A DNA stretch of 56,531 bases, taken from assembly GCA_009691405.1 (NCBI GenBank), contig SICN01000004.1, positions 1 through 56,531 of the forward strand, read 5' to 3'. The DNA is from Candidatus Peribacteria bacterium. Lineage in GTDB: Bacteria > Patescibacteriota > Gracilibacteria > Peribacterales > Peribacteraceae. The notes below the pieces were generated by a model. That model was not told the origin of the DNA. It saw nothing but the letters and a program-made list of their open reading frames with translations, and did not search any database. A program made the translations under genes and the position numbers. Shown here piece by piece: positions 1-56,531 of the stretch. How positions within the stretch are numbered: position 1 is the stretch's first letter; each line of letters opens with the position of its first letter.

Positions 1-1
1 A

Positions 2-1249
2 TTCACCTTCCGAATCACCGTGAAATCCACAAACCTCAATGGAGAAGTCGTCCAAGCTGCTACGACCCACACCGTCGTAGTGTTCAATACCAAAATCGTG
101 CTCATCGCGGACTCTTCCGTGCCGACGAAACTACTCGAGAGCTACAACGAGGCGGGGATGACGAAGGGAGTGTACGTAAAAATCATCCGGCCTCCGGAGT
201 CCACAGCGACACTCGGAGCGGAAGATGCAATCGTCGGGCTGCTCACCGAACAGAAAGTAGCACTGCTCAATGCATCATCCGTGATGATTTGGACGAACGG
301 CATCGCAGGTGTCCAGGCGCTGATGCGGAGCGCCCATGCGAATCCCGATCTGAAGGCGGTGATGCAAAACCAAACGATCGTGCTCATTACGGAACACAGT
401 CTCTCTACGCTCGCACGCTCCACGAGAGGAGCCTACTCATTCCTCAAACCGAAAGAGATCATCATCACTCGCCCCGAAGCGGTGAAGCCGATGATCGAAG
501 CAACCGATGCCGATGCCTTTAAAAGCATGCTCGAAGAACGAGGGATCGAAACGCTCGCCGTCAATGAAACCACGTTCAAAATTCGTCCGTGGGATATTTT
601 CTCGATCCTGGTCAACTATCTGCTGTCTCATGGAGTGGGCGGACAAACGGTCATCCTTCTCCTCATGCTTCCGGTGATTGCGACGATCTTTTCCTTTCTT
701 AGACAAATCATCGGCATCACGACATTCGGTCTCTACACCCCATCGATCGTCGCTCTCAGTTTTCTCGCACTCGGCTGGTGGATCGGGCTGCTGTTCCTGC
801 TCTTCATCCTCTTTACGGGGAATATGACACGCTCATTCATGAATCGCTGGAGACTTCTGTACATTCCGAAAGTCGCGATCATTCTGGTCGTCGTCAGCTT
901 CTCGCTTCTCGCTCTCGTCGCGCTTGGTACGTGGTTCGGTCTCACATTCTCCAGAGAAACCGTGTTCATTCTGCTGATGCTCTCAACGCAAGCCGAGAAC
1001 TTCTTAAATCTCAAATCCGAAGAAGGCTGGATGCCCGCCCTCCTCGGCGTGACCGAAACTGTCTGCGGGGCTCTCCTCTGCGTCCTTATCGTGCAGTGGC
1101 AGCTGCTGCAATCGCTCGTGCTCGCCTATCCCGAACTCATTCTCCTCACGATCCTCATCAATATTTTCCTCGGTCGCTGGACGGGTCTTCGCTTCATCGA
1201 GTACTTCCGCTTCCGGGAAGTGTTTAAGCACATGGCTGAAGAAGAATAA
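2..1249 (+). CDS. Inactive-transglutaminase / 7TM membrane protein, 5'-truncated by window edge
   Basis: The reading frame is open from the first bases of the window, so the N-terminus lies upstream; a GTG at 20 is the first start-like codon but is probably internal. The first ~190 visible residues are soluble and alpha/beta in character. The C-terminal ~210 residues hold about seven hydrophobic segments, beginning near LLLMLPVIATIFSFL and ending before a basic/acidic tail. This matches the family of seven-TM domains usually fused to an inactive transglutaminase-like domain, often encoded next to RimK-like ATP-grasp ligases. Here such a ligase gene starts 12 bases downstream, so the two are probably co-transcribed and act at the membrane together. 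Substrate unknown. Confidence 0.75.
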   Translation, partial: FTFRITVKSTNLNGEVVQAATTHTVVVFNTKIVLIADSSVPTKLLESYNEAGMTKGVYVKIIRPPESTATLGAEDAIVGLLTEQKVALLNASSVMIWTNGIAGVQALMRSAHANPDLKAVMQNQTIVLITEHSLSTLARSTRGAYSFLKPKEIIITRPEAVKPMIEATDADAFKSMLEERGIETLAVNETTFKIRPWDIFSILVNYLLSHGVGGQTVILLLMLPVIATIFSFLRQIIGITTFGLYTPSIVALSFLALGWWIGLLFLLFILFTGNMTRSFMNRWRLLYIPKVAIILVVVSFSLLALVALGTWFGLTFSRETVFILLMLSTQAENFLNLKSEEGWMPALLGVTETVCGALLCVLIVQWQLLQSLVLAYPELILLTILINIFLGRWTGLRFIEYFRFREVFKHMAEEE

Positions 1250-1261
1250 GAAACAACTTCT

Positions 1262-3688
1262 ATGTTCTTCCCTTTCCGCAATCACGGGGTGCTCGGGCTC
1301 AATGCCCGGAGCTTGCTCTACATCAAACCGTTCAATCCGAAGAAAGCGGTTGCATTCGCCGATGACAAGATGAAGACGAAAGCGTTTTTATCGGCTCGCG
1401 GCATTCCAACCGCGAAGCTCTTCGCGAGAATCGATACGAGAAGGCAGCTCAATAATTTTGATTTCAGCACGCTCCCGGATGAGTGCGTCCTCAAACCGAA
1501 CGAAGGATTCGGAGGAGAGGGGATCATCATCCTCAAAGGAAGAAAGAATGGCGAATTTCTGGAGCAGGGCAAGATTCCCATCACGAAGCGAAGGCTCACC
1601 GAACACATCGAAGACATTCTGGATGGTAAATTTTCAGTCACTGGAACCCAGGACTCCGCATTCTTCGAAAAGATCCTCGTGGCTGACGACAGCTTCTCTC
1701 CATTTCGTCCCGCAGGTCTCCCGGATCTCCGGATCATCGTCTTCAATCTCGTCCCGGTCATGGCGATGCTCCGAATTCCGACCGCGGAAAGCAGAGGCAA
1801 GGCAAATGTGCACCTTGGGGGTATCGGGGTCGGTATCGACATCGCAAAAGGCATCACAACCCATGCTGCACAGCACCGATCGATGGTCAGCGAGCTCACG
1901 CACGGCGGAAGCGTCTCCGGTATTCAAATTCCCCGCTGGGAAGAACTTCTCCTCATCGCATCCAAGATCCAGTACCTCACGAATATCGGTTACCTCGCCG
2001 TCGACCTCACGCTCGACAGAGACATGGGACCCGTGCTCCTCGAGGTGAATGCGAGAGCGGGTCTCATGGTGCAAGTGGCGAATCTCGCGCCACTTCGATC
2101 GAGACTGGAACGCGTGGAAGGACTTTCGGTCAATACTCCCGAGAAGGGCGTGCGACTTGCGCAGGAATTATTCGGGGCATCGGGACAAAAGCCGGAGGAG
2201 AAGAAGCAGACTGAACAGAGAATCCTCGCTCTTCGGGAAACGATCGAACTGAACGGGGAAGGCGTGCAGATTGAAGAACCGTGTTCGATTACTCCAGAAG
2301 TGCCCAGTACGATATTCACGAGAGAATTTCTGCTGGAACTGGCGTCGGTGAAAGCCGCGCAGCCAATTGCAGGAAGCAGCAACACCTACAAAGTGAAGTT
2401 CGCGCTCGGCGGTCGAAGACTCCAGACCGTTGCTACCGTTGGTATCCCGGAAGACGCGACGCTGCGTGTGTCGATCGGGAGCAGGGATCTCAGAGGCTTC
2501 CTTATCGATCCGAGCAGAAAAGCAAAAAGCCCCGTGCAAATCGGCGTTCGCAAGGACCTCCGTGCCGTCGATCGCATCCTCTGCGGAATCGACAGGGAAC
2601 TCTCGACGCTGAAATACTTGCGACCGCTCAACCTAACGGAAGAACGTGCAAAGCTTCGACGCGATCTGTCGTACGAGCCGATCTTCCTTCTGAGAGAATG
2701 CAAGCTCGACCTCGGGGATCTGGAACGAACCTTACTGCCGATGGAAGGCGACGAAAGCACGATCGGCATCTTGCTTCGAAAGAAGAGACGCGAACTGCTG
2801 CTGAAGATCGAACTAGTGAGATCAAGAGGCAATGCTGAAAAATTCGTTTCCGCATCACTGTCTCTGTTCGGTGCTCCAAGTCCCGCACTCATCGGATTTG
2901 CAAAAGAGTATCTCCGTGATGAATTGCGGCAGCTACCGGAGGAAGAAAAAATACACTCAAAAACCGCAGAAGAAGCGAGACCTGTCTTCGAGGAACATCT
3001 GGAGCGCTACGGACTGCATGACTGGATCGTGGAAGTGAAACGCGGGATGGTTGCCGACTGTGCAGTGGGGGAACACAGAGTATTCCTGAGAAGTGGAGCG
3101 CTGTTCACGGACGATCACCTCCGGGCACTGCTTGCTCACGAGATCGAAACCCATGTGCTCACTGCAGAAAACGGTCGCATGCAGCCCTACGAAATTTTCA
3201 GACGTGGATGTGCGAACTATCTGGATACGCAGGAAGGACTCGCAATCTACAGTCAGAACCGTGTGCTCCCTCTGCAGCACGAGAAACGTTTCCTCCACGC
3301 AAAAGGAGTCCTCGCAGTCGCCTTCGCCATGGATCACTCCTTCGCGGAAACGCGGTCGTACCTCGAGAACGATCTCGGCTACACGTATGAGAAGGCAATT
3401 TCGAAGACGATCGACCTGAAGCGCGGTTTCAGTCGAACGCAGGATACGGGAGCATTTACGAAGTCACTCGTGTACTTCCGAGGATTCAGGGCTATCGATC
3501 AGTTTGTCTCGCAGGGAGGAGACCTTCGAAAGCTCTTTGTAGGCAAGATCGCAATCGAGGATCTGCCCCTCATCGAAAAAATCGAAGGTATGCGACCTCC
3601 TGGCATGCTGCCGGTTTTCCTTCGAGCACCTGTCCTAGCCAGTCCCAAACCCAAGCGAACAAGAAAATCAGCTCAGAAAGGAACTTAA
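1262..3688 (+). CDS. ATP-grasp ligase fused to DUF1704 (MATCAP-like) metallopeptidase
   Basis: An 808-residue protein with three parts. Residues ~1-305 are an ATP-grasp domain of the alpha-L-glutamate-ligase-related type (Lys-rich N-terminus, LKPNEGFGGEGI phosphate-binding loop, LLEVNARAGL metal-binding segment). Residues ~345-420 resemble the C-terminal half of the RimB/ATP-dependent zinc protease (retropepsin-like) fold, with IGSRDLRGFLIDPSRK, but no catalytic DTGA is visible. Residues ~430-800 are a DUF1704 tyrosine/phenylalanine carboxypeptidase domain with HEIETH (H626, E627, H631) and TQEGLAIY (E658), the expected zinc-site motifs. The family includes eukaryotic MATCAP detyrosinases. 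One polypeptide thus carries both an amide-forming and a peptide-cleaving module. It follows the 7TM gene by 12 bases. The target is not known. Confidence 0.8.
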   Translation: MFFPFRNHGVLGLNARSLLYIKPFNPKKAVAFADDKMKTKAFLSARGIPTAKLFARIDTRRQLNNFDFSTLPDECVLKPNEGFGGEGIIILKGRKNGEFLEQGKIPITKRRLTEHIEDILDGKFSVTGTQDSAFFEKILVADDSFSPFRPAGLPDLRIIVFNLVPVMAMLRIPTAESRGKANVHLGGIGVGIDIAKGITTHAAQHRSMVSELTHGGSVSGIQIPRWEELLLIASKIQYLTNIGYLAVDLTLDRDMGPVLLEVNARAGLMVQVANLAPLRSRLERVEGLSVNTPEKGVRLAQELFGASGQKPEEKKQTEQRILALRETIELNGEGVQIEEPCSITPEVPSTIFTREFLLELASVKAAQPIAGSSNTYKVKFALGGRRLQTVATVGIPEDATLRVSIGSRDLRGFLIDPSRKAKSPVQIGVRKDLRAVDRILCGIDRELSTLKYLRPLNLTEERAKLRRDLSYEPIFLLRECKLDLGDLERTLLPMEGDESTIGILLRKKRRELLLKIELVRSRGNAEKFVSASLSLFGAPSPALIGFAKEYLRDELRQLPEEEKIHSKTAEEARPVFEEHLERYGLHDWIVEVKRGMVADCAVGEHRVFLRSGALFTDDHLRALLAHEIETHVLTAENGRMQPYEIFRRGCANYLDTQEGLAIYSQNRVLPLQHEKRFLHAKGVLAVAFAMDHSFAETRSYLENDLGYTYEKAISKTIDLKRGFSRTQDTGAFTKSLVYFRGFRAIDQFVSQGGDLRKLFVGKIAIEDLPLIEKIEGMRPPGMLPVFLRAPVLASPKPKRTRKSAQKGT

Positions 3689-3713
3689 GTGGGTTTGTGG
3701 CCTCCTAGAAGAC

Positions 3714-3736
3714 ATTCTGCTGGTACCATGCAGAAT
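3714..3736. promoter_or_regulatory. Palindrome just upstream of the surface-protein promoter
   Basis: ATTCTGC at 3714-3720 is mirrored by GCAGAAT at 3730-3736 around TGGTACCA. It ends five bases before the -35 box at 3741. It may be an operator or a weak terminator of the preceding gene; no T-run follows. Confidence 0.4.
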
Positions 3737-3740
3737 ACAT

Positions 3741-3769
3741 TTGACAATTAAATCAAAAATGTTTATAAA
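3741..3769 (+). promoter_or_regulatory. Sigma-70-type promoter of the surface protein gene
   Basis: TTGACA (3741-3746), a 17-base spacer and TATAAA (3764-3769). The predicted start of transcription near 3776 leaves a pyrimidine-rich leader of about 60 bases before the ATG at 3836. Confidence 0.75.
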
Positions 3770-3835
3770 TACCATCCTTTTTGTTTCATCCTCCCATCTC
3801 CTGTGTCTACGCATTCGTGTACTGCACCCAAGAAA

Positions 3836-5386
3836 ATGGCTCGGAAAGCGGCTTCTGCGCTTCTTGCCTTCTCGCTGCTTGGAACAGGATTTATGGGAGT
3901 TTTCTCACTTCTGTCAAATACAACACTCGCCATCCACTCGCAGTGTTCCGATGGGCTCGACAATGACCACAATGGGAAAACCGACTATCCACAAGACGAT
4001 GCGTGCAGTTCACTCGACGAGGGTTACGAAGGTATTTCCACCAGCGGAAACTTCATCACGATCACCGATGGCAAAGAAACGATTACGATGGGAGGCTCGG
4101 TTGTCTACGTGATCACTCTCAAACAGCAACGCGAGACCAGCCGCAATGTGAACGTCACCTTGCATCTGCCACACCAATCCAATATGACGTCCGCAAGCGA
4201 CGCCGGAAGCGTGCGCCAGGATACGGTAACGTGGACGAATATCTCGATCTACAAAGACGCCACCCGCACGATCACCGTGAACGTGAACGTCACACCGGAA
4301 GCAAAGCCAGGACAGTATCTCGTCGCCAGAGCTTTGGTCGAAGGCGCAGAGGCGACGGACACAACGCTCGTCGCGGAGTCTGTACAACCGAATGGAACCA
4401 CCTACGATCTCTCTGTCTCGGACGGCAAAAATTTCATCTGGCCCGGCGAACAGTCGACGTACACCGTCCGCGTGAAGAACATCAGTTCCACGCGAAAAAC
4501 AACCGACGTGCATCTCGCGTTGCCGTTCGATACGTACTTCATCTCCGCATCCGACAATGCCGCTCGCGACTCTTACAACGTTACGTGGAAGAACGTCACA
4601 CTCGAACCGAATCAGAGCAGGGCATTCACGACAACGGTGCAGATCGATCATCGTACGAAGGACAAAATGCTAATCCGCGCCAGAGCGTACAGAGGATACT
4701 GGGACGGTTCGAATGTCCGCTGGCTTGTGCTCCAAATCGCCCCGAAAGACACCCGCACCCTCACCTACAGCGTGCGTGTGCGCGCCGATGCGCCTCTCAG
4801 ATCCGTACTGACGGCGAGTGCTACGGCAGACGGTTCTCTCTCGAGAGACAGAACAACCGTCGTGTTGCAGAGCACCGAGAACGGACTCATCCCAAATGAA
4901 ATTCTCTTCCGCAAGACTTCCGACAGGAGAGAAGCTGTACCGGGCGGCAGAATCCGCTACACGCTCTTTATCAAGAACACGCTCGACCATGTGATCTCGG
5001 ACGCCAGCATCGTCGACCGATTTGAGAACCGTTACCTCTCACTGGATACGTATGAAAATCCATCAAGTCTCATCAGTCGTACCGACTCTCAGATGATCTG
5101 GGCAGTACCGGTACTGAAGCCGGGTGAATCATGGAAGACGAGCTACGTGCTCAAAGTCGGCGAGAACGCACCGAGCGGCATGGATCTCGACAACGTCGCG
5201 ACTCTTCGCGGAGCGGATGTCGGAGGACTGTCGCTCACCGAAAGAGTCCGTACGAATCAAGCAGGTGTGCTCGGCGAGTTCCCGGAAACGGGAGCCGGCA
5301 TGGACACGATCCTCGCAGGCATTCTCGCCCTCACCGCGCTCGGTGCAACGGCGATTCAGAAGAAACTCACTCTCGGCAAAATGTAA
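3836..5386 (+). CDS. Secreted surface protein with DUF11-like repeats and LPXTG-like C-terminal sorting signal
   Basis: From ATG 3836 the product is 516 residues and begins with MARK and a hydrophobic signal peptide, plausible cleavage after NTTLA. A GTG at 3803 is in frame but adds residues unlike a signal peptide. The mature N-terminus has the acidic CSDGLDNDHNGKTDYP motif, an EF-hand-like Asp-rich stretch seen in many CPR surface proteins. The body contains beta-rich repeats of the conserved-repeat/DUF11 type (segments with TVRVKNISS, TYSVRVRAD, YTLFIKNTLDH). The C-terminus has FPETG at about residue 482, a hydrophobic helix and a basic tail, the layout of a sortase substrate, with F in place of L. 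No sortase gene lies in the window. It has its own strong promoter and ends at a bidirectional terminator. Confidence 0.8.
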   Translation: MARKAASALLAFSLLGTGFMGVFSLLSNTTLAIHSQCSDGLDNDHNGKTDYPQDDACSSLDEGYEGISTSGNFITITDGKETITMGGSVVYVITLKQQRETSRNVNVTLHLPHQSNMTSASDAGSVRQDTVTWTNISIYKDATRTITVNVNVTPEAKPGQYLVARALVEGAEATDTTLVAESVQPNGTTYDLSVSDGKNFIWPGEQSTYTVRVKNISSTRKTTDVHLALPFDTYFISASDNAARDSYNVTWKNVTLEPNQSRAFTTTVQIDHRTKDKMLIRARAYRGYWDGSNVRWLVLQIAPKDTRTLTYSVRVRADAPLRSVLTASATADGSLSRDRTTVVLQSTENGLIPNEILFRKTSDRREAVPGGRIRYTLFIKNTLDHVISDASIVDRFENRYLSLDTYENPSSLISRTDSQMIWAVPVLKPGESWKTSYVLKVGENAPSGMDLDNVATLRGADVGGLSLTERVRTNQAGVLGEFPETGAGMDTILAGILALTALGATAIQKKLTLGKM

Positions 5387-5410
5387 AGACGAAGCAATCG
5401 AACGCACTGC

Positions 5411-5441
5411 AAAAAAACACCCCGCACAAGCGGGGTGTTTT
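5411..5441. terminator. Bidirectional intrinsic terminator
   Basis: The stem CACCCCGC / GCGGGGTG with loop ACAA is flanked by A7 on the left and T4 on the right. Read on the minus strand it has a run of seven T, so it is the strong terminator of the rpsP-khpA-pilin unit; it also closes the plus-strand surface protein gene. Confidence 0.9.
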
Positions 5442-5461
5442 AGAATCAATCGGAAAAAGAA

Positions 5462-5779
5462 TTACTGGAAGGAAGTGAAGAGGCTGTTCATCAGATCGAG
5501 AACCGTCGAGAACGAAAGATCGAACGGAACATCGAGAAGTTTTGCGATCCATGACACAAGGAAGAATGCGAGAAAGCTGACGAAAAGACCGATGATCGCA
5601 TAGCGAACGGTGTGCACCGCCTTCTTGATCTTCTCCTCATTGCCGGCAGAAAGAATGAACGTGATGCCACCGACGATGATGTACACGAGACTCAGGACAG
5701 ACGAAACGATCAAACCGAAAGCGATGACAGTGGCGATTATCTGGATAACGGAGGCGTTCTCGATGAGATCTCTGACCAT
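5462..5779 (-). CDS. Small two-TM pilin-like protein (T4SS pilin / TrbC-VirB2 type)
   Basis: A 105-residue protein with two hydrophobic helices separated by a short polar loop SAGNEEKIKKA, followed by an amphipathic tail. The pattern VYIIVGGITFILSAGNEEK...AIIGLFVSFLAFFLV matches the small TrbC/VirB2-type pilin family that is frequent in CPR genomes. No VirB4 or VirD4 gene is in the window, so a secretion role cannot be inferred from context. It is the last gene of a minus-strand unit behind the KH protein (27 bases) and just before the terminator at 5411-5441. Confidence 0.65.
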   Translation of the reverse strand: MVRDLIENASVIQIIATVIAFGLIVSSVLSLVYIIVGGITFILSAGNEEKIKKAVHTVRYAIIGLFVSFLAFFLVSWIAKLLDVPFDLSFSTVLDLMNSLFTSFQ

Positions 5780-5806
5780 AAAAATGGGGGTGGGGAGGAA
5801 GAAAAA

Positions 5807-6088
5807 CTACGCTGGCTGGTTTTCGCCTGGTTCCAAGACTTTCAAGTTTACTCTCTGATTCGCCGTTCCGCCAATGACACGAAGGAGCGTGCGAACCGAT
5901 TTGATAGTCTGACCGCTCTTTCCGATGAGTTTTCCCATATCCTTCTCACTGACTCTCACGGTGATCAGTATCCCCAGCTCATCCGATTTCGCCTCTATAA
6001 AAAGCTGATCCTTGTCTTCGACAAGCATCTCAAGAATCGTTTTGACGAATGCGTATCCCGGAAGTTCGGATTGATCCTGATCGGTCAT
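5807..6088 (-). CDS. khpA: KH-domain RNA-binding protein, KhpA-like
   Basis: A 93-residue protein with a single KH domain; the GxxG loop is visible as IGKSGQTIK. KhpA proteins bind RNA, often with KhpB, and influence cell-division and envelope mRNAs. Gene order rpsP-khpA is common in bacteria, which supports the call. I place the start at the ATG at 6088 (MTDQDQSELPG); a further upstream ATG at 6127 would add 13 residues not typical of the family. The start is preceded by a pyrimidine-rich stretch with no Shine-Dalgarno motif. Confidence 0.8.
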   Translation of the reverse strand: MTDQDQSELPGYAFVKTILEMLVEDKDQLFIEAKSDELGILITVRVSEKDMGKLIGKSGQTIKSVRTLLRVIGGTANQRVNLKVLEPGENQPA

Positions 6089-6144
6089 AACAAGTGGGAG
6101 GATACGATGAAGGAGATGAAAAGTCACGCGTTTCGCGCTCTCCG

Positions 6145-6543
6145 TTATGCCACCTTCGGTCTCTCGGCTGCAGCAGGAACCTCTGCGGGAGCTACCGACG
6201 CTACCGGAGCCGGAGTCGTCGCAGGTGCGGCAGGAGCAGCGACAGGTGCCGGAACTTCGCTCTTCGACTTCTGCTTTGCGTACTTGATGATGAACTTTTC
6301 CATATTCTTCATCCCGATACGCCTCAAGTGACGCGCAAGCGTGTTGCTCGGCTGCGCACCTTTGCTAATCCAGTACTCGATCCTGTCCTGCTTGCATTCG
6401 AAAACAGGCGTTTCTCGGTTGGGAATGAAATGCCCGACGATCTCCTGCATACCGCTTTTGGCACTCTTTGTCTTCTCGGATACGACGATACGGAACGTGG
6501 GGGTGTTTTCGCGGCCGGTTCTCTGCAGACGGATCACAAGCAT
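6145..6543 (-). CDS. rpsP: Ribosomal protein bS16 with Ala/Pro-rich tail
   Basis: The first ~85 residues are a standard bS16 (MLVIRLQRTGRENTPTFRIV, then YWISKGAQPSNTLARHL). S16 is a small-subunit protein needed for 30S assembly. The last ~45 residues are a low-complexity Ala/Pro/Val tail, longer than in E. coli. A weak -10 (TACAGT) lies 11 bases before the start, so the gene may be transcribed on its own as well as from the glycosyltransferase gene 21 bases upstream. Confidence 0.95.
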   Translation of the reverse strand: MLVIRLQRTGRENTPTFRIVVSEKTKSAKSGMQEIVGHFIPNRETPVFECKQDRIEYWISKGAQPSNTLARHLRRIGMKNMEKFIIKYAKQKSKSEVPAPVAAPAAPATTPAPVASVAPAEVPAAAERPKVA

Positions 6544-6564
6544 ATGCGTAAGGGACTGTATGAG

Positions 6565-7689
6565 TTAAATGCTGGGGGAGTGTAGTGGAGGGGCAGAAGT
6601 CGGGCAAGTGGAAAGATGCTTCGAAAAAAGTGCTGCCAAGGTCGCCGCAGACGCGTTCCAGTCGTATTTCCGCACCCACTGACTCGCTGCCTGCAACGCA
6701 GAAGCACTCCGAAAGATAGGATCAGTCGCAATACGCTGGATACCGGCACTCAGTGCTTGAGTAATCGGTTCGACAAGTAGTGCATGCTCCCCGCAAATTT
6801 CCGGAATCGAGCCGCAGGTCGTCGCGAGTACCGGAGTGCCGCATGCCATCGCCTCGACCATCGGCAAACCGAAACCTTCATCGAGTGATGCCGTGACAAG
6901 CGCAAGAGCAGCACTGTAGAAAGCTGAAAATTCCTCACCTCGTACTTCGCTGATTTTTCGCACTCCTTCGGGGAGAACAAGAGACTCACACTCTTTTCCG
7001 CCACACACGAGAACGAGATCGGTATTCGGGAGCGACGCTTGCTTGAACGCTTCGATCAGCATCGGAACATTCTTGTGCTCTTTGCAATTTCCAACATACA
7101 GAAGGAAAGGTTTCTCCAGATGATAGTGCTGCCGAACTCTGCTGATATCGTTCTCAGTTGCCCGCACCAGTCCTTCATCGATTCCCGGATACGAAACGGT
7201 GAGTTTCCTTTCTGAATCGGGATGACGCTTGAGCAGATCTCGCTTGGTCGATTCGCTCACAGTGACGATCGCCGTAGCTGCACGAAGTGAAGAAGCGAAC
7301 AGAAAGCGATACGCGAGACGACGCAGCAACCCAGCCTCGTTCGGATAGTGATGCAGAATGAGATCATGCACCGTAACGATCGTCGGCACCGGACAGAAGA
7401 GGGGAGCGATGAAGTGAGGAGAGAAGAAAAGATCACAACCCGAAGCTTTGATGATCGACGGGAAACGACACTGCTCCGAAAGAGAGTAATGAGGAAACGG
7501 TGCAAGAACAATCGAGAGCCGTGGACTGTTTGAGAAATCGGAAAGCCATTCATTACTTCTTGAATTAACAAACAATGTGATGTTCCACGGATCACTACGT
7601 TGAAGGAGCGCACGCACGATGCCACGCGTGAACGTCCCTAGCCCTCCGACACCGGATGCGAATCTGCCGTCGATTCCGATGCATTGCAT
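6565..7689 (-). CDS. Glycosyltransferase family 4 (GT-B fold)
   Basis: A 374-residue glycosyltransferase. The N-terminal lobe starts MQCIGIDGRFASGVGGLGTFTRG; the C-terminal lobe has the nucleotide-sugar binding signature SLDEGFGLPMVEAMACGTPV with the E-x7-E pattern typical of GT4 retaining enzymes. It probably adds a sugar to a lipid-linked or surface glycan in the cytoplasm; donor and acceptor are unknown. The ATG at 7689 is chosen because TACACT (7696-7701, minus strand) ends exactly six bases before it. The gene starts close to a dispersed inverted repeat (7714-7819). Confidence 0.85.
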   Translation of the reverse strand: MQCIGIDGRFASGVGGLGTFTRGIVRALLQRSDPWNITLFVNSRSNEWLSDFSNSPRLSIVLAPFPHYSLSEQCRFPSIIKASGCDLFFSPHFIAPLFCPVPTIVTVHDLILHHYPNEAGLLRRLAYRFLFASSLRAATAIVTVSESTKRDLLKRHPDSERKLTVSYPGIDEGLVRATENDISRVRQHYHLEKPFLLYVGNCKEHKNVPMLIEAFKQASLPNTDLVLVCGGKECESLVLPEGVRKISEVRGEEFSAFYSAALALVTASLDEGFGLPMVEAMACGTPVLATTCGSIPEICGEHALLVEPITQALSAGIQRIATDPIFRSASALQAASQWVRKYDWNASAATLAALFSKHLSTCPTSAPPLHSPSI

Positions 7690-7713
7690 GAAAGCAGTGT
7701 AGCATTCGCAAGG

Positions 7714-7819
7714 TTCTCGATACGCCCTCACTTAGGCTCGGGCTACTCGAACTGACACAGGCAGAAGACTCTGACAATTGTGTCACTTCGAGTAGCGCCT
7801 TCGAGGCGCGTATCGAGAA
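7714..7819. repeat. Dispersed inverted-repeat pair, copy 1 (TTCTCGATACG...CGTATCGAGAA)
   Basis: An outer TTCTCGATACGCC and GGCGCGTATCGAGAA enclose the inner motifs CTACTCGAACTGACAC and GTGTCACTTCGAGTAG. Two ~45-base units therefore lie head to head. Related copies are at 24768-24920 and 32383-32535. This copy fills the divergent gap between the glycosyltransferase and prmC. Confidence 0.9.
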
Positions 7820-7876
7820 GTCATGCTTTTTGGCTCTTGGAATTTGTCTTTTCGCATGCTGCTATCATCCAATCCC

Positions 7877-8665
7877 ATGACTATTCAACATCTCATTGAT
7901 ACCTCCTGCCTTGACCGTCTCGACACGGAACTTCTGATTGCCCACGTGCTCGGGCAAACGAGAAGCTTCGTGATTGCGCACCCCGAAGCAGTCATCGATG
8001 AACCACAGTCATCGATGCTTGCATTGTTGATCAAGCGACGAGAGAACGGCGAACCGCTTTCGTTGATCACCGGAACGAAAGAATTTTTCGGGAGAGAGTT
8101 TCTGGTCACGAGAGACACGCTGATCCCAAGACCTGCAACGGAGGCAATTGTCGAAAAAGTTCTACAATTCTTAAGAAATGAGGAGGTGAAAACGGAGGAG
8201 GTAGACAGTGGTATTTCAGCATACGTATGCCGTTATCATAATGTTCCTGTTCAGGCTGTCCTCGATGTCGGGACAGGATCCGGGTGCATCGCACTCACGT
8301 TGGCTCTCGAAGGAGTACGTCTGCCGATCATCGGCGTCGACACATCGCACGCAGCGATCAAAGTCGCTGAAAAAAATCGAGCAAAGTTCATCGTACCCAA
8401 TGTGCAACTTACTCAGGAAGACGGAGCAAATGTTGTGCGAAATTTTCACAGACCGTTCCTGCTCGTAAGCAATCCTCCGTATATCCCAACAGGAACAATA
8501 CTCGAAAAAACCGTACATGATTTCGAGCCGCACAGAGCGCTGTTTGCAGGAAAAGATGGACTCGATGTCATTACGCCACTGCTGATGGCGGCAAGACACA
8601 ATCCGAACTGTTGCGGAGTGATCATGGAGCTGAAGACAGAGCAAATTGGCAAATTACCTGAATAA
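7877..8665 (+). CDS. prmC: Peptide chain release factor N5-glutamine methyltransferase, 3' end damaged
   Basis: PrmC/HemK methylates the GGQ glutamine of release factors. The 262-residue product has the N-terminal helical part (LDTELLIAHVLGQTR), the SAM-binding DVGTGSGCIALTLA and the substrate-glutamine motif NPPY. The start ATG 7877 lies eight bases after TATCAT (7863-7868). The product stops at KTEQIGKLPE, before the usual C-terminal strand pair. The +1 frame stays open from 8649 to a TAG at 8733-8735 and runs through a REP hairpin at 8681-8696, so the last ~25 codons look frameshifted and interrupted. Function may survive, since the missing part is not catalytic. Confidence 0.85.
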   Translation: MTIQHLIDTSCLDRLDTELLIAHVLGQTRSFVIAHPEAVIDEPQSSMLALLIKRRENGEPLSLITGTKEFFGREFLVTRDTLIPRPATEAIVEKVLQFLRNEEVKTEEVDSGISAYVCRYHNVPVQAVLDVGTGSGCIALTLALEGVRLPIIGVDTSHAAIKVAEKNRAKFIVPNVQLTQEDGANVVRNFHRPFLLVSNPPYIPTGTILEKTVHDFEPHRALFAGKDGLDVITPLLMAARHNPNCCGVIMELKTEQIGKLPE

Positions 8666-8680
8666 GTTTTATCAAAGGGA

Positions 8681-8696
8681 GCAGGATGCTTCCTGC
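8681..8696. repeat. REP-like hairpin, family 1
   Basis: GCAGGA-TGCT-TCCTGC preceded by GGGA. It has the same constant TGCT loop as the hairpins around the RAYT gene. It overlaps the out-of-frame end of prmC. Confidence 0.75.
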
Positions 8697-8727
8697 GTTT
8701 ATCGAGAGCTGTTCAGACTCGCAAACC

Positions 8728-8743
8728 GCGGGTAGCAACCCGC
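8728..8743. repeat. REP-like hairpin, family 1 (opposite orientation)
   Basis: On the minus strand this reads GCGGGT-TGCT-ACCCGC preceded by GGGA. It pairs with the hairpin at 8681 in opposite orientation and lies immediately upstream of the purA promoter. Confidence 0.75.
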
Positions 8744-8770
8744 TCCCTTTGAGTGTGGTATGATTCTTGT

Positions 8771-10006
8771 GTGCAGAAATTCCTCTCTGATCTCGGCTCC
8801 TGTACCGCCATTATCGGAGCGCAGTGGGGAGATGAGGGAAAAGGAAAAGTAACGGACATTCTTGGCGAGCATTTCGATGTCATAGCGAGAGCCTGCGGTG
8901 GCGCGAATGCAGGACACACGATCGTCGTCGGCGGCAAGAAACATGTGTTTCATCTGCTGCCAGCTGGCTGTTTGCATGAGGGAAAACCCGTGGTGCTGGG
9001 ATCCGGCATGGTCATTCATCTGGCAACACTCCTCGAGGAAATCGAAACGCTGAAACGTGCGGGAGTGAATCTCCTCGATCGTCTTTTCATTTCGGGCTCT
9101 GCGCATATCCTCTTCGAATTCCATAAGAACATCGACGTCGTGATGGAAGAGAGGAGAGGAGCGAAAGGAATCGGAACAACGAAGCGTGGCATCGGACCTG
9201 CATACATGGATAAGGCGGCACGCAGTGGCGTGCGGATGGAACAATTGACGAGTGATCTTGCAGCGGTTCTGACAGAGAAAGCGAAAGCCGTGAAGAGCAT
9301 GTATGGAATCGATGTCGACATGGAAGCGGAGCTTGGAGCACTCAAGACTGCTGCAGCACTGCTAAAACATACGATTGTCCCGTCACTTCCGGATTTTCTC
9401 CGGGGGTTCATTGAGAAGAAGAAAACAATGCTGATTGAGGGAGCACAAGCTGTTCTCCTGGATCTTGACCACGGCAGTTACCCGTACGTCACAAGCAGCT
9501 TCACAACTGCTACAGGAGCGCTGCAGGGACTGGGACTTCCGCCGAAAATTCTCTCCTCATGCATCGGAGTCGCGAAAGCCTACTGCACGAGAGTGGGGAG
9601 CGGGGATTTTCTCACGGAAGACACGGGGGAAGCAGGCGAGCGGTTACGGGAGAGAGGAGGCGAGTACGGTTCAACAACCGGTCGTCCGCGCCGTACCGGT
9701 TGGCTCCATCTGCCGGATCTGAAGTACGGCGCATTCATCAACGGTTTCACCGCAATCAACCTGACAAAACTCGATGTACTCGATACGGAGAAAGAAATTC
9801 CTGTCGGCATCGGCGTCGAGGCAGGAGGCAAAGTGATCTACGAGAAACTTGCAGGATGGCAGACGTCTACGAAGAGCATCACGGAGTTCTCGAAGCTTCC
9901 GAAAGCCGCTCAGGACTATGTCCTGTTCATCGAGAAACAAATCAGAGTTCCTATACGACTCATCGGAACGGGGCAGGGGAGAGAGGAGATAATCATAAGA
10001 AATTAA
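8771..10006 (+). CDS. purA: Adenylosuccinate synthetase
   Basis: PurA joins IMP and aspartate with GTP to form adenylosuccinate, the first committed step to AMP. The 411-residue product shows the P-loop-like IIGAQWGDEGKGK, the IMP-binding GGANAGHT and the later signatures GTTKRGIGPAY and STTGRPRRTGW. I choose GTG 8771 over GTG 8753 because an extended -10 (TGGTATGAT, hexamer 8759-8764) ends exactly six bases before 8771 and overlaps the upstream candidate. No other purine gene is in the window. Confidence 0.95.
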   Translation: MQKFLSDLGSCTAIIGAQWGDEGKGKVTDILGEHFDVIARACGGANAGHTIVVGGKKHVFHLLPAGCLHEGKPVVLGSGMVIHLATLLEEIETLKRAGVNLLDRLFISGSAHILFEFHKNIDVVMEERRGAKGIGTTKRGIGPAYMDKAARSGVRMEQLTSDLAAVLTEKAKAVKSMYGIDVDMEAELGALKTAAALLKHTIVPSLPDFLRGFIEKKKTMLIEGAQAVLLDLDHGSYPYVTSSFTTATGALQGLGLPPKILSSCIGVAKAYCTRVGSGDFLTEDTGEAGERLRERGGEYGSTTGRPRRTGWLHLPDLKYGAFINGFTAINLTKLDVLDTEKEIPVGIGVEAGGKVIYEKLAGWQTSTKSITEFSKLPKAAQDYVLFIEKQIRVPIRLIGTGQGREEIIIRN

Positions 10007-10017
10007 TTTTGCAGCTT

Positions 10018-10052
10018 GATAATTTTCAATTTTCAATTATCAATTTTCAATT
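10018..10052. repeat. AT-rich short tandem repeat (TTTTCAATT units)
   Basis: TTTTCAATT or close variants (one unit is ATTATCAATT) occur about four times in succession in the purA-PBP gap. It could act as an AT-rich upstream promoter element for the PBP gene or be a simple microsatellite. Confidence 0.6.
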
Positions 10053-10070
10053 CGCAGCTATGCTGCGTTC

Positions 10071-12611
10071 GTGCTTTCCGGCAGCTACTCCGCCGTATCC
10101 GAAACCCAGAAAAGACGTTCGTTCGAGCGTCGCATCTACGTGATCCATGGGATTTTTCTGTCGATCTGCCTCGTGATTATTGGGCGCCTCATCGAGCTGC
10201 AGATCGTAAAGAGCAGGGAGTATCACAAGATTGCACAGGATCAGCAGTACGGAGGAGTGGTGCTCTCGGCGAAGCGCGGCGAAATCCTCAGCAGGAACAG
10301 TAAAACGGAAGAAACGAGCATCCTCGCGACGAATACAACGCTCGACCTCCTCTACATCGACCCTCTCGTGCTCCAGAGCGATCACGGGAGAGTCGCGGAT
10401 GCGCTTTCACAAATACTTCTTACAAAGGAATTCGACAAATTTTGCAGAAACGGGCTTCCTTCCTGTCCGAATGAACTGATCCAATTCTATAGGCCCGCAT
10501 TCGACCCTCTCGGCAAAGTGAACATCGTCGAAACGGTGAATGCCTCCGGTGCCATGCTTCTGTCTCTCACCGGCAGCACTGTCGCGGGCGGCTCCGAGAT
10601 CGCCGATATCACGGAAATCCAACGCCGGTTCGCACGTGCAACCGAAGATCGCATCAAAGTGCGCTCTGTGACCTTCGCTCCGCTTCTCTACAGCGCAAAC
10701 AAGAAACAACTTGCAAGCGTGCAGCAGCTGGCGATCCCCGGTATCGTCGTCAACGTCGACCAAGCGCTGATCTTCGCGAACCCCGACCAGATCGATCAGT
10801 CCGAGGTATCCGCAATCGCAAGACAGCTCTCACCGATTCTCGTCATCGATCCGAGCGTGCTCAAGTCTCGCATGATAAGGCGCCCTCTCCGCTACGTTCC
10901 GATCATGGCGAAGCTTCCACCGGAGCTCAGCAAGAAAATTCGCGAGCTCAAAGAGAAAGAAGGCGAAAGTGCACGATCGAAAGCCATTGCCGAAACGCCG
11001 ACCGGTAAAAAAATGCAGGCGATCGTGGATCCGTTCCGTTCTGTCACTCTTATTCCGGAGCACTGGAGATTCTATCCGGATACGAAGATCGGATCGCACG
11101 TCGTCGGTTTCATCAACGCACTCTTAGAGCCGCAATACGGCATCGAGCGCGCGTACGATTCGATCCTCCGCGGACAGGAAGGACTCATCGCATCGGTGAG
11201 CGATCCGTTCGGTGGGCAGATCGTGTCTTCAGATCAGAAATTCATCGACCCGAGAGACGGCGCGACGATCGTGCTGACGATCGACCGCTTTGTCCAAAGC
11301 AAAGTGGAGGATTTGCTGCAAGCCATGGTGACGAAAATCGACGCCGAGAGCGGACAGGTGATCGTCATCGATCCGTTCACAGGACGCATTCTCGCACTCG
11401 CGAATGCGCCGCTCTTCGACAACAACACTTACGCATCGGTCTACGAGAAAGAAGCGATCGTCGTGGATCCTGAACGGGAGAAACAGATTGTCATCGAAAT
11501 CTACAATCCGGAAAACAACGTGCGCATGCTCAAAGCATATCTCCCCGACGTCAGCCCGGAGAACAGAGCGACACTCAGTAAAGAAGCACAGACGAGACTG
11601 AGTGAACTCGAGGCACTCTACGACATGAAGACGATCTCGAGATACTACCTCTACCTTGGCGACAATAACCGCCGTGAAGTTTTTCCGACGGACCGAAAAG
11701 GGGTCTGGTTGAAATACAAGAACAACATCGGCGTCGGCTCGTACGTGAACCGAACGATCCAGGAAGTGTACGAACCGGGATCCGTGATGAAAGCCATCAC
11801 GATGGCAACGGCGATCGACCAAGGCGAAGTGTCTCCAAACGACGTGTACACGGATACCGGTGCCGTGAAAGTCGACGTGTTTACGATCAAGAATGCTTTG
11901 AACAAGTACTACGGAAAAGTCTCGATGATCGACTGCATCAACTTCTCCATCAACACATGCATGACGAGCGTCAGTCTCAAGCTCGGACGCAATCTCTTCC
12001 ATGCCGCACTCCAAAATTTCGGATTCGGCATCGTTACGGGCATCGAACTCGACAACGAAGTCCCGGGGGACCTGAAGCCGTGGAGAGAGTGGAGCCCGGC
12101 ACTCCTCATGACGATGGCATTCGGTCAGGGAATAACGTCAACACCCATCCAGATGGCGACGGCGTGGAATGCACTCGCAAACGGGGGAAAACTGGTGAAG
12201 CCCACGATCATCGATGAGATCCGACATCCAGACGGAACCATCGACCGGAAACAACCCGAGATTCTCCGACAAGTCATCAAGCCGTCGACCGCAGCAACAC
12301 TCACCGCGATGCTGGTGAACAGCGCCCAGAACGGTTTTGCCAAAGCGGGGAAAGTAAAAGGTCATCGGATTGCCGGAAAAACCGGTACCTCGCAGATCGC
12401 AGGACCCGGAGGAAAGTACGAGAGCGGCACAGGCTCAACGATCGCAACGTACGCCGGATACGCACCCGTCGATCATCCGAAATTCCTGATCCTCGTGAAG
12501 CTGGATCGCCCGAAGAAAGACGACTTCGGTTCGAAGTCTGCCGCTCCATTATTCAGGGACATTGCACAGATGCTGTTCGATTATTATGGGATACCACCGG
12601 ATGAGAAGTAA
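10071..12611 (+). CDS. Class B penicillin-binding protein (PBP2/FtsI type transpeptidase)
   Basis: An 846-residue membrane-anchored DD-transpeptidase. It has one N-terminal TM helix (IFLSICLVIIGRLIELQIV), a dimerisation/pedestal domain and a C-terminal transpeptidase domain with SVMK (S571, K574), SIN (S626) and KTGT (K770). About 110 residues rich in charged amino acids are inserted between the strand carrying DPFTGRILALANAP and the catalytic SVMK segment, which makes the protein longer than usual. GTG 10071 is the only reasonable start; TATGCT ends six bases before it. It could serve division or elongation, and context does not decide. A diverged copy of its last 17 codons lies at 13415-13465. 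Confidence 0.9.
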   Translation: MLSGSYSAVSETQKRRSFERRIYVIHGIFLSICLVIIGRLIELQIVKSREYHKIAQDQQYGGVVLSAKRGEILSRNSKTEETSILATNTTLDLLYIDPLVLQSDHGRVADALSQILLTKEFDKFCRNGLPSCPNELIQFYRPAFDPLGKVNIVETVNASGAMLLSLTGSTVAGGSEIADITEIQRRFARATEDRIKVRSVTFAPLLYSANKKQLASVQQLAIPGIVVNVDQALIFANPDQIDQSEVSAIARQLSPILVIDPSVLKSRMIRRPLRYVPIMAKLPPELSKKIRELKEKEGESARSKAIAETPTGKKMQAIVDPFRSVTLIPEHWRFYPDTKIGSHVVGFINALLEPQYGIERAYDSILRGQEGLIASVSDPFGGQIVSSDQKFIDPRDGATIVLTIDRFVQSKVEDLLQAMVTKIDAESGQVIVIDPFTGRILALANAPLFDNNTYASVYEKEAIVVDPEREKQIVIEIYNPENNVRMLKAYLPDVSPENRATLSKEAQTRLSELEALYDMKTISRYYLYLGDNNRREVFPTDRKGVWLKYKNNIGVGSYVNRTIQEVYEPGSVMKAITMATAIDQGEVSPNDVYTDTGAVKVDVFTIKNALNKYYGKVSMIDCINFSINTCMTSVSLKLGRNLFHAALQNFGFGIVTGIELDNEVPGDLKPWREWSPALLMTMAFGQGITSTPIQMATAWNALANGGKLVKPTIIDEIRHPDGTIDRKQPEILRQVIKPSTAATLTAMLVNSAQNGFAKAGKVKGHRIAGKTGTSQIAGPGGKYESGTGSTIATYAGYAPVDHPKFLILVKLDRPKKDDFGSKSAAPLFRDIAQMLFDYYGIPPDEK

Positions 12612-12632
12612 TTTCTTTTTAGATTGATAACC

Positions 12633-12648
12633 GCGGCAAGCATGCCGC
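12633..12648. repeat. REP-like hairpin, family 1
   Basis: Minus strand: GCGGCA-TGCT-TGCCGC preceded by GGGA. It is the first hairpin after the PBP stop codon. Confidence 0.75.
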
Positions 12649-12713
12649 TCCCGTTTTAGAGAGTTAAAAATAATGAAGATCAAAGGGAGCAAGATGGATT
12701 ATGTACAACGGGA

Positions 12714-12729
12714 GCGCGATGCTTCGCGC
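12714..12729. repeat. REP-like hairpin, family 1
   Basis: GCGCGA-TGCT-TCGCGC preceded by GGGA and followed by GGTCGACACTCA. It flanks the 3' end of the RAYT gene. An incomplete unit, GGGAGCAAGATGG, is present at about 12685. Confidence 0.8.
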
Positions 12730-12738
12730 GGTCGACAC

Positions 12739-13173
12739 TCATAGCACTGGAATCTCACTGATGTCCCATCTGCCGGAGGCAGATGACCAAGGGTATTCAT
12801 CAATCTGTTCACAGAGATTCTTTTTCACAGGATTGAAATGCACATAGCGGAGAGCGGCAGCCACATCATCCAGAATCTTCACATGAAATCGTGACTGCCA
12901 GATTGGCTTTCCTATTTCAAAGCACACTGATCTTTTGTAGGCACACATGATTTTTGAAATCGATCCACCTTCCGGAACATTCAACACAAAATGGCAGTGA
13001 TCGGGCATGATGACAAAGCCGAAGAGAAAGAACGGAGTGAACATCTGGACTCTGTACAAACTTTCGATGGCTTCTCTTGCGCAAGCATAGTCTGCAAAGA
13101 TCGGCTCTCTTTGCCTGGTATTGGTCGTGATCAGCATGGGTGACTGATTCTGGATTCTGTGACGTTGGAACAT
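12739..13173 (-). CDS. REP-associated tyrosine transposase (RAYT, IS200-like HUH family)
   Basis: A 144-residue protein with the HUH motif in MPDHCHFVL and a downstream AYKRSV segment that supplies the likely nucleophilic tyrosine, then WQSRFHVKIL and ALRYVHFNPVKKNL, all typical of Y1 REP-associated transposases. These single-strand endonucleases bind and cut REP hairpins. The gene is bracketed by hairpins at 12633, 12714, 13194, 13329 and 13387, the most likely substrates. TAGGAT (13180-13185, minus strand) ends six bases before the ATG, so the transcript may be leaderless. The element sits between the PBP gene and a second copy of its tail. Confidence 0.88.
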   Translation of the reverse strand: MFQRHRIQNQSPMLITTNTRQREPIFADYACAREAIESLYRVQMFTPFFLFGFVIMPDHCHFVLNVPEGGSISKIMCAYKRSVCFEIGKPIWQSRFHVKILDDVAAALRYVHFNPVKKNLCEQIDEYPWSSASGRWDISEIPVL

Positions 13174-13193
13174 GTTGTCATCCTATGACAGAC

Positions 13194-13209
13194 GCACGAA
13201 GCATCGTGC
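13194..13209. repeat. REP-like hairpin, family 1
   Basis: Minus strand: GCACGA-TGCT-TCGTGC preceded by GGGA. It lies 20 bases upstream of the RAYT start codon. Confidence 0.8.
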
Positions 13210-13328
13210 TCCCTTTGTTCTATGGAATGATTGAAGCAAGCTGATTTGATAGTCCGGAAGCCAAAATCATTGTTCTGATTGAAGAAAGAACAAGCAAAAT
13301 ACCCTGCCACCTCGCAACTTCCTCATGC

Positions 13329-13344
13329 ACGCGCCAAGCATGGC
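13329..13344. repeat. REP-like hairpin, family 1
   Basis: Minus strand: GCGCCA-TGCT-TGGCGC preceded by GGGA. Confidence 0.75.
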
Positions 13345-13386
13345 GCTCCCTTTTTCTTCAATAATTTCAAAACCTACACAACGGGA

Positions 13387-13402
13387 GCGGGATGCTTCCC
13401 GC
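13387..13402. repeat. REP-like hairpin, family 1, at the element boundary
   Basis: GCGGGA-TGCT-TCCCGC preceded by GGGA and followed by GGTCCACACTCA. The duplicated PBP tail begins at the next base (13415), so this hairpin marks the right edge of the inserted segment. Confidence 0.8.
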
Positions 13403-13414
13403 GGTCCACACTCA

Positions 13415-13465
13415 ATTGCACAGATGCTGTTCGATTATTACGGCATTCCGCCGGATGAGAAGTAG
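13415..13465 (+). pseudogene. Second copy of the 3' end of the PBP gene (17 codons)
   Basis: These 51 bases encode the same peptide as the last 16 codons of the PBP gene at 12561-12611, including the stop. The first 26 bases are identical. All five differences (TAT/TAC, GGG/GGC, ATA/ATT, CCA/CCG, TAA/TAG) are silent. There is no upstream coding sequence; it starts directly after a REP hairpin flank. It is a tail remnant, not a gene. The rest of 13174-13532 holds REP hairpins and no other feature I can support. Confidence 0.9.
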
Positions 13466-13532
13466 GGAACGATCCTCACTACTGGCTCAGGCAAAAGTAA
13501 TCGTAGAATTTAATCCATTCAGACGGCAATAG

Positions 13533-14144
13533 CTAGTCGGTGCGAAGCAGATTTTCAATTTCATACGCAATTTTGTCAGTCAACAGCATCAAAGAAGGAC
13601 TATTATTCTCTTGAACGTAACCTGCATTTTTGACCAATTCAGCAGCATCGCTTAAGGCAGAAGGGATTAGTTTGATTGTCCGATCTGAAAAAACTCGTCT
13701 CACATCTTCTTCCTGTACTTGATCTAGTGCTTCCTGCTCAGACATCACAGACAATGCTCGATCCTCTGGATCAAGCGCTGAAATGAAAGAAGATGCTTTT
13801 GTGCTAAGTATAAGAGAGATTAAAAGTTTTTTTACTGACTTTCTATCTTCTTGTTCAACTCCTGACTCTCCAAGCTTTAATTGTATTTCGCTCTCAAGAT
13901 CCTTAAAATCTGTCTTCGTTTCGATCTTTAATCCGTTTCCTGTTTTTGTGCGAAGAGCAGAAAGGAATGCTCTGCCAAAATCTACCAAGACCCTGTTTCG
14001 ACGGGAAAATCGTAGATAACCTTCATCTCCGCCGATGGGTAATTGCTCAGGCAATTGTGCTTCTATTATATCCAATGCCTCGATTACCGAGGAAATTGAT
14101 ATTGGCGCTCTCAGGAGTTCTTCGGAATGATATTCATTATTCAT
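13533..14144 (-). CDS. Orphan protein of unknown function in the accessory island
   Basis: A 203-residue soluble protein rich in Glu, Ser, Leu and Lys, mostly helical, with no motif I recognise. Its DNA is more AT-rich than its neighbours, which together with the adjacent RAYT element suggests acquisition. I start it at ATG 14144 (MNNEYHSEELL): the minus-strand TATAAT at 14151-14156 ends six bases before, whereas an in-frame ATG at 14162 would lie upstream of that box. A role in defence or regulation is possible but has no evidence here. Confidence 0.65.
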   Translation of the reverse strand: MNNEYHSEELLRAPISISSVIEALDIIEAQLPEQLPIGGDEGYLRFSRRNRVLVDFGRAFLSALRTKTGNGLKIETKTDFKDLESEIQLKLGESGVEQEDRKSVKKLLISLILSTKASSFISALDPEDRALSVMSEQEALDQVQEEDVRRVFSDRTIKLIPSALSDAAELVKNAGYVQENNSPSLMLLTDKIAYEIENLLRTD

Positions 14145-14193
14145 AAAAACATTATAATACATTATAATTAATTTGTCAAATCAAGTCAAAAAG

Positions 14194-15972
14194 CTACTTC
14201 ACCGTCACACTCTTCGCCAAGTTCCTCGGCATATCTGGATCCTTGCCCCTGAGTACTGCAAGACTGTAAGCCAAAATTTGAATCGGAATGATATTCACAA
14301 TAGGTTGCGCAGCGCCCGCATCCGGCACTTTGATCCAGAGATCGAACATGTCGTGACGAACGGGGGAGACCGCGATGATGTAAGCCCCGCGCGCTTTCAG
14401 TTCCATGATGTTACTGAGAATATCCGCGGTGAATTCGTCGTTGCCCATCAGAGCGATACACGGAGTGCCCTCTTCGATGAGCGCGATCGGTCCATGCTTC
14501 AATTCACCCGCAGCAAACCCCTCGGCATGAATGTAACTCACCTCCTGGATCTTGATCGCGCTTTCAAGCGCCATCGGATAGTTCCAACCTTTTCCGATGA
14601 TGTACATGTTCTCGTGATGCGCGATCTTTTGTGCAATCCCTCGAATGTGCTCGATGTAGCGCGGGTTCAACATATCGTTAATCTGCCCGCTGGCCTCAAG
14701 GAGCAACGTTCGTCCGACGTTCAGTTTTCCTGCAATCGCATGCGCGATGAGAAGCAGTACAGCCATCTGTCCGGTTGCAGCCTTCGTCGATGCAACGGCA
14801 CGCTCGGGACCGGCATTGATAAGGAGAGTAAAGTCAGCCGCACGCGCGATCGAACTGCCTTCGGTATTCACGATCGCAAGAACTTTCGACCCCGCTTGTC
14901 TCGCGACCTTCATCGCTTCCAAAACGTCTGCGGTTTCTCCGGACTGCGATACGACGATGATCAAGCTCTCAGGCTTTAAGAAGTGATGGTAGATCGGGAA
15001 CTCACTCGCGGGAGCGAAGTTCACGTGACGTTTCGCAACGACCGAGAAGAAGTAATCCGCAGCCATACAAACTTTCCCTGCGGTACCGCACGCACAGAGA
15101 ATGCATCCGAGACACGTCTCGATCGCCTTCGCTACTTTGAGGATCTGCTCGTCATCCTGATGCACAGCCCGCTGGATCGTCTGTTTCTGATCCATGATTT
15201 CTTTCATCATATAATGCTCGTACTCTCCTTTATCTGCATCCTTGATAGTCCAGTCGATCGTGACTAAGCGCTTCGCTCGCTCCTCTCCGGTCTCGATATT
15301 CTGGAAACGAATCGCTCCGTTCTCGACTGTGACCATCTCTCCGTCATCGAGATACTCGACCGTACGCGTATACTCGAGGAATGCCGGAATATCGGACGCA
15401 ATGAAAAATTCTTTCTCCCCGACACCGACTATAAGGGGGGAACCCGTACGTGCCGCAACGAGTGTCTCCGACGTTCGATCCATCACAAGGATCGCATACC
15501 TACCGACGAATCGCTTACAGGCGGCTCTCACCGCTTCGTGTAGCGTTGTTCCTTTCGTCTTGAGTAATTCTTCAATCAGATGAGGGATGACCTCGGTATC
15601 GGTCTCCGATGCGAACGTGTGACCCTTCGCCTCGAGCTCACGTCGAAGCTCCTCAAAATTTTCGATGATGCCGTTATGGACGACCGCAATGCGCTGGTCA
15701 CCGCTGAAGTGCGGATGCGCATTCTCCTTCGTCACACCTCCATGCGTTGCCCACCTCGAATGCGCGATGGCGAGACTGCTCTCGTCACTGAAATCTTCGT
15801 TGCGCACTGCACCTATTTTGCCCACTTCTTTCGAAGAAGAAAGCGTGCCGTCCTTCAGGCGCATCGCAACTCCCCACGAGTCATAGCCACGGTATTCGAG
15901 ATTCTTAAGGCCTTTGATCACGATCACACCGGCATTCTTCCTAGGACCGGTGTATCCGAAGATTCCGCACAT
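14194..15972 (-). CDS. glmS: Glutamine--fructose-6-phosphate aminotransferase (isomerizing)
   Basis: GlmS makes glucosamine-6-phosphate, the entry to UDP-GlcNAc and peptidoglycan. The 592-residue protein begins MCGIFGYTG with the catalytic Cys2 of the Ntn glutaminase domain; two SIS sugar-isomerase domains follow (SQSGETADVLEAMKVAR; later ESAIKIQEVSYIHAEG) and the C-terminus DPDMPRNLAKSVTVK is characteristic. A minus-strand TACCAT (15979-15984) ends six bases before the ATG. No glmS ribozyme-like leader can fit if transcription starts there. Confidence 0.96.
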   Translation of the reverse strand: MCGIFGYTGPRKNAGVIVIKGLKNLEYRGYDSWGVAMRLKDGTLSSSKEVGKIGAVRNEDFSDESSLAIAHSRWATHGGVTKENAHPHFSGDQRIAVVHNGIIENFEELRRELEAKGHTFASETDTEVIPHLIEELLKTKGTTLHEAVRAACKRFVGRYAILVMDRTSETLVAARTGSPLIVGVGEKEFFIASDIPAFLEYTRTVEYLDDGEMVTVENGAIRFQNIETGEERAKRLVTIDWTIKDADKGEYEHYMMKEIMDQKQTIQRAVHQDDEQILKVAKAIETCLGCILCACGTAGKVCMAADYFFSVVAKRHVNFAPASEFPIYHHFLKPESLIIVVSQSGETADVLEAMKVARQAGSKVLAIVNTEGSSIARAADFTLLINAGPERAVASTKAATGQMAVLLLIAHAIAGKLNVGRTLLLEASGQINDMLNPRYIEHIRGIAQKIAHHENMYIIGKGWNYPMALESAIKIQEVSYIHAEGFAAGELKHGPIALIEEGTPCIALMGNDEFTADILSNIMELKARGAYIIAVSPVRHDMFDLWIKVPDAGAAQPIVNIIPIQILAYSLAVLRGKDPDMPRNLAKSVTVK

Positions 15973-16035
15973 GTCCGCATGGTATCAGTCTTCCATTGAC
16001 ACCGCACATCGGTGTCCCTACCCTAAACCAGCTCT

Positions 16036-16299
16036 ATGCCTATTCTCGATTCATCCATCAAGGCAGCCCGTCAGAATACAGTGCGTGCTGCGCGCAGGCT
16101 CCCCTTTAAGACATCAATGAAAACGCAGATGCGTAAAGTCCGTGATCTTGCGAGAGAAGGAAAGATCGAGGAAGCACTCAAAGTATTGCCGATCGCATTC
16201 AAAGCCATCGACATGGCGGCGAAGAAAAAAATCATTCATCCGAAGAATGCCGCAAATAAGAAATCACTTCTGAGCAGACTGACGAACGTGCGTAAATAG
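16036..16299 (+). CDS. rpsT: Ribosomal protein bS20
   Basis: An 87-residue, Lys/Arg/Ala-rich protein of two long helices (SIKAARQNTVRAARR, KTQMRKVRDLAREGKIEEA, AAKKKIIHPKNAANKKSLLSRL), matching bS20, which binds 16S rRNA in the 30S body. The leader before ATG 16036 is C-rich without a Shine-Dalgarno motif. It is divergent from glmS, 63 bases away. Confidence 0.95.
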   Translation: MPILDSSIKAARQNTVRAARRLPFKTSMKTQMRKVRDLAREGKIEEALKVLPIAFKAIDMAAKKKIIHPKNAANKKSLLSRLTNVRK

Positions 16300-16398
16300 G
16301 AAGGAAATTCTAAAACAGAAAAACCAAAATCCATAAAGCAGTGAGGTCTGTTGAATTCGACTTCTGATATTTGAAATTTTGCCGGTACAATCCAAACC

Positions 16399-16791
16399 AT
16401 GAACATACTCGCCCTCGATATCGGTCTCAGGCGCACCGGCATTTCGTATGGAGAAACGAAGAGCGGCATCGTTATTGCACTGGACACAATGCAACATACG
16501 ACGCCGGAGGAACTGAGCGAGCAGGTAAAAATCATCGTGAAGAGTAAAAAAATAGATCATGTGATCATCGGACTTCCACTCCTTCCCTCGGGGTTGGAAG
16601 GGGAGCAGGTGAGCCTTGTGAAAGCAGCGGCAAAAATGATAGAAAATGAATCGGGGCTCACTCCGGAATTCCTCGACGAACGCTACACGACCAAAATTCA
16701 CTTTTCGGCTAGAGGAAGCGATCCTGATGCCACTGCAGCATGCGCTCTTCTCACAGTATGGTTGGACAGAAAGAATGCTATTGACATCTAA
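16399..16791 (+). CDS. ruvX: Putative pre-16S rRNA nuclease / Holliday junction resolvase-like YqgF
   Basis: A 130-residue RNase H-fold protein with the opening ALDIGLRRTGISYGE, VIIGLPLLPSG and the late DERYTT and SDPDATAACALL acidic motifs of YqgF/RuvX. In E. coli the family is linked to 16S rRNA 5' processing. TACAAT (16386-16391) ends seven bases before the ATG, so the message is probably leaderless. The promoter of the next gene overlaps its stop codon. Confidence 0.88.
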   Translation: MNILALDIGLRRTGISYGETKSGIVIALDTMQHTTPEELSEQVKIIVKSKKIDHVIIGLPLLPSGLEGEQVSLVKAAAKMIENESGLTPEFLDERYTTKIHFSARGSDPDATAACALLTVWLDRKNAIDI

Positions 16792-16808
16792 TTCTAATAT
16801 TCTATAAT
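16781..16808 (+). promoter_or_regulatory. Sigma-70-type promoter of the sigma-4/HARE gene
   Basis: TTGACA (16781-16786), a 16-base spacer and TATAAT (16803-16808). The -35 overlaps the end of ruvX. It would give a leader of about 150 bases before ATG 16967, unusually long for this window. Confidence 0.75.
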
Positions 16809-16863
16809 AACTCCCATTCATAGGGAAAACAGTCTTGTTCTTTTCAGCTCACCCGAAGAAGAA

Positions 16864-16905
16864 ATGAGCAAATCTCCGCCAGTCCGGACAGGAAAGAAAA
16901 TTTAA
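16864..16905 (+). CDS. Possible 13-codon leader ORF upstream of the sigma-4/HARE gene
   Basis: ATG 16864 opens a short frame encoding MSKSPPVRTGKKI and a TAA, inside the long leader of the downstream regulator. AGAACAAGA near 16931 is the reverse complement of TCTTGTTCT near 16832, so the ORF lies inside a potential long-range stem. It could be a leader peptide or chance. Confidence 0.3.
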   Translation: MSKSPPVRTGKKI

Positions 16906-16966
16906 CTTTATTTTCTGTCAACGTTCTGGTAGAACAAGATAGTTTTATTCCCCACCTCTCCCGCGT

Positions 16967-18067
16967 ATGTCTCCCTCTACCACCCAAGGTTCACAAAACG
17001 CCGCTCAGAAGTCCCAGCTCAACTTGAATTTGCAGGATCTTCTCGGTGATTTGTTCCTTGTGCTCACGCAGAAGGAAACCGAAGTCATCAAGCGCCGATT
17101 TGCGTTGACGGGTCAGGGAAAACAGACGCTCGAGAAAATCGGAAAACACTTCAACGTCACGAGAGAGCGCATTCGTCAGATCGAGAGCATCGCCCTCAGT
17201 AAGCTCAAGAGGACGGTTCGCACCACGCGCTTAAATGAGGTGAACGAGATCTCGAAGGGGATTCTCAGAACGCACGGCGGACTGATGCTTTCCTCAGAAC
17301 TCGTCTCGACGGTGCTCAAGCGTCTGCCGGGTTCCGAGGTGATCGACGGTGCTGTGCTCCGCCTTAGCTTCGCCATCGACACCGAGATGGCATCCGAAGG
17401 ACACAGCATGACGTATAAGCCATTCTGGAGACTCTCGAATCTCGGACTGGAGGACATCTCGACGATCGTCGACATGGCGGTGAAGTTTCTGAATAAGCGC
17501 CACTCCTGCATGAAGGCCCAGGAACTCATCAGTTCCATCCAAGCAATGCCAGCATTCCAGGGACGTGTTCCATCACAAGAGCTCATCACGAGTTGCCTCT
17601 CGATCGACGAGCGCCTCAAAGAGATTGTCGAAGGTTGGGGGCTCACCGAATGGCGCTTCGTCCGTCCTCGTTCGATCCGCGACAAAGTAGAGATCGTCCT
17701 CAAGAAGATCGGACACCCACTTCATTTCATGGAGATTGCAAACCAAATCAGAGAGGCTCACTTCGACCACAAAAACGTCACCGTGCAGGCCGTCCATAAC
17801 GAACTCATCCGTTATCCGCAATTTGTGCTCGTTGGTCGTGGTCTCTACGCACTCCGAGAGTGGGGCTTCGAACCGGGAACCGTCGCCGATGTGATCGAGA
17901 CGATCCTCAAGGAGAAAGGAGCACTCTCAAAGAAACAAATCATCGAAGAGGTCGGCAAACAGCGCACCGTGAAAGTCGGCACGATCAGCTTGAACCTCCA
18001 GAAGATGCCGTACTTCGTCCGTGTCGGTCGTGCCGTGTACGACTTCGATGCGAGCAAGAAGAAGTAG
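16967..18067 (+). CDS. Sigma-70 region 4 protein fused to HARE-type winged helices
   Basis: A 366-residue protein. Residues ~30-85 are a sigma-70 region 4 (LTQKETEVIKRRFALTGQGKQTLEKIGKHF-type helix-turn-helix, then VTRERIRQIESIALSKLK), the part that reads -35 elements. Regions 2 and 3 are absent, so it is not a full sigma factor. Residues ~233-296 and ~300-362 each look like a HARE/RpoE-delta-type winged helix, ending in FVLVGRGLYALREWG and FVRVGRAVYDF. Such fusions are known in bacteria and are thought to modulate RNA polymerase or sense DNA modification; the exact role is open. It has a strong promoter, a long leader and a pyrimidine-rich start region (CCTCTCCCGCGT before ATG). Confidence 0.8.
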   Translation: MSPSTTQGSQNAAQKSQLNLNLQDLLGDLFLVLTQKETEVIKRRFALTGQGKQTLEKIGKHFNVTRERIRQIESIALSKLKRTVRTTRLNEVNEISKGILRTHGGLMLSSELVSTVLKRLPGSEVIDGAVLRLSFAIDTEMASEGHSMTYKPFWRLSNLGLEDISTIVDMAVKFLNKRHSCMKAQELISSIQAMPAFQGRVPSQELITSCLSIDERLKEIVEGWGLTEWRFVRPRSIRDKVEIVLKKIGHPLHFMEIANQIREAHFDHKNVTVQAVHNELIRYPQFVLVGRGLYALREWGFEPGTVADVIETILKEKGALSKKQIIEEVGKQRTVKVGTISLNLQKMPYFVRVGRAVYDFDASKKK

Positions 18068-18090
18068 GGATAGTGTTATACTCATCACCT

Positions 18091-18933
18091 ATGAATCGAC
18101 TTCTTTCTGCTGCTATTTTTGGAGCTCTCATCTTCTCGTTTGCTGCCTGCACAAAAAACACACAAAACCATGCGCCTCTCGGTCAGGTCAGCGGTACGGG
18201 AACACTGATTCCTGCCGACGTCTCGCTGATCCGGCGCGGTTCACATCTTTTCCTGATCGACGGAAAGCAAACCTACTACGTCGAAAGTAAAACGGAAAAT
18301 CTTGTCGCTGTCGAAGGACAGACCGTGTACCTGGAAGGCATCGCGGAAAAAAACACATCACCGGACGATCTGCCGGTACTGATGGTACAGAAGCTCACGT
18401 CCGTCAAAGGCGACTCCGGTCTCCATCTTTGGAATATCCCGGCACTCGATATACAGTTGCAGACACCGAGCACATGGCAAGCAACGATCCAGAAAAGCGT
18501 TGCGTCATTTCTGCTACCCGGAGAAGAAATTCCTCTCATGGTGATCAGCATCAGTGGAAGCGGTTCTCTGCCGACAAGCGGCTCCGAGTACTACTTGAGC
18601 GGTCACCGCGCAGTACGCATCGGGGCAGACGGCAGCGGCAAGGTCGACGTCTTCGTGGAGGATAACGATTCCATTTTGCAACTTCATTTCGATGTGTCAA
18701 CGCAACGTTCGATCGAACGTATGGAAGATGCAAAACTTCTGGAAAGCGAATTTGAATTCGCATTGAACTCGATAAAATTTTTACGTGACAAACGGGAAAC
18801 AAACTCCGGCTCGGGCGATACTCTCTCCACGCAATGCGGAGGAGCGGATAATATTCTGTGTCCCCAGGGCTCATTCTGTGATGTGTATGATTCCGCACTG
18901 AAGATCGGCAAGTGCAGAGTGATTAAGCAGTAG
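18091..18933 (+). CDS. Lipoprotein with Cys-rich C-terminal motif, function unknown
   Basis: The 280-residue product begins MNRLLSAAIFGALIFSFAAC: a signal peptide with a lipobox (FAAC), so Cys20 is probably lipidated. The mature part is beta-rich with no enzyme motif I recognise. The C-terminus (CGGADNILCPQGSFC...GKC) is a four-Cys pattern seen in lineage-specific secreted proteins and is likely disulfide bonded. The start is set by TATACT (18077-18082) eight bases before ATG 18091; the frame is open further upstream but overlaps the previous gene. Confidence 0.75.
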   Translation: MNRLLSAAIFGALIFSFAACTKNTQNHAPLGQVSGTGTLIPADVSLIRRGSHLFLIDGKQTYYVESKTENLVAVEGQTVYLEGIAEKNTSPDDLPVLMVQKLTSVKGDSGLHLWNIPALDIQLQTPSTWQATIQKSVASFLLPGEEIPLMVISISGSGSLPTSGSEYYLSGHRAVRIGADGSGKVDVFVEDNDSILQLHFDVSTQRSIERMEDAKLLESEFEFALNSIKFLRDKRETNSGSGDTLSTQCGGADNILCPQGSFCDVYDSALKIGKCRVIKQ

Positions 18934-18938
18934 TCGTA

Positions 18939-18960
18939 GCGGAAGATCCCCATCTTCCGC
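18939..18960. repeat. REP-like hairpin, family 2
   Basis: GCGGAAGAT-CCCC-ATCTTCCGC, preceded by TCGTA and located just after the lipoprotein stop. It is nearly identical to the hairpin at 53927-53948. Confidence 0.75.
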
Positions 18961-18975
18961 GGACTTCCAATATAA

Positions 18976-18993
18976 GGTGTACAATTGTACACC
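18976..18993. promoter_or_regulatory. Candidate SOS (LexA-like) box 1 upstream of recA
   Basis: GGTGTAC-AATT-GTACACC, a perfect 18-base palindrome. It matches the sites at 19059-19076 and 33227-33244. recA is the gene most often under LexA control, which is why I propose an SOS role. Confidence 0.6.
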
Positions 18994-19026
18994 GTAACAT
19001 TCTCAGCCACTTTCAAGTCGCACTTG

Positions 19027-19055
19027 TTGACGCGTACAATCATAAAAGAGATAGT
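19027..19055 (+). promoter_or_regulatory. recA promoter
   Basis: TTGACG (19027-19032), a 17-base spacer and GATAGT (19050-19055). Transcription would begin inside the second SOS-like box. Confidence 0.6.
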
Positions 19056-19058
19056 GCT

Positions 19059-19076
19059 TGTGAACGTTCGTACACC
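19059..19076. promoter_or_regulatory. Candidate SOS (LexA-like) box 2 at the recA transcription start
   Basis: TGTGAAC-GTTC-GTACACC: the right half is identical to box 1 and the left half differs at two positions. It directly follows the predicted -10, a good position for repression. Confidence 0.6.
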
Positions 19077-19099
19077 TATTTCATTTCTCCTTCTCTCCC

Positions 19100-20200
19100 A
19101 TGACAAAACAGACAAACCAGACAGACGAAGCAATAACTGTAATCCCCGTGCAGAAAGCAACAGCGGCAAAAGACGGAAAAGTCGCATCGGCGCTCGATAA
19201 TGCAAAAACCGATGCACTCAAAGCCGCAATCGCAGACATCGAGAAACAATACGGCGCTGGCGCCATCATGAATATGGGCAAAGCCCAGATGGTGCAAATC
19301 GACACATATCACAGCGGCTCGATCAGTCTCGATCTCGCCCTTGGCGGCGGAATCCCGACGGGTCGCATCATCGAAATCTTCGGTCCGGAATCGTCCGGAA
19401 AAACCACTCTCGCTCTCCACGCAATCGCTCAAATTCAGAAAAGAGGAGGCAGAGCCGCATTCATTGATGCAGAACACGCACTCGATATTCAGTATGCCAA
19501 GAGAATCGGCGTCGACATCGATAATCTCTTCGTCTCGCAACCGGATGACGGCGAGCAAGCACTCGAGATCACCGAAACCCTCGTCCGCTCGGGCGGCATC
19601 GATATCATCGTGATCGACTCCGTTGCAGCACTCACCCCGAGAGCCGAAATAGAAGGAATGATGGGCGACAGCCACATGGGTCTCCAGGCGCGTCTCATGA
19701 GCCAGGCACTTCGAAAGCTCACGTCCATCGTCAGCAAAACCAACTGCTCGGTCGTCTTCATCAACCAGATGCGCATGAAAATCGGCGTGATGTTCGGAAA
19801 TCCTGAAACGACGACAGGTGGCAATGCGCTCAAATTCTACGCGTCGCTCCGTCTCGACGTACGCCGCATCGACAAGATCACAGAAAAAGGTGCAGACGAG
19901 CAGATCATCGTCGGAAACCGCACACGTGTGAAAGTCGTGAAGAATAAGATCGCACCACCCTTCAGACAAGCTGAATTCGATATCCTCTACGGACAGGGAA
20001 TTTCGAAAGAAGGAGACATTCTCGATCTCGGCATCAAGTATGGAGTGATCGAGAAATCCGGCGCGTACTTTAGACACGGCGAAGAGACAATCGGACAGGG
20101 ACGGGAAATGGCGCGCCAATACCTCAAAGAGCATGTGAAACTTGCCGAGAAGCTCGAGAAAGAGATACGCGAAGCGTACACGAAGGCGAGTGCGGTATAG
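19100..20200 (+). CDS. recA: Recombinase A
   Basis: A 366-residue RecA with an N-terminal extension of ~35 residues, then [15 protein letters not shown], Walker [10 protein letters not shown], the [12 protein letters not shown] segment and [15 protein letters not shown] (loop/L2 region). RecA forms filaments on ssDNA for recombination and triggers the SOS response. ATG 19100 is preceded by a pyrimidine-rich tract (TTCTCCTTCTCTCCC) and no Shine-Dalgarno. Two candidate SOS boxes lie in its upstream region. Confidence 0.97.
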
Positions 20201-20270
20201 GTGATCTCATCATGAAGGCCCATGAGAAACAAGCTAGCCTCGGGGGAAAATTCAGCTACACTTTCCCCCT

Positions 20271-21701
20271 ATGGCTCAAGCCTTCCTCGACGTACAGCCG
20301 CATAGTTTGGAAGCCGAACAAACGGTGCTCGGTGCGCTGCTCGTCGACCCCGAAGCCATCATCAAAGTATCGGATCTCCTGGTTCCCGACGATTTCTACG
20401 ACCCGACGTACCGTCTGATCTTCGCTGCAATCCTCGAACTCTATCAAGGTCACCAGCCAATCGACATCGTGACCGTCAGCAACAAGCTCTCGGACAATAA
20501 GAAACTCCAGGACGTCGGTGGGAGTGCATTACTCGCCGAACTTGCCTCGAAAGTCCCGACGTCCGCGCACGTCTACAAATATGGACAGATCGTGAAAACG
20601 AAAGCCGTCCATCGCAGAATCATCCGAGCGGGGGAGGAGATCAAAGCACTTGGCTTCGAAGTAGAGAAAGAAATTCCGGATCTCCTGGAACAAGTCGAGA
20701 AAACCGTGTTTCATATTTCCGCGACGTTTCTCAAAGAAAAGTTCATTCACATTCGCGATATCTTAAGCGCACGTTACGAAAAGTTCGCCGAGATGCACGA
20801 ATCGAAGGACAGTGCCATCAAGGGAGTCGCAACCGGATATACCGCGCTGGATATGAAGCTCTCGGGCTTCCAACCGAGCGATCTCATCATCATTGCAGGT
20901 CGCCCAAGCATGGGGAAAACGGCTCTCGCATTGAATATCGCACAGAATGCGTCCATCAAAAACAACAAGACGATCGGCATCTTCTCGCTTGAAATGAGCA
21001 AAGAGCAACTTGTGGATCGTCTCTTCGCCTCGATGCTCGGTGTGGACTCGTGGAAACTGCAGAAAGGAAAACTCGATGACAAAGATTTCCAGAACATGGG
21101 GCCCATCATGGATGACCTGAACAAGGCGAACATCTTCATCGACGATTCCATGGGCTCTTCGATCCCGGAATTGCGTGCGAAAGCCCGACGCCTCCAGATG
21201 GAACACGGACTTGATATGATCATCGTGGACTTCTTGCAGCTCATGAGCACGGGAAATCAGGGCTACGTCGGCAACAGAGTGCAGGAAATCTCGGAGATCT
21301 CGAGATCACTCAAAATGCTCGGACGCGAACTGAAGATCCCGATCGTGGCTCTCAGCCAGCTCTCGCGCGCGGTCGAGAACAGACCCGGCAACATCCCGCA
21401 ACTCAGTGACCTCCGTGAATCCGGTTCGATCGAACAAGACGCCGACGTGGTGCTCATGATGTATCGCGAGGACTACTACGAGGAAGATTCAGACAGACCG
21501 GGCATCACGGATATCTATATCCGGAAGCACCGCAATGGTCCAACCGGCAGAATCGAATTGATGTTCAAGAAAGAGCAGATGCGCTTCTACGATATCGACA
21601 AAGCGCATGAGGCGCAGTCACTCGCATCGAAAGTCAGCGGCAAGATGATCGGGCAGATGAGACCGATGCAACAGAGACGAGCGATCGTGGATGACGAATA
21701 A
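20271..21701 (+). CDS. dnaB: Replicative DNA helicase
   Basis: A 476-residue DnaB: N-terminal helical domain (PHSLEAEQTVLGALLVDPEA), a linker, then the RecA-like motor with Walker A GRPSMGKTALALNIA, IIVDFLQLMS (Walker B) and the DLRESGSIEQDADVV motif. It unwinds DNA ahead of the replisome. TACACT (20257-20262) ends eight bases before the ATG. The last 11 bases overlap the proposed start of mraY, so the two may be translationally coupled. Confidence 0.97.
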   Translation: MAQAFLDVQPHSLEAEQTVLGALLVDPEAIIKVSDLLVPDDFYDPTYRLIFAAILELYQGHQPIDIVTVSNKLSDNKKLQDVGGSALLAELASKVPTSAHVYKYGQIVKTKAVHRRIIRAGEEIKALGFEVEKEIPDLLEQVEKTVFHISATFLKEKFIHIRDILSARYEKFAEMHESKDSAIKGVATGYTALDMKLSGFQPSDLIIIAGRPSMGKTALALNIAQNASIKNNKTIGIFSLEMSKEQLVDRLFASMLGVDSWKLQKGKLDDKDFQNMGPIMDDLNKANIFIDDSMGSSIPELRAKARRLQMEHGLDMIIVDFLQLMSTGNQGYVGNRVQEISEISRSLKMLGRELKIPIVALSQLSRAVENRPGNIPQLSDLRESGSIEQDADVVLMMYREDYYEEDSDRPGITDIYIRKHRNGPTGRIELMFKKEQMRFYDIDKAHEAQSLASKVSGKMIGQMRPMQQRRAIVDDE

Positions 21702-22797
21702 ATTCCTTTCTTTCATCTCTCCGATGTTCATCCTTCCGATTCGACCTTCGATCTCACTGCTGGAAATTCTTTTATACTCATTTCTTGCATTCGTGATCGC
21801 TTTGGCGCTGACGAAGCCTTTCCTCTCCTTCCTGCACCGGTACCGCCTCGGCAAGCAACTGCGGGTGGAAGCAGTGGACGGAGGATCTGCGAGCGTGTTT
21901 CTCACGTACCACCAGAAGAAAGCAGGAACGCCTACCATGGGGGGCATCCTGATCTGGGGATCGATCGTGCTCACCGTGTTGCTTTCACGGCTCTTCTCAT
22001 ACTTCGGCACCGTCGATCACTCGCTGTTGCAACGCGGTCAAGTCTACATCCCGCTTGCGATGCTCCTTGGCTTTGGGATTCTCGGAGCGATTGACGACTA
22101 CTTCAATATCAATGGCATGGGAAAGAATAGGGGACTGAACGCGATGCATAAATTGCTCTGCTTGCTCGCGATGAGCACTCTGGCGGCATGCTGGTTTTAC
22201 TTCCGTCTGAACTATCAATCGATCCACATTCCATTCGGCACTTCAATCGGTCTCATGAGTAGCGAGTGGCAATTGGGGTGGCTCTACATTCCGGTCTTCC
22301 TCTTCGTGGTCATCGGCACAGCGAATGCCGTCAACGTGACCGATGGGCTCGATGGGCTCGCGAGCGGACTTCTCATCATTGCGTTCACCGCATTCGGTGT
22401 CACCGCCTACGTCTCGGGGCTCTATGTTCTTGCCGCTTTCTGCGGTGTGACGGTCGGTGCCATCGCTGCATTCCTCTGGCACAACGTACCTCCCGCACTC
22501 TTCTTCATGGGCGATACCGGTTCGCTTGCACTCGGAGGAACACTCGCCGTCATGGCGTTCATGATCAACCAAGTATTGATCCTCCCGATCATCGGCTTCG
22601 TCTTCGTCATCGAAATGCTCTCGGTCATTCTGCAACTGACGAGCAAGAAGTACTTCAAGAGGAAAATTTTCATCTCCGCACCGCTGCATCACCATCTGGA
22701 AGCCCTGGACTGGGGTGAGAGCAAAGTCACCATGCGTCTCTGGATTGTGGGCATCTTCTTCGCGTTCCTCGGAGTCCTCGTTGGAATTTACGGATAA
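21691..22797 (+). CDS. mraY: Phospho-N-acetylmuramoyl-pentapeptide transferase
   Basis: MraY transfers phospho-MurNAc-pentapeptide to undecaprenyl phosphate, forming lipid I in the membrane. The ~10-TM protein has GAIDDYFNI (catalytic Asp pair), NAVNVTDGLDGLASG, GDTGSLALGG and APLHHHLE. ATG 21691 overlaps the dnaB stop; ATG 21724 (MFILPIRPSI) is an alternative start nearer the usual N-terminus. No other mur gene is adjacent, unlike the usual dcw cluster. Confidence 0.94.
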   Translation: MTNKFLSFISPMFILPIRPSISLLEILLYSFLAFVIALALTKPFLSFLHRYRLGKQLRVEAVDGGSASVFLTYHQKKAGTPTMGGILIWGSIVLTVLLSRLFSYFGTVDHSLLQRGQVYIPLAMLLGFGILGAIDDYFNINGMGKNRGLNAMHKLLCLLAMSTLAACWFYFRLNYQSIHIPFGTSIGLMSSEWQLGWLYIPVFLFVVIGTANAVNVTDGLDGLASGLLIIAFTAFGVTAYVSGLYVLAAFCGVTVGAIAAFLWHNVPPALFFMGDTGSLALGGTLAVMAFMINQVLILPIIGFVFVIEMLSVILQLTSKKYFKRKIFISAPLHHHLEALDWGESKVTMRLWIVGIFFAFLGVLVGIYG

Positions 22798-22815
22798 AAA
22801 GTGTAAGATCGAGCC

Positions 22816-23832
22816 ATGCTCCGCGTTGCGATCAACGGGTACGGAAGGATCGGCAGGAACGTGCACAGGCAATTCGTAGAAATGTACGGAGACCGCGTCG
22901 AGGTTGTCGCGATCAACGCTTCGTCGGATGCCGAAATGCGCGCGTATCTTCTGAAGTACGATTCACTGCACGGGAGAATCGACGCCGAGGTCAACGTGCA
23001 GGGATCGGATATCGTCGTAAATGGAAAAACAGTTCGTGTCGTCAAAGAACGCGAGCCCGGAAAGTGTCCGTGGAAGGAATTGAAGGTCGACATCGTCATC
23101 GAATCGACAGGACACTTCGATACGAAAGAGGAGGTGGAAGCGCATCTTCAAGCCGGAGCAAAACGCGTGATCGTCACCGCACCGATGAAAGACAAGACGC
23201 CGACATTCGTCATGGGCGTGAATGATGACACGCTCACGAAAGACATGACGATCATTAGCAACGCCTCCTGCACGACAAACTGCATCGCACCCGTCATCAA
23301 AGTCATCGATGCGATCTTCGGCGTCCAGAACCTCCTCGTGAGCTCGGTGCATGCCTTCACCGCAACACAGAATCTACTCGACAACAAACCCAAGGAAGCC
23401 GGAGAACTGAGGCGAGCCAGAGCAGCGACTATCTCGATCATTCCAACCAAAACCGGAGCGGTCAAAGCGTGCGCGGATATCTTCCCACATCTCAAGGGAA
23501 AGATGGACGGCATGGCATTTCGCGTGCCGGTACCGACCGTGAGCTGCGCATACATGGCGTTCTCCCTCAAGAAAGAAGCGACGGTTGAAGCGATTCACGC
23601 CTCTCTGGAAGCGGCTGCAAAAACTTCCGAGATGAAGGGCATTCTGTCGATCTCGCATGACCAATGCGTGTCGATCGATTTCCAGACCGATCCGCATTCG
23701 TCCATCATCGACGCACCATCGACAAAGATCGTTGATGGCAAAACCGCTCAGATCCTCAGCTGGTACGACAACGAATGGGGGTACGCCATGCGTGTCACGG
23801 AAATGACGTTGAAAATGGGAGCACTCATCTAA
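22816..23832 (+). CDS. gapA: Glyceraldehyde-3-phosphate dehydrogenase, type I
   Basis: A 338-residue GAPDH with the Rossmann start VAINGYGRIGRN and the catalytic SNASCTTNC (C152), followed by HAFTATQNLLD. It oxidises and phosphorylates GAP to 1,3-bisphosphoglycerate. TAAGAT (22804-22809) ends six bases before the ATG. fbp follows after 10 bases, suggesting a carbon-metabolism pair; pgk is elsewhere (36098-37294). Confidence 0.97.
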   Translation: MLRVAINGYGRIGRNVHRQFVEMYGDRVEVVAINASSDAEMRAYLLKYDSLHGRIDAEVNVQGSDIVVNGKTVRVVKEREPGKCPWKELKVDIVIESTGHFDTKEEVEAHLQAGAKRVIVTAPMKDKTPTFVMGVNDDTLTKDMTIISNASCTTNCIAPVIKVIDAIFGVQNLLVSSVHAFTATQNLLDNKPKEAGELRRARAATISIIPTKTGAVKACADIFPHLKGKMDGMAFRVPVPTVSCAYMAFSLKKEATVEAIHASLEAAAKTSEMKGILSISHDQCVSIDFQTDPHSSIIDAPSTKIVDGKTAQILSWYDNEWGYAMRVTEMTLKMGALI

Positions 23833-23842
23833 CCCCTCGCCT

Positions 23843-24763
23843 ATGTCTCGCATCTCTCTCAACAATCACCTCTACGAATCGGGCGTTTCCGATGAACTCC
23901 GTCACCTCATCAATGACATTTCGAGAGCAGGAAAATATATTCACAATGCGATTCGAACAACGGATCTGGGGCTTGCCGGCTCGAGCAATACGTTCGGCGA
24001 AGAACAGCTCAAATTGGATGTGCTGAGCAACGACATCGTGAAAGAAGAACTGAAAGAATCGAGACTCGTATGTTGTTATGCCTCCGAAGAGGAATCAAGT
24101 GAGATGACAGAGCTTCTGTCGGATGCCCCCTTCACCGTCGTCTTCGACCCGCTCGATGGCAGCTCGCTTCTGGATTGCAACCTCGCAATCGGCTCGATCT
24201 TCGGGATCTACGAAAGCAAAGGAAAGCTCATGGGTAAAACGCCGCGAGATCAGGTCGCAGCACTCTACCTGGTCTACGGTCCAAGAACGATCTTGGTCTA
24301 CAGCACAGGCAAAGGCGTCCATGCGTTCTACCTGAATGAAGTAGGGGAGTTCACACTTCTGGAAAAGAATCTCACGATGAAAGACGAAGTGAAGACGTAC
24401 GCACCGGGCAATCTGCGCGCAGTCGTCGACACACCCTCCTATCGCACGATGATGAATCTGTGGCTCGACGAAGGGCTGACACTCCGTTACTCGGGCGGCA
24501 TGGTCCCGGACATTCATCACATGCTCATCAAAGGTGCCGGCATCTTCACCAATATCGGCGGCAGCAAGTATCCGAAGGGCAAACTGCGGCTCCTCTACGA
24601 ATGCGGACCGTTTGCGTACATCATGGAGCAAGCAGGGGGCGCATCGTCCGATGGCACGAAGTCGGTTCTCGATGTGGAGATCACCGATCTCGATCAGCGC
24701 ACACCGATCATCACCGGTGCCAAGAAAGAGGTGAAGCGCGTCAGCAAAGTATTGAACGAATAA
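23843..24763 (+). CDS. fbp: Fructose-1,6-bisphosphatase, class I
   Basis: A 306-residue enzyme with the metal-binding DPLDGSSLLDCN motif and the downstream GKLRLLYECGPFAYIMEQAGG segment of class I FBPases. It removes the 1-phosphate of fructose-1,6-bisphosphate in gluconeogenesis. The start follows gapA by 10 bases with a C-rich spacer (CCCCTCGCCT), so it is probably co-transcribed. The stop is directly followed by a dispersed repeat. Confidence 0.95.
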   Translation: MSRISLNNHLYESGVSDELRHLINDISRAGKYIHNAIRTTDLGLAGSSNTFGEEQLKLDVLSNDIVKEELKESRLVCCYASEEESSEMTELLSDAPFTVVFDPLDGSSLLDCNLAIGSIFGIYESKGKLMGKTPRDQVAALYLVYGPRTILVYSTGKGVHAFYLNEVGEFTLLEKNLTMKDEVKTYAPGNLRAVVDTPSYRTMMNLWLDEGLTLRYSGGMVPDIHHMLIKGAGIFTNIGGSKYPKGKLRLLYECGPFAYIMEQAGGASSDGTKSVLDVEITDLDQRTPIITGAKKEVKRVSKVLNE

Positions 24764-24767
24764 CAGG

Positions 24768-24920
24768 TTCTCGATACGCCCTCGCTGCGGCTCAGGCTAC
24801 TCGAACTGACACATCGAAGAAGCATGACAAATACAGGGTGAACAGGAGTGTCACTTCGAGTAGCGCCTTCGAGGCAAGTTTTGTCACTTCGAGTAGCGCC
24901 TTCGAGGCGCGTATCGAGAA
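24768..24920. repeat. Dispersed inverted-repeat pair, copy 2
   Basis: It begins TTCTCGATACGCC and ends GTATCGAGAA. The inner GTGTCACTTCGAGTAGCGCC unit is present twice in tandem on the right, so this copy has three units. It separates fbp from a convergent gene. Confidence 0.9.
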
Positions 24921-24921
24921 G

Positions 24922-25278
24922 TCACCACTTCCAGAACGCTTCGTTTAAGGCTTTCGGAAGCACTTCCTCGAGTGTCTTATTCGGTTCTGCGTCTTTGATC
25001 TTCCCTTCAACCTTGAAAATTCTCTTCATGCTGCGATACGTTCCCCATGGATACATTCTGCGCCAGAACGACCTCTTCGATTCATCTTTGCCTTTTCCTT
25101 TGGAAGGAGCGGCAGTAACCGTCGGAGCCACATATGCTTTTGATAAAGGCTTGTCTCCGGTCTTGCTCCATTCGACGAGACCAACCACTGTCCTAGTTTC
25201 GGGGTCGACGTACACGAGATCATCGTCCTTGTACGGTGCCTTGGCAGCTTCGGAGGAATCTGAGGATGGTGACATCAT
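24922..25278 (-). CDS. Hypothetical protein, cytoplasmic basic
   Basis: A 118-residue protein of unknown function with a low-complexity Lys/Ser/Pro middle and a Trp-rich basic C-terminal half (SFWRRMYPWGTYRSMKRIFK). There is no signal peptide or TM segment. Its start overlaps the stop of the upstream membrane protein gene by four bases (ATGA), so the two are translationally coupled and probably work together. The C-terminus abuts the dispersed repeat. Confidence 0.6.
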   Translation of the reverse strand: MMSPSSDSSEAAKAPYKDDDLVYVDPETRTVVGLVEWSKTGDKPLSKAYVAPTVTAAPSKGKGKDESKRSFWRRMYPWGTYRSMKRIFKVEGKIKDAEPNKTLEEVLPKALNEAFWKW

Positions 25279-25865
25279 GGCTTGAGAAGGGAATGATCTT
25301 CGGGAGGCATCGGCGGAGGGGGCGGAGGCAGGGGATGACGCTCTTCATGGAGAGAAGCAACTTCGATCCTCTTCTGACCTTGCTCGTCATCGGGATGACG
25401 AAAGAGCTGCTGCACTTCACTCTTCCGCTGCTCATCATACTTGAGGAACGCATAGAGTGTTGCAAGAACGCTGCCGACGATGGAGACATAGATCCCAAAG
25501 CGGATCTCGACACCCGACACCTGCGACGTGAGACGCAGAAGAATAGTGAAACAACCGAGAAGCAGCACGCTGCTGACCGACGATAAGAGCAAGCGAAGAT
25601 GATTCCTCGAAGCCTTGCGAACGATGACAGGACCACCGAGGAGCGGGGACAGCGTCATCGTGACGATAAAGAGCGCAATCACAAACACGACGTGACCGAT
25701 GAAGCCCGTGTAGAACCCAAATCCGTTCCACTGTGCCGCTTCCCCCGCCCACTGACCGCCAATCCACGGAACGAAGAGCCCAATCACACAGAGAAAAAGT
25801 CCTGCATGCAGAACTTTTTCTTCCAGTTCCATGACCCGAAGAACTCGTGAAAACTTTTCAAACAT
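25275..25865 (-). CDS. Four-TM membrane protein with proline-rich tail
   Basis: A 196-residue protein with four hydrophobic segments (near residues 20-35, 50-75, 88-110 and 122-140) and a cytoplasmic C-terminal tail containing a run of prolines. No family recognised. The minus-strand TAGAAT (25873-25878), with an upstream TG extension, ends seven bases before the ATG, indicating a leaderless start. It is divergent from nadK, about 60 bases away. Confidence 0.65.
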   Translation of the reverse strand: MFEKFSRVLRVMELEEKVLHAGLFLCVIGLFVPWIGGQWAGEAAQWNGFGFYTGFIGHVVFVIALFIVTMTLSPLLGGPVIVRKASRNHLRLLLSSVSSVLLLGCFTILLRLTSQVSGVEIRFGIYVSIVGSVLATLYAFLKYDEQRKSEVQQLFRHPDDEQGQKRIEVASLHEERHPLPPPPPPMPPEDHSLLKP

Positions 25866-25924
25866 CGGATGGATTCTATCAAAATTTCAGGTCATTCGCC
25901 ACTAAAAGTGCTACGATGGCAATG

Positions 25925-26827
25925 ATGAAACCCGCATACAAGACCGTCGGCATCACTGCGAGATCCGATATCGCCAATGTGGAAACGATCGTGTCCTCGA
26001 TTGCCGAGATCCTGACGAAGGCGAACAGCGACGTCCTTGTCGACAGCAAGCGCTGCACCGATCCGTCACTCAAGAAATTTGGATGCTTCACGCGCACGAA
26101 AGACCTCGACCTGCTTATTGTCCTCGGCGGGGACGGTACGATTTTGCGGGCGGTGCGCGAGATGGATGATTTCTCCGTACCTATTCTCTCGATCAACAGA
26201 GGCACGATCGGATTTTTGACGGAAGTGGAGATGAAAAATATGTCCGTGACGCTGAAAGAATTTCTTGAAGGACAAGGAACAATTGAAGAACGAAGTCTCC
26301 TCCAGGTAACGGCACTTCGAGGAACGCAGAAACTTTACCAGGGAAGAGTTCTCAACGAAGCGGTGATCGCACAAGGTGCTATCGCCCGTCTCATCGACCT
26401 GAAGACAAGCATCAACGGCGATCCACTTGCCGTGTTCCATGCGGACGGAGTGATCGTCGCCACACCCACCGGTTCCACCGCCTACTCCCTCGCTGCAGGA
26501 GGACCGATCGTGCATCCGAAACTCCGAGCAACGATTTTGACTCCCATCAATCCCCACAGCTTCACCCAGAAGCCTCTGGTGCTGCCCGCAGAGAACGAAG
26601 TGGAAATCCATATCATGACGAAGAAGAATCGCTTCGAAGACGTGCAGGTGAGTTTGACTCTCGATGGACAGACGTACGTCACGCTGAAACGAGGAGACGT
26701 CGTGCGTGCGAAAATCGCAAAAGAAACGGTGAAATTCCTAAGACGGAGCGAAGAGACGTACTTCTCGACTCTGCGCACGAAGCTGAAGTGGGGGGAGAGG
26801 CTTCCTGTAAAGGAAAACGAGGACTAA
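25925..26827 (+). CDS. nadK: NAD kinase
   Basis: A ~300-residue enzyme with the GGDGTILRAVR motif and the FHADGVIVATPTGSTAYSLAAGGP signature in two adjoining stretches, phosphorylating NAD to NADP. Several ATGs occur at 25916-25927. TACGAT (25912-25917) overlaps the first and ends seven bases before ATG 25925, which I choose. The longer frame from 25847 would run through the promoter. Confidence 0.93.
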   Translation: MKPAYKTVGITARSDIANVETIVSSIAEILTKANSDVLVDSKRCTDPSLKKFGCFTRTKDLDLLIVLGGDGTILRAVREMDDFSVPILSINRGTIGFLTEVEMKNMSVTLKEFLEGQGTIEERSLLQVTALRGTQKLYQGRVLNEAVIAQGAIARLIDLKTSINGDPLAVFHADGVIVATPTGSTAYSLAAGGPIVHPKLRATILTPINPHSFTQKPLVLPAENEVEIHIMTKKNRFEDVQVSLTLDGQTYVTLKRGDVVRAKIAKETVKFLRRSEETYFSTLRTKLKWGERLPVKENED

Positions 26828-26880
26828 AGAACCTGTCGCAAGCACTGGAAAAAAAGACAAGAATCTGCTATAATAATGAG

Positions 26881-27996
26881 ATGACACCCATAGACCCAAA
26901 GAAACTCGAAAGACTGCAAGGGGAGGAACTTCTCTCGACACTCGAGCAGGAAGCCGTGCGCGGAGGCATTTCGGACATCCACTTAAATCCTCAAAAGACG
27001 TGCGTCAAGATCGAATGGCGCGAGCTTGGAGTCCTCAAAACTCTGCTTACGATCACTCCGGACACATTCGAAGCAATGCACAGGCGCATCAAATTCAAAG
27101 CGAAAATGAAGCTGAATCTCGAAACCGTCGCCCAAGACGGACAGTACACGTTTCCAACAGGCGGACGCATGGTAAACGTGCGTGTCGCTAGTCTTCCTTC
27201 GCGGTTCGGCGAAGCGTTCACACTCCGTCTCCTCGATCCGGAACGCGGCATCGTCCCTCTCGAGAAACTGGGTTTCCCCGAAGACATTCGAAAGAAGCTC
27301 CAAGAATTGGTGGAACTCCCAAACGGGCTCATCCTCGTTACGGGACCCACGGGATGCGGAAAAACGACGACTCTCTACGCCCTGCTCTCAACGATCGCCG
27401 GCAAAGAGCGCAATATCATCACGCTCGAGGATCCGATCGAGTACGAACTCAAGGATATCATCCAGAGCCAGATCGACGTCGATCACGGGTACACGTTCGC
27501 AACCGGACTCCGTGCGATTCTCCGTCATGATCCCGATATCATTCTGGTTGGTGAAATCCGCGATCAGGAGACGGCGCAGACTGCAATCGACGCATCGCTC
27601 ACGGGGCACTTGGTGCTTGCAACTCTGCACACCAATTCCGCCATCGAAGCGATCCCAAGGCTGCTTTCGATGGGTGTCAGCCCCTACACGTTTGCTCCGG
27701 CACTTCGGGCGATCCTCGCTCAACGTCTCGTGCGTTCGGTGAATCCTGCCATGCGGGAAAATCCCGCGGCTCATACCGAAAGCGAGCCGCAGTTCTACAC
27801 TGGACAGCTGTCGCTCCCCGAACTTCTCGTCGGAACGGAGAAAATCAGAAGTCTCATCCTGAACCAAAGCACGACCGGAGAAATCCTCGAGGAGGCGAAG
27901 AAAGAAGGCTTCAAGACGATGTCGGACTGGGGGAAGATCATGGTTCAGAGTCACGTCACCACGCAGACGGAAATCGATCGTGTGACGGCGATCTAA
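26881..27996 (+). CDS. GspE/PilB-type secretion/pilus ATPase, short form
   Basis: A 372-residue AAA-like ATPase: an N-terminal N2-like domain (GGISDIHLNPQ, VNVRVASLPSRFGEAFTLRLLD), Walker A GPTGCGKTTTLYALL, the Asp box LEDPIEYEL and the His box LATLHTNSAIEAI. It lacks the N1 domain and the four-cysteine zinc insert of typical GspE/PilB, so it is nearer a compact GspE-like motor. It would power a type IV pilus or type II-like machine; no pilin or platform gene is adjacent. TATAAT (26869-26874) ends six bases before ATG 26881. Confidence 0.88.
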   Translation: MTPIDPKKLERLQGEELLSTLEQEAVRGGISDIHLNPQKTCVKIEWRELGVLKTLLTITPDTFEAMHRRIKFKAKMKLNLETVAQDGQYTFPTGGRMVNVRVASLPSRFGEAFTLRLLDPERGIVPLEKLGFPEDIRKKLQELVELPNGLILVTGPTGCGKTTTLYALLSTIAGKERNIITLEDPIEYELKDIIQSQIDVDHGYTFATGLRAILRHDPDIILVGEIRDQETAQTAIDASLTGHLVLATLHTNSAIEAIPRLLSMGVSPYTFAPALRAILAQRLVRSVNPAMRENPAAHTESEPQFYTGQLSLPELLVGTEKIRSLILNQSTTGEILEEAKKEGFKTMSDWGKIMVQSHVTTQTEIDRVTAI

Positions 27997-28053
27997 AAAC
28001 GAGTTCAGCAGCACTTGCAACGCATCGAAAGGTGCGTCTATCATGACGAACCA

Positions 28054-29757
28054 ATGCTTCCTCGACACCGACGACGTCTCTCCATGATCGGCGCAACCGA
28101 ACCGAGGCGTCCCCGTGCCCTCATGAGGCTTCTTATCATTGTCCTGGCACTCCTCATCGCCTGGTATCTCGTCACCAAGGTTCTCTCTCTCTTTGATTAC
28201 TCGATCGGTAGGAAGACGGCGACAATGCTCACTGTGCGTTCCGGAGACCAGAACGTGCAAGTCTCTCTGCAAGGCGGAGAGTGGCAGCATGCGGAGACGA
28301 GTCTTCGTTTGTACAGCGGAGACGCGGTTGCGGTTCGCGGAAGCGCCGATGCCATGCTGACATTCTTCGATGGAACACGCGTGCGCCTCGACCAGAATGC
28401 CGACACGAAAATCGAGAGGAGCGACAGCATCGAGAGAGGAACCTCTTCGCTCGAACTCAACCTGCGCGCGGGAAGAATCTGGATCGCGACACCGTCGATT
28501 CTGACCAATTCGGGCGTCATCGTGCGAACGATCATCACGAAGAATGCCTCGACCCAGATCCCGGCAAGCACGCAAGCCATGATTGGAACGAGCATGATCA
28601 CGGTTCTCAAAGCGGCCGGAGAGGGACTCGATGTCAGCATCGATGGGGCGGAGAATGAACATGTGATTGTCGGAGAAGGGCAGTACTTGCGCCTCACGGA
28701 AGAAACGATGCAAGCAATCGCCGCCGGAACCGATCCGTACGATTTCCGAGATCCCATTACGCAACAAATGCTGAAAGAACTTTTCCTCACCGAAAGTTAC
28801 GCACTCCTCAGTCTTGCTCCTGCTCCCATCACCGGCAGCGGCACCGCGGTCTCGGATGAAATGAATGGTACCGATCTGAGCGTCATAAAACCCGAGAACA
28901 ACGCGCGCATCGTCACCAAGACCGTCACAGTGAGCGGCAAGGTGAGTAACCGCGTGGCACTCGTCCTCGTCGATGGTCAGAGCGTACCGCTCAATAAAGA
29001 TCGAACCTTCTCCGTCGACATGAGCCTCGGAAAAGAAGAGACAATGAATCTGAGGATCGAAGCGCAGGATATGCAGGGCATCACACTCGACTCGATCGAG
29101 CGCACGATCACCAATGACTACAAACCCCTTGTCGATCCTGTCCGATTCAAATCTCCGGTTGCGTCCGGCGGAACATTGAATACGAGTCTCAAAGAAATCG
29201 AGATCACGGGAGAGGCTCCGACAGGAGCTGCCGCAATCATGATGAATGACTACAAACTGCAGCTCTTCAAGCCGGGCAGCAAGACCTGGAGCTACCTCGC
29301 AAGCACCGCTCTCGGCAACATGATCGAAGGCAAGAACGTGTACACGGTCTATGTGCTCGATGCTGACGGCAACAGAAGCCAACCTAGAAGCATCACGATC
29401 AGCTTCAGCTTCACAGGACCAGCGACGAGCACCGGAAGCATCGAACCGCCGCTCAAGCAGAATACCCCCCTAATGCCTGGCTCTCTCTTAGTCCAGACTC
29501 CTGCAGTGGGAACCGAAACAACCACCGACCAGAAAGAAGTGATACTCGCCGGAACAACCGCACCCGAAACATATTCGGTATCGATCAACGGGTACACGCT
29601 GTCTCTCTATCTTCCGGGAAAAACAACCTGGAACTACATCGCGTCGACCGACCTCACAACCATGAAGCGCGGCCGAAACGTCTACCGCATCGTCTCGAGA
29701 AACAAAGACGGCGAGATTCTCGATGTGCTGGAATATACAATTAATTTCAGACCGTAA
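28054..29757 (+). CDS. Single-pass membrane protein with FecR domain and Ig-like repeats
   Basis: A ~567-residue protein with a short basic cytoplasmic N-terminus, one TM helix (LLIIVLALLIAWYLV), then an extracytoplasmic FecR-type region (VRSGDQNVQVSLQGGEW...GRIWIATPS) and two or three Ig-like modules (KTVTVSGKVSNRVALVLVDG; EIEITGEAPTGAAAIMMNDY; EVILAGTTAPETYSVSING). The last two modules resemble each other (YKLQLFKPGSKTWSYLAST and YTLSLYLPGKTTWNYIAST), a clear internal duplication. ATG 28054 follows TATCAT by nine bases; a TTG at 28015 is a weaker choice. Its 3' end overlaps the convergent rluD-like gene by 11 bases. Confidence 0.75.
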   Translation: MLPRHRRRLSMIGATEPRRPRALMRLLIIVLALLIAWYLVTKVLSLFDYSIGRKTATMLTVRSGDQNVQVSLQGGEWQHAETSLRLYSGDAVAVRGSADAMLTFFDGTRVRLDQNADTKIERSDSIERGTSSLELNLRAGRIWIATPSILTNSGVIVRTIITKNASTQIPASTQAMIGTSMITVLKAAGEGLDVSIDGAENEHVIVGEGQYLRLTEETMQAIAAGTDPYDFRDPITQQMLKELFLTESYALLSLAPAPITGSGTAVSDEMNGTDLSVIKPENNARIVTKTVTVSGKVSNRVALVLVDGQSVPLNKDRTFSVDMSLGKEETMNLRIEAQDMQGITLDSIERTITNDYKPLVDPVRFKSPVASGGTLNTSLKEIEITGEAPTGAAAIMMNDYKLQLFKPGSKTWSYLASTALGNMIEGKNVYTVYVLDADGNRSQPRSITISFSFTGPATSTGSIEPPLKQNTPLMPGSLLVQTPAVGTETTTDQKEVILAGTTAPETYSVSINGYTLSLYLPGKTTWNYIASTDLTTMKRGRNVYRIVSRNKDGEILDVLEYTINFRP

Positions 29758-30691
29758 GTTTCATCTCATTCTCCTCAAGAAATTCCGCATACTTTTTCGG
29801 CAGCTGACACGTGACCGAGATTTTCTTCTTCGATGTCGGTGACATAAAACTCAGTTTCCATGCATGCAAGCAGAGGAAATCAATCTGCTTCTCCGCAGTC
29901 AGCTTGAGAGACTTCATCGATTCGTACTTGCTATCGCCAAGTATCGGATGACCGATGCTCAGGAGGTGCACGCGAATCTGATGCGTGCGTCCCGTGTGCA
30001 GTTCGCAGGAAAGAAGTGCCATACCATGCGCAGAAGAAAGGGTGCGATACGTCGTCGCTGCGTTTCTAGTCTTTCCGGTCTGGATGATCGACATGCGGGT
30101 TCGGTCTCCCGTATGCCTGCCGATCGGCGCATCGATCATCGCTGCTTTCGGAGAAGGGACACCGGAAACGAGTGCGAGATAGAACTTCGACACCGTTCGT
30201 TTCTCGAATTGCTTCTGGAGAGCCATATGCGCTTTCGGATTCTTCGCAATCAGAAGACACCCTGTCGTTTCTTTGTCGAGCCGGTGCACCAGCACTTCGG
30301 ACACCGAGAACGGAATCCTTCGCTTCTGAAAGAGAAAACGGATGCCGTCCAGTATCGTCGTATCGTTTCTCGCCATGCCATTTCCCGTATGCACGGCGAT
30401 GCCTGCCGGCTTCTCGATCACGAGACAGTCATCATCTTCATGCAGTACATTCAGGTGCAAATCAACTCCCGCTTCGGCTGGAACCGTGTCCGGTTCCGGA
30501 AGCATGTACTCGACGCAGTCCGTCGCACGCAGCATCCTGGAAGACCGCAGTTCTTTCTTACCGCTGATTCTGACCTGCCCAGCTTCGATCATCTTCTGTG
30601 CCGCATTCCTGCTCTTGATTGCCGGGATTGTCGCAAGCAAAAGATCAAGCCGCATGCCGCTGCCCGAAGGCGCTTCGATCCATTGATGCAT
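29747..30691 (-). CDS. RluA/RluD-family pseudouridine synthase
   Basis: A 314-residue protein with an N-terminal S4 RNA-binding domain (MRLDLLLATIPAIKSRNAAQKMIEAGQVRISGK region) and the catalytic motif HRLDKETTG with its Asp, followed by LHTGRTHQIRVHL. It isomerises uridines in rRNA or tRNA; the exact site cannot be told, RluD being the nearest general type. The start ATG 30691 (MHQWIEAPS) lies six bases after a weak minus-strand CATAGT. It is divergent from tyrS with overlapping promoter regions. Confidence 0.9.
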   Translation of the reverse strand: MHQWIEAPSGSGMRLDLLLATIPAIKSRNAAQKMIEAGQVRISGKKELRSSRMLRATDCVEYMLPEPDTVPAEAGVDLHLNVLHEDDDCLVIEKPAGIAVHTGNGMARNDTTILDGIRFLFQKRRIPFSVSEVLVHRLDKETTGCLLIAKNPKAHMALQKQFEKRTVSKFYLALVSGVPSPKAAMIDAPIGRHTGDRTRMSIIQTGKTRNAATTYRTLSSAHGMALLSCELHTGRTHQIRVHLLSIGHPILGDSKYESMKSLKLTAEKQIDFLCLHAWKLSFMSPTSKKKISVTCQLPKKYAEFLEENEMKLTV

Positions 30692-30720
30692 AGCCCTACT
30701 ATGCCGTACTCTAGGGAGTA

Positions 30721-31890
30721 ATGACATCCAATGATGAACTTTTGACTCGGGCGGTGAGTGACGTGGTGCCGCGTGCTGTAGCAGACAGCAAGCTGAAGAC
30801 AGGTGAAAAAATGCGCATCTACTTTGGCATTGATCCAACAGGGACCAAATTGCATCTCGGACATTCGGTGCCGCTTCGCAAAATGCGTGCATTTCAGGAT
30901 GCAGGTCACCATGTCATTCTTCTGATCGGCAGTTTCACCGCAATGATCGGTGATCCGACGGGCAGGGACGAAATGCGCCAGGAACTGACTGCGGAGGATG
31001 TGAAGAAAAACTTCGAGACGTACATCGAGCAAGCAAAATTGATTCTGGACATGAAGAAGCTCGAAGTTCGATACAACCACGAGTGGCTCGGAAAACTTTC
31101 TTTCAAGGAAATACTTGGGCTGACCAGTCACTTCACTGTGCAGCAAATGCTCAAGCGCGACATGTTCGCAAAACGCCTGAAAGAGGATAATCCGATCAGT
31201 GTCACCGAATTCATGTACCCGCTGATGGTCGGATATGATTCGGTCGTTCTCGATGTGGACTGCGAAATTGGAGGCAACGACCAACTCTTCAACATGCTTG
31301 CAGGGCGAACGATGCAACACGCACACAAGAAGCGCGACAAGTTCGTTCTCACGACAAAGCTTATCGACGGAACCGACGGCAGGAAGATGAGCAAAACGTA
31401 CAGTAACTGCGTCTACCTCACAGATTCCGCGGAAGAAATGTACGGTCGCCTCCTGTCTATGCCGGACGCCTTGATCCCGGTCTACATGGAGTGCTGCACG
31501 GATCTCCCGATGACCGAAGTGAAAGCGGCTGAAAAAGCTTTGAAGGACGGCAAAGAGAATCCGAAGAACTTGAAGATGCGCCTCGCGAGGGAGATTGTGA
31601 CGATTTATCACAGTGCGGAGGCGGCAAAGACTGCCGAAGCAGCGTTTGAAAATGTCTTCAAGAACAAAGGTGTGCCGGAAGACATGCCCGAATATAAGGC
31701 GAAGAAAGGGGAGTCACTGATCGATGCATTGCTAGGTAGCGGCACGGTTTTGAGTAAGTCCGAAGCACGAAGGCTCATCGAGCAGGGAGGAGTGAAGGTG
31801 GGTGATGTTGTTGTGAAATCGGTTGATGCGAAAGCAGAGACGGGCGTTGTGAGGGTGGGGAAGAGGAAGTTTGTGAAGATTTTTTTATGA
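30721..31890 (+). CDS. tyrS: Tyrosyl-tRNA synthetase
   Basis: A 389-residue class I synthetase: the HIGH-like segment IDPTGTKLHLGHSVPL, KMSKTYSN (KMSKS variant with T) and a C-terminal S4 domain (SKSEARRLIEQGGVKVGD). It charges tRNA-Tyr. An ATG at 30721 follows TACTCT by eight bases, with AGGGAG in between, one of few starts here with a Shine-Dalgarno-like stretch. The stop overlaps the next gene start (ATGATTATG). Confidence 0.95.
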   Translation: MTSNDELLTRAVSDVVPRAVADSKLKTGEKMRIYFGIDPTGTKLHLGHSVPLRKMRAFQDAGHHVILLIGSFTAMIGDPTGRDEMRQELTAEDVKKNFETYIEQAKLILDMKKLEVRYNHEWLGKLSFKEILGLTSHFTVQQMLKRDMFAKRLKEDNPISVTEFMYPLMVGYDSVVLDVDCEIGGNDQLFNMLAGRTMQHAHKKRDKFVLTTKLIDGTDGRKMSKTYSNCVYLTDSAEEMYGRLLSMPDALIPVYMECCTDLPMTEVKAAEKALKDGKENPKNLKMRLAREIVTIYHSAEAAKTAEAAFENVFKNKGVPEDMPEYKAKKGESLIDALLGSGTVLSKSEARRLIEQGGVKVGDVVVKSVDAKAETGVVRVGKRKFVKIFL

Positions 31891-32354
31891 TTATGCTTAC
31901 CGATAAACCACATCTTCATTCAATACTAGGGGCGGGGCTAGTTTCATCTTTTGCTTTTATAGTTGGTTTACTAAACATGGGGGCAACCGGACAACTGATG
32001 ATTTCCGCTGAATGGTTTGTGCTAATTTTCCTATCATTAGCTTTATCTGTTTTTTTCTTAATTTCTTCGGCATGTTTATCCGATCAAAAGCGAGAATCCT
32101 TTTGTGACAAATGGGCAATAAGAACTTTCCTTCTAGGATTTTTTCTATTAATTATTGTTACAGTGAGTTCGATTATGACTTTTGCAAAAGGAAACATTCT
32201 ACTGATTAATGATAAGCTGCCGTACTTATTTAGTGGCTTCACAATAGGATTTTTTACCAATCTTTTCCTTAAAAACATACCTTTCATTTCAAAATTTCTA
32301 CCCCACCAACCCCCTCAAAACCACCGCAGTAAGGGTGATAATGAGAAGCGATAG
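31887..32354 (+). CDS. AT-rich four-TM membrane protein, unknown
   Basis: A 155-residue protein with four hydrophobic helices (AFIVGLLNMGA, WFVLIFLSLALSVFFLISSA, FLLGFFLLIIVTVSSIM, LFSGFTIGFFTNLFL) and a polar tail. The DNA is clearly more AT-rich than tyrS, which its start overlaps by four bases, and it lies next to the GIY-YIG/repeat segment, so it may be acquired. Its last ~18 codons overlap an opposite-strand remnant of a small membrane peptide. Confidence 0.55.
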   Translation: MIMLTDKPHLHSILGAGLVSSFAFIVGLLNMGATGQLMISAEWFVLIFLSLALSVFFLISSACLSDQKRESFCDKWAIRTFLLGFFLLIIVTVSSIMTFAKGNILLINDKLPYLFSGFTIGFFTNLFLKNIPFISKFLPHQPPQNHRSKGDNEKR

Positions 32355-32376
32355 ACCGAATGCTCTGCCGAACCCT
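32298..32376 (-). pseudogene. Truncated remnant of a small membrane-peptide gene
   Basis: On the minus strand the frame ending at TAG 32298-32300 encodes GFGRAFGLSLLIITLTAVVL then RGLVG. It aligns with the 32-residue peptide at 32855-32953 (G-R/K-AF-x-LS ... LR-x-LV). The dispersed repeat begins seven bases upstream, so its 5' end appears to have been lost to the insertion. Confidence 0.45.
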
Positions 32377-32382
32377 CTACAG

Positions 32383-32535
32383 TTCTCGATACGCCCTCGC
32401 TGCGGCTCAGGCTACTCGAACTGACACATCTACACGATCGCAGCTACCGCTTGAGCTATTCGAACTGACACAAAACAACAAATAGCTAAGCTGTGTCACT
32501 TCGAGTAGCTCCGCCGCAGCGGAGCGTATCGAGAA
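32383..32535. repeat. Dispersed inverted-repeat pair, copy 3, within the GIY-YIG gene end
   Basis: It runs from TTCTCGATACGCC to GTATCGAGAA, with inner CTACTCGAACTGACAC and GTGTCACTTCGAGTAGC units and a degenerate third unit in between. Most of it is read through by the GIY-YIG frame, which stops inside the left unit. Confidence 0.9.
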
Positions 32536-32826
32536 GCTCTTTCTCGCCAAATCCGGCAACAACTCAAGCCTGTCATCAACGACAGCCTTTTTCTTCGCGC
32601 GGCTCCACTTCTTCAGTCGTTTCTCTGCGGAAATTGCATCCTGAACATACTGGAACTCAGAAGCATAGACCAAACGTAAAGGTCTGCGCGTAAACGTATA
32701 CGATTCAACATGCAAACCGTTCTGGTGCTCAACGAATCGACGCTCAATGTTATTCGTAACTCCCGAATAAAATGTTCCATCACTGCATTGCAGCATGTAC
32801 ACCCAATACTGATGATGACGCTTCAT
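32407..32826 (-). CDS. GIY-YIG single-domain nuclease, C-terminus made of repeat sequence
   Basis: A 139-residue protein. Residues ~1-90 are a GIY-YIG/URI domain: YWVYMLQCSDGTFYSGVTN, an Arg-rich helix and the acidic SAEKRLKKWSRAKKKAV. From about residue 97 on (SFSIRSAAAELLEVTQ...) the protein is simply the translation of the dispersed repeat at 32383-32535, so the ancestral protein probably ended near LELLPDLARK. The domain type is found in stand-alone putative endonucleases of unknown function. Upstream lie two tiny genes. Confidence 0.8.
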   Translation of the reverse strand: MKRHHQYWVYMLQCSDGTFYSGVTNNIERRFVEHQNGLHVESYTFTRRPLRLVYASEFQYVQDAISAEKRLKKWSRAKKKAVVDDRLELLPDLARKSFSIRSAAAELLEVTQLSYLLFCVSSNSSSGSCDRVDVSVRVA

Positions 32827-32854
32827 ACAACAGGCTTGATCCAGTAATCCATCG

Positions 32855-32953
32855 CTACATCACCAACCACCGAAGCATCAGCGCCGGGGCGGACACGAGA
32901 ACCGCGGAGAGGAGGAATGCTTTGCCGACGGCGGTGTACGCTTTTTTTGACAT
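32855..32953 (-). CDS. 32-residue single-TM peptide downstream of an SOS-like promoter
   Basis: ATG at 32953 begins MSKKAYTAVGKAFLLSAVLV and continues to a TAG at 32855; one hydrophobic helix with a basic N-terminus. It starts six bases after the stop of the gene at 32960-33220, so the two probably form one unit. A related truncated copy at 32298-32376 supports its being a real coding sequence. Tiny SOS-induced membrane peptides are known elsewhere (TisB, SidA), but homology cannot be claimed. Confidence 0.5.
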   Translation of the reverse strand: MSKKAYTAVGKAFLLSAVLVSAPALMLRWLVM

Positions 32954-32959
32954 TGGATC

Positions 32960-33220
32960 TTATAAACGAGATGGTATGTATTTTGTTACACGAGAAACGG
33001 CGCAGCCGAGACCCTGCAGCGTGCACTGCAGTCTCCGTACGGAAGGAGCAGAGGAGGGGAGATAGACATGCATCGCATTCCTCTGAGGAAAACTCATCAC
33101 CCAGGCGATCACAGAATCCGCGATTCCTTCTGAGGAGGGAATATCGAAATTTATGTCCCTGCAGTCGAGAATCATCTTCCTGGAATCAATTGCCTGTGGA
33201 ATGCGGGAAGTGATCGTCAT
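32960..33220 (-). CDS. Small protein under a candidate SOS box
   Basis: An 86-residue protein starting MTITSRIPQAIDSRKMIL. I see no signal peptide and no recognised domain; the composition suggests a small alpha/beta fold. The start is set by a minus-strand TACACT (33227-33232) ending six bases before ATG 33220, and this -10 lies inside a GTGTAC-N4-GTACACC palindrome that matches the sites before recA. I infer DNA-damage control and, by analogy with other bacteria, a possible role in checkpoint or division arrest. The frame could start at 33271, but that would cross the promoter. Confidence 0.55.
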   Translation of the reverse strand: MTITSRIPQAIDSRKMILDCRDINFDIPSSEGIADSVIAWVMSFPQRNAMHVYLPSSAPSVRRLQCTLQGLGCAVSRVTKYIPSRL

Positions 33221-33226
33221 GTTTTG

Positions 33227-33244
33227 AGTGTACGCTCGTACACC
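33227..33244. promoter_or_regulatory. Candidate SOS box 3 over a leaderless promoter
   Basis: AGTGTAC-GCTC-GTACACC; it differs from box 1 by one base in the half-sites. The minus-strand -10 TACACT overlaps it, so binding there would block transcription of the 32960-33220 gene. Confidence 0.55.
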
Positions 33245-33315
33245 TTTAAAGCAATGAAAAGAAATAGACACTCAAGAAGATCTGCATCCTGATACCAAGC
33301 TACAATCCCTTGGTC

Positions 33316-34038
33316 ATGCAGAAAGACAACAAGCGTTTCATCGAACTGGATTACCTGCGCGTGATCGCGATTGCGCTGATGATCGCATACCATCTCGTAT
33401 ACGATCTGCAGATCTACTATGGCTTTGAGACAAATCTTTATGGAACGTTTTGGTCCGTACTTGAAAAAATCTCTGCCGGGATGTTTCTCATGCTCACCGG
33501 ACTCTGCTTCACGCTTTCCTGGGAATCGACACCGCAGTACGGGAAATTCCTGAAAAGGGGACTACGAATACTCGCCTACGCCGCAGTCATCAGCATCGTG
33601 ACGTACGCCTTCGACCCGGTGACGTTTGTCAGATTCGGCATTCTTCATCTCATCGCAGTGACGACGGTGCTGCTCCCGCTCTTCACGCGGCTTGGACGAC
33701 TGAACTCCCTGATCGGACTGCTTGTCCTCGCTACTGGCATTGCGGTGAAAGGAACGATCGTCGACACGCCTCTACTGCTTCCCTTCGGGTTTCTGCCTGC
33801 AGGCTTCAATTCCGTGGACTACTTTCCGCTCCTGCCATGGTTTGGCGTAAGCCTTATCGGTATGGCACTCGGATACGGCTACGAAACATCGAGAAACAAA
33901 TGGTTTGTGCCGGCAACATCGCAAAGTAGGCTGCAAACGATTGTCACATCGATTTCGAAGCGGTCGCTCTTCATCTATATGCTCCATCAGCCCGTGCTGC
34001 TTCTCATGCTCCGCCTGGCTCTCGGAACCAGATCTTAA
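33316..34038 (+). CDS. Membrane acyltransferase, heparan-alpha-glucosaminide N-acetyltransferase-like (DUF1624)
   Basis: A ~240-residue, 7-8 TM protein beginning with the family hallmark RFIELDYLRVIAIALMIAYHLVYD, with a conserved His in the first helix, and ending with IYMLHQPVLLLML. The family transfers acyl groups across membranes to sugars. A role in modifying surface polysaccharide is likely but not shown. The ATG at 33316 follows TACAAT (33301-33306) by nine bases. Confidence 0.8.
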   Translation: MQKDNKRFIELDYLRVIAIALMIAYHLVYDLQIYYGFETNLYGTFWSVLEKISAGMFLMLTGLCFTLSWESTPQYGKFLKRGLRILAYAAVISIVTYAFDPVTFVRFGILHLIAVTTVLLPLFTRLGRLNSLIGLLVLATGIAVKGTIVDTPLLLPFGFLPAGFNSVDYFPLLPWFGVSLIGMALGYGYETSRNKWFVPATSQSRLQTIVTSISKRSLFIYMLHQPVLLLMLRLALGTRS

Positions 34039-34437
34039 TCAGGGAAGGGGAGAATCGCTACCCTACTCCCCTACGCAACCTAAATAGGCTTTCTAAGCCG
34101 GTTTAAGAGACTGAAAGAGGCTAAAGGTGTCCTAAAGCACAGCTAGATGGCGCTTTGCGGATGAAAGAAATGAAGGGAAAGGGGAGCGGACTTCAGGTAT
34201 CAGGACAATAAACATCTGATTCAGTCGATCGTTGGTTATCCACATACCTGTGCACAAGATATGTGTAAGCACATGCTGCACTTATTTGTTAATTTTTGAA
34301 TCTCAGACTGAGAAAACCAGAGAAAGTGGATAGAATCTGCCACTCTCTCGAATGATGCACAATGTATCTTGTACATCATTCAATGGCACTCTTTTCAATC
34401 CAGAACGATCTGGGACGAGCTGAGACTCAGACCGCTT
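34039..34437. other. Convergent intergenic region with one DnaA box and a long palindrome
   Basis: About 400 bases without a supportable gene between two convergent genes. It holds one perfect DnaA box, TTATCCACA (34236-34244), an AT-rich stretch just after it, and a near-perfect inverted repeat at 34350-34381 (GAATGATG...CATCATTC, 12 paired bases, one mismatch) that could be a terminator-like or protein-binding site. Confidence 0.5.
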
Positions 34438-36072
34438 TTACTCCTCTTCCTCAATGATACTGATGGATGAACCGATCTCAGGTAGCGTGTATGCCCACGG
34501 TGGCCAGATGCTGATCTCAACCTTACTGACTTCCGGAAGGTTCTTAATCACCCGCTTCGCTTCGGTGATGTCCTTGCCTGCTACACTGTCTCGAATATAT
34601 TTCCCGAATTTTGCACCGACCGGCGTGAGAGGGTTTAACACATAGCGTTGCGTATACGTCAAATCTGCCGTGATCTTGATCCAGAGCAAATCATCATCCC
34701 ATGGCGGGATGACATACAGATCCATGTTGTCTTTGGAGAGCGAGCGAAGTGAAACAGTTTTATCCGCGGGAACTCGGTCGGTCGCCTCCCCTCTCAAAAG
34801 TTCGAGGAGCAGGTTCTCATCATAGAGAACGACTGTGTAGTCGACGCTGCCCGACACGGGCACGGAGTTGACGTTCTGCCCGATGAACGATTCGGAGAGC
34901 TGAAAGCCGCTAAAAACAATCTTCGTGAGGTCATCGCGCTGCAATTGCACATAGTGGGAGCCGCTTTGATTGTTGTCCCCGATACGCTGGTCTTCCACCT
35001 GCTGTTTCGCGACCATCAGAAGCTCCTGCTCCAGACGCTGTTTCGCCCCGGGATTTTTCCCGGAACCGATGATGTCGTCTTTCGAGAGCATATTGACGTA
35101 GGACGTCACGCCTCCCGTCGCAGGCTTCTCATTCCTGCCGTAGACGAGGGAACGCTCCCTCTCGGAAAGCCCGATGAAATCCCACTTGATGCCGGGCGGT
35201 ACATTGCCGCGCGCTCCGAGCACCTCGCCATACTGATCGATGGGATCGGCGATCGCTCGAACGTCTTTCTTAGTGCGAGGAGCAAGGATCAGGTCGTCTT
35301 GAAGCCGAAAACGCATTCCTGCCTGGTTGAAAATCCTTGAATTTTTCCGGAGCGAATATTGCTCGTCGGAATCATTGAAGACCGTCACCATCATCTGCGC
35401 ATTCGTTCCCGTAAAGTTCTTGCTGATCTGATCGTACGTGATCGTACGTTCGATGTGGACGGTCAACCTCCGAAGCGGAAGCGACTTCACTCTGTCCGTG
35501 GGAACGGGAATGGTTGCACCGGACTCAACGAGGAAAACATTCGTCGTGAACGTCTCAGTCTCCTGATTGGACCAAATACGGATCGTCGCGGACGGAAGGA
35601 AACGAAAGAATACGTACAGGAAGGCTGCGACACTCAGCAGCAGAAGCGACCAGATGCGAAGCTTCGGAAGAGACAGCAATCCCACTATCTGCAAGCGGGA
35701 ACGGATATCCCGCCTCCAGGACACCGGGCTGAATGCGCGAATGGCTTCAGGAAGAGATGGGTGTAGCCTGAGAAGCATCTTGAGCTCCCGAATGCCGGCG
35801 ATCGTCTGCCAACCTTCTTCTTTCGCCATGCCGATAGTGCGAATATCTTTCGTCGCGAGTGCAAGTCGCCGGTCTTTGTTGAACGCTTTCGCATCGGAGA
35901 AAACTTTCCGTACCGCCTCGTCCTCGATTCCCAAAAGACTCTCGGGGCCGAGCACCATCACAAACGGACCTGCCGATTTTCTCACAGCACTGAGGAGCTG
36001 TTTTGGGGACGCTTTTTCACCCGTGATGAAAACCGTGAGCGGCGTCACCGGTGTTTTCTCCGTTTGCGGCAC
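34438..36072 (-). CDS. Single-pass membrane protein of the CPR baseplate-J-like type
   Basis: A ~544-residue protein. Residues ~1-130 are cytoplasmic and alpha/beta-like; one TM helix follows (IWSLLLLSVAAFLYVFFRF), then a long extracytoplasmic part with TNAQMMVTVFNDSDEQYSL, RTKKDVRAIADPIDQYGEVL and GVTSYVNMLSKDDI, patterns I associate with proteins labelled baseplate J-like in CPR genomes. Function unknown. I choose GTG 36072: a minus-strand CATACT ends seven bases before, and it clears the pgk stop by 25 bases. The longer frame to 36165 would overlap pgk. Confidence 0.65.
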   Translation of the reverse strand: MPQTEKTPVTPLTVFITGEKASPKQLLSAVRKSAGPFVMVLGPESLLGIEDEAVRKVFSDAKAFNKDRRLALATKDIRTIGMAKEEGWQTIAGIRELKMLLRLHPSLPEAIRAFSPVSWRRDIRSRLQIVGLLSLPKLRIWSLLLLSVAAFLYVFFRFLPSATIRIWSNQETETFTTNVFLVESGATIPVPTDRVKSLPLRRLTVHIERTITYDQISKNFTGTNAQMMVTVFNDSDEQYSLRKNSRIFNQAGMRFRLQDDLILAPRTKKDVRAIADPIDQYGEVLGARGNVPPGIKWDFIGLSERERSLVYGRNEKPATGGVTSYVNMLSKDDIIGSGKNPGAKQRLEQELLMVAKQQVEDQRIGDNNQSGSHYVQLQRDDLTKIVFSGFQLSESFIGQNVNSVPVSGSVDYTVVLYDENLLLELLRGEATDRVPADKTVSLRSLSKDNMDLYVIPPWDDDLLWIKITADLTYTQRYVLNPLTPVGAKFGKYIRDSVAGKDITEAKRVIKNLPEVSKVEISIWPPWAYTLPEIGSSISIIEEEE

Positions 36073-36097
36073 GGAAAAGAGTATGCCTGACTTCCTC

Positions 36098-37294
36098 CTA
36101 TTTCTCGAGTAGCTTGAGCGATGCAAATTTCTTGCCACCGATGAACTCGAGCATGGCACCTCCACCCATGCTCACAAATGTGTACGCACTGAGCGAATAC
36201 TTGTACCGCAAATGAAAATCGATCGTGTCCCCTCCTCCGATGATAGACGTCGCTCCCCGCTTGGTGGCGCTGACAATCGCCTCCGCGATGCGCTTGCTGG
36301 CGTGGGAGAAACGATTGAATTCGTAGACCCCGAGCGGACCGTTCCAGACGATCATCTTCGACCTCGAGATGAGATCGCAGTAACGCTTCACCGTCACTTT
36401 TCCGATGTCGAAGATGCACATATCCCCCTCGATGTCCTCGACGGGAAGATCGATCTTCGTCGCCTTCTCACTGAGCTCGCTCGCAACGACCGCATCGGGA
36501 GGGACATGGATCTTAGCGTGCCTCGGCTTCTCGCTTGAGAGCATCAAATCCTGGGCTTGTTCCATCCCCGTTTCGTCGTACTTCGAAGCACCGACTGAGA
36601 AACCGCGTGCCGCGATAAACGTATTCGCGATGCAACCGCCGATCAGAATGTGATCGCCCTTTTTCAGGAAATGCTGGATGACGGGAACCTTCGTTTCCAT
36701 TTTGGCTCCTGCGACGATGAGCGTGAGCGGGCGCTTCGGAGATTTGAGAACGGCACCGAGATGTTTCACTTCCTCCGCAAGCGAGAATCCCATGAAAGAC
36801 GGCAGCATCTTCGGGAGTGCCACCATGCTTGCGTGTTCTCGGTGACAATTGGTGAATGCATCGTTGACATACAGATCGCCTAGATTTTTCAGCTGTTTTG
36901 CAAATGCTATGTCATTCTTTTTCTCCTCAGGATGAAAGCGGAGATTTTCGAGAAGTACTACTTCTCCCGGCTTTGCTTTGGCTACAACTTTTTCCGCGTT
37001 CGAACCGATGCAGTCGGATGCAAAATGAACGGTGGTCTTGAGGAGCTTTTTGAGAACCGGGACGATTGGCTTCTGGCTGAACTGCTGTTCCGGACCGTTC
37101 TTCGGTCGACCCTGATGCGCAAGCAAAATCAGGATGCCTCCACCTTTGAGGACATAGTTCATCGACTTCAAAATCGCCTTCACGCGGGAAATATCCGTAA
37201 CTTTTCCATTCGACATCGGCAAATCGAACCCTGCACGCAAAAGCACACGCTTTCCTCTGACTCTCGCCTGATCGAGCGTGCGATAGGAGATCAT
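36098..37294 (-). CDS. pgk: Phosphoglycerate kinase
   Basis: A 398-residue PGK with RVLLRAGFDLPM near the N-terminus, the HQGRP substrate loop and the C-terminal nucleotide-binding segment ATKRGATSIIGGGDTIDF. It makes ATP from 1,3-bisphosphoglycerate. The usual RADFNVP is RAGFDLP here: the Asp that normally precedes Phe is Gly, and the Asp two further on is retained. TACACT (37301-37306, minus) ends six bases before the ATG. Confidence 0.95.
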   Translation of the reverse strand: MISYRTLDQARVRGKRVLLRAGFDLPMSNGKVTDISRVKAILKSMNYVLKGGGILILLAHQGRPKNGPEQQFSQKPIVPVLKKLLKTTVHFASDCIGSNAEKVVAKAKPGEVVLLENLRFHPEEKKNDIAFAKQLKNLGDLYVNDAFTNCHREHASMVALPKMLPSFMGFSLAEEVKHLGAVLKSPKRPLTLIVAGAKMETKVPVIQHFLKKGDHILIGGCIANTFIAARGFSVGASKYDETGMEQAQDLMLSSEKPRHAKIHVPPDAVVASELSEKATKIDLPVEDIEGDMCIFDIGKVTVKRYCDLISRSKMIVWNGPLGVYEFNRFSHASKRIAEAIVSATKRGATSIIGGGDTIDFHLRYKYSLSAYTFVSMGGGAMLEFIGGKKFASLKLLEK

Positions 37295-37365
37295 GTGGAA
37301 AGTGTAAGATTTCGACGAAAAAAAGCAAGTAAATAGAATGCAACAGAAGATCGCTGTCTTCCTCA

Positions 37366-37380
37366 GAAGTTACGAACTTC
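37366..37380. repeat. REP-like hairpin, family 2 (partial)
   Basis: Minus strand: GTAGCGGAAGTT-CGT-AACTTC, like the hairpin at 53966 but with the outer stem decayed. It overlaps the end of the 37370-37729 gene. Confidence 0.55.
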
Positions 37381-37729
37381 CGCTACGAAACCACAATTCC
37401 ATCCTGCGCTGATCGTCGTCTCCGGAGGAAGAACCCACGAGCACTCCCCCTTCGTTCGTCACCGTGTCGACGCGTTGTTCTTTCGTTACCGAAGCATCAA
37501 GTCGATCGAGAAGCGGCACAATGATCTCCTGCAATTCCGCAGCAACGACGTATCCCCTTCTCTCGTGCAGAAACATCTCCGAAAGCCGGAGCTCCAGTTC
37601 GCTCACTGTCTTCGTTCGGTAGAAATCGAAAAAAGCGTTTCGTCCGTGCTTCAAAAATAACGCATTCCACTTCGTGCGCGCTTGAGACGTGCACGTGGGA
37701 CCGATGAGACCGCACACGACTCGATGCAT
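37370..37729 (-). CDS. Hypothetical protein, 119 residues
   Basis: A charged, mostly helical protein without signal peptide or TM segment. The C-terminal half has a hydrophobic-acidic helix (AAELQEIIVPLLDRLDASVT) and a beta-like end; the extreme C-terminus falls in a REP-like hairpin. No family recognised. The minus-strand TAGAAT (37736-37741) ends six bases before the ATG, and it overlaps the -10 of the divergent WecA-like gene, so the two promoters compete for the same DNA. Confidence 0.55.
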   Translation of the reverse strand: MHRVVCGLIGPTCTSQARTKWNALFLKHGRNAFFDFYRTKTVSELELRLSEMFLHERRGYVVAAELQEIIVPLLDRLDASVTKEQRVDTVTNEGGVLVGSSSGDDDQRRMELWFRSGSS

Positions 37730-37731
37730 GC

Positions 37732-37741
37732 TACAATTCTA
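37732..37741. promoter_or_regulatory. Overlapping divergent -10 boxes
   Basis: Plus strand TACAAT (37732-37737) ends seven bases before ATG 37745; minus strand TAGAAT (37736-37741) ends six bases before ATG 37729. The two start codons are only 15 bases apart. Polymerase cannot occupy both, so the two genes should be mutually exclusive at initiation. Confidence 0.65.
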
Positions 37742-37744
37742 GCG

Positions 37745-38755
37745 ATGATTCTTCCCGTCACCATCGTATTGTTGGTCACGGTCGGCGCGTACGCGACCGC
37801 ACTCAAAATTTTTCCGATACTCGGACTTCTCGATTTTCCCGAGCGCTATGGCTTGAAGCGGGGAAGACTCCCCTACCCCACGGGCATCGTCGCCGTCCTT
37901 GTCTTCATCGCCGCGAGTTTCTTTCTGTTGCCGTTCGGACAGAAAGAAATCGGCATGCTCTTTGCCGTCATACTTCTCGCCATCACAAGCTTCATCGATG
38001 ATCGCACTCCCCTCCCCTCATCTCTTCGACTGCTGGTGCAACTCGTCATTGTGATCGTCATCTTTGTCACCGGTTCGCAGATCTATACGATCACGCATCC
38101 GTTCGGAGGATTTTTGAAGCTCGACGGTTTTCTCCTGGAAACGAGCACCTTCGGTTCTATACCGATCCTCAGCGGCATCTTCACGACTTTCTGGCTCCTC
38201 CTTACGATCAACGCGCTCAACTGGTTCGACGGAATCCCGGGGCAAGTGAACGTCATTGCTCTCATCGGCTTTTTGATGCTCGGACTTTTGGCACTCTTTC
38301 GAAACGGCGAGCCCGATATTGCAATGCTCTCCTTCTCGCTCGCGGCGATTGCGGGAGCAGGCATCCTGTTCGACTTCCCACCCGGAAAAATGCTGATGGG
38401 CGACACGGGATCCATGTTCTTTGGGCTGATGCTTGGACTCCTCGGCGTGTATCACGGAGGAAAAGTGGCAACGGCATTCCTGGCACTTGGCATCCCTCTT
38501 CTCGACGCAGTATTCGTGATCATACGAAGAATGCTAAAAAGGCAATCGCCATTTCACGGCGGGAAAGATCACCTGCATCATCTGCTCCTGAGTCGCGGAT
38601 GGGCTCCACGCAGCATCATCTTCATGACTGCAGCCATTGCCACCGCGTTCGGCGGTGGGGCACTGTTCCTTTCGACTGGGGAAAAGGCATTCGCAGGAGT
38701 GGTCCTGATGATAATCGTTGGCACTGCGAACGTGTGGGCGCACGGGAAAAAATAG
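37745..38755 (+). CDS. WecA/TagO-like polyprenyl-phosphate glycosyl-1-phosphate transferase
   Basis: A 336-residue membrane protein with ~10 TM helices and the MraY/WecA motifs: ITSFIDDRTPLP (Asp pair), NALNWFDGIPG, GDTGSMFFG and GGKDHLHHLLLSRG. The His-rich last motif places it with WecA/TagO rather than MraY, so it should start a lipid-linked polysaccharide by transferring a sugar phosphate to undecaprenyl phosphate. Together with the GT4 and GT-C enzymes of this window it suggests a surface glycan pathway. The start is leaderless by spacing. Confidence 0.88.
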   Translation: MILPVTIVLLVTVGAYATALKIFPILGLLDFPERYGLKRGRLPYPTGIVAVLVFIAASFFLLPFGQKEIGMLFAVILLAITSFIDDRTPLPSSLRLLVQLVIVIVIFVTGSQIYTITHPFGGFLKLDGFLLETSTFGSIPILSGIFTTFWLLLTINALNWFDGIPGQVNVIALIGFLMLGLLALFRNGEPDIAMLSFSLAAIAGAGILFDFPPGKMLMGDTGSMFFGLMLGLLGVYHGGKVATAFLALGIPLLDAVFVIIRRMLKRQSPFHGGKDHLHHLLLSRGWAPRSIIFMTAAIATAFGGGALFLSTGEKAFAGVVLMIIVGTANVWAHGKK

Positions 38756-38768
38756 GGCACTCATGTCA

Positions 38769-40241
38769 TTACCGTACGGGCTCCAGCGGTGCGCTCCTCG
38801 TCTGGAACGCTCCGCGTGTCAGGATGAACACCGGCTTCGCTTGGCTGCGTGCAAGGACATGAACGGTTGCGGTGCCATTGACGAAATCGAGAGAGGAGAG
38901 TTCTGCGGGACGAATCTCCGCTTCGCCGAAATCCGGAAGAACGTAAAGTCGACCGGGAAACGCCGGGGCACGCACGAGCTCTCCGGCAGCGTTGAGTGTG
39001 GAAATCTGGACCTTCTGCCACGCTCGAGTAAGCTTGCCTGAATGCACGATCGAAAGTGAATGAACATCCGTATTCGTCGAAGGGCTGACAATCGGACTGT
39101 CGGAAGCCACATCAGCCGTCGACACGATCTTCGTGTCTTCCACGACAGACGTCACTACGGGAGGAGCCGAAGGCGGTGGCGACACTTGTGCGACCACCGT
39201 CTGGGATCTCGCAATGCGAGATCGCAATCGATTGAGTGCGACCTGCCTCAGTCTTCCGCCCGGAGTGAGTGCAGTTACGTTCGCCACCGAAGCTTTGTCT
39301 GACACAACGTTTACCGGTTTCTCTGCAACGACGGCAGTTGGAATATAGGTTCTGTACTGCTGCACAAATGCCATCGGATTCAGCGTGTACTCAATAAGTC
39401 TGTCTTGAAAACGAGGACTGTTGACCGCCTGCACATACGACAAGCCGGCATCACTCGCTTCGCCACTCGTAAACGGCCAGTACGGATGGTACGGAGCGCT
39501 ATCCCTGTCGATTTCAAAGTACAGATGGTACCCGGTTGGACCGAAGACGAGACCTGTATTGCCCACGGTTCCGATGCGCTGTCCTTTGTGAACGACCTCA
39601 CCTTCACGAACAGACACTTCATCCATATGAGCATACGAAGAACGGAGAGTGGTGATGCCGCCGGGACTGCTCGAGTCCGGAGCATTCGGATGTCTGATCA
39701 TCACGAAGTGTCCGAATCCCGTCGTCCCCATACTCACGCGTTCGACAATGCCGTTTGCAATCGACTGAACGGGAGTCCCGCGAGGGGCGTCAATATCGAC
39801 ACCCGCATGACTGCCGCTCGGGGAATCGTAGCCACCCGCCCAAAGTGTCGAATACACCTGCTGTGCAAAAGATGAAGCTGCACCCGATGCAAGTGCCGAT
39901 TGGTCATACGACGGAAGGGCATACAACACCTGCTCAGGCACCTGGTTGAACGTATGAAGTTGCTTGCTGCCACCGTACTTCGCCCACTCGGTGTAATTCG
40001 GAATCTTCTCAATAGGCGGCACCGTGCCGACAAACGTGATGAGCGTATCCCCTTCTTTCCCGAGCACCGTCTTCCAGAACGAGTACCAGCCGTGCTGCCC
40101 CACCATGTTTCCGATCACAAACGTAAAGAGCGAGAGTGACGCAATCATGAATGAGAACTGCTGACGCGCCGCCTTCAGAATTGAAGGCTTCTTCAGCTTA
40201 TAGATCGACTGTGCCCTGAATCCGAGACGGGAAGCGATCAT
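38769..40241 (-). CDS. Membrane-anchored M23 (LytM) peptidase-like protein, one zinc ligand replaced
   Basis: A 490-residue protein with one N-terminal TM helix (FMIASLSLFTFVIGNMV), a linker, an M23 domain at ~130-250 and a Ser/Pro/Val-rich region followed by a C-terminal beta-like domain. In the M23 domain HAGVD (H145, D149) and SYAH (H205) are present, but the usual HLHFE is YHLYFE: H239 is kept and the second His, a zinc ligand, is Tyr241. It may be catalytically weak or act as an amidase activator like EnvC/NlpD. Convergent with the WecA-like gene. Confidence 0.85.
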   Translation of the reverse strand: MIASRLGFRAQSIYKLKKPSILKAARQQFSFMIASLSLFTFVIGNMVGQHGWYSFWKTVLGKEGDTLITFVGTVPPIEKIPNYTEWAKYGGSKQLHTFNQVPEQVLYALPSYDQSALASGAASSFAQQVYSTLWAGGYDSPSGSHAGVDIDAPRGTPVQSIANGIVERVSMGTTGFGHFVMIRHPNAPDSSSPGGITTLRSSYAHMDEVSVREGEVVHKGQRIGTVGNTGLVFGPTGYHLYFEIDRDSAPYHPYWPFTSGEASDAGLSYVQAVNSPRFQDRLIEYTLNPMAFVQQYRTYIPTAVVAEKPVNVVSDKASVANVTALTPGGRLRQVALNRLRSRIARSQTVVAQVSPPPSAPPVVTSVVEDTKIVSTADVASDSPIVSPSTNTDVHSLSIVHSGKLTRAWQKVQISTLNAAGELVRAPAFPGRLYVLPDFGEAEIRPAELSSLDFVNGTATVHVLARSQAKPVFILTRGAFQTRSAPLEPVR

Positions 40242-40308
40242 GACGTGATAGGATGGATATGGGTTTGTCAGTTCTTTACAGTTACTATTATAGTGTTATT
40301 ATAATATA

Positions 40309-41325
40309 ATGTCAATCTACTCTGACAGCACTTTGGAGGCTCCTACAAGCGAAGAAACAAGGGTTTCAGGGCGCTCGCTGGCAAAATCTCTCTACGACCA
40401 AAACCTCATTATCCTGCTGACAGGAGAGCTGGGGGCAGGCAAGACGACCTTTGCACAGGGCTTTGCGGAAGGACTCGGGCTTACGGACAGAGTACAAAGC
40501 CCAACCTACGCACTCGAGAATCAGTACGAGCGCCTGACGCACATCGACCTCTATCGACTGAGCTCGGAACAGGCGAAACAATTTCTCGATCACTCGAGTG
40601 ATGTCCATGGCATCAAACTGATCGAATGGGCGGAACGTATTGATCGTACGGTCATCGGACCACACATCCATGTGCATATCGACGACAGGAGAGACAAGCG
40701 AATCATCCATTGCGATTTCCTCGATCATCCCGTTCCGGATGAACATGAAATCGATGCATGGATCCGTGATGTTCGCCTCCCCGCTCACATTGAGCGGCAC
40801 ATACGACAAGTGACGGCGGTTTCCGACCGACTGGTGGCGCAACTGCAGAAGAGATTCCCCACACTTCTTCGAAGACAAGCATTGCACGCCGCAGCGCGCA
40901 GCCACGATCTGCTCCGCTTCGTGGATTTCAAGACGTACCATCCCGATGGGGATTTCAATCCGAGCGACGACGATGTCAGGCGCTGGACAGAGCTCAAGAT
41001 TCGATACGGGACTCCGCACGAAGAAGCAGCGAAAACATTCCTCACGGAGCACGGCTACTCGGTCATCGGTGACATCGTCTCGACACACAGCGGCATCGAC
41101 CTCACCGGAACAAAAACACCGATCACCACCGAGCAGAAACTCCTGACGTATGCGGATAAGCGCGTGCTCTTTGACCAAATTGTAAGCCTCGATGAACGGT
41201 ACGCCGATTTCATCAAGCGCTATGGAAAAGGCGAGGAGAATGAACAACACAGAAAGTGGCTGTCCATGATGAAAAACATCGAACGAGAATTCTTCCCGGA
41301 CGGTTCCCCGGACGTCACATCTTGA
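40309..41325 (+). CDS. tsaE: TsaE ATPase fused to an HD-domain phosphohydrolase
   Basis: A 338-residue fusion. Residues ~1-150 are TsaE: Walker A GELGAGKTTF (K45), SPTYALENQY and HIDLYRL, IEWAERI; TsaE is the ATPase needed for N6-threonylcarbamoyladenosine in tRNA. Residues ~155-335 are an HD domain with H164, H193, H199-D200, H260 and D283 as candidate metal ligands. The frame is continuous with no stop between the parts. HD enzymes often act on nucleotides. The start ATG follows TATTAT by six bases. Confidence 0.82.
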   Translation: MSIYSDSTLEAPTSEETRVSGRSLAKSLYDQNLIILLTGELGAGKTTFAQGFAEGLGLTDRVQSPTYALENQYERLTHIDLYRLSSEQAKQFLDHSSDVHGIKLIEWAERIDRTVIGPHIHVHIDDRRDKRIIHCDFLDHPVPDEHEIDAWIRDVRLPAHIERHIRQVTAVSDRLVAQLQKRFPTLLRRQALHAAARSHDLLRFVDFKTYHPDGDFNPSDDDVRRWTELKIRYGTPHEEAAKTFLTEHGYSVIGDIVSTHSGIDLTGTKTPITTEQKLLTYADKRVLFDQIVSLDERYADFIKRYGKGEENEQHRKWLSMMKNIEREFFPDGSPDVTS

Positions 41326-41899
41326 GTGACAATCGACTCAGAATCAGATCCAAAAGTTCTGCTTCGCGTCCTTGAAAGAGAAAAATCGAAACAGCGAGCA
41401 GAATGACCGTCACGATGATCGTTCCGAGTGCCATTTTGTTGATTTTCGAGAGCGGTCGGCGAATATCCGCATGCGGCGTGTACATGTATGAATGCACATC
41501 GAGGAATACAACCAGAAGGTGCTCGAGAATGTGAATCTTCGGGATGATCGTTCCAAGAGCGGCAACGAGTGTAAGACTCGAACGGAAGATGCCGGAGACG
41601 AGGGAGAGCGCTAAACCGGTGCTCAAGTACACCGACAGCGTGAGGGAGAGACAGAGCAACGCAATATCGACAATGCTCTCGAGCATCATCGCCTTCAACG
41701 TCAACCGGAGAGGAAAGCGGAAATAATCCCGATACTTCACGTAATCGAGCATCATGTGGAGCACGATCAGAATGGCGAAGTACCCGAGACTGAAGACTGC
41801 TGCGACGAGGAACGTCGTCACGAGATACGCAGCATGGAAAGCGGGGATATCATCATGCTGATGAGCAAAGAGCCTGAGGCGACGTGCGAGTGTTTGCAT
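41315..41899 (-). CDS. Membrane protein of unknown function
   Basis: A 194-residue protein with four to five hydrophobic helices (AAYLVTTFLVAAVFSLGYFA; LESIVDIALLCLSLTLSVYL; TLVAALGTIIPKIHI; MALGTIIVTVILLAVSIFLF). No family recognised. A minus-strand TATAAT lies about 25 bases upstream, so this gene has a short A-rich leader. The 3' end overlaps the convergent tsaE fusion by 11 bases. Confidence 0.6.
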   Translation of the reverse strand: MQTLARRLRLFAHQHDDIPAFHAAYLVTTFLVAAVFSLGYFAILIVLHMMLDYVKYRDYFRFPLRLTLKAMMLESIVDIALLCLSLTLSVYLSTGLALSLVSGIFRSSLTLVAALGTIIPKIHILEHLLVVFLDVHSYMYTPHADIRRPLSKINKMALGTIIVTVILLAVSIFLFQGREAELLDLILSRLSLKM

Positions 41900-41935
41900 A
41901 GTTTTTTGTTTTTCTTATGTTCATTATAACATAAT

Positions 41936-43030
41936 TTAGATCTTTTTCAAAGTCACGTTCCGGAGGTGCATCGGAACCTCCAGAGATGTCCCGGACTCAA
42001 TCGCGGACTTCGTCTGTGCCATCGCGACTTTCACCGCATCGCCCTTCTCGGCACTTGCGAGATACGCACAGGCCTGGGATAGAAAATACTCGCCTTCCGG
42101 AAGTCCGACTTTCAAAAATGCGTCCCATGCAGCGGTCACGAGTACGAGTGCGTGGGGATCTGCATTGCCGATATCCTCGCTCGCAAAGATCGCCATGCGC
42201 CTGAAAATAAAATTCGGATCCTCTCCCGACTGCAGCATCTTGTACATCCAGAGAAGTGCAGCCGACGCGTCGCTGCCTCGGAGCGTTTTGATGAATGCGG
42301 AAATCGTGTCGTAGTGATCTTCGCCTTTCTTGTCATACCGCATGCTCCGCTGCTTGAGGAGTTTCTCGGCATCCTCACGTGTAATCTTCGTGCCTATTAT
42401 GAGCACTGCAAGCTCCAGAAGATTCAGTGCAATGCGCGCATCACCGTTGCTCATCGCCGCAACTTTTTTGATCGCCTCCTGATGCATCTGCACTTTGCCA
42501 CCGTATCCCTCAGAAACTTCGAGTGCTCGCCTGAGTATTGCTTCAAGTGAATCTGTTGTATGCGGCTTGAGCATGTACACCTGCGAACGCGAAATCAGAG
42601 CGCTGTTCACGGAGAAGTACGGATTCTCGGTCGTAGCACCGATCAGAATGATGGATCCACTCTCCACCGACGGCAGAAGCGCATCCTGCTGGGATTTATT
42701 GAAGCGATGAATCTCATCGATGAAAAGCACGGTTCTCTGTTTCATCGAAGTTTTCAGTGCGATCGCCTGCGTACACACTTCCTTGATGTCTTTCACTCCG
42801 CTCGTCACGGCATTGAGCTGGGTGAAATTCGCCTTCGTTGCCTCAGCGATGATTTTTGCGAGTGTCGTTTTTCCGGTTCCCGGAGGACCTGCAAAAATAA
42901 CCGATGAGAGAATGTCCTGTTCGATCGCTTTCCTGAGAGGCGTGTCTTTCCCGACAATCTCTTCCTGACCAGAAAAATCGTCGAGAGTAAGAGGGCGGAG
43001 CCGGTAGGCGAGGGGGGCGTGAGAGTCCAT
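41936..43030 (-). CDS. rarA: Replication-associated recombination protein A (RarA/MgsA)
   Basis: A 364-residue AAA+ ATPase of the clamp-loader clade: PLAYRLRPLTLDDFSGQEEIVG, Walker A GPPGTGKTTLAKIIA, Walker B LFIDEIHRFNKSQQDALLP and sensor GATTENPYFSVNSAL. RarA acts at stalled forks with RecA-dependent repair. TATGAT (43039-43044, minus) ends eight bases before the ATG and overlaps the queC stop; it may also be read through from queC. Confidence 0.94.
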   Translation of the reverse strand: MDSHAPLAYRLRPLTLDDFSGQEEIVGKDTPLRKAIEQDILSSVIFAGPPGTGKTTLAKIIAEATKANFTQLNAVTSGVKDIKEVCTQAIALKTSMKQRTVLFIDEIHRFNKSQQDALLPSVESGSIILIGATTENPYFSVNSALISRSQVYMLKPHTTDSLEAILRRALEVSEGYGGKVQMHQEAIKKVAAMSNGDARIALNLLELAVLIIGTKITREDAEKLLKQRSMRYDKKGEDHYDTISAFIKTLRGSDASAALLWMYKMLQSGEDPNFIFRRMAIFASEDIGNADPHALVLVTAAWDAFLKVGLPEGEYFLSQACAYLASAEKGDAVKVAMAQTKSAIESGTSLEVPMHLRNVTLKKI

Positions 43031-43039
43031 TGGGAGGCA

Positions 43040-43762
43040 TCATAGCATCGTGCAAGGATCCGTGATCTTGAGTACGGCAAACGCCTCGAGCCTCTCCTGA
43101 CAAGCTCCACATTTGCCACACGCTTTTTCCTCTCCTTTGTAGCACGTCCACGTCTTGCCGTAATCCACGGGAGGCCGAAGTTGCATCCCGATCTCGAGAA
43201 TCTCGATCTTCGTCATTCTCTGAAACGGTGCGAAGACTGTGAACGGATTCCAATCCGAAAGCTGCACTGCTTTCCGAAACGCATCGATGAATTCGGCTCT
43301 ACAATCGGGATAAATTGCATGATCCCCGGCATGCACACCGAGTGACAGAAACTGCAGCTTTTGACTCTGGCCAAAGCCAACAGCGATCGAGCTCATAATC
43401 ATATTGCGATTCGGCACAACCGTCTGCTTCATATTCTCGGCTTCATAGTGACCTTCGGGAATATCACTGCCTCCCGTGAGGAGCGCACTCTGGAAGAGTG
43501 CACTGATGAACGGCAACGCAACGATATGATGCTCGACTCCGAGTTCTTTGCAATTCGCCTTTGCGCACTCCAGCTCTTTCCTGTGCTTCTGCCCGTAATC
43601 AAACGACAACGCTGTCATCTCACACTTCCTGTACTTGATCAGAAAATGCAGAAGTGTAACCGAGTCCATGCCGCCCGACACGATCTGTACTCCACTACTG
43701 CCTACCGGAGGGAGAAGTGTCATATCGGTGAAGCCGGAGAGGATTTCATTGATCGTTCGCAT
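43040..43762 (-). CDS. queC: 7-cyano-7-deazaguanine synthase
   Basis: A 240-residue ATP-dependent enzyme converting CDG to preQ0: PP-loop VSGGMDSVTLLHFL, NRNMIMSSIAVGFG and the zinc-binding CGKCGACQERLEAF. The minus-strand TATAAT (43769-43774), with an upstream TG, ends six bases before ATG 43762; the frame is open 30 codons further upstream but would cross that promoter. Downstream of queE by seven bases. Confidence 0.95.
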   Translation of the reverse strand: MRTINEILSGFTDMTLLPPVGSSGVQIVSGGMDSVTLLHFLIKYRKCEMTALSFDYGQKHRKELECAKANCKELGVEHHIVALPFISALFQSALLTGGSDIPEGHYEAENMKQTVVPNRNMIMSSIAVGFGQSQKLQFLSLGVHAGDHAIYPDCRAEFIDAFRKAVQLSDWNPFTVFAPFQRMTKIEILEIGMQLRPPVDYGKTWTCYKGEEKACGKCGACQERLEAFAVLKITDPCTML

Positions 43763-43769
43763 AGAGAAA

Positions 43770-44447
43770 TTATACACCACGCTTCGCTCCCCAGATGATG
43801 CATTGCATCCGGATACACAGTCTAATCCCCTCTTTTTTGCAAATCTCAGCAATCACCGGTGAACGCTCCTGCATCTCTTTCGCTGTCGTCCCGAGCACCA
43901 TGAACATGCACCGACCTCTCGGAAGTTTCTGCCGTTCGATCTCACCCAAAGCCTCGCTGCAATGTTCTTCGTTCCCGACAACGAACTTGTACGTCGTCTT
44001 CTCAAAATTTTTGAGTTTCACCGTATACTTCGAATTTCCGGACATCGCGGTTTTCGGCGAACAATTGTATCGGGTGATGCGTCGATCAAACTCAGGCTGT
44101 GCAAGAATCGTACCGTTCGTTTCAACCTCGTGTTCAACGACGCGTGAAGTAAATCGTTGATTCAGGTAATCGATTGCCGCAACAAGATCCCGCTGCTGCA
44201 TCATCGGTTCCCCACCGGTCCAGACAATCGTATGAGTGTGAGGAAATTCATCAAGAATGTTCGAGACCGCTTCCATGATGCGTTCGTTCGCTTCGTCACT
44301 GTAATCCTCTTCTCCTTCTTTCCACGTGTACGGCGTATCGCAGAAGTTGCACTTGAGATTGCACATCCCTAGTCGAACGAAGACACACGGTGTTCCAACC
44401 GTCGGTCCTTCGCCCTGCAGTGAATGGAAGATTTCGGAGATGACCAT
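43770..44447 (-). CDS. queE: 7-carboxy-7-deazaguanine synthase
   Basis: A 225-residue radical SAM enzyme; the cluster motif is CNLKCNFCD and the substrate-binding GGEP appears as WTGGEPMMQ. It converts CPH4 to CDG, the step before QueC. TATACT (44456-44461, minus) ends eight bases before the ATG. With queC, queF and tgt in this window most of the queuosine route is covered; QueD, which makes CPH4, is not here. Confidence 0.94.
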   Translation of the reverse strand: MVISEIFHSLQGEGPTVGTPCVFVRLGMCNLKCNFCDTPYTWKEGEEDYSDEANERIMEAVSNILDEFPHTHTIVWTGGEPMMQQRDLVAAIDYLNQRFTSRVVEHEVETNGTILAQPEFDRRITRYNCSPKTAMSGNSKYTVKLKNFEKTTYKFVVGNEEHCSEALGEIERQKLPRGRCMFMVLGTTAKEMQERSPVIAEICKKEGIRLCIRMQCIIWGAKRGV

Positions 44448-44501
44448 AGAAACTCAGTATAGCCGCAGACAGGCATTTGCGCCTTGCTGTAGACTCCGTG
44501 C

Positions 44502-46271
44502 ATGAGGACTGTGACCAAGGAAACGCCGGCGTATTCGACCATCGCACTCATCCGCGATCTCTGGGAATTCCTTGGCAAGCGGCGTTGGACATTCCTCGCT
44601 GCCTGCGTGCTGGCACTCACCGGTGCGATTGTCTGGCTCTATCCGCCGTTTGCAATGGCGAAGCTCGTGAATATTTTAACCGAAGACATCGGAAAAGGAA
44701 CGATAGGGAAGATCCAAACAATCTTCATCCTCTGGATTCTCGTCTCCATCTGGCACTACAGCTGCGACCAGGTCGTCGATGCCATCGGGAATCGCATCGC
44801 AGAACGCACAGCACTCAACATGCAACTCCGGACGATCGCTCACCTCTTTAGGCTCGATCTCACGTGGCACGAGAGAGAGAATGCGGGGTCGAAGCTCAAG
44901 AAAATTCAGCGGGGAACCGAGGGAATGAACCGGCTTTCCCGTATCTGGTTTCGAACCGGGATTCCGGCATTCGTTCGTTTCGGAGGAATGATTCCCATTC
45001 TCACGGCATTCGATCCGTTCGTGGGAGCGGCAACACTGTTCTTTCTCCTCACGTACTTCACATTCTCTTACGTTCTCACAGGGTCAGCTGGTCGAGCAGA
45101 GCATCATGTGAATACAGCTGACGAGGAACTCCAAGGTGTCGTATTCGAGGGCTTAAGCAATGTCCGGAGCGTCAAAGTTCTCGGCATGCAAGAAGGACTC
45201 CTCGGCATCATCAGCAAGAACATCGAACATCTCTTCCAGAAAATCCTCGTACGCATTCGGTGCTTCCGCGTCCGAAACATCGTCCTCAATCTCTGGGCGC
45301 AGTGCTTCCGTGTCGGCATCATGTGCTTCATCGCCTTCGACGTTTTCTACGGCAGACGCGATGTCGGTTTTCTCGTGCTCTTCTTCAACTACTTCAACTA
45401 CATCTGGGAATCGATCCAGCAACTGTCGGATCTCTCCCTCGATTTCATCGTCTCGAAGTACGGCATTTCAAGGATGCGCGATATCCTGCATGAGCCTGTC
45501 CGTATCGACGAAGAGCACGGAAAGAAGACGTTCCCTGCATCATGGGACAACATCACCGTCTCGAATCTCTCGTTCGCGTATGGCAAACAGAAAGTACTCG
45601 ATGAGATTTCTTTCACGATCCGAAGAGGCGAACGCATCGGCATCGTCGGCGTATCGGGAGCGGGAAAATCAACACTCTTCAAACTGCTTCTCAAGGAACA
45701 CGAGAACTATGAGGGTCGAATCACAATCGGCGGGGTGCCACTTCGAGACATCCGCCGAAGTGATTTTTTCCGGAAGACCGCAGTCGTCCTCCAGGACACG
45801 GAGGTTTTCAACTTCAGTCTGCTCGATAACATCACCCTCGCCAATATCACCCACGCGGAGGACTCTCTGCTTCTTTCGCAAGCAATCGAAACCGCGCACG
45901 TGCGGGACTTTCTGAGTCGTCTGCCGAATGGACTGCAGACACTCATCGGTGAAAAAGGAATCAAGCTCTCGGGTGGAGAGAAGCAGCGTGTCGGCATCGC
46001 GAGAGCCGTTTTCAAGCAGCCGGAGATTCTCTTCCTCGACGAAGCGACATCGCACCTCGATCTGGAATCCGAAGCGAAGATCAGAGATTCTCTGCATTGC
46101 TTCTTCCAGAACGTCACCGCTATCGTCATCGCACACCGCCTCACGACCATCAAAGAGATGGATCGCATCCTCGTCCTCGAGGACGGAAAGATCATCGAAT
46201 CGGGCTCGTTTCAAGAACTACATGCAGCAAAAGGCAGATTCTTCGAGCTGTGGGAGAAGCAGAAGTTTTGA
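44502..46271 (+). CDS. ABC exporter, fused permease and ATPase
   Basis: A 589-residue half-transporter: an N-terminal six-TM domain (~1-320) and an ATPase domain with Walker A GVSGAGKST, signature LSGGEKQRVGIARAV, Walker B EILFLDEATSHLD and the switch His in IAHRLTTI. It would work as a dimer exporting a lipid, peptide or drug; the substrate is not indicated. The gene is divergent from queE and followed by a tRNA on the other strand. Confidence 0.92.
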   Translation: MRTVTKETPAYSTIALIRDLWEFLGKRRWTFLAACVLALTGAIVWLYPPFAMAKLVNILTEDIGKGTIGKIQTIFILWILVSIWHYSCDQVVDAIGNRIAERTALNMQLRTIAHLFRLDLTWHERENAGSKLKKIQRGTEGMNRLSRIWFRTGIPAFVRFGGMIPILTAFDPFVGAATLFFLLTYFTFSYVLTGSAGRAEHHVNTADEELQGVVFEGLSNVRSVKVLGMQEGLLGIISKNIEHLFQKILVRIRCFRVRNIVLNLWAQCFRVGIMCFIAFDVFYGRRDVGFLVLFFNYFNYIWESIQQLSDLSLDFIVSKYGISRMRDILHEPVRIDEEHGKKTFPASWDNITVSNLSFAYGKQKVLDEISFTIRRGERIGIVGVSGAGKSTLFKLLLKEHENYEGRITIGGVPLRDIRRSDFFRKTAVVLQDTEVFNFSLLDNITLANITHAEDSLLLSQAIETAHVRDFLSRLPNGLQTLIGEKGIKLSGGEKQRVGIARAVFKQPEILFLDEATSHLDLESEAKIRDSLHCFFQNVTAIVIAHRLTTIKEMDRILVLEDGKIIESGSFQELHAAKGRFFELWEKQKF

Positions 46272-46276
46272 TGTCT

Positions 46277-46352
46277 TGGTCGGGACGGCGGGGCTCGAAC
46301 TCGCGGCCTCCTGGTCCCAAACCAGGCGCTCTACCAACTGAGCTACGTCCCG
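46277..46352 (-). tRNA. tRNA-Pro (anticodon TGG), CCA encoded
   Basis: A 76-nt cloverleaf: acceptor CGGGACG/CGTCCCG with the C1-G72 pair typical of bacterial tRNA-Pro, D-arm GCTC/GAGC, anticodon stem CCTGG/CCAGG with loop TTTGGGA (anticodon TGG), T-loop TTCGAGC and a genomic CCA. The T-stem GCGAG/CCCGC has one A-C mismatch. It reads proline CCA codons. Confidence 0.95.
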
Positions 46353-46559
46353 AACGGAAAGAGAGTAGCAAGATGACACCAAAATATCCATCTTTCTATT
46401 CCAGTCATGTCGCATTGGAAAAATGCCGTCACGATTCCGACGAGCAGAGCGTGAGAAAGCTCATGTTTGAGGAGCGAGCCACAGCGAGTGACGAGTTTGA
46501 GCTTTCTAGATCTGCGAGACGTGAAGCGTAAACATCTTTCCACGAGCGACTGTTTTCTT

Positions 46560-46594
46560 TCTCCACTTTCTTTTGCGTCAAAAGAAAGTGGAGA
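46560..46594. repeat. Perfect long palindrome downstream of queF
   Basis: TCTCCACTTTCTTTTG, a three-base loop CGT, and its exact reverse complement (16 bp). It lies three bases after the queF stop. There is no T-run, so it is not a standard terminator; it may be another dispersed palindrome. Confidence 0.7.
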
Positions 46595-46597
46595 GAA

Positions 46598-46987
46598 TCA
46601 ACTCTTCCACACCGCATCAATCGCAATACCCCCGCGAACGTTGAACCGGACGGTAACCGAGACTGATTTCGGTTTCACGAATGTGAGGAAGTCTTTGCCG
46701 ATGTCGACCGCAAGATGTTCGTGAAAAATCCCGACATTTCGAAAAGTCTCGAGATACAGCTTCATCGACTTCGATTCGACGATGAACTTGTCCGGAACAT
46801 AGCTAATTTCGATGGTCGCGAAATCCGGCTGACCCGTGAGCGGACACACACAGGTGAATTCGCTGCAGTGCAGCGTGACTTCCATGCCATTTGCTCCGTG
46901 ACTCGGAAACACTTCGAGCGTGCGGGAAGGAGCCGAAGTTTTGCCGAGTTTCGTGAGAGCCGAAAGATCTTGCTTGGTCGTTGGCAT
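46598..46987 (-). CDS. queF: NADPH-dependent 7-cyano-7-deazaguanine reductase
   Basis: A 129-residue type I QueF: the catalytic Cys in CVCPLTGQPDFATIEI and the ESKSMKLYLETFRNVGIFHE signature. It reduces preQ0 to preQ1, the base inserted by Tgt. The start is ATG 46987 (MPTTKQDLSAL); a minus-strand TACAAT lies about 25 bases upstream. The frame is open further upstream without family resemblance. Confidence 0.95.
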   Translation of the reverse strand: MPTTKQDLSALTKLGKTSAPSRTLEVFPSHGANGMEVTLHCSEFTCVCPLTGQPDFATIEISYVPDKFIVESKSMKLYLETFRNVGIFHEHLAVDIGKDFLTFVKPKSVSVTVRFNVRGGIAIDAVWKS

Positions 46988-47052
46988 AAAAAATGAAGAG
47001 TGAAACGCATTGTAGCCGAAAGCTGTAGGCGGTGTACAATCATGACCTTGCA

Positions 47053-48129
47053 ATGCTAAGAGCGAAAACCATCACCGGCGCACTCACGCTGCTTCTCTCG
47101 CTTCTGGTGCCTGTCTTCGTGGATGCGCAGACACTGCATATCACTCCCGCACTCATCGACGAATCGCACACGCTCGAACAGGCGCTGATGACGATGAAGA
47201 GCAGTGCTTCGACCACCGTCGAAGGTCTTGGAGGAATACTCGAAATCACGTACGAAAGCAGCGAACCTCTCGAGATCTACATGGTGCCCATGCAGAAAAA
47301 CGAAAGCTACGTACCGACGGACTACATGCGCTTCACGCTGCCGGCATCGGAGGAAGGAACTGTTGCTATCGACCTCACGGTATCTCCCGGATGGTCTCTC
47401 CGAAATCAGCATTGGCTTGTTCATTTGCTCGGAAAAGAAGAAACGACGAATGCGGCATTCAGCACAATCGAATTCAAAACCGAAGGCTCCAAAAACGTCG
47501 TGGTCGCTGCAACTCGGCATCTTCTGACGAAGGAATTTTACACTCCCGGCAGTTACCACGCACTCAGAGGCTACCGAATGCTCGGACGATCCTTCCCGAT
47601 CATGTTTGGGATACTGACCATCATCGGTGTGCTTCTCTGCTGTATCCTGAGCCCGAACAAGCACTGCAGAAGATCAGTTCTCGGAACGCTTCTGATCGGA
47701 AGCTTCCTCTACCAGGCGCGATTCTCGATTGATCTCCTTCGGTACACGAGAGAGCACACGCAGGAGTACGCAGAGGGAACATACGATGAGGCAGGATCGA
47801 TTCATGCGCTCGCCGACGTGCTCATATCGCTGGTGAAAAATCCGTCAGCGACGACGGTCTACGTATGCAGAGACGGAACGAACTTCAAGGAGAAATTGCT
47901 TCGGTACTTTAGCTACCCCATACGAATCTCGTCGGAACTCGGTGTCGCAGCCACAGCGGACTATGCAGTCGTGATGGATAAGTACGAATGGGAATTTGAT
48001 ACCACGGTGACGAAAGATGAAACGACATTGATCGTAAAATGCGGAGACATGAACAGAAGAGCGCAAAAACTGAGCACGTACCCAAGCAATGAAATTCTCT
48101 TCAGGCTCCTTGCTCCTTCCACACGATGA
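47053..48129 (+). CDS. Secreted/membrane protein paired with the GT-C transferase, unknown
   Basis: A 358-residue protein with a signal peptide (LTLLLSLLVPVFVDA), an extracytoplasmic beta-rich domain (~25-165), two TM helices at ~175-220 (SFPIMFGILTIIGVLLCCIL, SVLGTLLIGSFLYQ) and a second soluble domain at the C-terminus. No family recognised. The stop overlaps the next start (ATGA at 48126-48129), so the two are translationally coupled, which suggests a shared role in surface glycan or protein glycosylation. Confidence 0.65.
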   Translation: MLRAKTITGALTLLLSLLVPVFVDAQTLHITPALIDESHTLEQALMTMKSSASTTVEGLGGILEITYESSEPLEIYMVPMQKNESYVPTDYMRFTLPASEEGTVAIDLTVSPGWSLRNQHWLVHLLGKEETTNAAFSTIEFKTEGSKNVVVAATRHLLTKEFYTPGSYHALRGYRMLGRSFPIMFGILTIIGVLLCCILSPNKHCRRSVLGTLLIGSFLYQARFSIDLLRYTREHTQEYAEGTYDEAGSIHALADVLISLVKNPSATTVYVCRDGTNFKEKLLRYFSYPIRISSELGVAATADYAVVMDKYEWEFDTTVTKDETTLIVKCGDMNRRAQKLSTYPSNEILFRLLAPSTR

Positions 48130-49496
48130 TCATGTCACTGCTCTTCTCCATCGATATCACGCTTCTCCTGCTCCTCGAAGGAGCACTGATCGCACGTCTG
48201 ATACTCAGAACAAACCGGCTGTGGCTTCTCCTCTCGCTCGGTCTTCCGATTGCAGCATTTCTGAATGTCCTCATCGTCTTCGACTGGACGCTGCTCGGCG
48301 TTCCTCTCACACCGCTCAGTCTCCTGCTGCCGCATGCGATCGTCACTGGCATCTTGGCAATCCTTGCTTGCAAGGTCTCTGTCTCACATCAGAAATATGA
48401 ACATCTTCCCGCATCGAAAGGAAGCAGGAACGAAAACATCCTCGCCGCCTTCTGCTTGGCACTCATTGCCGTGAGCTTTGTCTACAGCTTCGCGCACGCG
48501 GTGCTGCTCCCGACATTCCAGTATGACAGTGCGACGAACTGGACGATGCGCAGCAAAATTTCTTTCGAGGATCAGAGCATTGCTTTCGACACAAACGAAG
48601 ATCGAGGCATGGCGAAGCCGCAGTATCCGTTTCTGTTTCATGCACTGCAAATAACCGTGAACCAAGGTCAGACGCGATGGAACGACGCGGCTGCGAATGC
48701 GATCCTGTGGCTTCTGTCTTTCTCGAGTTTCCTCGGAATCTTCCTGATCCTCCGAGGGTTCCTAGAGCGAACGAGCGCCCTCGTAACCGTGACGATGATC
48801 CTCGGCATTCCACTCCTCTCGCTACATCTGGGACAGGGGTACGCGGACATCGTCCTTCTGCAAGAATTCCTTCTCTCGCTCGCCTGTCTGCTTGCATGGA
48901 ACAAAAGCGGTGAGGGCAAGTGGCTCATGCTCTCCGGCATCTTCGTCGCCGCGAGCGTCTGGACAAAATCCGAAGGATTGGTCTTCGGTCTTCTGCCTTG
49001 GCTTCTGATCGTCCTCAGCATCGCGATCTTCATGAAAGAACACAGAAAAGCAGCATTCCGAAATGGCGCTCTTACGGTCGCCCTCTCCATCGCCTGGCCC
49101 CTCTTTGCATTAAGCAGAGGCTTTCTGCTCACGCCGCACGGAAGCGATACCTCAGTCGCCTTCCATCCGGAAGGCTTACCGGAAGTGCTTCTTGGAATGT
49201 TCGATCGCGGATCGTTTGGAATTGCGTGGTATGTGCTTTTGATCACAGTCCCCTGGATGATCGTTGAAGTTCTTCGAAAAAGAGATTGTCGCAAAGAACT
49301 TCTCCCGCTTGCGTGGGGACTGATGGTCTTTCTAGAAGTGATCTTTGTGTACCTCTTCACGCCGAACGTGCAGTTTTTGCAGAATGCGCAGTCGTACTAC
49401 AGACAGATGATGATTCCTGCAGCGATGCTGATGCTCACGGTCTGCGCATGGTTCTCCGCGCATAATCCTCCTGTTGAAACACAGTCCCGGTCTTGA
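48126..49496 (+). CDS. GT-C family membrane glycosyltransferase
   Basis: A 456-residue protein with about 11 TM helices. The first large outside loop has QYDSATNWTMRSKISF, with an acidic residue in the position of the GT-C catalytic Asp, and LHLGQGYADIVLLQEFLLSL follows. This resembles the dolichyl/polyprenyl-phosphate mannosyltransferase-like families (ArnT/PMT-type), which use polyprenyl-phosphate sugars outside the membrane. Acceptor unknown. The 3' end overlaps a convergent gene by 62 bases. Confidence 0.75.
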   Translation: MIMSLLFSIDITLLLLLEGALIARLILRTNRLWLLLSLGLPIAAFLNVLIVFDWTLLGVPLTPLSLLLPHAIVTGILAILACKVSVSHQKYEHLPASKGSRNENILAAFCLALIAVSFVYSFAHAVLLPTFQYDSATNWTMRSKISFEDQSIAFDTNEDRGMAKPQYPFLFHALQITVNQGQTRWNDAAANAILWLLSFSSFLGIFLILRGFLERTSALVTVTMILGIPLLSLHLGQGYADIVLLQEFLLSLACLLAWNKSGEGKWLMLSGIFVAASVWTKSEGLVFGLLPWLLIVLSIAIFMKEHRKAAFRNGALTVALSIAWPLFALSRGFLLTPHGSDTSVAFHPEGLPEVLLGMFDRGSFGIAWYVLLITVPWMIVEVLRKRDCRKELLPLAWGLMVFLEVIFVYLFTPNVQFLQNAQSYYRQMMIPAAMLMLTVCAWFSAHNPPVETQSRS

Positions 49497-49797
49497 GCTT
49501 CGCCATCTCCTGTTTCTTGATCTCCTCCTCTCTGTCCCACTTGACTTTGTTTTGGCACCAATTGCCGAAGCGCTGTGCCGTGAACACGAGTTTGCCCTTG
49601 CTCATACACCAGTCGATACAACGATCAACCTCGGCTGTCATACCCTGCACTCTTCCGTAGTAACGGTGCACGGTGAGATAGAAATGCTGAGGCTCGCACT
49701 TCTGGCACTTCAGTCCTACAAGCTCACAAGCATCTTTCGAGTGCTGTGATAACTTCTCCGCCAGATCAAGCTGTGTGGACGTGAGTTCAATCGACAT
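49435..49797 (-). CDS. Hypothetical protein, 120 residues
   Basis: A soluble, Cys-containing protein (five Cys, including CQKC) with LTVHRYYGRVQGMTAEVDRC and a helix FGNWCQNKVKWDREEE at the C-terminus. No family recognised. TATGAT (49804-49809, minus) ends six bases before ATG 49797 (MSIELTSTQ), which I prefer to the ATG at 49812. It directly follows the toxin gene but has its own promoter. Confidence 0.6.
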   Translation of the reverse strand: MSIELTSTQLDLAEKLSQHSKDACELVGLKCQKCEPQHFYLTVHRYYGRVQGMTAEVDRCIDWCMSKGKLVFTAQRFGNWCQNKVKWDREEEIKKQEMAKLKTGTVFQQEDYARRTMRRP

Positions 49798-49811
49798 ACG
49801 GGAATCATACA

Positions 49812-50057
49812 TTATCGCTTCAAACGCTTATACACATCCTTACGGAAACCAACGTCAATCACCGAGTTTCCGTTCGGAAATTTTTGGAAAATGATCCGAA
49901 TGTCACCGATGCGACATCGATAAGTGTCTGGAAAACCGCTCAGCGCCCGAATGTCCAAAAGATCGAAAGACCCGAGCGAAATAGAATGAATGCATGCAAG
50001 GACACGGGCACGTGTTTTCCTGTCCAGAAGCCGAAAAAATTTCTGAGTTCGATCCAT
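49812..50057 (-). CDS. RelE/ParE-family toxin
   Basis: An 81-residue basic protein with the RelE/ParE layout: two helices (TRARVLACIHSISLG), then LSGFPDTYRCRIGDIRIIFQ and VIDVGFRKDVYKRL. RelE-type members cut mRNA on the ribosome. The gene begins three bases after the antitoxin gene. The Arg/Tyr-rich C-terminus fits an active RelE-like toxin, though ParE activity cannot be excluded. Confidence 0.82.
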   Translation of the reverse strand: MDRTQKFFRLLDRKTRARVLACIHSISLGSFDLLDIRALSGFPDTYRCRIGDIRIIFQKFPNGNSVIDVGFRKDVYKRLKR

Positions 50058-50060
50058 TCT

Positions 50061-50354
50061 CTAGCGACGAGTGCGGGATTTCTTTTTGCTTTTTGCGGAA
50101 GCCGCATCCTCAGCATCAATCTTCTTCATCGCCATTTCAAACATAGTCGCAAGCCTGCCTGCCTCAATGCCATTCGGGAAATGCAAACCAACATGCGTTT
50201 TATTCTCATAGAACTCAATCTCATCCAAAGGACGAATAAGCAACCCATCATTGGTAAATTCTGCTATCACAGTATTGACTGGATGCTGATCCCGCCACTT
50301 CTTTGGAAGCGTGATCATTCCGGTCTTCTGGACGGAAAGCGTTGCGTAGACCAT
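50061..50354 (-). CDS. AbrB/MazE-type antitoxin
   Basis: A 97-residue protein: N-terminal SpoVT-AbrB swapped-hairpin DNA-binding domain (LSVQKTGMITLPKKWRDQH, then GLLIRPL) and a C-terminal helical, basic tail that should wrap the toxin. It is paired with the RelE-type toxin downstream, a mixed antitoxin/toxin combination. Its start codon is inside one of the ATAGAATCTATAG repeats, so it probably represses its own promoter. Confidence 0.82.
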   Translation of the reverse strand: MVYATLSVQKTGMITLPKKWRDQHPVNTVIAEFTNDGLLIRPLDEIEFYENKTHVGLHFPNGIEAGRLATMFEMAMKKIDAEDAASAKSKKKSRTRR

Positions 50355-50401
50355 AGAATCTATAGGAAATAGTGAATATCTATATTCTATAGAATCTATA
50401 G
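50353..50401. promoter_or_regulatory. Operator repeats of the toxin-antitoxin operon
   Basis: ATAGAATCTATAG occurs at 50353-50365 and again at 50389-50401 (36 bases apart, so on the same helical face within error), with the perfect palindrome ATTCTATAGAAT at 50384-50395 between them. The first copy covers the antitoxin start codon. Confidence 0.75.
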
Positions 50402-50404
50402 AAA

Positions 50405-52450
50405 TTAGTCAATCATCCTCTGCGCAGCTTTCCTCGCTCTCACCACCAAATCCACGTTCAGAAGTCCTCCAAACCGAAGCTCAGGGATGCCACTCTGGCG
50501 AGTGCCAAAAAGCTCCCCAGGACCGCGGATCTTTAGGTCGATCTCCGCGAGCAGAAAACCCGAATCGTGCTGTTCCATGGCTTTCAGGCGCTCGGAATAT
50601 GCCTGCGAAGCAGACGTTGTGAACAGGTAGCAATAACTCTGAATATCGCTTCTGCCAACACGTCCCCGGAATTGATGCAACTGCGAGAGACCGAACCTCT
50701 CGGCACCTTCGATCACGATGATCGTGGTATTTGGGACATCGATGCCGACTTCGATGACGGATGTGGAAACGAGAATATCGAACTGCCTGTCCTTGAAAGC
50801 CGCCATGACGGCATTCTTTTCATCTGGTGTCATCTTGCCGTGTAGTTTTGTGATCCTGCGATTCGGAAACTCGCCCTTTAAGCGCTTCTCTTCCGCTTCG
50901 ACATTCTTGATCTCCGCCATTTCATCTGCCTTGGATTCCGAGATGAGAGGACAAATGACGTACGCCTGTCTCCCCTCCCCGATCTGATTTTCGATAAAAA
51001 GATCGACAGTTCGTCTCTCCCCGGACGAAACAACCTTCGTGACAATCTTCTTCCGCTGTCCGGGCTTCTCGAGCAGAACCGAGAGATCGTGGTCTCCGTA
51101 TGCCGTAAGCGCCAAGGTCCTTGGAATGGGCGTCGCCGTCATCGCGAGAAAGTGAGGATTTCCTTTGTCCTTCAATCGCTGCCTCTGTGCTACACCGAAA
51201 CGATGCTGCTCATCGACGATTGCAAGACGAAGATCATGAAACTGCACCGTATCTTCGATGAGCGCGTGCGTGCCAATGACAACGTCAATCAAACCTGATG
51301 CCAGCCTGCGTCGGATCTCCTCTGCCTCCGACTGCGGAACCGATCCCGTGAGCAGCACAACACTCGGAGTGCGCATGGGTTTTAGGTGCCCTGCCTGAAT
51401 GCCTGCGCCAGAATATGCACCGCTCTGGATGTACGTATGAAAGTTCAGAAGCAGACGCACAATCGTCGAGCTATGCTGTTTTGCAAGCACTTCGGTCGGC
51501 ACCATGATGGCGCACTGACCGCGCTGGCTTAAGACGTTTTCGATGACGGCGACGGCGACGAGCGTCTTTCCCGATCCCACATCGCCTTCGAGGAGCCGTG
51601 ACATCGGATGGCCTTGTTCCATGTCCTTAAGAATTTCATAGATCGCGACTTTCTGACCGCCAGTCGGTGTGAAATTGAGCGATGCGAAGAACGCTTTGAT
51701 AAGCTCGATGTCCATCGGAATCTTCAGCCTCTCCTGCTTCTCCCCCTGCCACTGCTTCTTTCTCTCAAGCGCTTCGATCTGCACCGCATACATTTCTTCG
51801 AAAGCCATACGCGCTCTCGCCTCCTCCAGTTTTTCGGGTATCGTCGGAAAATGAAGTTCGAGAATCGCTTCGCTCCTCGAAAGCAATGTCTCCGACTCAA
51901 TAATTTCCTTCGGTAACGTCTCTTTCAGTTCCTGAATGCAATCCTTCACCAGCGCCATCTTCTCCCGTAGCCACCTCGTCGTGATCTGCTCCGACTGTGC
52001 ATAGACGGCGACGATCCTTCCGGCATGCAACTTCATCTCTCTCTCCGCATCTTCGAAACTCGGGCTCTGCATCTGCAGTTTGTATCCGTTCTCCGAGATC
52101 TTCCCCGTGAGGGTCACTGCCTGTCCTTCCGAAAGCATCCTCATGATATGCGGCTGGTTGAACCAAATCACATCGAGCGTCTCTCCCGCTTCATCGGAAA
52201 ATTTCGCCTGCACAAGCTGTTTTCTCGTCCTCGTACGCACAAGTTTTAACTTGCTGATCGTCCCCCGAAGCGTCACTTTTTCATTGAGCGGCGCATCGAC
52301 AATCGTCGTCACCTGCGACAGATCTTCGTACGCTCTCGGAAAATTGAGAAGCAAATCCTGCACCGTCTGTACATTCATCACCTGCAGCGCATCAACAAAC
52401 GACTGCGTTGTCTTGAGCCGTGCGGGGGTGAGGAGATCTGTGAGCTGCAC
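50405..52450 (-). CDS. recG: ATP-dependent DNA helicase RecG
   Basis: A 681-residue RecG: N-terminal wedge/OB domain (LRGTISKLKLVRTRTRKQLVQAKF), Walker A EGDVGSGKTLVA, DEQHRFGVAQR, MTATPIPRTLAL and the C-terminal helicase motifs FGLSQLHQFRGRVGRSDIQSYC. It regresses stalled forks and processes recombination intermediates. The start GTG 52450 is the first start codon that gives the full wedge domain. It is divergent from the gene at 52478 with overlapping promoter elements. Confidence 0.95.
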   Translation of the reverse strand: MQLTDLLTPARLKTTQSFVDALQVMNVQTVQDLLLNFPRAYEDLSQVTTIVDAPLNEKVTLRGTISKLKLVRTRTRKQLVQAKFSDEAGETLDVIWFNQPHIMRMLSEGQAVTLTGKISENGYKLQMQSPSFEDAEREMKLHAGRIVAVYAQSEQITTRWLREKMALVKDCIQELKETLPKEIIESETLLSRSEAILELHFPTIPEKLEEARARMAFEEMYAVQIEALERKKQWQGEKQERLKIPMDIELIKAFFASLNFTPTGGQKVAIYEILKDMEQGHPMSRLLEGDVGSGKTLVAVAVIENVLSQRGQCAIMVPTEVLAKQHSSTIVRLLLNFHTYIQSGAYSGAGIQAGHLKPMRTPSVVLLTGSVPQSEAEEIRRRLASGLIDVVIGTHALIEDTVQFHDLRLAIVDEQHRFGVAQRQRLKDKGNPHFLAMTATPIPRTLALTAYGDHDLSVLLEKPGQRKKIVTKVVSSGERRTVDLFIENQIGEGRQAYVICPLISESKADEMAEIKNVEAEEKRLKGEFPNRRITKLHGKMTPDEKNAVMAAFKDRQFDILVSTSVIEVGIDVPNTTIIVIEGAERFGLSQLHQFRGRVGRSDIQSYCYLFTTSASQAYSERLKAMEQHDSGFLLAEIDLKIRGPGELFGTRQSGIPELRFGGLLNVDLVVRARKAAQRMID

Positions 52451-52477
52451 GTGTGAATCTATGATACACTCTCTCTA

Positions 52478-52864
52478 ATGTCCGACTTCGCCTCCTCAAT
52501 GGCTAACCCCGCCCCCCTCTCCGAAGCAGAGCAGAAGAAAGCCGGAACACCCATGGGCGGCGATATGGGAGACGAGCACAAAAATTTCTGCATCACGATC
52601 ACAAAGCTCTTCGAGAACGGCGAGATCGACATCACACAGCCGGAATCATTTCTGAATAAAGAGGTATACAACACCCTCGCTCCCGAGTGGAAAACAAAGA
52701 CCGATCTCGCGATGCTGAATATCGCAACGCTTCTGGAGCATATCTACGGCTTCTACAAATCCAAGCAGACTCCGGATGCTTGCCCGCAACTCGCAAACAT
52801 GATCGAGCAGCTCTGGGAGATGAAGCAGCGCATCGAAAGCCATGCTGATGTGTTTAAGTTTTAA
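52478..52864 (+). CDS. Small helical protein, unknown
   Basis: A 128-residue acidic, largely helical protein (FCITITKLFENGEIDI; DLAMLNIATLLEHIYGFYKSK; LANMIEQLWEMKQRIESHADVFKF) with a Gly/Pro/Met-rich N-terminus. No domain recognised; the clean composition suggests a conserved lineage gene. TACACT (52465-52470) ends seven bases before ATG 52478. Two REP-like hairpins follow the stop. Confidence 0.65.
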   Translation: MSDFASSMANPAPLSEAEQKKAGTPMGGDMGDEHKNFCITITKLFENGEIDITQPESFLNKEVYNTLAPEWKTKTDLAMLNIATLLEHIYGFYKSKQTPDACPQLANMIEQLWEMKQRIESHADVFKF

Positions 52865-52876
52865 TTGAAAATACAC

Positions 52877-52893
52877 GCGGGCAGAATGCCCGC
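52877..52893. repeat. REP-like hairpin, family 1 variant
   Basis: GCGGGC-AGAAT-GCCCGC; read on the minus strand it is preceded by GGGA as in the other family members, but the loop is ATTCT instead of TGCT. Confidence 0.65.
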
Positions 52894-52921
52894 TCCCGTT
52901 CAAAAATATTCATGAAACGGA

Positions 52922-52938
52922 GCGCCCGTTCGGGGCGC
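52922..52938. repeat. REP-like hairpin, family 1 variant
   Basis: GCGCCC-GTTCG-GGGCGC preceded by CGGA. It stands between the small helical protein and miaA. Confidence 0.6.
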
Positions 52939-52943
52939 GTCGA

Positions 52944-53903
52944 TCAAAGAGCTATCCATTTGATTCTCTCATCCCCTCTCCACCACGTCCGCTGTCTCTT
53001 TGCGTAGCGACGAATCTGACTTGCAATTTTTTCACAGAGCTCCCCTTCTCCAGACGATGGAGAAGGGGTCGGGGGATGAGGACTGTTCAATGCCTCAATG
53101 ATATCCCTGTACCCATGACTCTTCATTCCCGGATCCTCTGCCTTATATCCGCGCTCCAGCAGCCCTTTCACTTCTTCGATCCATCCTGACTTGAGCATCA
53201 CATCCGTTCGCTCGTTAATGCGCACGCGCAGCGCCTCGGGATCGGCATCGATACCGAAAATCAGCAGATCGTACGGACAGGAAGACTTCATCTTCTGAGC
53301 CGACTTCGGCTTGCCAGTCGTTTCAAAAATTTCGAGAGCCCTCAGGAGATACACTTTGTTCTGGCGCGGAATCACGAGAACCGACTCCGGATCGACTCTT
53401 TTAAGTTTTGTGTGAAGACTCACGCCCGCATCGACGTCATATTCGTCACTCAACCGCTTCCGCACCACAGGGTCCGATGCCGTCATCGACTGGAGCCCAT
53501 CGATGATCGCACTGATATAAAGCATCGAACCACCGACGAGCATCGGCACGTTGCCGCGAGCGTGAATCTCGTCGATCGCTTTCGTCGCTCTTTCTGCGTA
53601 CCACGAGATCGTGCACTCTTCTTTCGGATCGAGAACATCGAGAAGATGATGCGGGACACCCTGCATTTCTTTCTCCGTGATTTTTGCAGTACCGATATCG
53701 AGTAACTTGTAGCACTGCCTCGAATCGGCATTGATGATCTCGAGAGTCTTCTGCTTCGACTTGAGATGTTGCGCGATCCGGATCGAGAGCGCTGTTTTTC
53801 CGCTTGCCGTCGGTCCGAGAAGGACGATCAGTGGCTTCTCGGGCTTTGCTGCAAGAAAAGAATCGAGATGTTTTTGCCAGGAAATGGAAGTGGGAGTTTG
53901 CAT
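52944..53903 (-). CDS. miaA: tRNA dimethylallyltransferase with an in-frame palindrome insertion
   Basis: A 319-residue MiaA: P-loop LLGPTASGKTALSIRIA, NADSRQCYKLLDIGTAK and the later SHGYRDIIEAL. It adds dimethylallyl to A37 of tRNAs reading U-starting codons. Between DIIEALNS and EKIASQIRRYAKRQRTWWR about 15 residues (HPPTPSPSSGEGELC) are encoded by a 10-bp-stem palindrome at 53042-53068; the normal protein runs straight from one to the other. The insertion keeps the frame and lies near the C-terminus, so the enzyme probably still works. Confidence 0.93.
   Translation of the reverse strand: MQTPTSISWQKHLDSFLAAKPEKPLIVLLGPTASGKTALSIRIAQHLKSKQKTLEIINADSRQCYKLLDIGTAKITEKEMQGVPHHLLDVLDPKEECTISWYAERATKAIDEIHARGNVPMLVGGSMLYISAIIDGLQSMTASDPVVRKRLSDEYDVDAGVSLHTKLKRVDPESVLVIPRQNKVYLLRALEIFETTGKPKSAQKMKSSCPYDLLIFGIDADPEALRVRINERTDVMLKSGWIEEVKGLLERGYKAEDPGMKSHGYRDIIEALNSPHPPTPSPSSGEGELCEKIASQIRRYAKRQRTWWRGDERIKWIAL
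53042..53068. repeat. Palindrome inserted in the miaA coding sequence
   Basis: CCCCTTCTCC-AGACGAT-GGAGAAGGGG. Translated, it gives the Pro/Ser/Gly-rich insert of MiaA. The sequence is of the type often seen as intergenic palindromes encoding PTPSP...GEGE. Confidence 0.8.
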
Positions 53904-53926
53904 GAAGTATTTTCAATATACACGTA

Positions 53927-53948
53927 GCGGAAGATCCATATCTTCCGC
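53927..53948. repeat. REP-like hairpin, family 2
   Basis: GCGGAAGAT-CCAT-ATCTTCCGC, preceded by ACGTA; the stem equals that at 18939-18960 and only the loop differs. Confidence 0.75.
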
Positions 53949-53965
53949 GGTGATTGCCATGAGTC

Positions 53966-53986
53966 GCGGAGGTTACGAACCTCCGC
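53966..53986. repeat. REP-like hairpin, family 2
   Basis: GCGGAGGTT-ACG-AACCTCCGC, in opposite orientation to the hairpin at 53927, together forming a pair between miaA and clpP. Confidence 0.75.
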
Positions 53987-54136
53987 TGCGAGTTTGTTAT
54001 CGTTTTGCGACAATGACAACCAAACTAATCAATTCATCAAAAAAACACACTATCAACTATTCGAGAACTGCCGCAAACTGATGATTTTCGCTACAATGTG
54101 ATCAAATAGACACTGAATTTCTTTCCTCAATCGCGT

Positions 54137-54787
54137 ATGCATCCAATGATCCAATCCGTCGCGAGAAATATTTCAGCCGGCAGAATGTCTCCGCAAGCAA
54201 CGCTCATTCCGACGGTCATCGAGAAAACGCAATTCGGTGAACGCGTCTACGACATCTACTCCCGTCTCCTCGAGGAACGCATTGTGTTCCTCGGCACGCA
54301 GATCAACGACGACGTCGCAAACTCCGTCATCGCACAGCTCCTCTTCCTCGAGAAGCAGGACAGCAAGAAAGACATCATCTTCTACGTCAACTCTCCGGGA
54401 GGACAGGTAACCTCGACCATGGCGATGTACGACACGATGCAACTGATTGCACCCGATGTCTCGACCGTATGTCTTGGCATGGCTGCCTCCGGCGGCGCCA
54501 TCATTCTGATGGGCGGAGCCAAGGGCAAGCGTTTCGCACTCCCCCATTCGGAGGTGATGATCCATCAGCCTCTCGGCGGCACCGAGGGGCAAGCCACCGA
54601 CATTGCGATCCATGCTGAGCACATCATCCAAACCAAAGGACTCCTCAATGACCTGATCGCTCTTCATTCCGGTCAGAAGATTGCCAAAGTGAAAGTCGAT
54701 ACCGAAAGAGATAAATTTATGACTGCGAAAGATGCCCTCGAGTACGGACTGATCGACAAGATCATCACGAAGGTGGAGAGGAAGTAG
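54137..54787 (+). CDS. clpP: ATP-dependent Clp protease proteolytic subunit
   Basis: A 216-residue ClpP with the catalytic triad in place: S118 (GMAASGG), H143 (VMIHQPLGG) and D192 (DTERDKFM). It forms the tetradecameric chamber fed by ClpX or ClpA/C. The N-terminus is about 20 residues longer than in E. coli and may be processed. The leader is pyrimidine-rich (TTTCTTTCCTCAATCGCGT before ATG). No clpX gene follows in this window. Confidence 0.96.
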
Positions 54788-54844
54788 TGCATGCGCCGCA
54801 ATCGACGGTCTTAACGATGATTTTCAATCATGTAACATATTTGC

Positions 54845-55048
54845 ATGAATGCAACTGAAGTCACTCTTCTCGAAGAATACGTGAAAACATCACCGGCTCC
54901 CGGTCTTCCGTGTGTCAAAATCGATCAGGAATCGATCAGCCCAATCCAGGCATTGGAAAATGCACGGTCAAGCACCGACGATGCGGATGCCGTTTTTCTG
55001 GAAATGGTACCTCTGATAAAGAAATTTTTGAAGACGAATCTCCTCTGA
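54845..55048 (+). CDS. Small acidic protein, 67 residues
   Basis: A 67-residue protein of unknown function with two predicted helices (TEVTLLEEYV at the start, VFLEMVPLIKKFLKT at the end). TAACAT (54833-54838) ends six bases before ATG 54845, consistent with a real leaderless gene. It ends before a bidirectional terminator. Confidence 0.55.
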   Translation: MNATEVTLLEEYVKTSPAPGLPCVKIDQESISPIQALENARSSTDDADAVFLEMVPLIKKFLKTNLL

Positions 55049-55055
55049 ACTATGA

Positions 55056-55087
55056 AAAAGGAGAGAGGATCACTCTCTCCTTTTTTT
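55056..55087. terminator. Bidirectional intrinsic terminator
   Basis: AAAAAGGAGAGAG, loop GATCA, CTCTCTCC and a run of T (55079-55087). The A-run on the left makes it work on the minus strand too, where it would end the Cys-rich membrane protein gene. Confidence 0.9.
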
Positions 55088-55110
55088 ACTATTCATACGA
55101 AAGTAACTCC

Positions 55111-55587
55111 CTACTTACAAGAACCGCCCGCACACGAACCTGATGTGCTGCAGCAAGACTTCTTCTTCATCGCGTAGTAGAGGATGAGAAGAATCGACGC
55201 GTTCTGGATCATCGGCATCATGGCACCGGCTGCATTCCCGTCACCGACTAAGACCGCAAGACCCGCCCAACCGATAATGCCACCGAGGGAACCGAGGATG
55301 CACACTTTACTGAGACAGCAGAGCTTTCGGATCGCGAAGAGCACACCACCGACAATCATGAGTGCCGGAACGATGTACGCGAGAACCCCCGCAATCATTC
55401 CAAGGATCGCAACGGTCGGGAACACGCCTTTCGCCATGCCGACGAACTGACCGAGCGTGCGGTAATGATTCACACCATAACCGGCAAGAACCAAACCAAA
55501 CGCAATGCGCGGGATCCAGCACGAGTATTTCGAAAGACACATGGTGCTGCCGCATGAACACGGCGCGGAAGAAGAAGAGCAGGACAT
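55111..55587 (-). CDS. Cysteine-rich membrane protein, unknown
   Basis: A 158-residue protein with Cys-rich ends (MSCSSSSAPCSCGSTMC at the start; SCCSTSGSCAGGSCK at the end) and three to four hydrophobic helices in between (FPTVAILGMIAGVLAYIVPALMI in two parts, then GSLGGIIGWAGLAVLV). Fifteen Cys in all, including a CC pair after the second helix. No family recognised. Both Cys-rich ends could be on the same side and bind a metal or be lipidated. Closed by the terminator at 55056-55087. Confidence 0.65.
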   Translation of the reverse strand: MSCSSSSAPCSCGSTMCLSKYSCWIPRIAFGLVLAGYGVNHYRTLGQFVGMAKGVFPTVAILGMIAGVLAYIVPALMIVGGVLFAIRKLCCLSKVCILGSLGGIIGWAGLAVLVGDGNAAGAMMPMIQNASILLILYYAMKKKSCCSTSGSCAGGSCK

Positions 55588-55694
55588 AAAAAGGAAGGGG
55601 GAAAGAATTCGGAGGAATTATCGCACAGCGAAGTGATAAAAGATGATAAAAACACAGGGAAGCAAGAGGAACCCAAACCCGATACACTGTCCCC

Positions 55695-56531
55695 ATGTTT
55701 GACCTGCACAAGAGCACGGAAAGAGGCAGAAGCGGAACGATCGAGACTCTTCATGGAACGATTCCGACACCGTTCTTCATGCCGGTTGCAACGGCAGGAG
55801 CGATGAAAGGAATCACCTTCGATGATCTTCTCAGTCTTGGCGCAGATGTGCTCCTCTGTAACACCTATCACCTGCATCTCTCACCGGGGGAGGACATCGT
55901 TCAAAAAGCCGGAGGGCTTCACTCGTTCATCGACTGGGAGAAACCCATCCTCACGGATTCAGGCGGATTCCAGGTGTTCTCCCTCGAGAATCTCCGTTCG
56001 ATCACGGATGAAGGTGTGTCGTTCAAAGATCATCGGAACGGAAATCCCCTCTTCTTGGGACCGATCGAAGCGATGAATATCCAACACAAGCTTGGGGCAG
56101 ACATCATCATGTGCTTCGACGAGTGTCCGCCGTCCACTGCGCCTCGCGCCGATCAAATCAAAGCGGTCGACCGAACGCTCAAATGGGCGGGAGAGTGCAA
56201 GAAAGAACACGAGAAGCTGAAAGAATCGCGAAAAACTTCTCCCATGCTATTTGGCATTGTTCAGGGCGGTCTCGAAATCGATCTACGAAAGAAGTGTGCA
56301 GAAGAACTCATCGCGATTGGCTTCGACGGATACGCTCTCGGAGGGCTCGCTGTCGGTGAAACGGAAGAAGAAATGGTCGCTGTGCTGCAGGCAATCTGTC
56401 CCCTGCTCCCCGAAAAGAAACCGCGCTATCTGATGGGTGTCGGCGAACTGCATCAAATACGAGAAGCCGTGCGCCTCGGCATCGATATGTTCGATTGCGT
56501 TTCCCCGATGCGCGAAGCCAGGCATGGAAAC
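55695..56531 (+). CDS. tgt: Queuine tRNA-ribosyltransferase, 3'-truncated by window edge
   Basis: The first 279 residues of Tgt: TPFFMPVATAGAMKGIT, the catalytic-Asp segment LTDSGGFQVFSL, CFDECPPSTAPR and the second Asp in GIDMFDCVSPMREARHGN. The C-terminal zinc-binding Cys cluster lies beyond the window. It exchanges guanine 34 for preQ1 in tRNAs with GUN anticodons. TACACT (55683-55688) ends six bases before the ATG. It completes the queE-queC-queF set of this window. Confidence 0.95.
   Translation, partial: MFDLHKSTERGRSGTIETLHGTIPTPFFMPVATAGAMKGITFDDLLSLGADVLLCNTYHLHLSPGEDIVQKAGGLHSFIDWEKPILTDSGGFQVFSLENLRSITDEGVSFKDHRNGNPLFLGPIEAMNIQHKLGADIIMCFDECPPSTAPRADQIKAVDRTLKWAGECKKEHEKLKESRKTSPMLFGIVQGGLEIDLRKKCAEELIAIGFDGYALGGLAVGETEEEMVAVLQAICPLLPEKKPRYLMGVGELHQIREAVRLGIDMFDCVSPMREARHGN

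What the first reader, a model, noticed from the sequence alone, without database searches (positions are those of the whole stretch)
1262..3688. One protein carries both a peptide-ligase (ATP-grasp) and a MATCAP-like detyrosinase-type domain
Seen: an ATP-grasp domain (LKPNEGFGGEGI, LLEVNARAGL), then a half retropepsin-like segment lacking DTGA, then a DUF1704 peptidase with HEIETH (626-631) and E658. Known: in eukaryotes an ATP-grasp enzyme (TTL) adds, and a DUF1704 enzyme (MATCAP) removes, the C-terminal tyrosine of tubulin. Inference: this bacterium may run a writer-eraser cycle on a C-terminal residue of some protein or peptide, in one chain, next to a 7TM/inactive transglutaminase membrane partner 12 bases upstream. 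I know of no description of this fused form.
Basis: partly seen in the sequence, partly recalled or inferred. Interest (0 to 1): 0.85.

Follow-up and report, generated by a model that had tools for sequence, protein, structure and literature searches.

The report
Glutamate ligase fused to its eraser
In a group of tiny, mostly uncultured bacteria one protein carries an enzyme that probably adds glutamates and a second enzyme, related to the one that trims tubulin tails in our cells, that probably removes them, and its neighbour, a membrane protein, ends in the pair of glutamates that such a cycle would act on.

Summary
The 808-aa ORF is one uninterrupted chain, and the fusion is conserved in 57 other full-length homologues across the class (Peribacteria/Peregrinibacteria/Gracilibacteria). 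Both folds are confirmed: the model matches human MATCAP at Z 26.9 and RimK/ArgX-type ATP-grasp at Z about 15. The zinc site H626-E627-H631-E658 is invariant. The middle is not half a retropepsin but a whole RloA-type retropepsin fold (Z about 10) whose catalytic Asp is lost.

What it is: a variant of the RloB-RloC system (glutamate-ligase-like ATP-grasp plus 7TM partner). In other Patescibacteria the same ATP-grasp is fused to an intact DTGA retropepsin. The catalytic motif is lost where MATCAP is fused, or next door in one further clade: three lineages, two separate fusions (AU p 0.0014).

New lead: RloB, the gene upstream, ends in Glu-Glu in 58 of 60 MATCAP-coupled loci and in 0 of 30 loci with intact retropepsin (background 3 of 407). 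A second sample agreed imperfectly (4 of 5 against about 2 of 58). Ribosome-site overlap does not explain it.

Likely function: a glutamate (not tyrosine) add-and-trim cycle, with RloB's cytosolic C-terminus the best candidate substrate. No activity was tested.

The parts
2..1249 (+). RloB-like membrane protein, 5' end cut off by the contig start: extracytoplasmic part, PF14402 7TM domain, basic cytosolic tail
   Evidence: PF14402 E 6.1e-26; NF052267 RloB weak; a homologue was detected in most of the fused loci; full length about 495-555 aa in relatives
1238..1246 (+). C-terminal Glu-Glu-Glu of RloB (GAA GAA GAA, then TAA): candidate site of glutamate addition and removal
   Evidence: Glu-Glu end in 58/60 coupled loci against 0/30 loci with intact retropepsin; background 3/407 genes
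1262..3688 (+). Fused ATP-grasp / decayed retropepsin / MATCAP protein, 808 aa
   Evidence: AlphaFold2 mean pLDDT 84.5
1274..2176 (+). ATP-grasp domain, RloC/rimK_rel_E_lig type (residues 5-305); K78, D248, E261, N263 nearly invariant
   Evidence: PF14397 and TIGR02291; RimK Z 15.2, ArgX Z 15.4; conservation
2213..2521 (+). Retropepsin-fold domain, RloA/RimB-like, catalytically decayed (residues 318-420)
   Evidence: Foldseek best hit RloA 9g58, Z 10.3-10.6 to RloA-type structures; profile matches intact DTGA relatives
2291..2302 (+). Residues 344-347 (TPEV) where unfused relatives have the catalytic DTGA
   Evidence: alignments
2579..3631 (+). MATCAP/QEGLA metallopeptidase domain (residues 440-790)
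   Evidence: PF08014; human MATCAP 7z5g Z 26.9 over 285 residues
3137..3154 (+). HEIETH zinc motif (residues 626-631), H/E/H invariant in 58 of 58
3233..3235 (+). E658, presumed third zinc ligand in the QEGLA motif, invariant

Best explanation
This is an RloB-RloC type system in which the writer and a replacement eraser sit in one chain. The ATP-grasp domain adds glutamate residues in an ATP-dependent way to a protein C-terminus, and the MATCAP domain, a zinc carboxypeptidase, removes them one at a time. The most likely target is the cytosolic C-terminal tail of the adjacent membrane protein RloB, which ends in Glu-Glu wherever this arrangement occurs, with few exceptions. The chain was built from an older ATP-grasp/retropepsin fusion in which an aspartic endoprotease was the eraser. 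When MATCAP joined, the retropepsin lost its catalytic motif and was kept as a structural or binding module. Shown here: folds, conserved catalytic residues, gene order, loss of DTGA with MATCAP coupling, the RloB Glu-Glu end. Inferred: glutamate as the unit, RloB as target, the direction of each reaction, and a role in envelope stress as for Pseudomonas rlo genes.
For: Both enzyme folds and active sites are intact. The ATP-grasp is closest to glutamate-ligase-like families. In unfused Patescibacteria the same ATP-grasp carries a retropepsin with intact DTGA, and retropepsins of this type cut polyglutamate (PMC12239564). MATCAP/TMCP enzymes shorten polyglutamate chains (PMC10499314). Coupling to MATCAP coincides with loss of the DTGA motif in three of three independent contrasts; the fused proteins are not one clade on the ATP-grasp tree (AU p 0.0014). 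RloB Glu-Glu: 58/60 against 0/30, background 3/407; follow-up sample 4/5 against about 2/58. RloB and RloC are neighbours in most loci. The genome has no PF05618 protease and no match to the RimK model, and its S6 protein does not end in Glu.
Against: No activity, substrate or modified peptide has been shown. Only three independent origins exist, so the phylogeny-aware sign test cannot reach 0.05. Exceptions: L045 (QDS), L107 (QE), L198 (NE) and L269 (ER) are coupled without Glu-Glu; L216 and L286 have Glu-Glu with the retropepsin Asp present and no MATCAP coupled to RloC. Some loci keep DTGA with MATCAP directly next door (L162, L163, L172, L257). Glu-Glu could be a docking motif, not a substrate. 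MATCAP-like domains in proteobacteria sit beside other ATP-grasps with unknown products.
Confidence: 0.45

Rival explanations
1. The protein makes and trims free poly-glutamate or another small peptide; RloB senses or transports it, and the Glu-Glu end of RloB mimics the product to dock with the enzyme.
For: RimK makes free poly-alpha-glutamate as well as tagging a protein, and free polyglutamate was considered for RloA (PMC12239564). ATP-grasp beside QEGLA also occurs in Sinorhizobium without RloB next door.
Against: A docking motif would not have to lie at the last two residues; the strict position suits an enzyme that acts on free C-termini.
Confidence: 0.25
2. A tyrosination/detyrosination-like cycle as in tubulin: the ATP-grasp adds tyrosine (or another residue), the MATCAP domain removes it.
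For: MATCAP removes tubulin tyrosine; some members match the TTL Pfam model weakly (6 of 37, best E 0.0086); RloB's -EE resembles detyrosinated tubulin.
Against: The ATP-grasp falls with RimK/RloC/ArgX, not TTL; RloB tails end in Glu, not Tyr, as encoded.
Confidence: 0.1
3. The terminal Glu-Glu of RloB has nothing to do with the enzyme: it is part of a ribosome-binding site for the next gene, or ordinary inheritance.
For: RloB and RloC often nearly touch; most fused loci descend from one ancestor.
Against: Glu-Glu is kept with gaps up to 435 bases and where RloB lies 2 kb downstream (L058); 40 of 51 gaps lie outside 4-14 bases; the commonest codons are GAAGAA, not a strong GGAGG site. It arises with MATCAP in three separate lineages.
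Confidence: 0.12

Closest known systems
RloABC system of Pseudomonas (PMC12239564)
   Same: RloB-type 7TM protein next to a RimK-like ATP-grasp protein (RloC), with an RloA-type retropepsin fold present; Legionella has the classic order rloA-rloB-rloC
   Different: Retropepsin is fused to the cytosolic RloC instead of being a secreted protein, has lost its catalytic motif, and a MATCAP domain is added; RloB has PKD rather than a detected transglutaminase domain and ends in Glu-Glu
RimK/RimB ribosomal S6 glutamylation (PMC12239564; PMC11957791)
   Same: ATP-grasp glutamate writer paired with a protease eraser acting on a C-terminal glutamate tail
   Different: No match to the RimK model in this genome, S6 does not end in Glu, and the eraser is a metallopeptidase of another fold
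MATCAP/TMCP tubulin carboxypeptidases (PMC10499314)
   Same: Same fold (Z 26.9) and zinc site; TMCPs remove C-terminal Tyr, the next Glu and polyglutamate chains
   Different: Bacterial, fused to a ligase, no tubulin; substrate unknown
Bacterial QEGLA proteins (TIGR02421)
   Same: Homologous domain; in Sinorhizobium next to an ATP-grasp gene
   Different: Below the TIGR02421 cut-off (200 against 338.65 bits); other neighbours; not fused to RloC

Membership tests
RloABC system | RloC: ATP-grasp of the rimK_rel_E_lig type | tested here: met
   PF14397 197 bits against cut-off 31.4; TIGR02291 249.5 bits, homologous over nearly the full length but under the equivalog cut-off 314.2
RloABC system | RloB: 7TM protein with inactive transglutaminase domain | tested here: inconclusive
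   7TM part met (PF14402); transglutaminase part not detected, PKD instead; NF052267 48 bits against cut-off 900
RloABC system | RloA: separate, secreted, catalytically intact retropepsin | tested here: not met
   No PF05618 gene in this genome, 1 of 145 genomes of the class; the fused copy lacks the catalytic Asp
MATCAP (PF08014) peptidases | MATCAP fold with HExxxH and a third Glu ligand | tested here: met
   PF08014 169 bits against cut-off 27; Z 26.9; H626, E627, H631, E658 invariant
MATCAP (PF08014) peptidases | Metallocarboxypeptidase activity | not testable with these tools
   needs purified protein
Tubulin tyrosine ligase (TTL) family | Match to the TTL model PF03133 | tested here: not met
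   No match for the window protein; 6 of 37 homologues match weakly, best E 0.0086
Retropepsin-like RimB/RloA peptidases | Retropepsin fold | tested here: met
   Foldseek best hits RloA 9g58, E 5.8e-5; Z 10.3-10.6
Retropepsin-like RimB/RloA peptidases | Catalytic Asp in DTG | tested here: not met
   TPEV at residues 344-347
RimK/RimB system | RimK ligase with S6 carrying a C-terminal Glu tail | tested here: not met
   No PF08443 match at E 0.001 in the genome; S6 ORF ends ...DSDLKL

The most novel reading that the evidence does not exclude
A single bacterial polypeptide writes and erases C-terminal glutamates on its own membrane partner RloB, and this eraser swap (aspartic endoprotease replaced by a MATCAP zinc carboxypeptidase, with parallel gain of a Glu-Glu end on the partner) evolved about three times: a bacterial counterpart of the tubulin tail code.
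Probability: 0.38. Interest if true: 0.88.

Novelty: new variant of a known kind. Interest (0 to 1): 0.76.

Why it matters
The substrate of the RloB/RloC system is an open question even in Pseudomonas, where it affects osmotic tolerance, biofilm and antibiotic survival (PMC12239564). The Patescibacteria data name a concrete candidate, the C-terminal tail of RloB, that can be tested with one peptide assay and one mass-spectrometry experiment. If true, reversible C-terminal editing by an ATP-grasp and a MATCAP enzyme would be a bacterial parallel of the tubulin code, and would suggest a use for MATCAP-like enzymes outside the cytoskeleton.

Tried and rejected
Frameshift or chimera: rejected, the same fused ORF occurs in tens of MAGs of different origin. 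Half retropepsin: rejected, the full fold is predicted and matched. Direct Pfam match of the middle to PF05618: none at E 0.1 in the 37 homologues scanned; homology came from profile and fold. Ribosome-binding-site origin of Glu-Glu: rejected by gap lengths and codons. S6 as substrate: no Glu end. A MATCAP-domain tree to date the fusions was too poorly resolved. PHROGs and PADLOC were not searched: no sign of phage or defence. The 2009 amidoligase survey (PMC3268129) is not held, so earlier mention of this architecture cannot be excluded; paper searches found none. An empty script carries no result. Regex labels missed some DTGA motifs (L191, L195); one search used corrected labels. In one search the label 'decayed' also covers DTGV/DTGI/DSGA loci that keep the Asp; they were counted by eye as Asp-retaining, so the 'about 2 of 58' is approximate.

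Full report
Observation. The ORF at 1262-3688 encodes one 808-residue chain. Pfam places ATPgrasp_ST at 16-286 and MATCAP at 468-774 with E-values of 3.7e-58 and 1.8e-49; NCBIfam adds rimK_rel_E_lig and QEGLA, both below their equivalog cut-offs. The gene 12 bases upstream is a 7TM (PF14402) RloB-like protein cut by the contig start. The genome is a Candidatus Peribacteria-type MAG: its nearest named relatives are Peribacteria and Peregrinibacteria.

Conservation. 80 of 96 related genomes have a match, and 57 further full-length fused proteins were aligned. H626, E627, H631 and E658 are invariant; K78, D248, E261 and N263 of the ATP-grasp are at 98%. All 37 homologues scanned match both Pfam models. 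The 80 best hits of a scan of GTDB species genomes match across the same chain and are nearly all labelled Peribacteria, Peregrinibacteria, Gracilibacteria or Patescibacteria. The fusion also occurs in relatives read with TGA as a sense codon.

Folds. AlphaFold2 gives mean pLDDT 84.5 and pTM 0.51: well-formed domains, uncertain arrangement. The C-terminal part matches human MATCAP at Z 26.9 over 285 residues; the N-terminal part matches ArgX (Z 15.4), RimK (Z 15.2) and D-Ala ligases. The middle, folded alone at pLDDT 90, has RloA (9g58) as best Foldseek hit (E 5.8e-5), and RloA-type structures lead the second alignment at Z 10.3-10.6. It is a complete retropepsin fold. At the catalytic position it reads TPEV instead of DTGA.

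Where it comes from. In other Patescibacteria the same ATP-grasp is followed by a retropepsin with an intact DTGA and no fused MATCAP; in L192 that domain passes the PF05618 cut-off. MATCAP is a neighbouring gene in some of these. On the ATP-grasp tree the fused proteins of the window's class form one group (SH-aLRT 99), while L198 and L199 of another class sit among unfused, DTGA-intact proteins. Forcing all fused proteins together is rejected (AU p 0.0014). A third lineage, L166-L170, has MATCAP as the next gene and NTGR or NTSR in place of DTGA. Coupling to MATCAP thus goes with loss of the motif in three of three independent contrasts. In a few fused proteins the motif reads DTSR/DTSK or DTTK, so the Asp remains but the Gly is gone. 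In loci with MATCAP directly next door and DTGA intact (L162, L163, L172, L257), both erasers may coexist, a plausible intermediate.

The RloB tail. RloB ends in Glu-Glu in 53 of 55 fused loci and 5 of 5 MATCAP-adjacent loci with a decayed motif, and in 0 of 30 loci with intact retropepsin. The GTDB scan set, which overlaps the first, gives 77 of 78. Only 3 of 407 other genes in these contigs end so. The pattern is not explained by a ribosome-binding site: Glu-Glu is kept with gaps from -4 to 435 bases and where RloB lies 2 kb downstream (L058), with mixed GAA/GAG codons. Legionella and Aeromonas RloB do not end in Glu-Glu. A second sample of other genomes gave 4 of 5 in coupled loci (exception L269) and about 2 of 58 elsewhere (L216, L286). 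Basic loops and the basic tail after the last membrane helix suggest a cytosolic C-terminus (own reading of the seven helices, since the simple hydropathy count found 6-7 in all).

Mechanism. Rlo retropepsins cut polyglutamate, and RloB and RloC act in the same process as RloA in Pseudomonas (PMC12239564). TMCP/MATCAP enzymes remove C-terminal glutamates and shorten polyglutamate chains (PMC10499314). A carboxypeptidase needs a free C-terminus; an endoprotease does not. The exchange of eraser together with the Glu-Glu end of RloB therefore fits a cycle in which the ATP-grasp adds and MATCAP removes glutamate at the RloB C-terminus. This is inference: no reaction was observed, only three independent origins exist, and Glu-Glu might be a docking signal.

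Verdict. The architecture is real, conserved and catalytically plausible. It is a new variant of the Rlo/Rim writer-eraser kind. The tyrosine reading is unlikely. The RloB tail is a specific, testable proposal.

Noticed in passing
L192:1911-4676 and L193:3212-5779: ATP-grasp/retropepsin proteins with a further C-terminal part; in L192 it is a second ATP-grasp (biotin-carboxylase-like, ATP-grasp_3), in L193 it has no Pfam match of its own.
   Followed up: partly
window 3803-5386: Next gene: surface protein with DUF11 repeats ending FPETG, a hydrophobic helix and a basic tail, which looks like a sortase signal.
   Followed up: no
L066-L070: Second, unfused MATCAP/QEGLA proteins (342-368 aa) in some Peribacteria-class genomes, away from RloC.
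   Followed up: no
L203:4394-8195: Sinorhizobium meliloti pSymB: an N-formylglutamate-amidohydrolase-like gene (named by eye), a QEGLA gene and an ATP-grasp gene in a row.
   Followed up: partly
L031:5825-7375, L201:2075-3619: RloB in these bacteria carries an extracytoplasmic PKD domain; no transglutaminase domain was detected.
   Followed up: partly
L051, L052, L053: In three relatives the fused gene is split into two frames near residues 430-520: real fission or assembly error.
   Followed up: no
L087, L151: MAGs titled Kiritimatiellales and Nitrospirota hold Peregrinibacteria-like fused genes; mislabelling or contamination is likely.
   Followed up: no
L196 and the f42 genomes around it (e.g. 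L228, L231, L235): A lineage with DTGV/DTGI/DTGA retropepsins has MATCAP about 4-8 kb away on the opposite strand, and no Glu-Glu on RloB.
   Followed up: partly
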